In this document: piece by piece, positions 1 through 40,314 of the stretch
Layout of the letters: the number at the start of each line of letters is the position of its first letter
Numbering within the stretch: position 1 is the stretch's first letter
Assembly (NCBI GenBank): GCA_946546815.1
Contig: CAMNOL010000010.1
Span: 1-40,314 of the forward strand
Direction: 5' to 3'
DNA length: 40,314 bases
DNA from: an uncultured Oscillospiraceae bacterium
GTDB lineage: Bacteria > Bacillota > Clostridia > Oscillospirales > Oscillospiraceae
Position numbers and translations under genes: made by a program
Notes under the pieces: generated by a model
Seen by the model: only the letters and a program-made list of their open reading frames with translations
Told to the model about the DNA's origin: nothing
The model's database searches: none

Positions 1-1
1 G

Positions 2-223
2 CAGGGGCTGGGCCCCTGCACCCCATGCTCCCCTGCGGGGCAAATGGGAAACGTGGTCAGAAAAATGACTGAGGTGGTCACGTTTGACCTTGTGGTCAAT
101 CCGATGGGGAACGGATCTACAATCGCTATCGCCCACCGGCTGTCCTGTGGTTGCATAATGGGGAGCGGTCTCACCTCGCCGGGGGAGCGGAGTGAAAATC
201 GGGGACGGTTGCTCGATTGTTGA
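2..223 (+). CDS. Possible 3' part of an ORF open from the window edge (…MGNVVRKMTEVVTFDLVVNPMGNGSTIAIAHRLSCGCIMGSGLTSPGERSENRGRLLDC*); may be repeat-derived, not a real gene
   Basis: Frame 2 is open from base 2 to a TGA at 221-223; no recognised domain; embedded in palindrome-rich sequence. Confidence 0.2.
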   Translation, partial: QGLGPCTPCSPAGQMGNVVRKMTEVVTFDLVVNPMGNGSTIAIAHRLSCGCIMGSGLTSPGERSENRGRLLDC

Positions 224-247
224 AAATAGAAACCTCGTTAATTTCCC

Positions 248-295
248 CCGGCGGGCAGGGTCTGATGCCCTTTTCGTAGCCATTCGGCCCGCCGG
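248..295. repeat. Inverted repeat CCGGCGGGC / GCCCGCCGG
   Basis: Arms 248-256 and 287-295 are exact reverse complements. Confidence 0.7.
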
Positions 296-323
296 CGGGT
301 GAAACGCTTGAAGTTTCTTTTCG

Positions 324-351
324 CTTCCTTTTCTTTCCAAAGAAAAGGAAG
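324..351. repeat. Perfect 13-bp palindrome CTTCCTTTTCTTT-CC-AAAGAAAAGGAAG just upstream of tyrA
   Basis: Arms 324-336 and 339-351 are exact reverse complements; lies 14 nt before the tyrA ATG. Confidence 0.85.
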
Positions 352-365
352 GACAGGAGTATGGT

Positions 366-1241
366 ATGAAAAAAATCGTATTTGTGGGACTGGGACTCAT
401 CGGCGGCTCCATGGCCGCCGCCCTCCGGGGCTTTGAGGATTTTGAGGTCGTGGGTGTGGTGCGCCGTCAGGCCACGGCGGACTATGCGCTGGAGCACGGG
501 GTAGTGGATTCTGTGACGCTGGACCCGGCGGAGGCGCTGCCCCAGGCAGATGTGACGGTGTTGTGCATGAACCCCCGCCAGATTGTGGACTATCTCTCAG
601 AACACAGAAACGAGTTTAAAGCGGGCAGCCTGGTGTGCGACGTGTGCGGCATCAAAACGGCCATTCTGGAGGCAGCAGAGGTGCTGCCCCCGGAGGTGGA
701 TTTCATCGGCTGCCACCCCATGGCGGGCACGGAATTCTCCGGCGTCGAAAATTCTTTCCCTACCATGTTCCAAAAGGCCCATTTTATCATGACCCCCCGG
801 AAAACCAGCACTCCGGAGCACATTTCCCTGATTCGGCGCATGGCCAAGCACATGGGCTGCCGGGATATTGTGAACACCACACCGGAGCAGCACGACGCCA
901 TCATCGCCTACACCAGCCAGCTGATGCACATTGTGGCGGCGGCAGTCTGCGACGACGCGGAGCTGTTTCAGTGCCGGGGGTTTGAGGGCGGCAGTTTCCG
1001 GGATGTGACCCGGGTGGCGGCGCTGGATGTGGATATGTGGACGGAGCTGTTCAGCCTGAATGCTCCGGCGCTGTCCAGAATTTTACAGCGCATGGAGGAT
1101 AACCTCCACTCCTACCGTGTAGCAGTGGAAAACGGGGACGTTGAGCGCATCCACGCAAAGCTGACCTATTCCAGCGACCGCAAGCGGAGAATGAGCCTGC
1201 CCGGCCCGGGACAGTTCACACTGGAAGAGCTGAACAAATAA
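366..1241 (+). CDS. tyrA: Prephenate dehydrogenase
   Basis: N-terminal Rossmann GLGLIGGSMAAAL; GCHPMAGTEFSGVENS motif typical of TyrA. Confidence 0.93.
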   Translation: MKKIVFVGLGLIGGSMAAALRGFEDFEVVGVVRRQATADYALEHGVVDSVTLDPAEALPQADVTVLCMNPRQIVDYLSEHRNEFKAGSLVCDVCGIKTAILEAAEVLPPEVDFIGCHPMAGTEFSGVENSFPTMFQKAHFIMTPRKTSTPEHISLIRRMAKHMGCRDIVNTTPEQHDAIIAYTSQLMHIVAAAVCDDAELFQCRGFEGGSFRDVTRVAALDVDMWTELFSLNAPALSRILQRMEDNLHSYRVAVENGDVERIHAKLTYSSDRKRRMSLPGPGQFTLEELNK

Positions 1242-1256
1242 AAATAGTACAAAAAA

Positions 1257-1284
1257 GCGCCTCCTGCCCGCAGACAGGAGGCGC
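1257..1284 (-). terminator. Intrinsic terminator (M15 peptidase gene; possibly bidirectional)
   Basis: 10-bp stem GCGCCTCCTG/CAGGAGGCGC followed on the minus strand by TTTTTT. Confidence 0.85.
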
Positions 1285-1290
1285 AGATTC

Positions 1291-2151
1291 TTATTCAGCC
1301 TTGAGCTGGAAATGCTGATAGTCCTTGACATTGTTCCAGCTGCCGCCCCAGGTGTAGCCCCGCTGGGTGAACAGCTGATAGCACAGGTCGTTTTCGTCGA
1401 TTTTGTAGGGAGTGTCTTTGGAGCGGTCCACATAGTCCCCCGCATTGGTGGGGGTGTAGCCGCTGGAAGTGATATAAGGGTTATAGAGGGGATTGATGTC
1501 GATGGCCCGTCCGTAGGCGTGCTGGGACAGATGCTCCGTGTTGGGTACCGGCCGGAAGTTGAAGCAGGAGGTGTTGTTGTCCTCCATGGACCGTTCGTCA
1601 TCGCCGTCGTAGTTGTCCACCAGCAGCATTTTTTCAATGGGGTAGTCGTTGTCATACAGTTCCCGGAAGATTTCCAGCAGGTCCTTTGCCAGCGCCCTGT
1701 TGCACACCAGCTCGCCGATGTGAGTTTCTCCGTCAAAGCCTCGGTGCAGCACCCGGATATAGCGTAGCCGCTTTCTGGGGACGACGCAGCCCTCGCCGTA
1801 AGAGACCCCGTCCATCCTGGCAAACACAGAATCGGGGATTTTCATCGAACGAAACAGCTGATCCACGCCCACTTCCTCAATCTGGTCCGGTGTGAGCACC
1901 GTGCCGGCATCCATGGCGAATACATCCTCCGCGGTGAGGGGAGGGGGAGCCGGTTCAGCAGATTCCTCCGGCTGGACAGAGGATTCCGGTGCCGCCGAGT
2001 CCGCAGGGTCCACAGAGGAAGCGGCGGAAGCGCCGGGGTCAACAGATGCATCCGGCGTGGCGGGAGCGCCGCCGCAGGCGGACAGCATCAGCAGCAGGCA
2101 GAGCATCAGAAGAACATAAGTGGGAGCTTTCAGGGATTTCATCAAAACCAT
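1291..2151 (-). CDS. M15-family D-alanyl-D-alanine carboxypeptidase-like (extensin-like) lipoprotein
   Basis: Lipobox LLMLSACGG; HAYGRAIDINPLYNPY zinc-ligand motif; C-terminal QHFQLK; low-complexity Ala/Ser/Pro linker. Confidence 0.85.
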   Translation of the reverse strand: MVLMKSLKAPTYVLLMLCLLLMLSACGGAPATPDASVDPGASAASSVDPADSAAPESSVQPEESAEPAPPPLTAEDVFAMDAGTVLTPDQIEEVGVDQLFRSMKIPDSVFARMDGVSYGEGCVVPRKRLRYIRVLHRGFDGETHIGELVCNRALAKDLLEIFRELYDNDYPIEKMLLVDNYDGDDERSMEDNNTSCFNFRPVPNTEHLSQHAYGRAIDINPLYNPYITSSGYTPTNAGDYVDRSKDTPYKIDENDLCYQLFTQRGYTWGGSWNNVKDYQHFQLKAE

Positions 2152-2290
2152 CCTTTTATGTCAGTTTCAGTCGAGTCACAGCATAACACCAAAAACAGTC
2201 CACGTCAATTCTGAGAAAATGGGAATATCCTGCCCTTGTGCCGCATATGGTGAAACTGTCCCGCCGAGAAAAGATAATTTGCACAAGTAA

Positions 2291-2319
2291 TTCATAAATA
2301 ATTAACTGATTCTTGACAA
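2291..2319 (-). promoter_or_regulatory. Putative sigma-A promoter for the M15 peptidase gene (TTGTCA-17-TATGAA)
   Basis: Minus strand -35 TTGTCA at 2319-2314, 17-nt spacer, -10 TATGAA at 2296-2291. Confidence 0.5.
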
Positions 2320-2334
2320 ATTATCCAAGCATTC

Positions 2335-2475
2335 TCAAGCCTGTTGTGGTAAGCTGAAGATACAAACAGAGAAGACCTGTAACAAGGGAACTGTAACTAC
2401 CTGCTGTCCCATTCGTCGGCAAACGCTGACGCAGGGGACAGACTAAACACTCCAGATTCCTTCGGATCTGTTCTG
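2335..2475 (+). ncRNA. Candidate structured RNA of unknown family
   Basis: Hairpins CTGTT..GTA/TAC..AACAG, CTGTCCC-att-CGTCGGC(AAAC)GCTGACG-ca-GGGACAG, and CAGAT(TC)C-TTCG-GATCTG; no convincing ORF. Strand uncertain. Confidence 0.25.
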
Positions 2476-2482
2476 ATATCAA

Positions 2483-2509
2483 AAGCCCTTCCGCTGAGCG
2501 GAAGGGCTT
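2483..2509 (-). terminator. Intrinsic terminator of the flavin reductase-rubredoxin gene
   Basis: 12-bp stem AAGCCCTTCCGC/GCGGAAGGGCTT, followed by TTGAT on the minus strand. Confidence 0.75.
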
Positions 2510-2540
2510 CGTCAATGTCTGATTCCTTTTTCGGAGTGGG

Positions 2541-3167
2541 TCAGTTGGCTGGGATGATGACCTTTTCAAAGTCAGAAGCGGGATGCTTGCACAGGGGACA
2601 GATGAAGTCGGCAGGCAGCTCCTCGCCCTCGTACTCGTAGCCGCAGATCATGCAGCGCCAGATGGTCTTGCCGCTGGGAGCGGTGCCCACGGGCTGGGGC
2701 TTGATGTGGCCGTGATAGTATTCGTAGGTGGCGGAGGAGACGTCGCTGAGCACCTCGCCATCGGTGACGTCAGCGATGAACAGAGTGTGGGTGCCCAGAT
2801 CCATGGTGGTGACCACTGCGCCGGAGAGATAGGCGTTGGTTCCGGCGGTGATGTACATGGTGCCGTTGGGTGCACGGGTGCAGTCGGTGAAGTCGGCGAA
2901 TTTGTTCACGTCCCGGCCGGACTGGAAGCCGAAGTGCTTGAACAGGGAGAAGTCCGCCTTCTGACTGAGAATGGAGACGGTGAATTTGCCGGTGCGCAGC
3001 ACCATATCGTGGGTGTAGTTGCTTTTGTTCACCGCAATGGCGATGCGGTTGGGCTCAGAGGTGACCTGCGTGGCGGTGTTGATGATGCAGCCGTTGTCCT
3101 TTTCGCCTTCCCGGGCGGTGAGTACAAACAGGCCATAAGAGAGCTTGTTCATTGCTTTTTTGTCCAT
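2541..3167 (-). CDS. hrb: High-molecular-weight rubredoxin (flavin reductase domain fused to C-terminal rubredoxin)
   Basis: N-terminal flavin reductase (NTATQVTSEPNRIAIAVNKSNYTHDMV); C-terminal WRCMICGYEYEGEELPADFICPLCKHPASDFEKV with two CxxC knuckles. Confidence 0.92.
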   Translation of the reverse strand: MDKKAMNKLSYGLFVLTAREGEKDNGCIINTATQVTSEPNRIAIAVNKSNYTHDMVLRTGKFTVSILSQKADFSLFKHFGFQSGRDVNKFADFTDCTRAPNGTMYITAGTNAYLSGAVVTTMDLGTHTLFIADVTDGEVLSDVSSATYEYYHGHIKPQPVGTAPSGKTIWRCMICGYEYEGEELPADFICPLCKHPASDFEKVIIPAN

Positions 3168-3220
3168 TCGAATCCCTCCTCAGAAACTGGTGAATATCTG
3201 GGAAACAGTGGCCCCAGTCA

Positions 3221-3235
3221 TTAATATTATTATAC
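3221..3235. promoter_or_regulatory. PerR/Fur-like operator (TTAATATTATTATAC) overlapping the hrb -10 element
   Basis: 11 of 14 defined positions match TTATAATNATTATAA; minus-strand TATAAT lies at 3234-3229. Confidence 0.45.
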
Positions 3236-3292
3236 CACCCATACCATGTAATGAAAAGTACCTGCGTAAAAATATTTACTGTTTCCTTGCTC

Positions 3293-3321
3293 TTGATTCC
3301 GGAAAGAGGATAAGGTATAAT
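3293..3321 (+). promoter_or_regulatory. Putative fprA promoter (TTGATT-17-TATAAT)
   Basis: -35 at 3293-3298, 17-nt spacer, perfect -10 at 3316-3321. Confidence 0.75.
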
Positions 3322-3414
3322 AGCGGAGAAAACAAATGGCGCCGCCCCTGTGCCGGGATGTGCTTTCAGCGGCGGCTGCAGATCAGTTTACATCGTTACG
3401 GAGGTACGTTTGCA

Positions 3415-4566
3415 ATGAAAATCACCAATGACATCAAATATGTGGGCGTCAACGACCACCAGGTGGACCTGTTTGAGGGCCAGTATGTTGTGCCCAACGG
3501 CATGGCCTACAATTCCTATGTGATCCTGGACGAGAAGATCGCCGTTATGGACACGGTGGACGTCCATTTCACCAAGGAGTGGCTGGACAACGTAGCCGCT
3601 GTTCTGGACGGCCGTGAGCCCCATTATCTGGTGGTGCAGCACATGGAGCCTGACCACTCCGCCAACATCCTGAACTTCCTGAATGTTTATCCCGACACCG
3701 TCGTAGTGGGCAACGCCAAGACCTTCGCCATGATGGGACAGTTCTTCACTCTGCCTGCCGACATGAAGAAGCTGGTGGTCAAGGACGGCGAGTCCCTGGA
3801 CCTGGGCAAGCACACCCTGACCTTCGTGTTCGCCCCTATGGTTCACTGGCCTGAGGTCATGGTGACCTATGACAGCACGGACAAGGTGCTCTTCTCTGCT
3901 GACGGTTTTGGCAAGTTCGGCGCGCTGGATGTGGAAGAGGATTGGGACTGCGAGGCCCGCCGCTATTACATCGGCATCGTGGGCAAGTACGGTATGCAGG
4001 TGCAGAAGCTGCTGAAGGCGGCCGCCGGTCTGGACATTCAGATCATCGCGCCCCTCCACGGCCCGGTGCTGACGGAAAATCTGGGTCATTATCTGGAGAA
4101 GTACGACATCTGGTCCTCCTATCGTCCCGAGGACGAGGGCGTGCTCATCGCCTATGCCTCTGTCTACGGCCACACCAAGGAGGCCGCTGAGCTGCTGGCG
4201 AAGAAGCTGGAAGAGAAGGGCTGCCCCAAGGTCGTGGTGGCGGATCTGGCCCGGGAGGACATGGCCGAGTGCGTGGAGGATGCCTTCCGCTACAGCAAGC
4301 TGGTGCTGGCCAGCGTCACCTATAACGCGGATGTGTTCCCCGTGATGAAGGAGTTTATCAACCACCTGACGGAGCGTGGCTATCAGAACCGCACCGTGGC
4401 CTTTATTGAGAACGGTTCCTGGGCACCCACTGCCAAGCGGGTCATGGCCGGTATGCTGGAGAAGAGCAAGAACCTGACCTACGCCGAGACCACCGTTACC
4501 GTGAAGTCCGCTTTGAATGCAGCGTCCATCGCCGCAGTGGAGAAGCTGGCAGACGAGCTGTGCTGA
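3415..4566 (+). CDS. fprA: FprA-type flavo-diiron protein (A-type flavoprotein)
   Basis: Metallo-beta-lactamase HMEPDHSANI plus C-terminal flavodoxin (IAYASVYGHTKEAAELLAKKLEEKG). Start set at the ATG after GGAGG, not at the long in-frame extension. Confidence 0.93.
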   Translation: MKITNDIKYVGVNDHQVDLFEGQYVVPNGMAYNSYVILDEKIAVMDTVDVHFTKEWLDNVAAVLDGREPHYLVVQHMEPDHSANILNFLNVYPDTVVVGNAKTFAMMGQFFTLPADMKKLVVKDGESLDLGKHTLTFVFAPMVHWPEVMVTYDSTDKVLFSADGFGKFGALDVEEDWDCEARRYYIGIVGKYGMQVQKLLKAAAGLDIQIIAPLHGPVLTENLGHYLEKYDIWSSYRPEDEGVLIAYASVYGHTKEAAELLAKKLEEKGCPKVVVADLAREDMAECVEDAFRYSKLVLASVTYNADVFPVMKEFINHLTERGYQNRTVAFIENGSWAPTAKRVMAGMLEKSKNLTYAETTVTVKSALNAASIAAVEKLADELC

Positions 4567-4601
4567 GCCCAGTGCAGATTGTAGAGGTTCCGAAATAAAT
4601 G

Positions 4602-4640
4602 ACCGCTGCCCCCTTGAAACGGCGGGCAGCGGTTTCTTCA
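4602..4640 (+). terminator. Intrinsic terminator of fprA
   Basis: Stem ACCGCTGCCC/GGGCAGCGGT followed by TTTCTTC. Confidence 0.75.
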
Positions 4641-4641
4641 T

Positions 4642-4809
4642 TAGGGAAGGACTGATTAAATCTCTCGGATGGCTGGGCGAGGATATTTTTCGTCCAGATA
4701 GTGGCCAAATTCCGCAGGAATCCTGACGGATTTCAAGGGATTTGGACGCTATATGGCGGAAAATAGACCGTCTAGGCGCCGCAGCTTGATTTAATCAGTG
4801 CTTCCTTAG
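4642..4809. mobile_element. MITE-like non-coding element, copy 1 (~168 bp, 22-bp imperfect TIRs)
   Basis: TTAGGGAAGGACTGATTAAATC at left versus reverse complement of GATTTAATCAGTGCTTCCTTAG at right; interior aligns to the reverse complement of 25718-25867. Confidence 0.75.
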
Positions 4810-4854
4810 AGTTCCATGGGAAAGGCGGCCGTTTCGGCCGGTAGGGTGGCTGAT

Positions 4855-5586
4855 ATGTCAAAAACCGTACTCATCACCGGAGCCAGCCGGGGCATTGGCG
4901 CGGCGGCGGCGCGAAAATTCGCCCGGGAAGGGTGGCGCGTGGCGCTGAACTACACCCGGTCGGAGGAAAAGGCCCTGGCGCTGCAAAAAGAGCTGGGAAA
5001 CGGCGCACTGGCCCTTCGGGCGGACGTGTCGGAGGCCGCCCAGGTGAAGCAAATGGTCCGGCAGCTGCTGGAGGAGTTCGGACATCTGGATGCGGTGGTG
5101 TGCAACGCGGGCATCGCCCTGCCCCTTGGCCTGCTCCAGGACTGCACCGACGAGGACTGGCACCGGCTGTTCGCGGTGAACGTGGACGGGGTGTTTCACA
5201 CCGTCCGGGCGGTGCTGCCCCATATGATTCACCGGCAGGCGGGGCGCATTGTGACGCTGGCCTCCATGTGGGGGCAGGTGGGCGGCTCCTGCGAGGTGCC
5301 TTACTCCGCCGCCAAGGGGGCCATCCTGGCCTTCACCAAGGCGCTGGCCCAGGAGGTGGCCCCCAGCCACATCAACGTGAACTGCGTGGCTCCCGGCGTG
5401 ATTCAGACGGACATGATGGCCTTTGCCGATGAGGGAACTCTGTCCGAGCTGACGGAGGAGACCCCGCTGGGCCGTCTGGGACAGCCCGAGGACGTTGCAA
5501 ACGCCATTTATTTCCTCTGCCAGCCGGAGAGCAGCTTCATCACCGGGCAGGTGGTGGGCGTCAACGGCGGGTTTGTGATTACCTGA
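4855..5586 (+). CDS. fabG: 3-oxoacyl-ACP reductase-like short-chain dehydrogenase
   Basis: TGASRGIGAA cofactor motif; NAG; YSAAKG catalytic motif; C-terminal GQVVGVNGGFVIT. Confidence 0.88.
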   Translation: MSKTVLITGASRGIGAAAARKFAREGWRVALNYTRSEEKALALQKELGNGALALRADVSEAAQVKQMVRQLLEEFGHLDAVVCNAGIALPLGLLQDCTDEDWHRLFAVNVDGVFHTVRAVLPHMIHRQAGRIVTLASMWGQVGGSCEVPYSAAKGAILAFTKALAQEVAPSHINVNCVAPGVIQTDMMAFADEGTLSELTEETPLGRLGQPEDVANAIYFLCQPESSFITGQVVGVNGGFVIT

Positions 5587-5652
5587 GGAATTAAGAGGCC
5601 AGAAACAGCAGAGCAGAAAAATTGGAATTTGACAAGATAGCAGGAGATGCTT

Positions 5653-6018
5653 ATGGATTTGAAAAAGCTTGACTGTGAATTCACTGTTTGCAAGGTGAAT
5701 TCTGTTGACGATCTTGATCTGAGCAGAGATTTTTATTTTATTGGAAAAACGGATGAGGAACTCTCGCTTGCGTGCAGAACAGAAGATACTCCGGCAAACA
5801 CCACAGCCCGGGAGGATGGCTGGAGAGGGATTCGCATTCAAGGCGCGCTGGATTTCTCTCTAATCGGCATTCTGTCAAACTTATCTCAAATCCTTGCGGA
5901 AAACAAAATCGGAATTTTTGCTGTATCAACTTATAACACCGATTATATTCTTGTGAAAGCGGAGAACTTTGACAGGGCCATCCGCGTTCTGGCTGCAAGG
6001 GGATACCATATCGTCTGA
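5653..6018 (+). CDS. ACT-domain-containing protein
   Basis: FSLIGILSNLSQILAENKIGIFAVSTYNTDYILVKAENFDRAIRVL pattern; SD CAGGAG favours the ATG at 5653 over 5647. Confidence 0.75.
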   Translation: MDLKKLDCEFTVCKVNSVDDLDLSRDFYFIGKTDEELSLACRTEDTPANTTAREDGWRGIRIQGALDFSLIGILSNLSQILAENKIGIFAVSTYNTDYILVKAENFDRAIRVLAARGYHIV

Positions 6019-6062
6019 TCATGCTGACTATAGCAGCAGCAAAGAGGAACCACTGAAAAGTC

Positions 6063-6111
6063 AAAACGGAACGTAATGAATGCTCAGCTCATTACGCTCC
6101 GTTTTCATTTT
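6063..6111. terminator. Bidirectional intrinsic terminator between convergent genes
   Basis: AAAACGGAACGTAATGA / TCATTACGCTCCGTTTT (17 bp, one mismatch), followed by T-rich tract. Confidence 0.85.
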
Positions 6112-6795
6112 TTATTCGTTTGGGTCCGGCTCCAGCTCGATCTCCTTGAAATAGCGGTAGAAGGGCATCAGCCAGCAGAAGGCATCCACAATCTCATCCA
6201 CCAGCTCCGGCCCGAAGAAGGGGCTGCCCTCATCGTAGGGCTTTGCACAGCTCAGGCCGATGGACTTGCGGTTGAACCAGGGCTTGAGCAGGTCGGAGAC
6301 CTCCCCTTTGGGACGCTTGTACTCGTCGCCCTCCAGTACGAATTGCTTCTGGTGGTTCAGCCTGTGGGCCAGCTTCTCCAGCTTTGCCGGCTCCCGCAGC
6401 ACCTTCCGGCGGTACTTCTCCATATAGGACGGTTTGGGACACCAGTAGCCCATCCCGATTTCATACTCCTCCGGGCGGGCTTCAAAGTAGAAGGCCGGTT
6501 CCGGCGTCCAACTGTCCTCCCGGGGAGCGTGGAGCACCAGCCACAGGTGGTCCTTGTACAGCCCGCCGTACTTCACTCGCCGGGCGTCCCGATAGATCCG
6601 GGTGACTTTTACGTTCAGCTCCAGTTTGGGATATTTTTGCAGCATTTTCTGCTGAACCTCTGCGGCCAGCTCCTTCATCGGCTCATAAAAACTGCTCAGA
6701 TAAACCGGCTTGTGCTGCAAAAACCAGTCCCTGCGGTTGTTGAAGCGGATGCCCCACATAAACTGGATGGTTTCATCGGTAAAGCCCTGAAACAT
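6112..6795 (-). CDS. DUF2461 domain-containing protein
   Basis: FxGFTDETIQFMWGIRFNNRRDWF start; RIYRDARRVKYGGLYKDHLWLVL motif typical of DUF2461. Confidence 0.85.
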   Translation of the reverse strand: MFQGFTDETIQFMWGIRFNNRRDWFLQHKPVYLSSFYEPMKELAAEVQQKMLQKYPKLELNVKVTRIYRDARRVKYGGLYKDHLWLVLHAPREDSWTPEPAFYFEARPEEYEIGMGYWCPKPSYMEKYRRKVLREPAKLEKLAHRLNHQKQFVLEGDEYKRPKGEVSDLLKPWFNRKSIGLSCAKPYDEGSPFFGPELVDEIVDAFCWLMPFYRYFKEIELEPDPNE

Positions 6796-6824
6796 GAGGG
6801 TTCTCCTTTTCTATTGCATCCGAG

Positions 6825-8663
6825 TCAGCCTGCCGGCTTGGTGGCTGTCCCGGTGGTTCCGGTGGTCCCGGCGGTTCCCGTTGCTCCCGCAGCGGCAGCG
6901 GCAGCGTCATCGGTGCTGGGGGGAACCACCACCGGCTTCTCCTTGGTGCCCTGGTAGATGATCTGGTCATGGGGCTTGTAGACGCTGTAGGCTTCCTTGT
7001 TGCTGGAAACCTTCTTGCCGTCGTCATAGATCTTCCGGTAGGTCTGCACCTTGTAGCCGTCAGACCCCCTCTGAGCCACCCGGGTTTCGCCCACATAGAG
7101 GCTGGAGTCGTTCTGGTAGATGGTCTTGAAGGGGATGACCTCCTGGGTATCACTGGTGATCTCCACGGTGAGTTTGTCCGTTTTGGTTCCCCAGATGTTG
7201 ACGGTGGCGTAGCCGTTCCAGTAAGAGGCTTCGATCTTGATGGGATAATCCTTGTCGTTGGTGAACTGGAAATCCGGTCCGCCCCAGGAGACGGTGGCGT
7301 CCATGCCCAGTCCGATGTAGCTGGAAGCAAAGGTGTGGTTGTGGCGCTCGTCAATCTGCAGATTGGCGTTCAGCGTCGCGGAGTACAGGGTGGAGGAGAT
7401 CTGACAGATGCCTCCGCCGTACTCCTGCACGGTGGTGCCATTGAGGTAAGCGCCGGCGGTTTTAAAGCCGTTGGCGGCGGTGCGCTCGCCCAAGGTTTTG
7501 TTGTAGCTGAAGGAATCGCCGTTGCACAGGATGATGCCGTTGCACTTCTCCGCTGCCAGGCGCACATTGGAGATGCGGTTCCAGGTGCCGCTGACCTTTG
7601 TGGTATAGGTGCCAAGCTTGTCGGTAAACAGGTTCTTTTTCAGCTTTTTGGTGGTGATTTTGGGAGCCTTGTACTTCAGCGCCTGCTTCACCGTTCCGCC
7701 CTCGGGAGCGGCCTCCAGCGCTTTCTGTGCCGCGTCCACATCAAAGCTGACGCCGGTGACGGCTTCTACAATATCGTAGTCGCGCCGGTTGTCACTCAGC
7801 TTCAACGTGGCGTTTTTGGGGGTTTTGCACACCTTTTTCTGAACTTTTTCCCAATCCATGGAATTGACCTGACCGGTGAGCATTGCGGATTCGATGACGG
7901 TGTGATAATCTCCCGCCTCCACGGCGGCAGAGATCTGCTGAACCAGGCCGTCCTGGTCCACGCTGTGGCCCGTCTTGCCCTTGACCAGCACCAGCTGTTT
8001 GTCCTCCACCTTGTAGGTGGTCTGCACCGTGGTGTCAATGTCCATCAGTCCGCTGTCCTGAATGTTGGCCCTGAGCTGTTCCTCGCTGCCCACCACGGGC
8101 AGGGCGGGGACGTTGGTTCGGGCGAATACGGACTTCAGCCGGCTCAGGCCTCTGCGGAAGAAGGGAGCCCGGCTGGGGGCAATGGCCTGCTCTGCCAGCA
8201 CCGCCGTATCCAGGGACAGGGCGTTGCCCACCGAGACGGTGTAGGTGCCGCCGTTGGCGGTGATGGTCATGGTCTGATTATCATAGCACTGGTGAAAATT
8301 GTCCTCCAGCAGCGCTGCGGCGTCCGCTTCGCTCAGCCCGGACACATCCACCGGAGCGAGGGTCAAAGCGGCCTCCTGCCCCGCAGGGGCGGCGGAGGAA
8401 TCAGTTGCCGATGCTTTTTTATCCTGCTGCGCCAGCTGATAGACGATTCGTGTCTTGGGCAGAATCTGCTCCGTGTTCACACTGGCGCACAGCGCTGTGT
8501 ATCCGCCCAGCATCAAGAGGATGGCCAGAATCGGGATCAGCGGGCTGGTCTTTTTTCTGGTGTTTTTTTTCGTTTTTTTTCTCACAGTTGCCGAGGCGGG
8601 AGCGGAGCTGGCCCGCCGGGGCTGATACCTTTCTTTTTGCTGTTCCAAAGCAGCTGCCTCCAT
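6825..8663 (-). CDS. VanW family protein with peptidoglycan-binding (PG_binding_4-like) region
   Basis: FSYNKTLGERTAANGFKTAGAY and GGGICQISSTLY..A..ANLQIDERHNH motifs; N-terminal TM anchor; Thr/Gly/Ala-rich tail. Start placed at MEAAALEQQ, downstream of a putative promoter. Confidence 0.9.
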   Translation of the reverse strand: MEAAALEQQKERYQPRRASSAPASATVRKKTKKNTRKKTSPLIPILAILLMLGGYTALCASVNTEQILPKTRIVYQLAQQDKKASATDSSAAPAGQEAALTLAPVDVSGLSEADAAALLEDNFHQCYDNQTMTITANGGTYTVSVGNALSLDTAVLAEQAIAPSRAPFFRRGLSRLKSVFARTNVPALPVVGSEEQLRANIQDSGLMDIDTTVQTTYKVEDKQLVLVKGKTGHSVDQDGLVQQISAAVEAGDYHTVIESAMLTGQVNSMDWEKVQKKVCKTPKNATLKLSDNRRDYDIVEAVTGVSFDVDAAQKALEAAPEGGTVKQALKYKAPKITTKKLKKNLFTDKLGTYTTKVSGTWNRISNVRLAAEKCNGIILCNGDSFSYNKTLGERTAANGFKTAGAYLNGTTVQEYGGGICQISSTLYSATLNANLQIDERHNHTFASSYIGLGMDATVSWGGPDFQFTNDKDYPIKIEASYWNGYATVNIWGTKTDKLTVEITSDTQEVIPFKTIYQNDSSLYVGETRVAQRGSDGYKVQTYRKIYDDGKKVSSNKEAYSVYKPHDQIIYQGTKEKPVVVPPSTDDAAAAAAGATGTAGTTGTTGTATKPAG

Positions 8664-8708
8664 TCTGCATCTGCGTATGACTGTTTCCTGTCTGCGTTTT
8701 AAGCACGC

Positions 8709-8737
8709 ATTATTATAGTACTCTCGTAGGATAAAAG
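8709..8737 (-). promoter_or_regulatory. Putative promoter of the VanW gene (TTGCTT-17-TATAAT; coordinates approximate)
   Basis: Minus strand TTGCTTTTATCCTACGAGAGTACTATAAT; implies the first ATG of the ORF track is not the start. Confidence 0.6.
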
Positions 8738-8781
8738 CAAGGGCGGGCACCGGCAAAAACAAGTTTGCCAGAGTTTTCCTG

Positions 8782-9738
8782 TCAGACCAGGTTTTGAGGT
8801 GTTCCCGCCATCCAGCAGCGCAGGTTTTCTGTCACAGCGTCGATGAGGCGGCTGCGGGCTTCCACAGAGGCCCAGGCGATATGGGGGGTGATGATGCAGT
8901 TTCTTGCCTGCAGCAGCGGATTGTCCCGGCGCATGGGCTCCACATCCACCACATCCAAAGCGGCGCCGCCCACTTTGCCGCTCTCCAGCGCCCGGGCAAG
9001 GGCGGTTTCCTCAATCAGCGGCCCCCGGGCGGTGTTCAGGATCAGAACCCCGTCCTTCATTTTTTCAATGGTCTCACCGCAGACAATGTGGTGAGTGGAG
9101 GGAAACAGCGGCGCATGGAGAGAGATCACATCGGATTCCGCCAGCAACGTGTCCAGATCCACATAGCTGCCGATGGCTTCGCCCTCAGGGCAGGGCCGGG
9201 AGCCGGTGGCCAGCACCCGCATATCCAGTGCCCGGGCCAGACGGCCCACCGCCCGGCCAATGCTGCCAAAGCCGATGATGCCCATGGTCTTCCCCTGCAG
9301 CTCAATGACCGGAGCATCCCAGAAGCAGAAGTCCTTGCACCGGCACCAGCGGCCTTCCTTCACCGCCTGGTCGTGGTGGCCTACATGACAGGTGAGCTCC
9401 ATCAGCAGCGCCAGCGTGAACTGGGCAACGGCGGGGGTGCTGTACTTGGGCACGTTGGTGACGGCGATGCCCCGCTTTGCCGCCGCATCCGTGTCAATGA
9501 CATTGTAGCCCGTGGCCAGCGCCCCGATGTAGCGCAGGTTCGGGCAGTGCTCCATGACCTCTGCGCCCATGGGTACTTTGCTCAGAAGTACCGCCTCCGC
9601 GTCGCCGATGCGGCGGATGATCTCAGCCGGTTCGCTGGGGGTCCGGTCGTAGATGGTCAGCTCTCCCAGCTCACGCAGACCGTCCCAGCTCAGATCCCCG
9701 GGATTGATGCTGTAGGCGTCTAAAATGACAATTCTCAT
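8782..9738 (-). CDS. D-2-hydroxyacid dehydrogenase (glycerate dehydrogenase-like)
   Basis: GKTMGIIGFGSIGRAVGRLARAL NAD-binding motif; LILNTARGPLIEE; TPHIAWAS. Start at MRIVILDAYS. Confidence 0.93.
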   Translation of the reverse strand: MRIVILDAYSINPGDLSWDGLRELGELTIYDRTPSEPAEIIRRIGDAEAVLLSKVPMGAEVMEHCPNLRYIGALATGYNVIDTDAAAKRGIAVTNVPKYSTPAVAQFTLALLMELTCHVGHHDQAVKEGRWCRCKDFCFWDAPVIELQGKTMGIIGFGSIGRAVGRLARALDMRVLATGSRPCPEGEAIGSYVDLDTLLAESDVISLHAPLFPSTHHIVCGETIEKMKDGVLILNTARGPLIEETALARALESGKVGGAALDVVDVEPMRRDNPLLQARNCIITPHIAWASVEARSRLIDAVTENLRCWMAGTPQNLV

Positions 9739-9790
9739 GTTAATAACTCCTTGTGAAAAGATGCAGGAAACCGGTCCGTCGAGCTTCGGC

Positions 9791-10372
9791 TCACTCTGCA
9801 TCTGCTTGCAGACGGCTGGCGGCCCAGCCGAATCCACAGCCGCACACGCCGCCCAGAATGTGGGTCAGCTGCGAGACGCTGTCCTGCACGGCGATGCCGT
9901 TGTACAGCTCCTGCCCCAGGTAGATGAACACCACCAGCAGCATGGTCAGGGGGATCTTTCCCTCTTCCAGACGAACCATGGAGGAGAGCACGATGAGCAT
10001 GAACACTACGCCGCTGGCGCCCAGCAGCGCGCTGTGGGGAAACAGCAGCAGATTCATGCCACCGGTGACCAGCCCAGTAACGGCAATCATGCCCAGCAGC
10101 GGCAGGCTGCCGTATTTTTCCTCAATAATCGGGCCCAGCAGCAGAAACAGCATCATGTTACTGACATAATGGGTGAGATTGGCGTGACCCAGCACATGGG
10201 TAAAGATGCGGACCCACGCCAGGGGATCGGTGATCGGGCAGCGGTAGACGCAGAACAGAAGTTTTGTCGCTGCGCCGCCGGAGAGCATTCCGGCGATGGT
10301 TGCCGCCAGGGATACCAGTGCAAAAGTCAGCACCACCGGGGCGTTGTACTGAATCATTTTCAGAACTTTCAT
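9791..10372 (-). CDS. Rhomboid-family intramembrane serine protease
   Basis: Six or more hydrophobic segments; GASGVVFML (catalytic Ser) and SQLTHILGGVCGCGFG (catalytic His); HANLTHYVSNM loop. Confidence 0.88.
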   Translation of the reverse strand: MKVLKMIQYNAPVVLTFALVSLAATIAGMLSGGAATKLLFCVYRCPITDPLAWVRIFTHVLGHANLTHYVSNMMLFLLLGPIIEEKYGSLPLLGMIAVTGLVTGGMNLLLFPHSALLGASGVVFMLIVLSSMVRLEEGKIPLTMLLVVFIYLGQELYNGIAVQDSVSQLTHILGGVCGCGFGWAASRLQADAE

Positions 10373-10537
10373 TGCAATCCCTCCGCAGGTTTGATTTCTG
10401 TCCTCAGCATAGCATAAAATCCGGCATTTTTCAATGAAGGGTGGAGGGATTTCCGTTGGAATTGCACCCTTGCGGTTTGTCCCCGGGGGCAGTATAATTT
10501 ATGACAGAACAGAACGTTTTGCTACGGAGGACCCCCT

Positions 10538-11356
10538 ATGCAGTACCTGACCATTCCTGTTTCCGGACAGAAGGAGACCGCGAGCCTGACCCTTTATTTG
10601 CTGGACAACTCGCCGGAGATCGACCCGGAGCGAAGGCGCCCGGTGGTGCTGATCTGCCCAGGCGGTGCGTACCGCTTCACCTCGGACCGGGAGGGAGAAG
10701 CCATTGCCCTGCAAATGAACGCTATGGGATGCCACGCGGCGATTCTGCGCTACAGCTGCGCCCCGGCCCGGTTTCCTGAGGCGCTGGTTCAGCTGGCGGA
10801 GGCGGCTGCGCTGCTGAGAAAGAATGCGGAGCAGTGGCACATTGATCCGGAGCAGCTCGCAGTGATGGGGTTTTCCGCCGGCGGACATCTGGCGGCGTCA
10901 CTGGGAGTGTTCTGGCGGAAAAAGGAGCTGGCGGAGCAGACGGGGCTGGAAAACAAATGGTTTCGTCCCAATCGCCTGATTCTGTGTTACCCGGTTATCA
11001 CCTCGGGAGAAAATACCCACCAGGAGTCGCTGGAAAACCTGACAGGCTGCAGGCGGCAGGAGGATAATGCCCTCTGGGATCGCCTGTCTCTGGAGCGGCA
11101 GGTGAGTGCTGACACCCCGCCGGCATTTTTGTGGCACACGGCGGAGGATCAGACAGTGCCGGTGGAGAACAGCCTGCTGTTTGCCGCTGCCCTGCGCAGA
11201 AACGGCGTACCCTTTGAGCTGCACATCTACCAGCAAGGAGGGCACGGCCTGAGCCTTGGTACAAAAGAGATCATGTGCAGCGCCACCGGATACCCCAACC
11301 AGCCCAACGTCCGCAGCTGGATCGGCCTGCTGAAAACCTGGCTGGGGTTAGAATGA
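10538..11356 (+). CDS. Alpha/beta hydrolase (BD-FAE/esterase-like)
   Basis: ICPGGAYRFTSDREGE oxyanion region; GFSAGGHLAASLG nucleophile elbow; C-terminal GGHGLSLG; SD GGAGG. Confidence 0.88.
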   Translation: MQYLTIPVSGQKETASLTLYLLDNSPEIDPERRRPVVLICPGGAYRFTSDREGEAIALQMNAMGCHAAILRYSCAPARFPEALVQLAEAAALLRKNAEQWHIDPEQLAVMGFSAGGHLAASLGVFWRKKELAEQTGLENKWFRPNRLILCYPVITSGENTHQESLENLTGCRRQEDNALWDRLSLERQVSADTPPAFLWHTAEDQTVPVENSLLFAAALRRNGVPFELHIYQQGGHGLSLGTKEIMCSATGYPNQPNVRSWIGLLKTWLGLE

Positions 11357-11373
11357 GACAGAATCAAAACAGA

Positions 11374-11414
11374 AACGGCGTACCGCGGTTTGTTCCGCAG
11401 CACGCCGTATTTTT
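11374..11414 (+). terminator. Intrinsic terminator of the alpha/beta hydrolase gene
   Basis: ACGGCGT..CCGCGG..CCGC..ACGCCGT followed by ATTTTTTT. Confidence 0.8.
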
Positions 11415-11446
11415 TTCAGGATGCCGAAGCTGGATTGCGGGGGAGC

Positions 11447-11911
11447 TCAGATCTGGCCGCTTTGCTCAAGATAGCTCAGGAAGGTCTCGCATCCCTCCAC
11501 AATATCAGAATAGGCAAGGGAGAAGTTGCCGGTATACCATGGGTCCGAAATATCCCGGGGATGCGTGGAAAACTCCAGCATACGGAGAATTTTGTGCTCC
11601 GGGTCCCGGGGGATGATCCAGCGCAGGTTGCGGATGTTGTACTGTTCCGCACAGAGCAGGTAGTCGTAGGCGGCATAATCCCGCTGCCGAATCTGACGAG
11701 CGGTCTTTCCCTGACAGGACAGGCCGTGCCGGGCCAGTTCCCTTCGGGCGGGGGGATAGACCGGATTCCCAATCTCCTCTGTGCTGGTGGCGGCGCTTTC
11801 AATAAGAAAACGGTCAGAGAGCCCCCGTTTGGCAACCATATCCTTGAAAATGAACTCGGCCATGGGGGAACGGCAAATATTGCCGTGGCAGATGAAAAGT
11901 ACCTTTATCAT
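11447..11911 (-). CDS. Low-molecular-weight protein-tyrosine phosphatase
   Basis: VLFICHGNICRSPMAE P-loop; C-terminal DPWYTGNF. Confidence 0.93.
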   Translation of the reverse strand: MIKVLFICHGNICRSPMAEFIFKDMVAKRGLSDRFLIESAATSTEEIGNPVYPPARRELARHGLSCQGKTARQIRQRDYAAYDYLLCAEQYNIRNLRWIIPRDPEHKILRMLEFSTHPRDISDPWYTGNFSLAYSDIVEGCETFLSYLEQSGQI

Positions 11912-11956
11912 GTGATATATTCCCTTATTTCTCTATATATCTTTATATTTCAGAAC

Positions 11957-12223
11957 TTATTTTGACTGTTGTTTTCTATAACTTCTTATATTTTCCCATA
12001 GTTTAATGAGCAACTGTCCCAAAATCTGTCCCAAATTGAAAATGTTTGGGACAACCTGATATTTGCCGTTTCCCAAACGGCTCTTTTGCCATTGATGTCT
12101 GTATACGTGTAGACATAGCTGCCGGCCTTTTGCGTCACGCCTTTTATATCCATAATAGGTTTCAATCTGAAAGGCAATGGCGCAGCACATAGTTAATATA
12201 TCATATTGCGGCCTTGTATTCAA
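11957..12223 (-). pseudogene. Frameshifted remnant of a Tn916-family tyrosine integrase N-terminal (arm-binding) domain
   Basis: YGYKRRDAKGR in one frame and GSYVYTYTDINGKRAVW in the adjacent frame together resemble KRRDxxGR...(K/R)DGxYxYxYxDxxGKRxxxY of Tn916-type Int; no downstream catalytic domain. Confidence 0.45.
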
Positions 12224-12698
12224 TCCTATTCAATAGTTTGTATACTATCTAAATATTTCTCGAATAAACGCCTTTTTGAAAATAGCGGGGCTGAAACGTT
12301 CTGAAAACACCTGGAAGGAGATTCGCGTGGTCAGAATGAGAGTACCTCAAGAAGTGATTGCTGCCCTTTGAATGCCGTACCGGGGGCAGAACGCTGTAGC
12401 GCAGCCATCTCCGCCTGGAGCCAAAGAAGGACGGTGAGAGGAAAGCTGGTGTGCTGGAGTGAGAAGCCCTCAAACTGGTGTGGACGGCAGAACAGCTTCC
12501 TGTAATCTGGAGCAGCCGTCCGGACCCCCTTGCATCCAAACCATCAGGCAGGTAGGGACATGAGGGCGTACGGGCCCGGCTGTGAAACGGAAATCCAGCG
12601 GGAGCTGGTTGACAAAGTGGGGGCCGGTTGACAATTTGTAAAGTTGCACAAAAAAACGGAAACCTAATTGTGCAAAGTGATGATTCTAAGGAATGCTG

Positions 12699-12727
12699 TT
12701 GACATTGTGTAAAAATGGTGTTAATCT
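12699..12727 (+). promoter_or_regulatory. rbs operon promoter (TTGACA-17-TAATCT)
   Basis: Perfect -35 at 12699-12704, 17-nt spacer, -10 at 12722-12727. Confidence 0.8.
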
Positions 12728-12734
12728 ACTCTCA

Positions 12735-12748
12735 TGAAACGGGTTTCA
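12735..12748. promoter_or_regulatory. LacI-family operator-like palindrome TGAAACGGGTTTCA
   Basis: Perfect 6-bp arms TGAAAC/GTTTCA, immediately downstream of the -10 (about +1 to +15). Confidence 0.7.
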
Positions 12749-12852
12749 AACAAACAATAAAGCGCAAAAAGTTTTGACGGAATTATTGTGCAAAGCTTTA
12801 CGAAAAAGAAGCTTTGGAATCTGCACTGACAGCACAGGAAGGAGAGAGCAGA

Positions 12853-13746
12853 TTGAAATTAGCAGTTGTTGGAAGCATCAATATTGACCAGACTGTGACA
12901 GCACAGCGGATCCCCCGGAAAGGCGAGACCCTGCCCGGCGGGGAACTGCGATATGTCCCTGGCGGCAAGGGCGCCAACCAGGCTGTGGCAATGGCTCGTC
13001 TGGGCGCAGAAACAGCGATGTTCGGCTGTGTGGGCGCTGATGAAAACGGCCGGAAAATGATCGACAACCTGAAGGCCAACGGCGTAAACACCGATTATAT
13101 CCGGGTGGTGGAGGATGCCCCCACCGGAATCGCGATCATCACAGTTGGTGAGAACGACAATACGATTATCGTGGTGGCAGGCGCCAACGGCCGGGTAGAC
13201 CGGGCCTATGTGGACAGCATCAAGGACGCCCTGCTGGGCTACGATATGGTGGTGCTGCAGCACGAGATTCCTCTGGACACCGTCCACTACATCGTGCAGC
13301 TGTGCGCAGAACATCATATCCCCACCGTTCTGAATCCCGCTCCCGCTGCGGAGGTTCCCATGGACATCATTGAGAAAGTCACCTATCTGACCCCCAATGA
13401 GCACGAGGCCGGGCTGATCTTCGGTGCAGATAAGACCACAGAAGAGCTGCTCCGCACCTATCCGGAGAAGCTGGTCATCACCCAGGGCTCCCGGGGCGTG
13501 TCCACTTGCCTCCGGTCCGGCGAAGTGCTGACCGTGCCCGCAAGACCCGCCCAGGTTGTGGATACCACCGGCGCAGGGGACACCCTGAACGGAGCATTCA
13601 GCGTCAGAATCGCTGCTGGCGACGGAATGAAAGCGGCACTGCAATATGCCAATACGGCGGCCAGCCTTTCCACCGAAAAATTCGGCGCACAGAGCGGTAT
13701 GCCCACCGCAGAAGAAGTGAAGCGTGCAATGGGAGGCGTACAATGA
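12853..13746 (+). CDS. rbsK: Ribokinase (TTG start)
   Basis: VVGSINIDQTV; GGKGANQAVAMARLG; DTTGAGDTLNGAF. TTG at 12853 follows GGAGAGAG. Confidence 0.94.
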   Translation: MKLAVVGSINIDQTVTAQRIPRKGETLPGGELRYVPGGKGANQAVAMARLGAETAMFGCVGADENGRKMIDNLKANGVNTDYIRVVEDAPTGIAIITVGENDNTIIVVAGANGRVDRAYVDSIKDALLGYDMVVLQHEIPLDTVHYIVQLCAEHHIPTVLNPAPAAEVPMDIIEKVTYLTPNEHEAGLIFGADKTTEELLRTYPEKLVITQGSRGVSTCLRSGEVLTVPARPAQVVDTTGAGDTLNGAFSVRIAAGDGMKAALQYANTAASLSTEKFGAQSGMPTAEEVKRAMGGVQ

Positions 13747-14156
13747 AAAGAAATGGTATTCTGAACAGCGACATCTCAAGGGTGCTGTCCTACATGGGAC
13801 ACACCGACAGAATCTGCATCGGTGACTGCGGTCTTCCCATCCCTGAGGAGACAGAGCGGATTGATCTGGCCCTCCGCTTCGGCCAGCCTTCCTTCCTGGA
13901 GGTACTGCAGGAAGTGGGCAAGGATATGAAAGTGGAGAAGATCATTCTGGCGGAAGAGATCAAGGAGCAGAATCCGGAGCAGCTTCAGGCGGTCCTGTCC
14001 TATTTTGATGGGCTTGAAACCGGTTTTAAGCCTGAGGTTCAGTATGTGAGCCATGCTCAGCTGAAGGAACTGACCAAGGAGTGCAAGGCGGTCATCCGCA
14101 CCGGCGAGACCACCCCCTATTCCAATGTCATTCTCCAGTCCGGCTGTATTTTCTGA
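13743..14156 (+). CDS. rbsD: D-ribose pyranase
   Basis: [35 protein letters not shown]-terminal [19 protein letters not shown]. Confidence 0.95.
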
Positions 14157-14170
14157 CAGGAGGCGGCACT

Positions 14171-15661
14171 ATGCAGATAGAAATGCGAGGGATCAACAAG
14201 GCATTCGGCGGAAACCCGGTGCTCCGTGACGCAGGCTTTGTGCTTGCGGACGGTGAGATCCATGCGCTGATGGGAGAAAACGGTGCCGGCAAGTCCACCC
14301 TGATGAAGATTCTGACGGGTGTGTACACCAGAGACGCCGGCACGGTGATTGTGGACGGCCAGGAGGTTGTCTACAAGAACCCCCAGGAAGCGGAGAAGGC
14401 GGGAATCGTCTTTATTCACCAGGAGCTGAACGTGCTCTTTGACCTGACGGTGGAAGAGAATATGTTCCTGGGCAAGGAAATCCACAACCGGTTTGGCGTG
14501 TGCGACAAGCGGGCCATGCGTGCGGAAGTGCGGCGTATTCTGGATGTTCTGGGCGTGAAAATCGATCCGGGCCAGAAAATGGACGCGCTGTCCATCGGCC
14601 AGCAGCAGATGATCGAGATTGCCAAAGCCCTGATGGTGGACGCAAAGGTCATCATCATGGACGAGCCCACTGCCGCCCTGACCGCCAGCGAGACGGAGGT
14701 CCTCTTTGAGGTGGTGAAATCCCTCCGGAAGAAGGGCGTTTCCATCGTTTACATCTCTCACCGCATGGAGGAAATCTTTGAACTGTGCGACAGAATCACC
14801 ATTCTGCGGGACGGACAGTACATCGGCACCAGAAACATTGCGGAAACCAATATGGCCGAAGTGGTCAAGATGATGATCGGCCGTGAGATCGGCGAGCGCT
14901 ATCCGGAGCGGAACGTAAAGCTGGGCGATGTGGTCTTTGAGGTGAAAAACCTCAACTGCCCCGGCGTGTTCTCCGATGTGAACTTCAGCGTCCGGGCCGG
15001 AGAGGTGCTGGGCGTCGCCGGACTGATGGGTGCCGGACGTACGGAGATCATGCAGTCCATCTTTGGCAACATGCCCCATGTGACCGGTCAGATCTTCATG
15101 GACGGCAAGGAGATTCACAACAAAAACCCCTGGGACGCCATGGCAAACGGCATCGGATTCATCACCGAGGACCGCAAGGTAGAGGGCTTGATGCTGGAAG
15201 AGAGCATCATGAAGAACATCTCCGTTGCAAACCTCAACAAGATTTCCAGCGGCGGCGTCCTCAACGCCAAAGCGGAGCGGGATATGGTCCGCAAGGGCAT
15301 CCAGGATCTGAGCATCCGCTGCACCGGGCCGCTGCATGTATGCAACAACCTCAGCGGCGGCAACCAGCAGAAGGTGGTCTTTGCCAAGTGGATCTTTACC
15401 GATCCCAGGGTGCTGATTCTGGACGAGCCCACCAGAGGCGTGGACATCGGCGCAAAAAAGGAAATCTATTCGATCATCAACGATCTGGCGGCAAAGGGCG
15501 TGGCCATCATTATGGTGTCCTCCGAGCTGCCGGAGGTTCTGGGTATGTCCGATCGCGTCATGGTGGTTCACGAGGGACACATCGGCGGTTTTATTGACAA
15601 AGAAAAAGCGAATCAGGAGAATATCATGATTCTGGCTACGGGAGGCCAACTCGATGGATAA
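14171..15661 (+). CDS. rbsA: Ribose ABC transporter ATP-binding protein
   Basis: Duplicated ABC domains: [64 protein letters not shown]. Confidence 0.95.
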
Positions 15662-16589
15662 GAAACAAATTATGAATAAGGTGCAGGATCTGGGTGCGCT
15701 GATCGCACTGATTCTGCTGGTAATCGTGATCAGTATCATCAGCCCCCAGTTCCGGACGGTGGACAACTTCCTGTCACTGGTGAGACAGTCCTCCATCAAC
15801 GGCTTTATCGCCTTCGGTATGACCTGCGTCATCCTGACCGGCGGCATTGACCTGTCCGTTGGCTCTGTTCTGGCACTGACCACAGCTTTCTGCGCCGCCT
15901 TCATCAAGGGCGGGATGCCTGTTGCGCTGGCCATGCTGCTGGCGCTGATCATCGGCACCCTGTTCGGCGTGGTCAGCGGCACCCTGGTCACCAAGGGCCG
16001 CCTGCAGCCCTTCATCGCAACCCTGATCACCATGACGGTGTTCCGGGGCCTGACCATGATCTTCATGGACGGCAAGCCCATCTCCGGTCTGGGCAGCAGC
16101 TTCCTGCTGAAGTTCTTCGGCAAAGGCAGCCTGTTCGGAATCCCCTTCCCCGTTATTCTGTTTATTCTGATCTTTGCCCTGTTTATGTTCGTGCTGGAAA
16201 AGACCACCTTCGGCCGCAGAATTTACGCCACCGGCAGCAACGCCGTCTCCGCCAAACTGGCAGGCGTGAACATCGACCGCACCAAGCTGATCGCTTACGC
16301 CATTTCCGGCTGCATGGCAGCTCTGTCCGGTCTGATCCTGCTCTCTCGTCTGGCTTCTGCTCAGCCCACCCTGGGCGAAGGCTATGAGCTGGACGCCATC
16401 GCTTCCGTTGCACTGGGCGGCACCAGCATGAACGGCGGCCGGGGCCGGATCTGGGGCACCTTCGTGGGCGTTCTGATTATCGCAGTTCTGAACAACGGAC
16501 TGAATATTCTGGGCGTTTCCTCCTACTATCAGTCCGTCGTCAAGGGCATTGTCATTCTGATCGCCGTTCTGTCTGACAGAAAGCGCTGA
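15654..16589 (+). CDS. rbsC: Ribose ABC transporter permease
   Basis: [73 protein letters not shown]. Overlaps rbsA by 8 nt. Confidence 0.95.
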
Positions 16590-16650
16590 GTGATGAGCAT
16601 AGAGTAAGCTACAACCATTAACAACACCAACAACAGAAAGGAAATCAACC

Positions 16651-17604
16651 ATGAAACTGAAGAAACTGGTATCTCTGATCCTGGCAGCCGCCATGACTCT
16701 GGCTCTGGTCAGCTGCGGCGCCGTCTCCGTAGACGGCGAAAAGGCTGGCGGCACCGACACCTCTGCCGCTGCAACCGAAACCGCCGGTGACGGCAGCGTG
16801 GGGATGTCCATCTCCACTCTGAACAACCCCTTCTTCGTGACCCTGTCTGAAGGCGCCACCGCCAAGGCAAAAGAGGCCGGCGTGAATCTGATCACCGTCG
16901 ACGCCGGTGACGACTCCGCCAAGCAGGCCAGCGACATCGAGGACCTGATCTCCAAGAACATCTCCGTGCTGATCGTCAACCCCGTTGACTCCGACGCCGT
17001 TGCTCCCGCCGTGGAGGATGCCATCGAAAAGGGCATCAAGGTCATCGCCGTGGACCGTGTGGTCAACGGTGTGGATGTGGACTGCTCCATCGCTTCCGAC
17101 AACGTGGCAGGCGCCAAGATGGCAACCGAGTATCTGGTGGAGACCGTGGGCGAGGGTGCCAAGACCGCTGAGCTGGAAGGCGTCAACGGCGCAAGCGCTA
17201 CCATCGACAGAGGCCAGGGCTTCCATGAGGTCGCCGACGAGAAGCTGAACGTCGTCGCCAGCCAGACCGCCAACTTCAACCGCGCCGAGGGCATGACCGT
17301 TATGGAGAATATGCTCCAGGCGAACTCCGACATCCAGTGCGTCTTTGCCCACAACGACGAGATGGCCCTGGGCGCTGTGGAAGCCGTTGCCGGCAAGGAT
17401 ATCCTCATCGCCGGCTTCGACGCCACTGACGACGCGATCGAAGCCATCAAGGAAGGCAAAATGGCCGCTACCGTGGCTCAGAAGCCTGACCTGATGGGCG
17501 CCACCGCTGTTGAGACCGCTCAGAAGCTGATTGCCGGTGAGACCGTTGAGAAGTCCATTCCTGTCGAAGTGAAGCTGATCACCAAGGACAACGTTGACGA
17601 GTAA
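16651..17604 (+). CDS. rbsB: Ribose ABC transporter substrate-binding lipoprotein
   Basis: Lipoprotein signal ALVSCGA; STLNNPFFVTLSEGA; periplasmic-binding fold motifs. Confidence 0.94.
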   Translation: MKLKKLVSLILAAAMTLALVSCGAVSVDGEKAGGTDTSAAATETAGDGSVGMSISTLNNPFFVTLSEGATAKAKEAGVNLITVDAGDDSAKQASDIEDLISKNISVLIVNPVDSDAVAPAVEDAIEKGIKVIAVDRVVNGVDVDCSIASDNVAGAKMATEYLVETVGEGAKTAELEGVNGASATIDRGQGFHEVADEKLNVVASQTANFNRAEGMTVMENMLQANSDIQCVFAHNDEMALGAVEAVAGKDILIAGFDATDDAIEAIKEGKMAATVAQKPDLMGATAVETAQKLIAGETVEKSIPVEVKLITKDNVDE

Positions 17605-17692
17605 TTGTCGCTGCTGAGAAGCAATCATCCCTTTTCCTCCTGGGGAGCCACTGACAGGATCGGTGGTTCCCCACCCCCGGAATTATACGATG

Positions 17693-17729
17693 ATCCCCCG
17701 TCTGTGCCCTGCAGACGGGGATTCTTTTG
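17693..17729 (+). terminator. Intrinsic terminator between rbsB and the LacI regulator gene
   Basis: CCCCGTCTG TGCCCTG CAGACGGGG followed by ATTCTTTT; a second GGGGAGCCAC/GTGGTTCCCC hairpin precedes it. Confidence 0.7.
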
Positions 17730-17743
17730 ACTATTTTGGACGA

Positions 17744-17773
17744 TTGACACCTGTAAGACGGGAATGTTATACT
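17744..17773 (+). promoter_or_regulatory. Promoter of the LacI regulator gene (TTGACA-18-TATACT)
   Basis: -35 at 17744-17749 and -10 at 17768-17773. Confidence 0.75.
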
Positions 17774-17805
17774 AGAAACGATCAGAATGGATGTGAGGAA
17801 TCATA

Positions 17806-18789
17806 ATGGCAACAATCAGGGAAGTGGCACGGATTGCCGGAGTCTCACCGGCTACCGTTTCCAGAGTCATGAATGGAACAGCAAAAGTGGATGATGAAAA
17901 AAGGCAGCGGGTCATGGAGGCCATTCATCAGACCAGCTTTCAGCCCAATGAATTGGCCCGGGCCCTGTTCAAGCAGTCCTCAAAGCTGGTTGGACTGATC
18001 GTCCCCAATATCGAAAACCCGTTTTTCAGCGAGCTGGCAAAAGCCATCGAGGAAGAGGCGTACAGCAGAGGGTATCACATTCTTCTGTGCAGCTCCAACA
18101 ACGACACGAACAAGGAACAGATGAACATCAACATGCTTGGTAAAATGAAAGCAGACGGTGTGATTCTCATTACAAACGGCGACCATACCGAAGAAATGAT
18201 TGCCAATTGCTCGCTTCCCGTTATCGTGGTGGACCGTCATGTTGCCGAATGCGGCGAGATTGCTTTTATTGAATCAGACCACTACAAGGGCGGGCGGCTG
18301 GCCGCACAGTGCCTTGTGGACCGGGGGTGCCGAAACATCGTCTGTCTGCGCGGCCCTCAGACGTTTACCAGCGGTACATTGCGCTTTCGGGGCTATCAGG
18401 ATGTCTGCCGGGAAAACGGCATTGAGATCCGGTATATTGACACCGCTTACAGCTTTGAGTCAGGCTGCAAAGCGGCAAGACAAATGCTGAAGCGGTTTCC
18501 GGATGCGGATGGAGTGGTCGCTGCCAATGACATGGTGGCCATTTCGGCTTATAAAGTGTTCCGCAGCACAGGCATCCGGGTTCCTGAGGATATCCAGCTG
18601 GTGGGCTTTGACGATATCAGGTTCAGCAGTTTGGTTTCTCCGGAAATCACCACCATTCGCCAGCCCGTTCAGAAAATGGGACGAAGGGCGGTTGAAATCA
18701 TTTATAAATATGTCAACGGGGAAGCTTACGACACGGAGTGCGTGTTTGATGTTGAGCTGATCGAGCGGGAAACAACAAAAAAGGTGTGA
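17806..18789 (+). CDS. rbsR: LacI-family transcriptional regulator, probable ribose repressor
   Basis: N-terminal MATIREVARIAGVSPATVSRVMNG HTH; effector domain; adjacency to rbs genes. Confidence 0.92.
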   Translation: MATIREVARIAGVSPATVSRVMNGTAKVDDEKRQRVMEAIHQTSFQPNELARALFKQSSKLVGLIVPNIENPFFSELAKAIEEEAYSRGYHILLCSSNNDTNKEQMNINMLGKMKADGVILITNGDHTEEMIANCSLPVIVVDRHVAECGEIAFIESDHYKGGRLAAQCLVDRGCRNIVCLRGPQTFTSGTLRFRGYQDVCRENGIEIRYIDTAYSFESGCKAARQMLKRFPDADGVVAANDMVAISAYKVFRSTGIRVPEDIQLVGFDDIRFSSLVSPEITTIRQPVQKMGRRAVEIIYKYVNGEAYDTECVFDVELIERETTKKV

Positions 18790-18869
18790 TGCCCGGCCTT
18801 CGCTTTCGTTCCGGCGGAGGGATTGTGTTTCTCAGGAGCGTATCATTAAAATCTGAGCAGTTGCAACAG

Positions 18870-18899
18870 GGGTGGCAGAGTGATCTGCCGCCCTTTTTT
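18870..18899 (+). terminator. Intrinsic terminator of rbsR
   Basis: GGGTGGCAGA GTGA TCTGCCGCCC TTTTTT. Confidence 0.85.
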
Positions 18900-19219
18900 G
18901 ACGCTTCAGCTTGAGAAATCCCTGGTTCTGCCTGATTTGTCCTGTTTTATCCCATTCAAAGGTTTCTGATCGTTTCGGGTCACAATGGCGCGAATGGAGC
19001 AATTGGTTTTTCAGCAGATCCCAAATATTCCATTTAAAACAATGCGGCGCAGCTTCTGTAATGGGCGAACTTTCTCTGATTTCCAAAGGAATGCGGAACA
19101 GGCTGTCTGTTGAGAGGTTCTTTTGCCGGACAGACCTGTTCCCCCGGCAATCCCTGTGGAGACAACCTGTTTTTAAAACAGGCTTTTTAAACTTTTGGGC
19201 AAAATTGCGGTTTTACCCA

Positions 19220-19248
19220 TTGCAAAAGCAGCAAAGTTAATGTATAAT
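19220..19248 (+). promoter_or_regulatory. Promoter of the EF-G-like gene (TTGCAA-17-TATAAT)
   Basis: -35 19220-19225, spacer 17, -10 19243-19248. Confidence 0.75.
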
Positions 19249-19355
19249 GCCAAATGAAGCTGCGTTTCTACGTGGTAAATACGTAAACTATTTTTGCGAG
19301 AAGAGTTGTTTCCGCAGAGATTGCCTACATAATTCCAAAGAAGGAGCGAACAACC

Positions 19356-21422
19356 ATGAGCTATACTGCCAAACAAATCCGTAACGTCTGTCTGCTGGGC
19401 CACTCCGGTTCCGGTAAGACCATGCTGGTGGAGAGTATGCTGAACGTTACCGGTGTCACCCAGAGACTGGGCAAGACAGCTGACGGCAACACTGTTTCCG
19501 ACTACGATCCCGAGGAGATCAAGCGCGGCGTTTCTCTGTCCGCCTCCGTGATTCCGGTGCAGTACAAGGATCACCTGTTCAACATCATCGACTGCCCGGG
19601 CCATTTCGGCTTTTACGGAGAGGTAGTCGAGGCGCTGTCCGTGGCTGACCTGGCTGTGATCGTGGTTCCCGCCAAGGGCAAGGTGCCCGTGGGCGCAGAG
19701 CGGGCATACAAAATGGTCAAGGAGCGCAACCTGCCCTGCCTGGTTTATGTGTCCAAGTGCGACGAGGATCACAGCGACTACAACGCCGTTGTGGACGAGT
19801 TGAAGGAGAAGTTCGGCAACCAGGTCACTCCCATCGTCTCCCCCCTGTGGGATGCCAAGAAGAACGTCATCGGCGTGCTGGACGTGCTCAACCGCTGCGC
19901 CTACGGTATGCATGACGATGGCAAGAGCCACCACATCGACATTCCCGCCGACAAGGAGGACTTTGTGGAGGAGTCCTATGCCGCACTGATGGAGAACGTG
20001 GCTGAGTACTCCGAGGAGTTCATGGAGAAGTTCTTCGACGGCGAAGAGTTCACCCCGGAGGAAGTGGCCGAGGGTATGCTGGCCGGTGTCAAGGACGGCT
20101 CCATCGTCCCCGTTTATGCAGGCAGCGCCTTCACCGCTATGGGCACCGAGGCCTTTATGCACGGCCTGATCACCATGGGCCCCTATCCCATGAACACCGA
20201 CCCCATGACCGGCGTGGACGCCGACGGCGAGCCCGTTGAGGTCAGCGTCTCTGCTGAGGGCGACACTGTGGTCTATGTCTTTAAGACTGTCTCCGATCAG
20301 TACGGCAAGTACTCCTATGTGAAGGTCCTGCGGGGCAAGCTGACTCCCGATATGACCCTGGTCAACGGCCGCACCGGCAACAACGAGAAGATCGGCCGCC
20401 TGTACGCCATGTGCGGCAAGAAGGCCTCTGAGCTGAAGGTGCTGAACGCCGGCGACATCGGTGCCATCGCCAAGATGGACGGCCTGAAGACCGGCGACAC
20501 CCTGTCCACCGACGGCATCAAGCTGGATCCCATCCCCTTCGCAGAGCCTGTTTACTCCAAGGCCATTGCCCCCAAGGTCAAGGGCCAGGACGATAAGGTC
20601 GGTGTGGGCCTGAACCGTCTGAACGAGGAAGATCCCTCCTTCTCCATCGAGAACAACGCCGAGACCCATCAGCTGGTGATCTCCGGCGCCGGCGATATCC
20701 ATCTGGACGTGATCGTGTCCAAGCTGAAGGCCCGCTTTGGTGTGGACGTGGTACTGTCCGATGTCCGCATCCCCTACCGTGAGCGCATCCGCAAGAGCGT
20801 CTCCAAGCAGGGCAAGTTCAAGAAGCAGACCGGCGGTTCCGGCCAGTACGGCGACGTTTGGGTCCGCTTTGAGCCCAACGAGGAGAGCGAAGAATTCGTG
20901 TTCGCAGAAGAGGTCTTCGGCGGCTCCGTCCCGAAGAACTACTTCCCCGCTGTTGAGAAGGGCATCCGCGAGGCCTGCCTCCACGGTGTTCTGGCCGGCT
21001 ACCCGGTGGTGAACCTGAAGGCAGTGCTGTACGACGGCTCCTATCACCCCGTTGACTCCTCTGAAATCGCCTTCCGTACCGCTGCACAGCTGGCTTACAA
21101 GGCCGCTCTGCCTGAGGCCAACCCCGTTATGCTGGAGCCTGTGGGCGAGCTGAAGGTCACTGTGCCCGACTCCTACATGGGCGATATCATCGGCGACCTG
21201 AACAAGCGCCGCGGCCGCGTGATGGGCATGGACCCCGTGGGCGGCGAGCAGGTCATCACCGCTGAGGTTCCCATGGCTGAGATGCAGGAGTACGCCATCG
21301 ACCTGCGGGCCATGACCCAGAGCCGTGGTTCCTTCACCTTCCACTTTGTCCGCTATGAGCAGTGCCCGCCTGCAGCCCAGGAGCGCGCCATTGCCCAGGC
21401 CAAGGAGCTGGAGGACAAGTAA
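19356..21422 (+). CDS. Elongation factor G-like translational GTPase (divergent paralog type)
   Basis: G1 GHSGSGKT, G3 DCPGH, G4 VSKCDED, EF-G domains IV/V (GSGQYGDVWVRFEP; MDPVGGEQVITAEVPMAEMQEYAIDLRAMTQSRGSFTFHF). Confidence 0.92.
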   Translation: MSYTAKQIRNVCLLGHSGSGKTMLVESMLNVTGVTQRLGKTADGNTVSDYDPEEIKRGVSLSASVIPVQYKDHLFNIIDCPGHFGFYGEVVEALSVADLAVIVVPAKGKVPVGAERAYKMVKERNLPCLVYVSKCDEDHSDYNAVVDELKEKFGNQVTPIVSPLWDAKKNVIGVLDVLNRCAYGMHDDGKSHHIDIPADKEDFVEESYAALMENVAEYSEEFMEKFFDGEEFTPEEVAEGMLAGVKDGSIVPVYAGSAFTAMGTEAFMHGLITMGPYPMNTDPMTGVDADGEPVEVSVSAEGDTVVYVFKTVSDQYGKYSYVKVLRGKLTPDMTLVNGRTGNNEKIGRLYAMCGKKASELKVLNAGDIGAIAKMDGLKTGDTLSTDGIKLDPIPFAEPVYSKAIAPKVKGQDDKVGVGLNRLNEEDPSFSIENNAETHQLVISGAGDIHLDVIVSKLKARFGVDVVLSDVRIPYRERIRKSVSKQGKFKKQTGGSGQYGDVWVRFEPNEESEEFVFAEEVFGGSVPKNYFPAVEKGIREACLHGVLAGYPVVNLKAVLYDGSYHPVDSSEIAFRTAAQLAYKAALPEANPVMLEPVGELKVTVPDSYMGDIIGDLNKRRGRVMGMDPVGGEQVITAEVPMAEMQEYAIDLRAMTQSRGSFTFHFVRYEQCPPAAQERAIAQAKELEDK

Positions 21423-21498
21423 TCCGGAGAATCATCGCTGATTCCCGTACCCTGAGGCCCCTTGATCGGCTTTAGGGAAAAGCAAAAACAATCAAACT

Positions 21499-21537
21499 GT
21501 GCCGGAGCTGGTGTTGCGTGCCGCTCCGGCACTTTTT
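21499..21537 (+). terminator. Intrinsic terminator of the EF-G-like gene
   Basis: GTGCCGGAGC ... GCTCCGGCAC TTTTT. Confidence 0.9.
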
Positions 21538-21675
21538 GTGCCCTTGACTGCCGGAGTGAGGCAGCCCTAGAAAGCGGCCCGGAGGAAAGTCGCCGGGGGG
21601 AGCGGAGATTCCGGATGAATGTACAAATAATCCCTTCTCCCGGGGGAAACAGCGGCAGTTTTTCTGTTTCTGCCG

Positions 21676-21704
21676 TTGCGCTGGAAGTCTTTTTGGAGTA
21701 TACT
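21676..21704 (+). promoter_or_regulatory. Putative miaA promoter (TTGCGC-17-TATACT)
   Basis: -35 21676-21681, -10 21699-21704. Confidence 0.5.
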
Positions 21705-21812
21705 GAAAAAACATGAGGAAAGAAAACCTGCATTTCGATACGCAGTGATACAGAAAACGGAGCAGGGAAGGGCTGGGTGCCCGTGCTCCCGGTGAAGGGC
21801 AGGAACGACGAG

Positions 21813-22748
21813 ATGAAACAGATTATGGCGGTTGTGGGGCCGACGGCTTCGGGAAAAACCCGGCTGGGGGTTGCACTTGCCAAAGCTCTGAACGGCGAGG
21901 TGGTCAGTGCGGACTCCATGCAGATCTACCGCCGCATGGACATCGGCACCGCCAAGCCCACGGCGGAGGAAATGCAGGGGATCCCCCACCATATGATTGA
22001 TGTGGCGGAGCCGGAGGAGAACTACTCCGTGGCCCGGTATGTGGCCGCTGCCGCTCCCGTGGTGGATGATATTCTGGAGCGGGGGAAAACGCCCATTCTG
22101 GTGGGAGGAACCGGGCTGTACGTGGATTCCCTGATCTCCGGGCGCACCTTTGCGGTGTACAGCACCGGCTGGAGGGGAAAGCTCCAGAAGCGTGCCCGGG
22201 AAGAGGGAATTCTGCCGCTGCTGGAGGAGCTTCACACTGTGGACCCGGAGGCCGCTGCCCGGCTGCATCCGGCAGATGAAAAGCGCATCCTGCGGGCGCT
22301 GGAGGTATGGCACGAAACCGGAAAGACCATCACCCAGCACAACCGGGAGAGTCAGGAGGCGCCCCCCCGCTACCAGGCGCTGACCATCGGGCTGAATTTT
22401 TCTGACCGGAGGGATATGTGGGCCAGAATCGACCGGCGGGTGGAGGAAATGGTCCGACAGGGCCTTTACGATGAAATCCGGGGTCTGCTGGACTCCGGGG
22501 TGAGGCCGGACTGCACCGCCATGCAGGCCATCGGCTACAAGGAATTCGTCACGGCGCTGACCACCGGCGGCGATCTGGACGCGGCCAAGGAGGAGGTCAA
22601 GCTCCGCACCCGGCAGTATGCCAAGCGTCAGCTGACCTGGTTCCGAAGAAATCAGAGCACACGGTGGTTTATTTGGGGACACACGCCGGACTTTGCGGCT
22701 GCGTTCCAGTTTGCGACAGAAAAAGCCGCTGAAGTAGGTATAAACTAG
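21813..22748 (+). CDS. miaA: tRNA dimethylallyltransferase
   Basis: VVGPTASGKTRLGVALA; SADSMQIYRRMDIGTAKP; VGGTGLYVDSLI. Confidence 0.96.
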   Translation: MKQIMAVVGPTASGKTRLGVALAKALNGEVVSADSMQIYRRMDIGTAKPTAEEMQGIPHHMIDVAEPEENYSVARYVAAAAPVVDDILERGKTPILVGGTGLYVDSLISGRTFAVYSTGWRGKLQKRAREEGILPLLEELHTVDPEAAARLHPADEKRILRALEVWHETGKTITQHNRESQEAPPRYQALTIGLNFSDRRDMWARIDRRVEEMVRQGLYDEIRGLLDSGVRPDCTAMQAIGYKEFVTALTTGGDLDAAKEEVKLRTRQYAKRQLTWFRRNQSTRWFIWGHTPDFAAAFQFATEKAAEVGIN

Positions 22749-22820
22749 CCGGGAGGACAGGCTCCCGGAGAAAAGCGAACAGAGCAGGTCCTTGAAATAC
22801 AGAAAAGGAAGTGCTCTATT

Positions 22821-23084
22821 ATGCCAAAAATCAACAACTTGCAGGATATTTTCCTGACCCAGCTCCGCCGGAACCGCATCTCTGTGACCATGTTCCTGAT
22901 GAACGGGTTTCAGATGCGGGGGATCATTACCGGATTCGACTCCTTTGTGGTGGTTGTAAACAGCGACGGCCGACAGCAGGTGGTGTACAAGCACGCCATC
23001 TCCACCATCGCTCCGGAGCGGCCGGTAGAACTGCGGGAGCAGGACGCGGCGCAGACAGCGGTGCGGTACATCAGCCGGGGATAA
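22821..23084 (+). CDS. hfq: RNA chaperone Hfq
   Basis: [40 protein letters not shown]…[11 protein letters not shown]; classical miaA-hfq order. Confidence 0.95.
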
Positions 23085-23117
23085 TCTTCCTGCCTTCTTC
23101 CGGAGGATAGAGAAAGA

Positions 23118-24383
23118 ATGAAACCAGGAACCAAAATCGTCCGAATTGTTACGCTGGCCTTTTTTCTGAGCGCCATTGCATACTTCGGCGTGTATACCTT
23201 CCATGTGCTGTTCAGCGGCTATGAGACGGCGAATCTGTATACCTATTCCGCAGAGGACACCATCGAGGCCACCGGCTATATGGTCCGGGAGGAGCAGGCG
23301 CTGCAGGGCAAGGATACGCTGCAGGAGATCATTCCCGCCGAGGGGGAGACTGTGGCGGCAGGAGATGCCCTTTCCACCGTTTATGAGAATCAAAAGGCCT
23401 TTGAACGGCATCAGGAGATCCAGGAACTGGAAAGCCGGCTGGAATCCCTGCAGTACATCCTCAGCCACAGCGCAGACGCTTCTGACAGCGCTACGCTGAA
23501 CAGCAGCATCATTGACTCCGTGGTCACGATTCACAAGCTCAACGCCAGCGGGGAGCTGGCTGATCTGGCATCAGAGGCCGAGCGGCTGAAAACCCTGATG
23601 TTCCGCAGGGATTACACCTACAATGGCAGCTCTGCGCTGACCAAGGAGAGCGCCCAGCTGCGGAAAAAGGTGGAGAAGCTGGTCAAGAAGAACCGGTCCC
23701 ACACCTCTATTGTGACTGCGCCGTTCAGCGGAACCTTTTCCAGCATGGTGGACGGGTACGAAAGCGTGCTGACGCCGGACAACATCATTGACCTGACGCC
23801 GGCAAAACTGGATGAGCTGCTGGCCCAGCAGGCTCCCATCACCGAAGGAACCAGCCTGGGCAAGCTGGTGTCCGGCGCTACCTGGTATTTTGCGGCAAAG
23901 CTCAACGAACACGATGCCCAGCGGCTGAAAATCGGCGATACAGTCACCATGCGGTTCAACAGCATGACCCGCACCGTGGATATGAATGTGGACTCCCTGT
24001 CTCGGCCGGATGAGCAGGGGACGGTCTGCGTGGTGTTCTCCTCCAATAAATATCTGGCGGAGACCACACTGCTGCGGGATCAGACGGTGGACATCATCTT
24101 TGACACCGTTACCGGCTTCCGGGTGGACAAGGCCGCCGTTCACGTGGAGAACTCCAGCGGCGATATCGGTGTGTACCGGGTTTACGGCGCCCAGGCGCAG
24201 TGGGTGTCCGTGGAGATTCTGTGGGAGGAAGAGGACTACTACCTGATCCGGCAGAAGCCCCAGTACGACGAGGACGGCAATCTGGTGGAGTCCAGCCAGC
24301 TGGATCTGGCCCGACAGCTCCGCAACGGCACCGAAGTTGTGGTCAAGGGAACGGAGCTGTACGACGGCAAGGTAGTGAAGTGA
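23118..24383 (+). CDS. HlyD-family efflux adaptor-like membrane protein
   Basis: N-terminal TM; biotinyl-lipoyl-like half (AEGETVAAGDALSTVY); coiled coil; C-terminal beta-rich domain. Confidence 0.75.
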   Translation: MKPGTKIVRIVTLAFFLSAIAYFGVYTFHVLFSGYETANLYTYSAEDTIEATGYMVREEQALQGKDTLQEIIPAEGETVAAGDALSTVYENQKAFERHQEIQELESRLESLQYILSHSADASDSATLNSSIIDSVVTIHKLNASGELADLASEAERLKTLMFRRDYTYNGSSALTKESAQLRKKVEKLVKKNRSHTSIVTAPFSGTFSSMVDGYESVLTPDNIIDLTPAKLDELLAQQAPITEGTSLGKLVSGATWYFAAKLNEHDAQRLKIGDTVTMRFNSMTRTVDMNVDSLSRPDEQGTVCVVFSSNKYLAETTLLRDQTVDIIFDTVTGFRVDKAAVHVENSSGDIGVYRVYGAQAQWVSVEILWEEEDYYLIRQKPQYDEDGNLVESSQLDLARQLRNGTEVVVKGTELYDGKVVK

Positions 24384-24404
24384 CGCGGTGCAGGGGGTGT
24401 ATCC

Positions 24405-25115
24405 ATGTCTGTCAGAGAGTGTGTAGAGAGGGTGCAGGCCAGAATCCGGGCGGCGGCTGAGGCTGCGGGCCGGGACAGCGCCGGGATCACATTGGTGGCA
24501 GCGACCAAGGTTCAGACCAGCGAAACCATCCGGGAGGCCATAGCGGCGGGGATCACCTGCTGCGGGGAAAACCGGGTGCAGGAGTTTAACGCCCATTGGA
24601 AGGACAACGCTTATGAGGGCGCAAAGGTCCATTTCATCGGGCACCTGCAGCGCAACAAGGTGAAGTACCTGGTGGGCAAGGTGGACCTCATCGAAAGCGT
24701 GGACAGCCTGCCCCTGCTGGATGCCATTGAGAACCGGGCGGAAAAGCTGGGCGTGGTGCAGGACATTCTCATCGAGGTCAACGTGGGGGGCGAGGCGTCC
24801 AAGTCCGGCGTGGAGCCGGAGCAGCTGCCTGCTCTGCTGGAGATGGCGGCGAAGCTGCCCGGCGTCCGGGTCCGGGGATTGATGGCAATCCCTCCGGCTG
24901 CCCAAGAACCCGGGGGAAATCTGGAATATTTTCGCAGAATGTACCAGCTTTTTGTTGACATGAGGGAGAAAATAGTTGATAATAAAAATACTATGGATAT
25001 CCTGTCCATGGGGATGAGCGGCGATTTTGAGGACGCCATCGCCTGTGGCGCTACGCAGGTCCGGGTGGGAACCGCCCTGTTCGGGAAACGGCCCCCCATG
25101 CGTTCCAACGGATAA
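24405..25115 (+). CDS. ylmE: YggS/YlmE-family PLP-binding protein
   Basis: ITLVAATKVQTSETIREAI; GENRVQEFNAHW; FIGHLQRNKVKYL; LSMGMSGDFEDAIACGATQVRVGTALFG. Confidence 0.95.
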   Translation: MSVRECVERVQARIRAAAEAAGRDSAGITLVAATKVQTSETIREAIAAGITCCGENRVQEFNAHWKDNAYEGAKVHFIGHLQRNKVKYLVGKVDLIESVDSLPLLDAIENRAEKLGVVQDILIEVNVGGEASKSGVEPEQLPALLEMAAKLPGVRVRGLMAIPPAAQEPGGNLEYFRRMYQLFVDMREKIVDNKNTMDILSMGMSGDFEDAIACGATQVRVGTALFGKRPPMRSNG

Positions 25116-25175
25116 CCTTGTGCTTTACGGTATCTCCGGGTGAAACCGGATAAACGATAGAAGGAGGATACTGTT

Positions 25176-25706
25176 ATGGGTCTTATGGACGAACTGAAGC
25201 GTCTGGCGCGTCCTTATGAGGACGAAGACGACTTTGAAGAGGAAGAATCCAATACCACCCCGATTCGTGAGGAGAAAAAATCCAAGCCTGCCGATGCGGA
25301 GTTCTCCAGTGTCGGAAGCAGCAAAACTGCCTCTGCATCCCGTTCTTCTACCTCCCACAGCTCCGCAACGGTCACGCCGGATCAGCGGGGACGGAAGGTG
25401 GTCAACATCAACACCACTACCCAGCTGAAGGTGGTGCTGGTGCGGCCGGAACGCTTTGAGGACGCCTCTGAAATCGCGGATCACCTGAGGGACAAGCGCA
25501 CTGTCGTGCTGAATCTGGAATCCACGGAGAAAGAAGTTGCACGGCGCCTGGTGGACTTCCTGTCCGGTGTCGCCTATGCCCAGGAGGGCAAAATCAAGAA
25601 GGTAGCGGTGTCCACCTATATCATCACGCCTTATAACGTGGATATCATCGGAGATCGGGATCTGCTGGATGAGCTGGAAAGCAGCGGCGTCTATTCGTTC
25701 CATTGA
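25176..25706 (+). CDS. sepF: Cell division protein SepF
   Basis: C-terminal VVLNLESTEKEVARRLVDFLSGVAYAQEGKIKKVAVSTYIITPYNVDI. Confidence 0.95.
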   Translation: MGLMDELKRLARPYEDEDDFEEEESNTTPIREEKKSKPADAEFSSVGSSKTASASRSSTSHSSATVTPDQRGRKVVNINTTTQLKVVLVRPERFEDASEIADHLRDKRTVVLNLESTEKEVARRLVDFLSGVAYAQEGKIKKVAVSTYIITPYNVDIIGDRDLLDELESSGVYSFH

Positions 25707-25717
25707 TGAGCTGAACC

Positions 25718-25867
25718 CTAAGGCAACACCGCATAATAGCGGCTTCGGCGCCTTGCGGACTATTTTCCGCCAGAATGCCCGCAGATTCCTTGAAATACGC
25801 GAACAATCTGAACGAAAATAATTTTTTCGCAATCCGCTTTTGTCCCATTATTCGGCGTTACCCTAAG
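25718..25867. mobile_element. MITE-like non-coding element, copy 2 (~150 bp, imperfect TIRs)
   Basis: CTAAGGCAACACCGCATAAT at left versus reverse complement of ATTATTCGGCGTTACCCTAAG at right; interior CTATTTTCCGCC…CCTTGAAAT…GAACGAAAAT matches the reverse complement of copy 1. Confidence 0.75.
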
Positions 25868-25913
25868 CCTGTTTGTTGAAAAAGGATAGAAAGAGAAAGG
25901 AAGTAGATTCATT

Positions 25914-26636
25914 ATGATGACACCCAATGATGTGGCCCAGCATCGCTTTACCACCGCTCGCTTTGGCGGCTATACCCCCAGTGATGTGGACGAATTCCTG
26001 GATCAGCTGACTGCAGATTACACTGCCCTTTACAAGGAGAATGCAGTGCTGAAGGGCAAGATGAAGGTGCTGGTGGAGAAGATCGCCGAGTACCGCGCCA
26101 CCGAGGACGATATGCGGATGACGCTGCTCACCGCCCGCAAAGCCGCCGACGGCATCATCGCCGAGGCCAAGGAAACCCGCCAGAAGATGCTGGACGACGT
26201 GGACAGCGAGGTGGCGGAGCGCCGCCAGGAGCTGCATCGGGACATCGAGAATGCTGAGGCGCAGCTGAGCGCTGCCCGGAAGTCTACGCTGGACTTCGCC
26301 GCTGCCATGCGCGCCCTGGTTGCGCAGCAGCAGGGCTACCTGGACCGTGAGGTGGAGTTCCTGAACCGCCTGAATGAGATTGAGGCCGATGAGCCCCAGA
26401 ACGAGGCCCCCGCTGAGCCTGAGCAGAAGGCAGAGGAAGAGGTTCTGCCGGAGGATCAGGAGCTGGTTGCCCTGATGGAGAAGGCTGCCGCTGAGGCAGA
26501 GGCATCTCCCGAGGCCGCCTACCAGAGCTTTGACGAACGTGCGCTGGACGCTGTTCTGGACAGCCCTGCGGTGGATGAGCCCACCCGGGTGATGGACATC
26601 AGCGCTGCAGACCCCAATCAGGACTATAATCTGTAA
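25914..26636 (+). CDS. divIVA: DivIVA-domain protein
   Basis: MTPNDVAQHRFTTARFGGYTPSDVDEFLDQLTADY; extended coiled coil. Confidence 0.92.
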   Translation: MMTPNDVAQHRFTTARFGGYTPSDVDEFLDQLTADYTALYKENAVLKGKMKVLVEKIAEYRATEDDMRMTLLTARKAADGIIAEAKETRQKMLDDVDSEVAERRQELHRDIENAEAQLSAARKSTLDFAAAMRALVAQQQGYLDREVEFLNRLNEIEADEPQNEAPAEPEQKAEEEVLPEDQELVALMEKAAAEAEASPEAAYQSFDERALDAVLDSPAVDEPTRVMDISAADPNQDYNL

Positions 26637-26718
26637 ATTGCGGCAGTATTGTTGCTTTCCCAGGGGCGCACAGTCAGGTGCGCCCCTGTATCCGGTAGAG
26701 TGAAGGAGATAGAAACCA

Positions 26719-29520
26719 ATGCCAGATTACAATAAAACCATCAATCTTCCCAAGACCGACTTCCCCATGCGGGCCGCTTTGGCCAAGCGGGAGCCGGGTA
26801 TGCTGGAGGAGATGTACCGCAAGGACGTCTACAACAAGCTGATGAAGAAGAACGAGGGCAAGCCTCTGTACATTCTTCATGACGGCCCTCCCTATGCCAA
26901 CGGCGAGATCCACATCGGTCACGCCCTGAACAAGATCCTCAAGGACTTCATCGTCCGCTACAAGAATATGTCCGGCTTCAAAGCCCCGTATATCCCCGGC
27001 TGGGATACCCACGGAATGCCCATTGAGACCGCCATCCAGAAGCAGGGCGTCAAGCGCAATGAGATGCCCGTGCCGGAGTTCCGGAACAAGTGCCGGGAGT
27101 TCGCCATGGAGCAGGTGGACAAGCAGCGTGAGGGATTCAAGCGCCTGGGTGTCATCGGCGATTGGGATCATCCCTACATCACGCTGACCCCTGAGTTTGA
27201 GGCCAAGCAGGTGGAAGTGTTTGGCGCCATGGCCCAGAAGGGCCTGATTTACCAGGGCCTGAAGCCCACCTATTGGTGCCCCACCTGTGAGACCGCACTG
27301 GCTGAGGCGGAGGTGGAGTACGCCGACGACCCCGTCACCACCATCTTTGTCAAGTTCAAGGTCCATGACGACAAGGGCAAGCTGGCGAAATTCGGCGATC
27401 TGGACAAGATGTACTTCGTGATCTGGACCACCACCACCTGGACCCTGCCCGGCAACATGGCCATCTGCCTGAATCCCCAGCTGGAGTACTCCCTGGTGAA
27501 GATCGGCACCGGCGAGATCCTGATCATGGCCACCGACCTGGTCCGCTCCGTGATGTCCGAGTCCGGCATCACCGAGTACGAGACGGTGGGCACCCTGTTC
27601 GGGGATGAGTTCGAGTATATGACCGCTTATCATCCCTTTATGAACCGGGATTCCCTGATCATTCTGGGCGATCATGTCACCCTGGACGCCGGCTCCGGCT
27701 GCGTCCACACCGCGCCTTCCTTCGGCCTGGACGACTTCTATGTGTGCCAGCGCTATGCTGAGATCCCCACTGACATCACCATGGAGGTCTCCGTCAACGC
27801 CAAGGGCTTCCTGAACGAGTTTGCCGGCCCCTACAACGGCCTGCATGTGCAGAAGGCCCATCCCGTCATCTTCAAGGATCTGGTGGAGAGCGGCGCCCTG
27901 CTGAGCAGCAAGGATATTGTCCACAGCTACCCCCATTGCTGGCGCTGCAAGAAGCCCGTCATCTTCCGCGCCACCCAGCAGTGGTTCGCCTCTGTTGACG
28001 CCATCAAGGACGCCGCAGTGGCCGCCTGCGATGACATTTACTGGAAGCCCGCTTGGGGCAAGGAGCGCATGATCTCCATGATCCGGGAGCGTTCTGACTG
28101 GTGTATCTCCCGTCAGCGCACCTGGGGCGTGCCCATTCCCATGTTCTTCTGTGAGGAGTGCGGAAAGCCCTACTGCACCGAGGAGTCCATCGCCAAGGTC
28201 TCCGCTCTGTTCAAGGTAGAGGGCTCCAACGCCTGGTGGGCCCACGAGGTGGATGAGCTGCTGCCCGAGGGAGCAAAATGTGAGTGCGGCTGCACCCGCT
28301 TCCGCAAGGAAAAGGATATTCTGGACGTGTGGTTTGACTCCGGCTCCACCTGGAATGCGGTCTGCAAGGACCGGGAGGAGCTGCGCTACCCCGCTGACCT
28401 GTATCTGGAGGGCGGCGACCAGTACCGCGGCTGGTTCCAGTCCTCTATGCTGACCTCCATCGCTGTCAACGGCGTGGCTCCCTATAAGGAGATCATTACC
28501 CACGGCTGGACGGTGGACGGCCAGGGCAAGGTTATGCACAAGAGCCTGGGCAACGCCATTTCTCCCCAGGACACCATCAAGCAGTACGGCGCGGACATCT
28601 TCCGCCTGTGGGTCTCCTCCGCTGATTACACCCAGGATATGCGCCTGAGCAAGGAGATCCTGAAGCAGCTGGCCGACGCCTATCTGAAGATCCGCAACAC
28701 CAGCCGCTATATGCTGGGCAACCTGAACGGCTTCGACCCCAACCGGGACCTGGTGGCCTTTGAGGATATGCTGGAGCTGGATCAGTGGGCGGTTGCCGCG
28801 CTGAACAAGCTGGTGGCTAAGGTCCGGGAGGACTACGACAATTACGAGTTCCACGGCGTTTACCGTGAAATCTATAACTTCTGTGTGGTGGAGATGTCCA
28901 ACTTCTATCTGGACATCATCAAGGACCGCCTGTACTGCGAGGGCGTGGAGTCCTTCGAGCGCAGAAGCGCCCAGTCCGCCATGTATCACATTCTGGACGC
29001 CATGGTCCGGATGCTGACCCCGCTGCTGGCCTTCACCAGCGAGGAGATCTGGCAGGCCATGCCCCACCTGGAGGGTGCGGACACCGAGGCGGCGCTGTTC
29101 AACGATATGCCCGCCGAGAAGGCCGAGTGGAAGCTGTCCGAGGAGGAAGAAGCCAGATGGCAGACGCTGCTGACCTTCAAGGCAGACGTCAATCTGGCGC
29201 TGGAGCAGGCCCGGGCCGCCAAGGTCTGCAAGAAGTCTACCGACGCCAAACTGACGCTGAGTATGGATGATGAGGCATATGCCCTGTATGAGTCCATTCA
29301 GGATATGAAGCTGGCCGACCTGTTTGTGGTGTCCGAAGTCACCGCTCAGAAGGGCGACGGCCAGGGCGTGAAGGGCACCAACGTGCCCGGTCTGACCACG
29401 CTGGTTGAGGTCCATCCTGCGTTCAAGTGCCCCCGCTGCTGGCTGCACAATTCCGCCATCACCGAGGAAGGCGGCCTGTGCCCCCGCTGCGCCAACGCCA
29501 TCAAGGGCCTGGAGCTGTAA
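26719..29520 (+). CDS. ileS: Isoleucyl-tRNA synthetase
   Basis: HDGPPYANGEIHIGHALNKILKD; KMSKS-equivalent VMHKSLGNAISP; C-terminal zinc motif CPRCWLHN..LCPRCANAI. Confidence 0.97.
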   Translation: MPDYNKTINLPKTDFPMRAALAKREPGMLEEMYRKDVYNKLMKKNEGKPLYILHDGPPYANGEIHIGHALNKILKDFIVRYKNMSGFKAPYIPGWDTHGMPIETAIQKQGVKRNEMPVPEFRNKCREFAMEQVDKQREGFKRLGVIGDWDHPYITLTPEFEAKQVEVFGAMAQKGLIYQGLKPTYWCPTCETALAEAEVEYADDPVTTIFVKFKVHDDKGKLAKFGDLDKMYFVIWTTTTWTLPGNMAICLNPQLEYSLVKIGTGEILIMATDLVRSVMSESGITEYETVGTLFGDEFEYMTAYHPFMNRDSLIILGDHVTLDAGSGCVHTAPSFGLDDFYVCQRYAEIPTDITMEVSVNAKGFLNEFAGPYNGLHVQKAHPVIFKDLVESGALLSSKDIVHSYPHCWRCKKPVIFRATQQWFASVDAIKDAAVAACDDIYWKPAWGKERMISMIRERSDWCISRQRTWGVPIPMFFCEECGKPYCTEESIAKVSALFKVEGSNAWWAHEVDELLPEGAKCECGCTRFRKEKDILDVWFDSGSTWNAVCKDREELRYPADLYLEGGDQYRGWFQSSMLTSIAVNGVAPYKEIITHGWTVDGQGKVMHKSLGNAISPQDTIKQYGADIFRLWVSSADYTQDMRLSKEILKQLADAYLKIRNTSRYMLGNLNGFDPNRDLVAFEDMLELDQWAVAALNKLVAKVREDYDNYEFHGVYREIYNFCVVEMSNFYLDIIKDRLYCEGVESFERRSAQSAMYHILDAMVRMLTPLLAFTSEEIWQAMPHLEGADTEAALFNDMPAEKAEWKLSEEEEARWQTLLTFKADVNLALEQARAAKVCKKSTDAKLTLSMDDEAYALYESIQDMKLADLFVVSEVTAQKGDGQGVKGTNVPGLTTLVEVHPAFKCPRCWLHNSAITEEGGLCPRCANAIKGLEL

Positions 29521-29568
29521 TCACAGCCAGACTGTGACCAGCTTCTGACACAGTTCAAGCAATAACAA

Positions 29569-29603
29569 AACTCCGGTTCCCGCTGAAGGAACCGGAGTTT
29601 TTG
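29569..29603 (+). terminator. Intrinsic terminator of ileS
   Basis: AACTCCGGTTCC CGCTGAA GGAACCGGAGTT TTT. Confidence 0.9.
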
Positions 29604-29656
29604 TGCTGTTCAGGTTTTTGCACTGGTTTGCACAGGGTTATCCACAACTCTGCGTA

Positions 29657-29917
29657 TTATTTGAGCTTGATTTTAACACCGGGCCTGCCTGTCCGCCGGG
29701 CGGCGGCGTTTGCCTCCCGGACCGGGGTCTTTTTGCCGGTTTTGGGGTCTATCACATAGGTGTGGTCCAGCTGTCCCCGGAGAGAGGCCCGGACGGCGGC
29801 GATGTACTCCTGACGCAGCGCGGCCTGCTCCTCTTTTTCTTCCGGGGTCAGGGCGCGCTCCTTGGAGGCGTGGGCCAGCTCGTTGATGCGGCTGATTTTT
29901 TCTTGGGTAATGGCCAT
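29657..29917 (-). CDS. DUF896 (YnzC-like) protein
   Basis: EKISRINELAHASKERALTPEEKEEQAALRQEYIAAVRASLRGQLDHTYV. Confidence 0.93.
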   Translation of the reverse strand: MAITQEKISRINELAHASKERALTPEEKEEQAALRQEYIAAVRASLRGQLDHTYVIDPKTGKKTPVREANAAARRTGRPGVKIKLK

Positions 29918-29974
29918 AAAATGAGACTCCTTTGCAGTGAATCAGGACCGCGGAGGTCCGAAGGACGGTAAGGG

Positions 29975-30002
29975 AAAACGAAACCCGGCCATAACGGCCG
30001 GG
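29975..30002 (-). terminator. Intrinsic terminator downstream of the small membrane-protein ORF
   Basis: CCCGGCC GTTAT GGCCGGG followed by TTTCGTTTT on the minus strand. Confidence 0.65.
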
Positions 30003-30082
30003 CGCGTGGAAGAACATCTCGGAGGAGATGGACTCTGAGCCTGCAGGGCAGGCGGTATTTCCTGAGGGGCGGGGCGTTTTGC

Positions 30083-30244
30083 TCAGCTGCGCGCCACGGT
30101 CAGCAGCACACCCAGCACCAGTCCGCCCAGCGCACACAGCCCGTTGGTCAGGGCAACTGCGCTGACGCAGCCGATGCCGATCAGCAGACACGCCCCCAAC
30201 ATACTGGGCCCGGACGTGTCGTCTTTACAATGATGGTCCGTGAT
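30083..30244 (-). CDS. Small single-/double-TM protein (53 aa from an apparent AUC start; 39 aa if from the ATG at 30202)
   Basis: (I/M)TDHHCKDDTSGPSMLGACLLIGIGCVSAVALTNGLCALGGLVLGVLLTVARS*; promoter, GGAGGG SD and terminator flank it. Confidence 0.5.
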   Translation of the reverse strand: MTDHHCKDDTSGPSMLGACLLIGIGCVSAVALTNGLCALGGLVLGVLLTVARS

Positions 30245-30274
30245 GGTTCCCTCCCTGTTTCAGATGATGGTTTG

Positions 30275-30303
30275 ATTGTAGCAGAGGGAAATGCAAAATG
30301 CAA
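30275..30303 (-). promoter_or_regulatory. Promoter of the small ORF (TTGCAT-17-TACAAT)
   Basis: Minus strand -35 at 30303-30298, 17-nt spacer, -10 at 30280-30275. Confidence 0.65.
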
Positions 30304-30468
30304 CCGGTATTTTTTTGAATGTTAGACAAAATACAGGGCGTTTTTCCCGCAATTCGGTCATAATGGAAAAAGAATCTTAAATTTCTGTTAAAACGCTTGT
30401 GCGGATCGGAGGCAGTGGTATATAATGCGGCTGTCCCGGTGCGCGGGACGGAAAGGAACTGTGACGCT

Positions 30469-30975
30469 ATGGCTGAACGAAAGACTTCTGCCGCCGCAGG
30501 GATTCTGCTGGTGCTGTTTCGTATTATTTTCACCTTTTTTGCGGTGGGAACAACCATTTTTATCTTCGCAAACTCTTTGGAGATCGGCGCAGCTTCTTCT
30601 GCCCGGAGTCAGGAGGTTGCCGCACTCATCAACGGGTGGCTGGGAAAGGCGGGCATTGCCCCCCTCTCCTACCTGATGATCCGAAAGCTGGCCCATTTCA
30701 GCGAATTCATGCTGCTGGCCTTTTGGTTTACCCTGTGCCTGCGGGTGTACACCCGGCACTATATCCGGCACATCAGCTGGCCGCTGTTTCTGGTGCTGCT
30801 GATCGCCAATATGGACGAGACCATTCAGACCTTTGTGCTGGATCGGAGCGGCAGCGTCCGGGATGTGTGGATCGACTTTTCCGGCGGCTGCATCGGAACG
30901 CTGGTGGGGCTGTGCCTTATCATTCTGCTCAGCGGATTCTGGTATCTGCTGGGATTTGGCAGGCATCGGAGCTGA
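30469..30975 (+). CDS. VanZ family membrane protein
   Basis: RKLAHFSEFMLLAFWFTLCL; DETIQTFVLDRSGSVRDVWIDFSGGCIG. Confidence 0.88.
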   Translation: MAERKTSAAAGILLVLFRIIFTFFAVGTTIFIFANSLEIGAASSARSQEVAALINGWLGKAGIAPLSYLMIRKLAHFSEFMLLAFWFTLCLRVYTRHYIRHISWPLFLVLLIANMDETIQTFVLDRSGSVRDVWIDFSGGCIGTLVGLCLIILLSGFWYLLGFGRHRS

Positions 30976-31010
30976 CAGAAGGTTCGGAGCAAACCAACAT
31001 AAAACAGGAA

Positions 31011-31041
31011 AAATCCCGAAGCGAAGCATGCTTCGGGATTT
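31011..31041. terminator. Bidirectional intrinsic terminator (VanZ / exonuclease)
   Basis: AAATCCCGAAGC ... GCTTCGGGATTT; overlaps the stop codon of the minus-strand exonuclease. Confidence 0.75.
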
Positions 31042-32032
31042 ATGTTTGCTCCGGATGCTCGTTGACCCAACGAGTGAGCCAGGGGCTGTCCGCCTCCGTG
31101 TAGAGGTCCACAATGCCCTCCCACAGATAGGGGTTCTTCCTGCGCAGCCGCATGAGGGCGTAATAGGTGCCGTGCTTGCCGCAGGAAAAATGGTTGGCGT
31201 AGCGGTTTTCCTGAATCTGAAGCCACTTTGTGCCGGAATAGGTCCGCTTGCAACGGGGGCAGGTGAAGGTCCGGGTGCCGGTCTGGCGGAAGTAGGCCTT
31301 TCGGTGGCTGTTGCAGGGCAGCTGGCGGTGCTGGCGGGAGACGCTGTAACGGCCCGGAGCCTGAAGCCACGCCTCAAAGCTCTCCGCTGTTTTCAGCTTT
31401 GGGCGCAGCGGAGCTTTCGTTTGCTGCTTTTTCGCGGCCCGGAGCTTTTGAAGCTGGCTGTACAAATAGTTTTCGTGGATCTTGCCGCCAAACTCCTTCC
31501 ACAGAAGCTCCATGACCTGAGCGGTGTAAACGGCGTCGGAGAGGGCGCTGTGGAAGGGCTGCTCCTGAGACAGGCCAAAGGCCTCCACCGCCTTATTCAG
31601 CGCCACCGCGCTGGTGTTGTTCATTTTCAGGATGGAGTAGGCAAACTGCACGTTATAGGCCCGGCGGAGGGAGGCCTTCAGTCCGTACCGGCGGAGGTTC
31701 TGCCGGAGCACCGGGACATCGGAATTGCTCCAGGTGAAAAAGCGGGGGGAGTCGCCGCACCAGGACAGAAACCGCCGTGCCACAGAGGGGAACTCCTCAG
31801 CGGAAGCCAGATCCTCATCGGTCAGATGGACCAGCTGGGAGATGATGGGGCTGAGACTGCCGGACTGGTTGCGGACGTAGGCGTTAAAGGTGTCGGCAGG
31901 GGTGTAATCCTCGTCCAGACGCACCGCACCGATCTGGATGATTTCGTCAAAATGCTGCTTTGACTCGGCGCTGCCGCCGGAAGAAACCGTGTTCCATTCC
32001 AGATCAAGGACGATCATGTTCAAGGGATTCAC
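31040..32032 (-). CDS. DEDDh 3'-5' exonuclease (DnaQ-like) with C-terminal Cys/His region
   Basis: VLDLEWNT…EIIQIGAVRLDE; HSALSDAVYTAQVM; C-terminal FTCPRCKRTY…HFSCGKHG. Start could be the TTG or ATG just downstream. Confidence 0.85.
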   Translation of the reverse strand: MNPLNMIVLDLEWNTVSSGGSAESKQHFDEIIQIGAVRLDEDYTPADTFNAYVRNQSGSLSPIISQLVHLTDEDLASAEEFPSVARRFLSWCGDSPRFFTWSNSDVPVLRQNLRRYGLKASLRRAYNVQFAYSILKMNNTSAVALNKAVEAFGLSQEQPFHSALSDAVYTAQVMELLWKEFGGKIHENYLYSQLQKLRAAKKQQTKAPLRPKLKTAESFEAWLQAPGRYSVSRQHRQLPCNSHRKAYFRQTGTRTFTCPRCKRTYSGTKWLQIQENRYANHFSCGKHGTYYALMRLRRKNPYLWEGIVDLYTEADSPWLTRWVNEHPEQT

Positions 32033-32155
32033 CTCCTGCTGTGAAAAGTACGATAAGTCATTATAGCATAAAACAGAGCGTCGAGAAAGATAAAATCACA
32101 GATGGAACAGATTCTCAGGGAACAGTGTTTCACTGGACAGGGCGCAGAACCGGCG

Positions 32156-32947
32156 TCACAGCAGCCGCTCCAGGGTGACATTTACCCGGCCCTTGCGGCT
32201 CAGCGCCCCCACCTGGGTGAGTCTGCACTTGCCCAGACCCCGGCAGGAGATGACCGCGCCCTCAGACAGCGGAAAGTCCGTGCGGGTGACGCTCTGCCAG
32301 TTGACGGTTACCTTGCCGGAGCGGACCAGCTCTGCCAGTTTGGAGCGGCTCAGACCGAAGCCGGAGGCGGCCACCGCATCCAGCCGGAGGGAGGCGACGG
32401 TGTCATGAATGACTTTCACTTTCTGCGGGGGAAAGTGAAGATTTTCCAGAGAAACCGGCTGGACATGGAGCTTTTCATGGCCCGCATAGTCCAGATTGTC
32501 GGTGACAAAGGACTGCAGCTCCGGCAGCAGCAGAATATCGCAGCTGCCCTCACTGACCAGAATATCGCCAATGGCATCCCGTTTCAGACCCAGCCCCATG
32601 AGAGCGCCCAGAAAGTCCCGGTGGGTCAGGGTGTGGGAGGCAAACCAGCTGGCCCGGACAGCGGAGAGAAACTCTGCCGGGTCCAGGTCCTCCGGCTGAT
32701 ACCAGTCCGGGAGAAAAATGCCCCGGCGGCGCTCCGCATCTTCGTAGCCGCCGATGAGGGACAGAGACGGGCCGCCCACCTCCTGGCTGAGCCGCCGGAT
32801 GGCGCCGGCCTCCGCCGGAGAGAGAAAACCGGTGTGAGCCGGAATGGAACGGAGATCCGCCAGCCGGAGCTGATCCAGCGCCCGGGAGAGCAGCAGCCGC
32901 TCCTCCGGTGTGGAGGAGAGACGGTTTAAAAGCTCGGTTTTATTCAT
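32156..32947 (-). CDS. ylmH: YlmH-family S4-domain RNA-binding protein
   Basis: GDILVSEGSCDILLLPELQSFVTDNL; C-terminal S4 domain (ASGFGLSRSKLAELVRSGKVTVNWQSV). Confidence 0.88.
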   Translation of the reverse strand: MNKTELLNRLSSTPEERLLLSRALDQLRLADLRSIPAHTGFLSPAEAGAIRRLSQEVGGPSLSLIGGYEDAERRRGIFLPDWYQPEDLDPAEFLSAVRASWFASHTLTHRDFLGALMGLGLKRDAIGDILVSEGSCDILLLPELQSFVTDNLDYAGHEKLHVQPVSLENLHFPPQKVKVIHDTVASLRLDAVAASGFGLSRSKLAELVRSGKVTVNWQSVTRTDFPLSEGAVISCRGLGKCRLTQVGALSRKGRVNVTLERLL

Positions 32948-33086
32948 AAAATCACCTGAGACGGAAGTATTTTTTTGACATCAGTTTACCAGCCGGGAGA
33001 AAATCCGTCAAATTATTTTCTCTTGTCAATGCCAGGAAAATCAGATATAATTTTGAAGCAGAACACTGCTGCACAGGAGGGTGCTT

Positions 33087-33536
33087 ATGACTGGAACGGG
33101 AAGAAGACTGAGATATGTGGTGCTGACGCTGCTGCTGGCCCTGGTGCTGTGCGGCTGCGGAGGAGACCGACAGCACACGGGAGAGACAGAGCCGGCGGCC
33201 TCTGCCAGCGCTGAGATCGTGGAGGAAGAGCCGCTGTACATCCAGTATCCGGGCTTTGTGGACCAGTATTTTGACGCCGAGGACCGGGTGATCCTGCTGG
33301 AAAACAGCAAAGAGAACACCGTGAGTTTTCAGTTTGAGCTCACCGACCGAAAGGGGACAGTGCTGTTCTCCAGCGAAGGGGTGGCACCGGGAGAGTCCAC
33401 AGGCTGGGACGTGACAGAGCACTGGAAGCAGAACGATCATCAGCTGACCATTACCTCCATTCCGATTCTGGAGGATGGAACCCGGGGGAACCCTGTGAGC
33501 CAGACCATTACAGTGACGGTGGAGCTGGGAGAGTAA
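33087..33536 (+). CDS. Uncharacterised lipoprotein
   Basis: Signal peptide with lipobox LALVLCGCGG; SD AGGAGG upstream. Confidence 0.7.
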   Translation: MTGTGRRLRYVVLTLLLALVLCGCGGDRQHTGETEPAASASAEIVEEEPLYIQYPGFVDQYFDAEDRVILLENSKENTVSFQFELTDRKGTVLFSSEGVAPGESTGWDVTEHWKQNDHQLTITSIPILEDGTRGNPVSQTITVTVELGE

Positions 33537-33574
33537 CCACAATACAACGTTCAGATTGAGAAAAAGAGAGCAGT

Positions 33575-34780
33575 ATGGAACTGAATTTATACGCAAGCCT
33601 TTGCAGCCTGACTGCTTATCGCGGGCTGCTGGAGCGGAAGCCCATGAAAGCGCTGAAGCATCTGATGCGGAAGCTGGAATACAGCGAGAGCGACATCGAA
33701 AGCTATACCAGCGTGTTTTACGCACTGGTGGAGGAGGGCTATGACAGCCTGCCCAAGTATATCATGGATCACCTGCGCTATGATGAGTCCCCCTTTGCCA
33801 ACGCCGTAGCCAAGGGAACCGCCAGCGGGATGCTGGAAAATGCCGCAAAACACGACATTGACCTGCTGAATGTGGTGGTGAACCTGCCCTGCGCCGCGCT
33901 GAAGGGGGGACTGGTTGCGCTGAGTCCGCCCAGCTGGGGCCAGACCATTGAGGGCCTGCCGGAGTGGAATGTGGGCGGCCATATCAGCTACGAGGAGCTG
34001 AAGCGGTTTTATCAGGTCAACGGGTGCGGCTGGTTCGCCCGCTACAAGGCCTTTGTCTGGCAGAACGGCGAGCTGCATCCGGTGCCCCATCCGGATTTTC
34101 TGAACGAGGAAGAGATGTGGGGCTACCAGCGCCAGCGCAGCCAGGTCATCGAGAACACCCGGGCGCTGATGGCGGGAGCACAGGTGAACAATGTGCTGCT
34201 GTACGGCGCCAGCGGCACTGGCAAGAGCGCCACGGTGAAGGCGATGCTGAGCATGCCGGAGTTTGAAGGGCTGCGGCTGGTGGAGGTGCCCAAGGAGGAG
34301 CTGGGAGCGCTGCCCCGGCTGGTGCGGCTGCTGGCAGACCGCCCCCAGAAGTTTATTATCTTCATTGACGACCTGTCCTTTGACAAGGAGGACAAGACCT
34401 TTTCCAGCCTGAAAACCATTCTGGAGGGGGGACTGGAGCCCCGCCCGGCCAACGTGGCGGTGTACTGCACCTCCAACCGGCGGCATCTGGTGCGCCAGAA
34501 CTTCTCCGACCGGAACGGGGACGAGATCGACGCCAATGAGACCATTCAGGACAAGACCTCTCTTGCGGAGCGGTTCGGACTGCGGATTCTCTTTTCGGAG
34601 CTGAACAAGTTCCAGTTCATTCAGATGGCGGAGGAGCTGGCCGCGGCCAAGGGGCTGAACATCGACCGCGAAACCATTCAGGCGGAGGCGGTGAAGTGGG
34701 ACGTGCGGCATCCCAGCAGAAGTCCCAGAAGCGCCAATCAGTTTGTGGCCAGTATGATGGCCAGGTTCGGAAAAAACTGA
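33575..34780 (+). CDS. DUF815-family AAA ATPase
   Basis: Walker A LLYGASGTGKSATVKAML; FIIFIDDLSFDKEDKTFSSLKTILEGGLEPRPANVAVYCTSNRRHL. Confidence 0.92.
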   Translation: MELNLYASLCSLTAYRGLLERKPMKALKHLMRKLEYSESDIESYTSVFYALVEEGYDSLPKYIMDHLRYDESPFANAVAKGTASGMLENAAKHDIDLLNVVVNLPCAALKGGLVALSPPSWGQTIEGLPEWNVGGHISYEELKRFYQVNGCGWFARYKAFVWQNGELHPVPHPDFLNEEEMWGYQRQRSQVIENTRALMAGAQVNNVLLYGASGTGKSATVKAMLSMPEFEGLRLVEVPKEELGALPRLVRLLADRPQKFIIFIDDLSFDKEDKTFSSLKTILEGGLEPRPANVAVYCTSNRRHLVRQNFSDRNGDEIDANETIQDKTSLAERFGLRILFSELNKFQFIQMAEELAAAKGLNIDRETIQAEAVKWDVRHPSRSPRSANQFVASMMARFGKN

Positions 34781-34815
34781 TCCGAAGTTTCTATTATGTC
34801 AGGAAAAGCGAGTGC

Positions 34816-34843
34816 ATCGGAGACGGTGCCCTCGCTTTTTTGT
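34816..34843 (+). terminator. Intrinsic terminator of the DUF815 gene
   Basis: AAAAGCGAG … CTCGCTTTTTTG (coordinates approximate). Confidence 0.75.
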
Positions 34844-34892
34844 TCTGCCGGAGGCAAATTGAAAAAAATTCCTGCAAGTTGAAGTTTTGCAC

Positions 34893-34921
34893 TTGTCAAA
34901 TTAGAACGGTTGTTCTATAAT
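34893..34921 (+). promoter_or_regulatory. Phage late-operon promoter (TTGTCA-17-TATAAT)
   Basis: -35 34893-34898, exactly 17-nt spacer, perfect -10 34916-34921. Confidence 0.85.
34904..34915. promoter_or_regulatory. LexA/SOS box GAACGGTTGTTC inside the promoter spacer
   Basis: Perfect GAAC-N4-GTTC, the Firmicutes LexA (DinR) half-site arrangement; extended AGAAC..GTTCT. Confidence 0.75.
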
Positions 34922-34951
34922 CGGGACAGCTCCAAAGGAAAGGAGGATTAG

Positions 34952-35443
34952 ATGAAGAAAGCGAAGGATTGGACAACGCCTGACAGGCTGGCACTGCTGG
35001 AAGGCTGGCGGAGGGAGGGACTGAGTGAAGAGCAGATTGCTGGGCGCATGGGCATCAGTGCCGGGACGCTGCGGAGCTGGCTGAAAAAGTCCCCGGAGCT
35101 GGGGCTGGCGCTGGAAACGGACGGTGAAGTCACGGACTACCAGGTGGAGAGCGCGCTGCTGAAAAAGGCACTGGGCTATGAGAGCACCGAGCGAAAGGTG
35201 GAAATCAACCCCAAGGGAGAGCGCAAGGAGGTGGAGACCACCAAGCAGGTGGGACCGGACATGAGCGCCATCTCCCTGTGGCTGAAAAAGCGCAGGCCGG
35301 AAAAGTGGGGTGACGCAGTCGCGGCGGGCCGACAGCCGGAGAACAACCTGTTCGAACAACTGGAAGGGGAGTTGGACCGCGATGCGATACCAGAGCTTCA
35401 GCCTGAGGCAGAAAACCGCGCTGACCTGGTGGAACAGGAGTGA
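34952..35443 (+). CDS. terS: Phage terminase small subunit
   Basis: HTH (LSEEQIAGRMGISAGTLRSWLKKSPELGLAL), ALLKKALGY…ISLWLKKRRPEKW; SD AAAGGAGG. Confidence 0.88.
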   Translation: MKKAKDWTTPDRLALLEGWRREGLSEEQIAGRMGISAGTLRSWLKKSPELGLALETDGEVTDYQVESALLKKALGYESTERKVEINPKGERKEVETTKQVGPDMSAISLWLKKRRPEKWGDAVAAGRQPENNLFEQLEGELDRDAIPELQPEAENRADLVEQE

Positions 35444-36638
35444 GCTGGCCGGTTATGACGGCCTGATCTGTGACGGCAGCGTGCGCAGCGGCAAGACCCT
35501 TTCCATGTCGGTGGGGTTTCTGCTGTGGAGCATGACCCGGTTTGACGGGGAGCAGTTTGCCATCTGCGGCAAGACCATTGAGGCGCTGCGGAGAAATGTG
35601 ACGGATTTGCTGCCCAAGTGGCTGGAGGGCATTTACACCTTTCAGGAGCGGCGCAGTGAGAACCGGATCACGGTGACCGGAAACGGACGGCAGAACACCT
35701 ATTACCTCTTCGGAGGCAAGGACGAGAGCAGTTACACCCTGATTCAGGGCATGACGCTGGCGGGGGTGCTGCTGGACGAGGCGGCGCTGATGCCCCGTTC
35801 CTTTGTGGAACAGGCGTTGGCACGGTGCAGCGTAGAGGGGTCCAAGTTCTGGTTCAACTGTAATCCGGCGGGACCGGACCACTGGTTTTACACGGAGTGG
35901 GTGAAGCGGTGCGGAGAAAAACACCTGCTGCATCTGCACTTCACCATGGAGGACAACCCCAGCCTCAGCCGTCAGGTGCGGGAGCGCTATGAACGGATGT
36001 ACAGCGGGGTGTTTTACGACCGGTATGTCCGGGGACTGTGGGTTTCCGCAGACGGACTGGTGTACGACGGATTTGACCCGGCCCGGCACGTTTCGGACCA
36101 GCTGCCGGAGACAGAGGGGCGATGCTATGTCAGCGTGGACTACGGCACCAGAAACCCCACGGTGTTCCTGCTTTGGCAGAGAGAAAAATCCGGGGAACGG
36201 TGGATCTGCCGGAAGGAGTACTGCTGGGACGGGCGGAAACGCCGGCGCCAGAAGACCGACGGAGAGTATGCAGAGGACCTGCAGCTTTTTTTAACCGGTT
36301 ACAATCTCCAAACGGTGATAGTTGACCCATCCGCAGCCAGTTTTATCACAGAACTGAGAAAAAACGGGCTGCCGGTACAGGCGGCGGACAACCGGGTGCT
36401 GGACGGAATCCGCAGCGTCAGCGGACTGCTCCGGGAGGGAAAGCTGCTGTTCAGCCGGGAGTGTACCCAGACCATTCAGGAATTTCGCTCCTATGTCTGG
36501 GACGAGGACGCGGCGGCGGCAGGAGTGGACCGGCCGGTGAAGGAGCACGACCACTGTATGGACGCGGTGCGGTATTTTGTCAGCACGGTGCTGATGCGGG
36601 CGCAGGCCCGGGTCAGAAGGAGGCCGGAGCGGCTGTAA
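35382..36638 (+). CDS. terL: Phage terminase large subunit
   Basis: DGSVRSGKTLSMS Walker A; LAGVLLDEAALMP Walker B; FNCNPAGPDHWFYTEW; C-terminal nuclease VSVDYGTRNPTVF. Confidence 0.95.
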   Translation: MRYQSFSLRQKTALTWWNRSELAGYDGLICDGSVRSGKTLSMSVGFLLWSMTRFDGEQFAICGKTIEALRRNVTDLLPKWLEGIYTFQERRSENRITVTGNGRQNTYYLFGGKDESSYTLIQGMTLAGVLLDEAALMPRSFVEQALARCSVEGSKFWFNCNPAGPDHWFYTEWVKRCGEKHLLHLHFTMEDNPSLSRQVRERYERMYSGVFYDRYVRGLWVSADGLVYDGFDPARHVSDQLPETEGRCYVSVDYGTRNPTVFLLWQREKSGERWICRKEYCWDGRKRRRQKTDGEYAEDLQLFLTGYNLQTVIVDPSAASFITELRKNGLPVQAADNRVLDGIRSVSGLLREGKLLFSRECTQTIQEFRSYVWDEDAAAAGVDRPVKEHDHCMDAVRYFVSTVLMRAQARVRRRPERL

Positions 36639-36661
36639 ATGGAAAGAAGGGAAGTGAGAAA

Positions 36662-38056
36662 TTGATCTGGTATTTGGACCGGGAAGAGGTGCCGGACGTG
36701 GAGGACCTGCCTCCGGAGGTGCTGCGGTATCTGGTGGAGCGGGCCGAGCGGGCCGCCGGACGGTATCAGCGGCTGGAGGAGTACTACCGGGGCGAGCACC
36801 CCAACCTGAAAGGCAGGAAGAATCCCGACGAGGTACAGGTGGCGGTGAATTACGCCAAATACGTGGTGGACACAGGGTTGGGCTACTATCTGGGCGAGCC
36901 GGTGAAGTACGACGCCAACCAGGTGAGCCGGAACAGGCATGGGGCAGAGGGAAAGAAAGTCGTTGACCTGTGCCCGGTGCTGGAGTGCTACGATGCACAG
37001 CACATCAGTGAGGTGGATCAGGAGATCGGACGGGAAATGGGCACCTTTGGTGACTGCCTGGAGTTGTGTTACGCCTCCAGCGGGGAGAAGCCCAGGCCCA
37101 GAAGCGCCTGCATCGACCCCCGGTGCGGCATTCTGGTGTGCGATTCCACGGTGGAGCACAACAAGCTCTTTGCGCTGGTGTGGGACCGGCGGGAAAGCGT
37201 CACCGGTGAGCGGTACTATGCGGTGACGGTGTACACGGACCGGACGGTGAAGCACTATCGGAGCGCGGACCTGAAAACAGCGGTGTTTTCCCAGTGGGGC
37301 GAGACCGAGGAGCACTTTTTCGGTGAGGTGCCGGTGATCGCCTACGAGAACAACGGAGAACGGCAGGGGGACTTTGAGCAGATCATCAGCCTCATCGACG
37401 CCTATGACGGGCTGATGAGCGACCGCCTGACGGACAAAAAGAAGTTTGTGGATGCGCTGCTGGTGTTCTTCGGCATGACGCTGCGGGAGGGCGACGAAGG
37501 ACGGCTGGCCCGGGAGAAATTCCTGGACGGCGCGCCGCTGGACGCCCGGGCGGAGTACATCCAGAAAACCTTTGACGAGGCCGGGGTACAGGTGCTGGCG
37601 GATGCGCTGGTGCGGGAGATGCACAAGATGACCATGACGGTGGACATGAGCGACGAGAAGTTCGCCGGAAACAGCTCCGGACAGGCGCTGAAGCTGAAGC
37701 TGCTGACCATGAACCTGATGGTGAAAAACAAGATGCGCCGGATGGAGAAGGGGCTGAAGGAGCGGCTGAAGCTGTACAACCGGTGGCTGTACGTCATGGG
37801 GGAGATGGACCCGGTGGAGGGCAACGAGGTGGACGTGGTGTTCACGGTGAATATGCCCATCGACGAGGGCGGCGTCATCGACCTGGTGACCCGGCTGCAG
37901 GGGATTGTGGACGACCAGACGCTGCTGAGCCAGCTGTGGTTTATCCGGGACCCGGCGGAGGCGCTGAAAAACATCCGGGAACAGAAAACAAAGGAGGGAG
38001 AAGCAGTCAATGGAGGAGCAGGAGATTATGGAGCAGGAACTGCAGGCAGAGCCTGA
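36662..38056 (+). CDS. Phage portal protein (SPP1 gp6-like), TTG start
   Basis: VNYAKYVVDTGLGYYLGEPVKY; DAYDGLMSDRLTDKKKFVDALLVFFG; NSSGQALKLKLLTMNLMVKNKMRRMEKGLKE. Confidence 0.92.
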   Translation: MIWYLDREEVPDVEDLPPEVLRYLVERAERAAGRYQRLEEYYRGEHPNLKGRKNPDEVQVAVNYAKYVVDTGLGYYLGEPVKYDANQVSRNRHGAEGKKVVDLCPVLECYDAQHISEVDQEIGREMGTFGDCLELCYASSGEKPRPRSACIDPRCGILVCDSTVEHNKLFALVWDRRESVTGERYYAVTVYTDRTVKHYRSADLKTAVFSQWGETEEHFFGEVPVIAYENNGERQGDFEQIISLIDAYDGLMSDRLTDKKKFVDALLVFFGMTLREGDEGRLAREKFLDGAPLDARAEYIQKTFDEAGVQVLADALVREMHKMTMTVDMSDEKFAGNSSGQALKLKLLTMNLMVKNKMRRMEKGLKERLKLYNRWLYVMGEMDPVEGNEVDVVFTVNMPIDEGGVIDLVTRLQGIVDDQTLLSQLWFIRDPAEALKNIREQKTKEGEAVNGGAGDYGAGTAGRA

Positions 38057-38429
38057 GCAGGAGCGGCCAATGCTGATGCGGGAGGCACTGGAGGCGGAAC
38101 GCCGGGCGCTGGAAGCGGAAAAGGCTGCCTTTGCCCGGCAGAAGCTGGAGCGGCTGGTGGCTGCGGAACTGGCTGAGCGGGGACTCAGCGAGGAATTTGC
38201 GGACTTTCTCACCGGCGAGGACGAGGCGGAGAGCCTGGACCGGGTGGAACGGTTTGAGGCGCTGTTCCAGCAGAGCCTGAAGGCGGAGATCGCCCGGCGG
38301 ATGCGGGGAAAGGGCGCGCCCAGGGAGCCGGCAAAGCCCAAAGGCATCAGCAGGGAGAGCCTGAGAAGCATGAGTGCAAAGGAGATCAACGCCCGGTGGG
38401 AGGAGATCGCCGGCGCACTGAAAAAGTGA
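38010..38429 (+). CDS. Phage scaffolding protein (DUF4355-like)
   Basis: Glu-rich coiled coil, position between portal and capsid, C-terminal SAKEINARWEEIAGALKK. Confidence 0.82.
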   Translation: MEEQEIMEQELQAEPEQERPMLMREALEAERRALEAEKAAFARQKLERLVAAELAERGLSEEFADFLTGEDEAESLDRVERFEALFQQSLKAEIARRMRGKGAPREPAKPKGISRESLRSMSAKEINARWEEIAGALKK

Positions 38430-38482
38430 GAGTCCATTCCGAACACAGAGGGGCATAAAACGAACTTTGAAAGGAGAATTCT

Positions 38483-39325
38483 ATGGCATTTGACAACTTT
38501 ATTCCCGAGGTGTGGTCCGCACGGCTGCTGGAGCACCTGGACAACATCCACGTTTACGCCGGCCTGATGAACCGGGACTATGAGGGCGACATCAAGGCCT
38601 TCGGCGACACCGTTCATATCAACCAGCTGGGCAGCATCACCATCCGGGACTACGACGGCACCGAAATCGAGGACCCCGAGGAGCTGGACGGCGAGCAGCA
38701 GAATCTGGTCATCGACAAGGCCAAGTACTTCAACTTCCAGGTGAAGGACATCAACAACGCCCAGTCCAACCCCAAGCTCATCGACAGCGCCATGCAGCGG
38801 GCCAGCTACGGCATCAACGATGAGATCGACCGCTATCTGGCCCAGCTGCTGGTCAGCGGCTGCAAGGCGGAGAATGTGCTCTACGGCGACAGCAACGCGG
38901 TGAAGCCCACCGCCGCCAACGCCTATGACTATCTGGTGGACCTGGGCACGGTGCTCAGCGAAAACAACGTGCCCATGCTGGGCCGCTGGGCGGTGATTCC
39001 CCCCTGGTACCACGCGCTGCTGCTGAAGGACGAGCGTTTTGTGGGCAACGGCACCGGCTACAACCAGGCGGTGCTCCAGGGCGGCGTGGTTGGTGAGGCC
39101 GCCGGCTTCCAGATCCACCTGAGCAACAACGTGCCCAACACCAACGGCCAGCACTACAAGGTACTGGCAGGCACCAACGCCGGCGGCGCTTTCGCTGAGC
39201 AGCTGGTGGAGCTGGAGGCTTACCGTCTGGAGAAGAACTTCTCTGATGCGGTGAAGGGCCTGCACGTCTACGGCGCCAAGGTGGTGCAGCCCGGCGCGCT
39301 GGCCGTGATGACGGTGGACAAGTAA
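38483..39325 (+). CDS. Phage major capsid protein (P22 coat-like family)
   Basis: MAFDNFIPEVWSARLLEHLDNIHVYAGLMNRDYEGDIKAFGDTVHINQLGSITIRDY; gene order. Confidence 0.92.
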   Translation: MAFDNFIPEVWSARLLEHLDNIHVYAGLMNRDYEGDIKAFGDTVHINQLGSITIRDYDGTEIEDPEELDGEQQNLVIDKAKYFNFQVKDINNAQSNPKLIDSAMQRASYGINDEIDRYLAQLLVSGCKAENVLYGDSNAVKPTAANAYDYLVDLGTVLSENNVPMLGRWAVIPPWYHALLLKDERFVGNGTGYNQAVLQGGVVGEAAGFQIHLSNNVPNTNGQHYKVLAGTNAGGAFAEQLVELEAYRLEKNFSDAVKGLHVYGAKVVQPGALAVMTVDK

Positions 39326-39332
39326 GAGACAG

Positions 39333-39414
39333 GCCGCACAGCGGAACAGAGGTGAGGGAGAATCTGGCTGAAAGCCAAAATCCGGTGCGGATTCTACCGG
39401 TTCTGCTGTGCGGC
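39333..39414 (+). ncRNA. Structured intercistronic RNA element between capsid and connector genes
   Basis: 15-bp P1 (39333-39347/39400-39414) enclosing TGGCT-GAA-AGCCA and ATCCG-GTG-CGGAT hairpins; no T-run. Confidence 0.55.
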
Positions 39415-39456
39415 AGCGGTGAATATCAAACCATTCCAAAGAAGGGAGGAACGGAG

Positions 39457-39810
39457 ATGACAGACGAGGTAATGGAGGCCCTGCAGGAGCGGCTGATGCG
39501 GAAGCTGGGGCTGGAGGAGCCGGATGAGGATGTGCTGGCGCTGCTGGAGGATGAGCTGCTGGATGCCGAGGCGGAAATCCTGCTGGAGCTGAACCTGGAC
39601 GAGCTGGAAGAGCGGATGCAGGGCAAGGTGGTGGAGCTGGCAGCGGTGTACTTCCGCTACGACCTGGCCCAGGAGGACGGCGTGCAGGTCAGAAGCTATG
39701 CCGAGGGCCAGATCAGTGAGAGCGAGACCCGATTCACCCCGGAGGAGTACCGGCGGGATGTCCGGGAGATTCTGGACAGCCTGAACCGCTACCGGAGGGT
39801 CTCATGCTGA
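39457..39810 (+). CDS. Phage head-tail connector (gp6/DNA packaging-like)
   Basis: Position after capsid; acidic helical protein of ~117 aa; SD GGGAGG. Confidence 0.65.
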   Translation: MTDEVMEALQERLMRKLGLEEPDEDVLALLEDELLDAEAEILLELNLDELEERMQGKVVELAAVYFRYDLAQEDGVQVRSYAEGQISESETRFTPEEYRRDVREILDSLNRYRRVSC

Positions 39811-40178
39811 ACGGGAAAACCCCTGGGGCGTGGCGAAAGGGCTATGCGCTCCACCGTCGGAGGTGGAAAACTGACCGGTACGGCGAGGCTGTAAGTGTGT
39901 ACGACATGGACCATCCGGACGCAGTGGTGGAGGACGGCAGCCCGGACGCGGTGTGCTGGCAGGATCTGGGCGGAATCCGGGACAGCGGAAGGCTGACCAG
40001 CGGAGCGGAGCTGTCGGAGCAGGGAGAGCGGTATCGGGAGATTCTGCAGGGCGCCCTGTTCAGCGAACTGGAGCTGTCGGTGTACGACCGGGTGGTGGTG
40101 AACGGCGGGGTATATGAGCTGCGGAAGATTCAGCAGTGGCCCGGACACCGGATGCTGTTCCTGCAGCGGCTGTGGTGA
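39804..40178 (+). CDS. Phage head closure/minor capsid-like protein
   Basis: ~125 aa, position after connector, beta-rich C-terminus (YDRVVVNGGVYELRKIQQWPGHRMLFLQRLW). Confidence 0.6.
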   Translation: MLNGKTPGAWRKGYALHRRRWKTDRYGEAVSVYDMDHPDAVVEDGSPDAVCWQDLGGIRDSGRLTSGAELSEQGERYREILQGALFSELELSVYDRVVVNGGVYELRKIQQWPGHRMLFLQRLW

Positions 40179-40192
40179 CAGGAGGTGGACCG

Positions 40193-40314
40193 ATGACAGA
40201 GGCAGAGTGGACGCTGGTGGACGCCCGTCAGCAGGTGAAGGCTGCGCTGGAGGGGATGCAGAGCGAGATCGCCTTTGATGTGCGGCAGAGCTGGCCCAGG
40301 GAGCAGACGGACCG
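40193..40314 (+). CDS. Truncated phage gene (probable tail-completion/HK97 gp10-like), continues beyond window
   Basis: MTEAEWTLVDARQQVKAALEGMQSEIAFDVRQSWPREQTD… open to window edge; SD GGAGG. Confidence 0.5.
   Translation, partial: MTEAEWTLVDARQQVKAALEGMQSEIAFDVRQSWPREQTD

Follow-up and report, generated by a model that had tools for sequence, protein, structure and literature searches.

A LexA-type operator in the promoter of a genus-wide, probably host-domesticated particle operon of gut Oscillospiraceae

Background

To whom do the phage-type packaging and capsid genes at the right end of this contig belong, and what controls them? The window (the whole stretch of DNA analysed, 40,314 nucleotides) is the entire contig C10 of a 145-contig genome, and it ends inside a cluster of structural genes whose promoter appears to carry an operator for the host SOS repressor, LexA. 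GTA-like packaging has been found in Ruminococcaceae and Oscillospiraceae, and FpGTA has been described in Faecalibacterium (2026, PMC12946183). The same work, in whose text LexA does not figure, also searched an Onthomonas (Oscillospiraceae) genome, but Faecalibacterium alone yielded a strong candidate operon (PMC12946183).

Results

Genes of the cluster in the window

The cluster begins downstream of a host gene for an AAA ATPase and runs off the contig within a tail gene:

33575-34780, + strand: AAA ATPase with DUF815, the host gene directly upstream (PF05673, E 7e-84)
34952-35443, + strand: terS, small terminase subunit with an N-terminal HTH (phrog_309, E 5e-36; in 32/32 genus genomes)
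35382-36638, + strand: terL, large terminase subunit (phrog_2, E 1e-57; PF03237)
36662-38056, + strand: portal protein, SPP1 gp6-like (PF05133, E 7e-85; start from a scripted gene call)
38010-38429, + strand: capsid scaffolding protein, DUF4355/Gp46 (PF14265, phrog_172)
38483-39325, + strand: major capsid protein of the P22-coat/Phage_capsid_4 type (phrog_267, E 7e-70)
39457-39810, + strand: head-tail adaptor (phrog_132)
39804-40178, + strand: second connector protein (homologous to its positional counterpart in related clusters; no family match)
40193-40314, + strand: tail terminator, truncated where the contig stops (phrog_78 for its homologue)

The terL product retains intact Walker A (CDGSVRSGKT), LLDE and nuclease motifs. 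G+C content is 61.6% in the cluster versus 57.2% in the host part of the window. The cluster resumes on contig C144 (L082) with the rest of the tail terminator, the tail tube and the tape measure. A second set of related tail genes, its tail terminator about 37% identical, is found in the same genome on contig C117 (L083, G000:C117) and probably belongs to an ordinary prophage.

An operator inside the terS promoter

An earlier note on this DNA had read a promoter TTGTCA-N17-TATAAT at 34893-34921 with a perfect GAAC-GGTT-GTTC in its spacer, and direct reading finds this exact, coordinates included. The elements around it are:

34806-34841, + strand: putative intrinsic-terminator-like hairpin with T-run, AAGCGAGTGCATCGGAGACGGTGCCCTCGCTTTTTT, between the DUF815 gene and the cluster (read from sequence)
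34893-34898, + strand: -35 hexamer TTGTCA (read from sequence)
34899-34915, + strand: spacer of 17 bp, its right part occupied by GAACGGTTGTTC
34902-34917, + strand: full dyad TAGAAC-N4-GTTCTA (from the sequence)
34904-34915, + strand: LexA-type box GAACGGTTGTTC (from the sequence; position kept across the genus)
34916-34921, + strand: -10 hexamer TATAAT, abutting the box (from the sequence; invariant in 17 aligned promoters)
34940-34946, + strand: ribosome-binding site AAGGAGG (from the sequence)

The -10 that the box abuts lies 30 bp upstream of the terS start (ATG at 34952). The window has no second GAACN4GTTC, a count that was dropped as evidence because it is at chance level: 0.57 copies are expected per window, and at least one copy occurs in 47 of 100 shuffles. 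It is the position of GAACGGTTGTTC and its conservation, not the count, that mark it as more than chance.

Conservation of the box across the genus and family

Searching with a terS profile recovers the cluster throughout the window's genus, in 32 of 32 genomes, a non-redundant count (G201 and G212, for example, both from L052, name one genome), and in 26/26 of the high-quality ones; of 401 genomes sampled across the family, only 43 give a match. A box with no more than one mismatch stands in the terS core promoter of 26 of the 32, with nine perfect copies and 17 carrying one mismatch to GAACN4GTTY (the one-mismatch form GTGC is common to seven species). One promoter (G231) has two mismatches, four genomes that keep the cluster have clearly lost the dyad (G208, G235, G209 and G232), and the box was not found in one contaminated genome. 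Because four members are box-less and the G231 box has two mismatches, LexA control cannot be essential everywhere. The four box-less promoters (L145, L146, L149, L153) retain an upstream TTGCATTT element, two of them with a GC-rich spacer in the dyad's place, and they are natural negative controls. Perfect boxes, here followed by TATTAT, also occur outside the genus, in two genomes of g14, which belongs to the same family; in these clusters (L157, L158) TerS is without the N-terminal HTH, and an Xre-like gene is oriented divergently from terS.

Conservation of the operator was measured column by column in the 17 terS promoters that align without gaps, counting changes by parsimony on the terL tree. 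(One subclade, where the automated finder misplaced the -10, was read by eye and left out of this test.) The eight half-site columns average 0.38 changes versus 2.8 in the surrounding non-hexamer columns, about 7-fold fewer; the corresponding means are 3.0 for the central N4, 3.3 upstream, 2.6 downstream, and zero for the -10. Permutation gives P = 6e-5, which is only a guide because alignment columns are not fully independent. The 32 genomes contain 37 copies of the composite pattern GAACN4GTNC+TATAAT, 17 of them in the terS promoter, and 0 copies of a reversed control pattern. The other occurrences include recN and phage-type genes. Used genus-wide to look for a boxed second (lysis) operon, the same pattern returned recN, phage regulators, a serine recombinase and a phage-type protein, and no lysis operon. 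A phage-type protein gene (MAERKSF...) seen in two genomes (L194, L218) has a LexA box and TATAAT promoter arranged as at terS.

The host LexA and its other sites

LexA (203 aa, L001:1501-2112) is intact in the window's genome, with LexA_DNA_bind (HTH) and Peptidase_S24 domains. Its own promoter carries GAACAAATGTTT, a box of the GAACN4GTTT form that is identical at lexA of the relative G205, and the promoter of recN, a classic LexA target, carries AAACGACAGTTC and GAACTGCTGTTC. In relatives (L217, L220) the box-TATAAT layout of terS is also found before recN. The operator of this genome is of the B. subtilis/Clostridium type (PMC4234289), and the site at terS matches the species' own consensus. 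The earlier note would have given up its reading if the host LexA consensus were different; the lexA and recN boxes prove to be of the matching type. With LexA intact, its own lexA and recN sites in place and the terS box conserved, the computational evidence favours the direct control by host LexA that the note had proposed for the packaging and capsid operon.

Could the dyad instead bind another repressor whose operator is similar, for instance an Xre or phage-type regulator? The divergent Xre-like gene in g14 would suit such a regulator, and further HTH/S24-like genes of the window's genome carry such boxes themselves, while no regulator gene lies beside the cluster in the window's genus and both the box-TATAAT layout before recN and the GAACN4GTTT box before lexA speak for LexA; we regard another repressor as improbable. 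One Xre-type regulator gene has GAACTCTTGTTC (L016:164-175) directly followed by TATTAT, a box-on-promoter layout like that of terS. Elsewhere in the window's genome, a gene for an 87-aa protein (L009:1188-1512; G000:C16:15704-16028) is preceded by three LexA-type boxes, GAACTTTTGTTT, GAACTTGTGTTT and GAACTGATGTTC. The protein has no Pfam match and a hydrophobic segment at its C-terminus; its gene is a candidate for a cell-division inhibitor of the SOS response or for some other strong SOS gene.

Cluster layout and host flanks in relatives

The mapped clusters are operons of 9-14 kb wedged between host genes. Relatives with long contigs have terS and terL first, then portal, scaffold, capsid and three connectors; tail tube, one or two small genes, tape measure and a phrog_1194 protein come next. 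In the 13-14 kb form tail/baseplate, holin and lysozyme genes follow; in the form of about 9.2 kb, to which many clusters belong, host genes come straight after the phrog_1194 protein, and baseplate, holin and lysin are absent from the locus. A holin search of the 11 short-operon genomes gave candidate lysis loci in seven, some of them possibly ordinary prophages. Wherever both flanks are assembled, host genes abut both ends (e.g. G205, G201, G202, G204, G235, G209, G211, G229, G219, G214), some of them named from protein sequence alone. Three species share the order guaA, cluster, then genes for an HTH/3H regulator, a CsoR-like protein and PTS components; the G205 cluster lies between rfbA and a VanW-domain gene. 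A search of 13 genomes found the DUF815 gene in 12, and in the relatives its orthologue has other downstream neighbours and no terS; the locus of the cassette therefore differs from subclade to subclade, its own promoter travelling along.

Several neighbours recur. A VanW-domain gene, several times with a DUF2461-type gene, repeatedly adjoins the cluster or a separate tail/holin locus (L223, L043, L066, L188; G135, G221, G205, G219), possibly marking the ancestral site before the operon split. A dprA-like gene, named from its sequence, adjoins the cluster in L148 and L153 (G229, G209); dprA belongs to the class of genes required for DNA uptake by GTA recipients, and its presence here may be a coincidence. 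A Tn916-like element (L054:1953-8050, L058:611-2325) with Xre and tyrosine integrase genes lies on the 3' side of guaA, beside the cluster's locus. The integrase in L054 was considered as part of the cluster and dropped, as it sits beyond guaA amid the Tn916-like genes.

Descent, selection and the prophage alternatives

Every structural protein of the cluster is phage-like, true prophages with related late genes occur in the same genus (L077, L084-L086), and the window's contig ends inside the cluster, so that an ordinary temperate prophage with a LexA-controlled late operon, its early genes elsewhere or lost in assembly, has to be considered. It is largely refuted, and we give it little chance. 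The mapped clusters of relatives (the window's own right end being off-contig) contain no integrase, repressor or replication genes, the gene content expected of a GTA, and have host genes at both ends where flanks are assembled. No LexA-type box is found at the related late genes of the ordinary prophages examined (L077, L084-L086). The cluster occurs in all genomes of the genus, and its sequence distances match those of a host gene: pairwise terL distances track those of DUF815 with a Mantel r of 0.96 (one host gene, 12 genomes). The cluster is not an ordinary prophage.

A dead prophage remnant whose LexA-like dyad is a coincidence would be compatible with the chance-level motif count in a single window, with the loci that have no lysis genes and with the truncated terL of G231. 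This explanation is refuted for the genus as a whole and seems to us barely credible, since 31 of 32 genomes have a full-length terL, with a dN/dS of 0.05-0.19 over 15 species pairs (purifying selection), the half-sites are conserved far above their flanks, and the 37 pattern occurrences face none for the control. The terL ATPase and nuclease motifs are kept in most genomes of the genus. Presence in 32/32 genomes, dN/dS and Mantel correlation together give the stable vertical inheritance under purifying selection that characterizes GTAs.

Discussion

Our preferred reading, to which we assign a probability of roughly 0.7, is that the right end of the window is the start of a host-domesticated, GTA-type particle operon, kept vertically throughout the genus and predicted to be controlled directly by the SOS repressor. 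The earlier note had put forward a domesticated, SOS-wired particle, and computation now lends this support in the host flanks, the missing integrase, repressor and replication genes where clusters are mapped, the presence in 32/32 genomes and the purifying selection. The arrangement suggests that the bacteria themselves, and not a phage, decide on particle production upon DNA damage. In the undamaged cell a LexA dimer on the box between -35 and -10 would, judging from its position, exclude RNA polymerase. DNA damage would lead through RecA filaments to LexA self-cleavage, upon which the near-consensus sigma-A promoter should fire and the terminase, portal, capsid and tail genes be expressed, with no phage activator required. 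The terminase would then fill heads with DNA, most likely that of the host chromosome, since the cluster lacks a replicating genome, and cell lysis would free particles for a presumed transfer of genes. The TerS HTH, kept in the window's genus, is compatible with sequence-specific packaging and to that extent counts against this reading.

The same operon might instead make headed, host-DNA-packing particles that kill related strains and do not deliver genes, as PBSX does; mitomycin-induced PBSX packs 13.4 kb host fragments and is a tailocin-like killer (PMC12946183). Clustered, host-borne structural and lysis genes fit a killer equally well, and killing and transfer are inseparable by sequence. 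Against it, PBSX occupies a larger locus under its own Xre repressor, whereas the operon mapped here takes up 9-14 kb and has no regulator gene; on balance we think a PBSX-like killer unlikely.

Whether the GTA-type particle operon founds a new GTA family, siphovirus-like, universal in a genus of gut Oscillospiraceae and with its structural operon directly in the LexA regulon, is a proposition on which we would bet evenly either way. If it is true, each damaged cell turns packager of chromosome fragments, and DNA-damaging drugs would therefore switch on gene exchange directly; a candidate cluster would also be supplied for the GTA-like packaging seen in Oscillospiraceae where no cluster had been identified (PMC12946183). 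With a LexA operator within its core promoter, the operon would have the simplest wiring found, a single step from DNA damage to particle genes. Where gut communities are dense and exposed to quinolones or other genotoxic drugs, it would tie damage to lysis and to gene exchange or killing. The conserved terS promoter can be assayed in vitro at once. In the open-access literature we found no GTA whose structural operon is reported to be controlled directly by LexA, itself weak evidence of absence.

Comparison with known systems

The closest capsid relatives among named phages, at 49-50% identity over full length, belong to Aeribacillus phage AP45 and deep-sea phage D6E, which differ in being complete phages of about 50 kb. 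A tailocin is headless, whereas the window's cluster has capsid, portal and terminase genes. PBSX of Bacillus subtilis, which kills rather than transfers, is alike in being Gram-positive, DNA-damage-induced, defective and a packager of host DNA (PMC12946183), the induction and packing being predicted for the window's cluster.

As for the operator, core SOS genes of the Clostridioides difficile LexA regulon have GAACN4GTTY-type sites (motif GAACNNNNGTTT/GTTC), in a paper that mentions no phage gene and in which the term "phage" is absent (PMC4234289). At promoter P1 of GIL01, a tectivirus of Bacillus thuringiensis, host LexA represses a phage promoter directly through a GAACN4GTTC-type box (PMC4551915). 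GIL01 differs in being a replicating phage whose early promoters are targets of LexA together with gp7 and whose late genes depend on promoter P3 and a phage activator (PMC6182141).

RcGTA and CcGTA of Alphaproteobacteria are likewise structural clusters of about 10-15 kb, vertically inherited and without self-replication, and they are host-regulated, as is predicted for the window's cluster. Their structural operons use dedicated host activators, with LexA at most indirect: RcGTA requires GafA, LexA apparently acting through CckA (PMC9638019), and CcGTA is controlled by RogA/GafYZ (PMC9632790). The window's structural operon, in contrast, itself bears a LexA-type operator.

FpGTA I/II of Faecalibacterium prausnitzii (CP030777:2536737-2546346 and 2672270-2677176; PMC12946183) shares with the window's cluster an origin in gut Oscillospirales, a compact terS-terL-portal-scaffold-capsid operon without replication genes, and near-universal presence in its genus. 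It is set apart by its description as podovirus-like, with a TerS that has no DNA-binding domain; the window's cluster, which falls outside the FpGTA type, has a tail tube and tape measure, a TerS HTH (absent in g14) and the LexA box. Baseplate, fibre and lysis genes of FpGTA may occupy a second locus, and some short-form genomes of the present genus, with candidate holin/lysin loci elsewhere, may resemble this two-operon arrangement.
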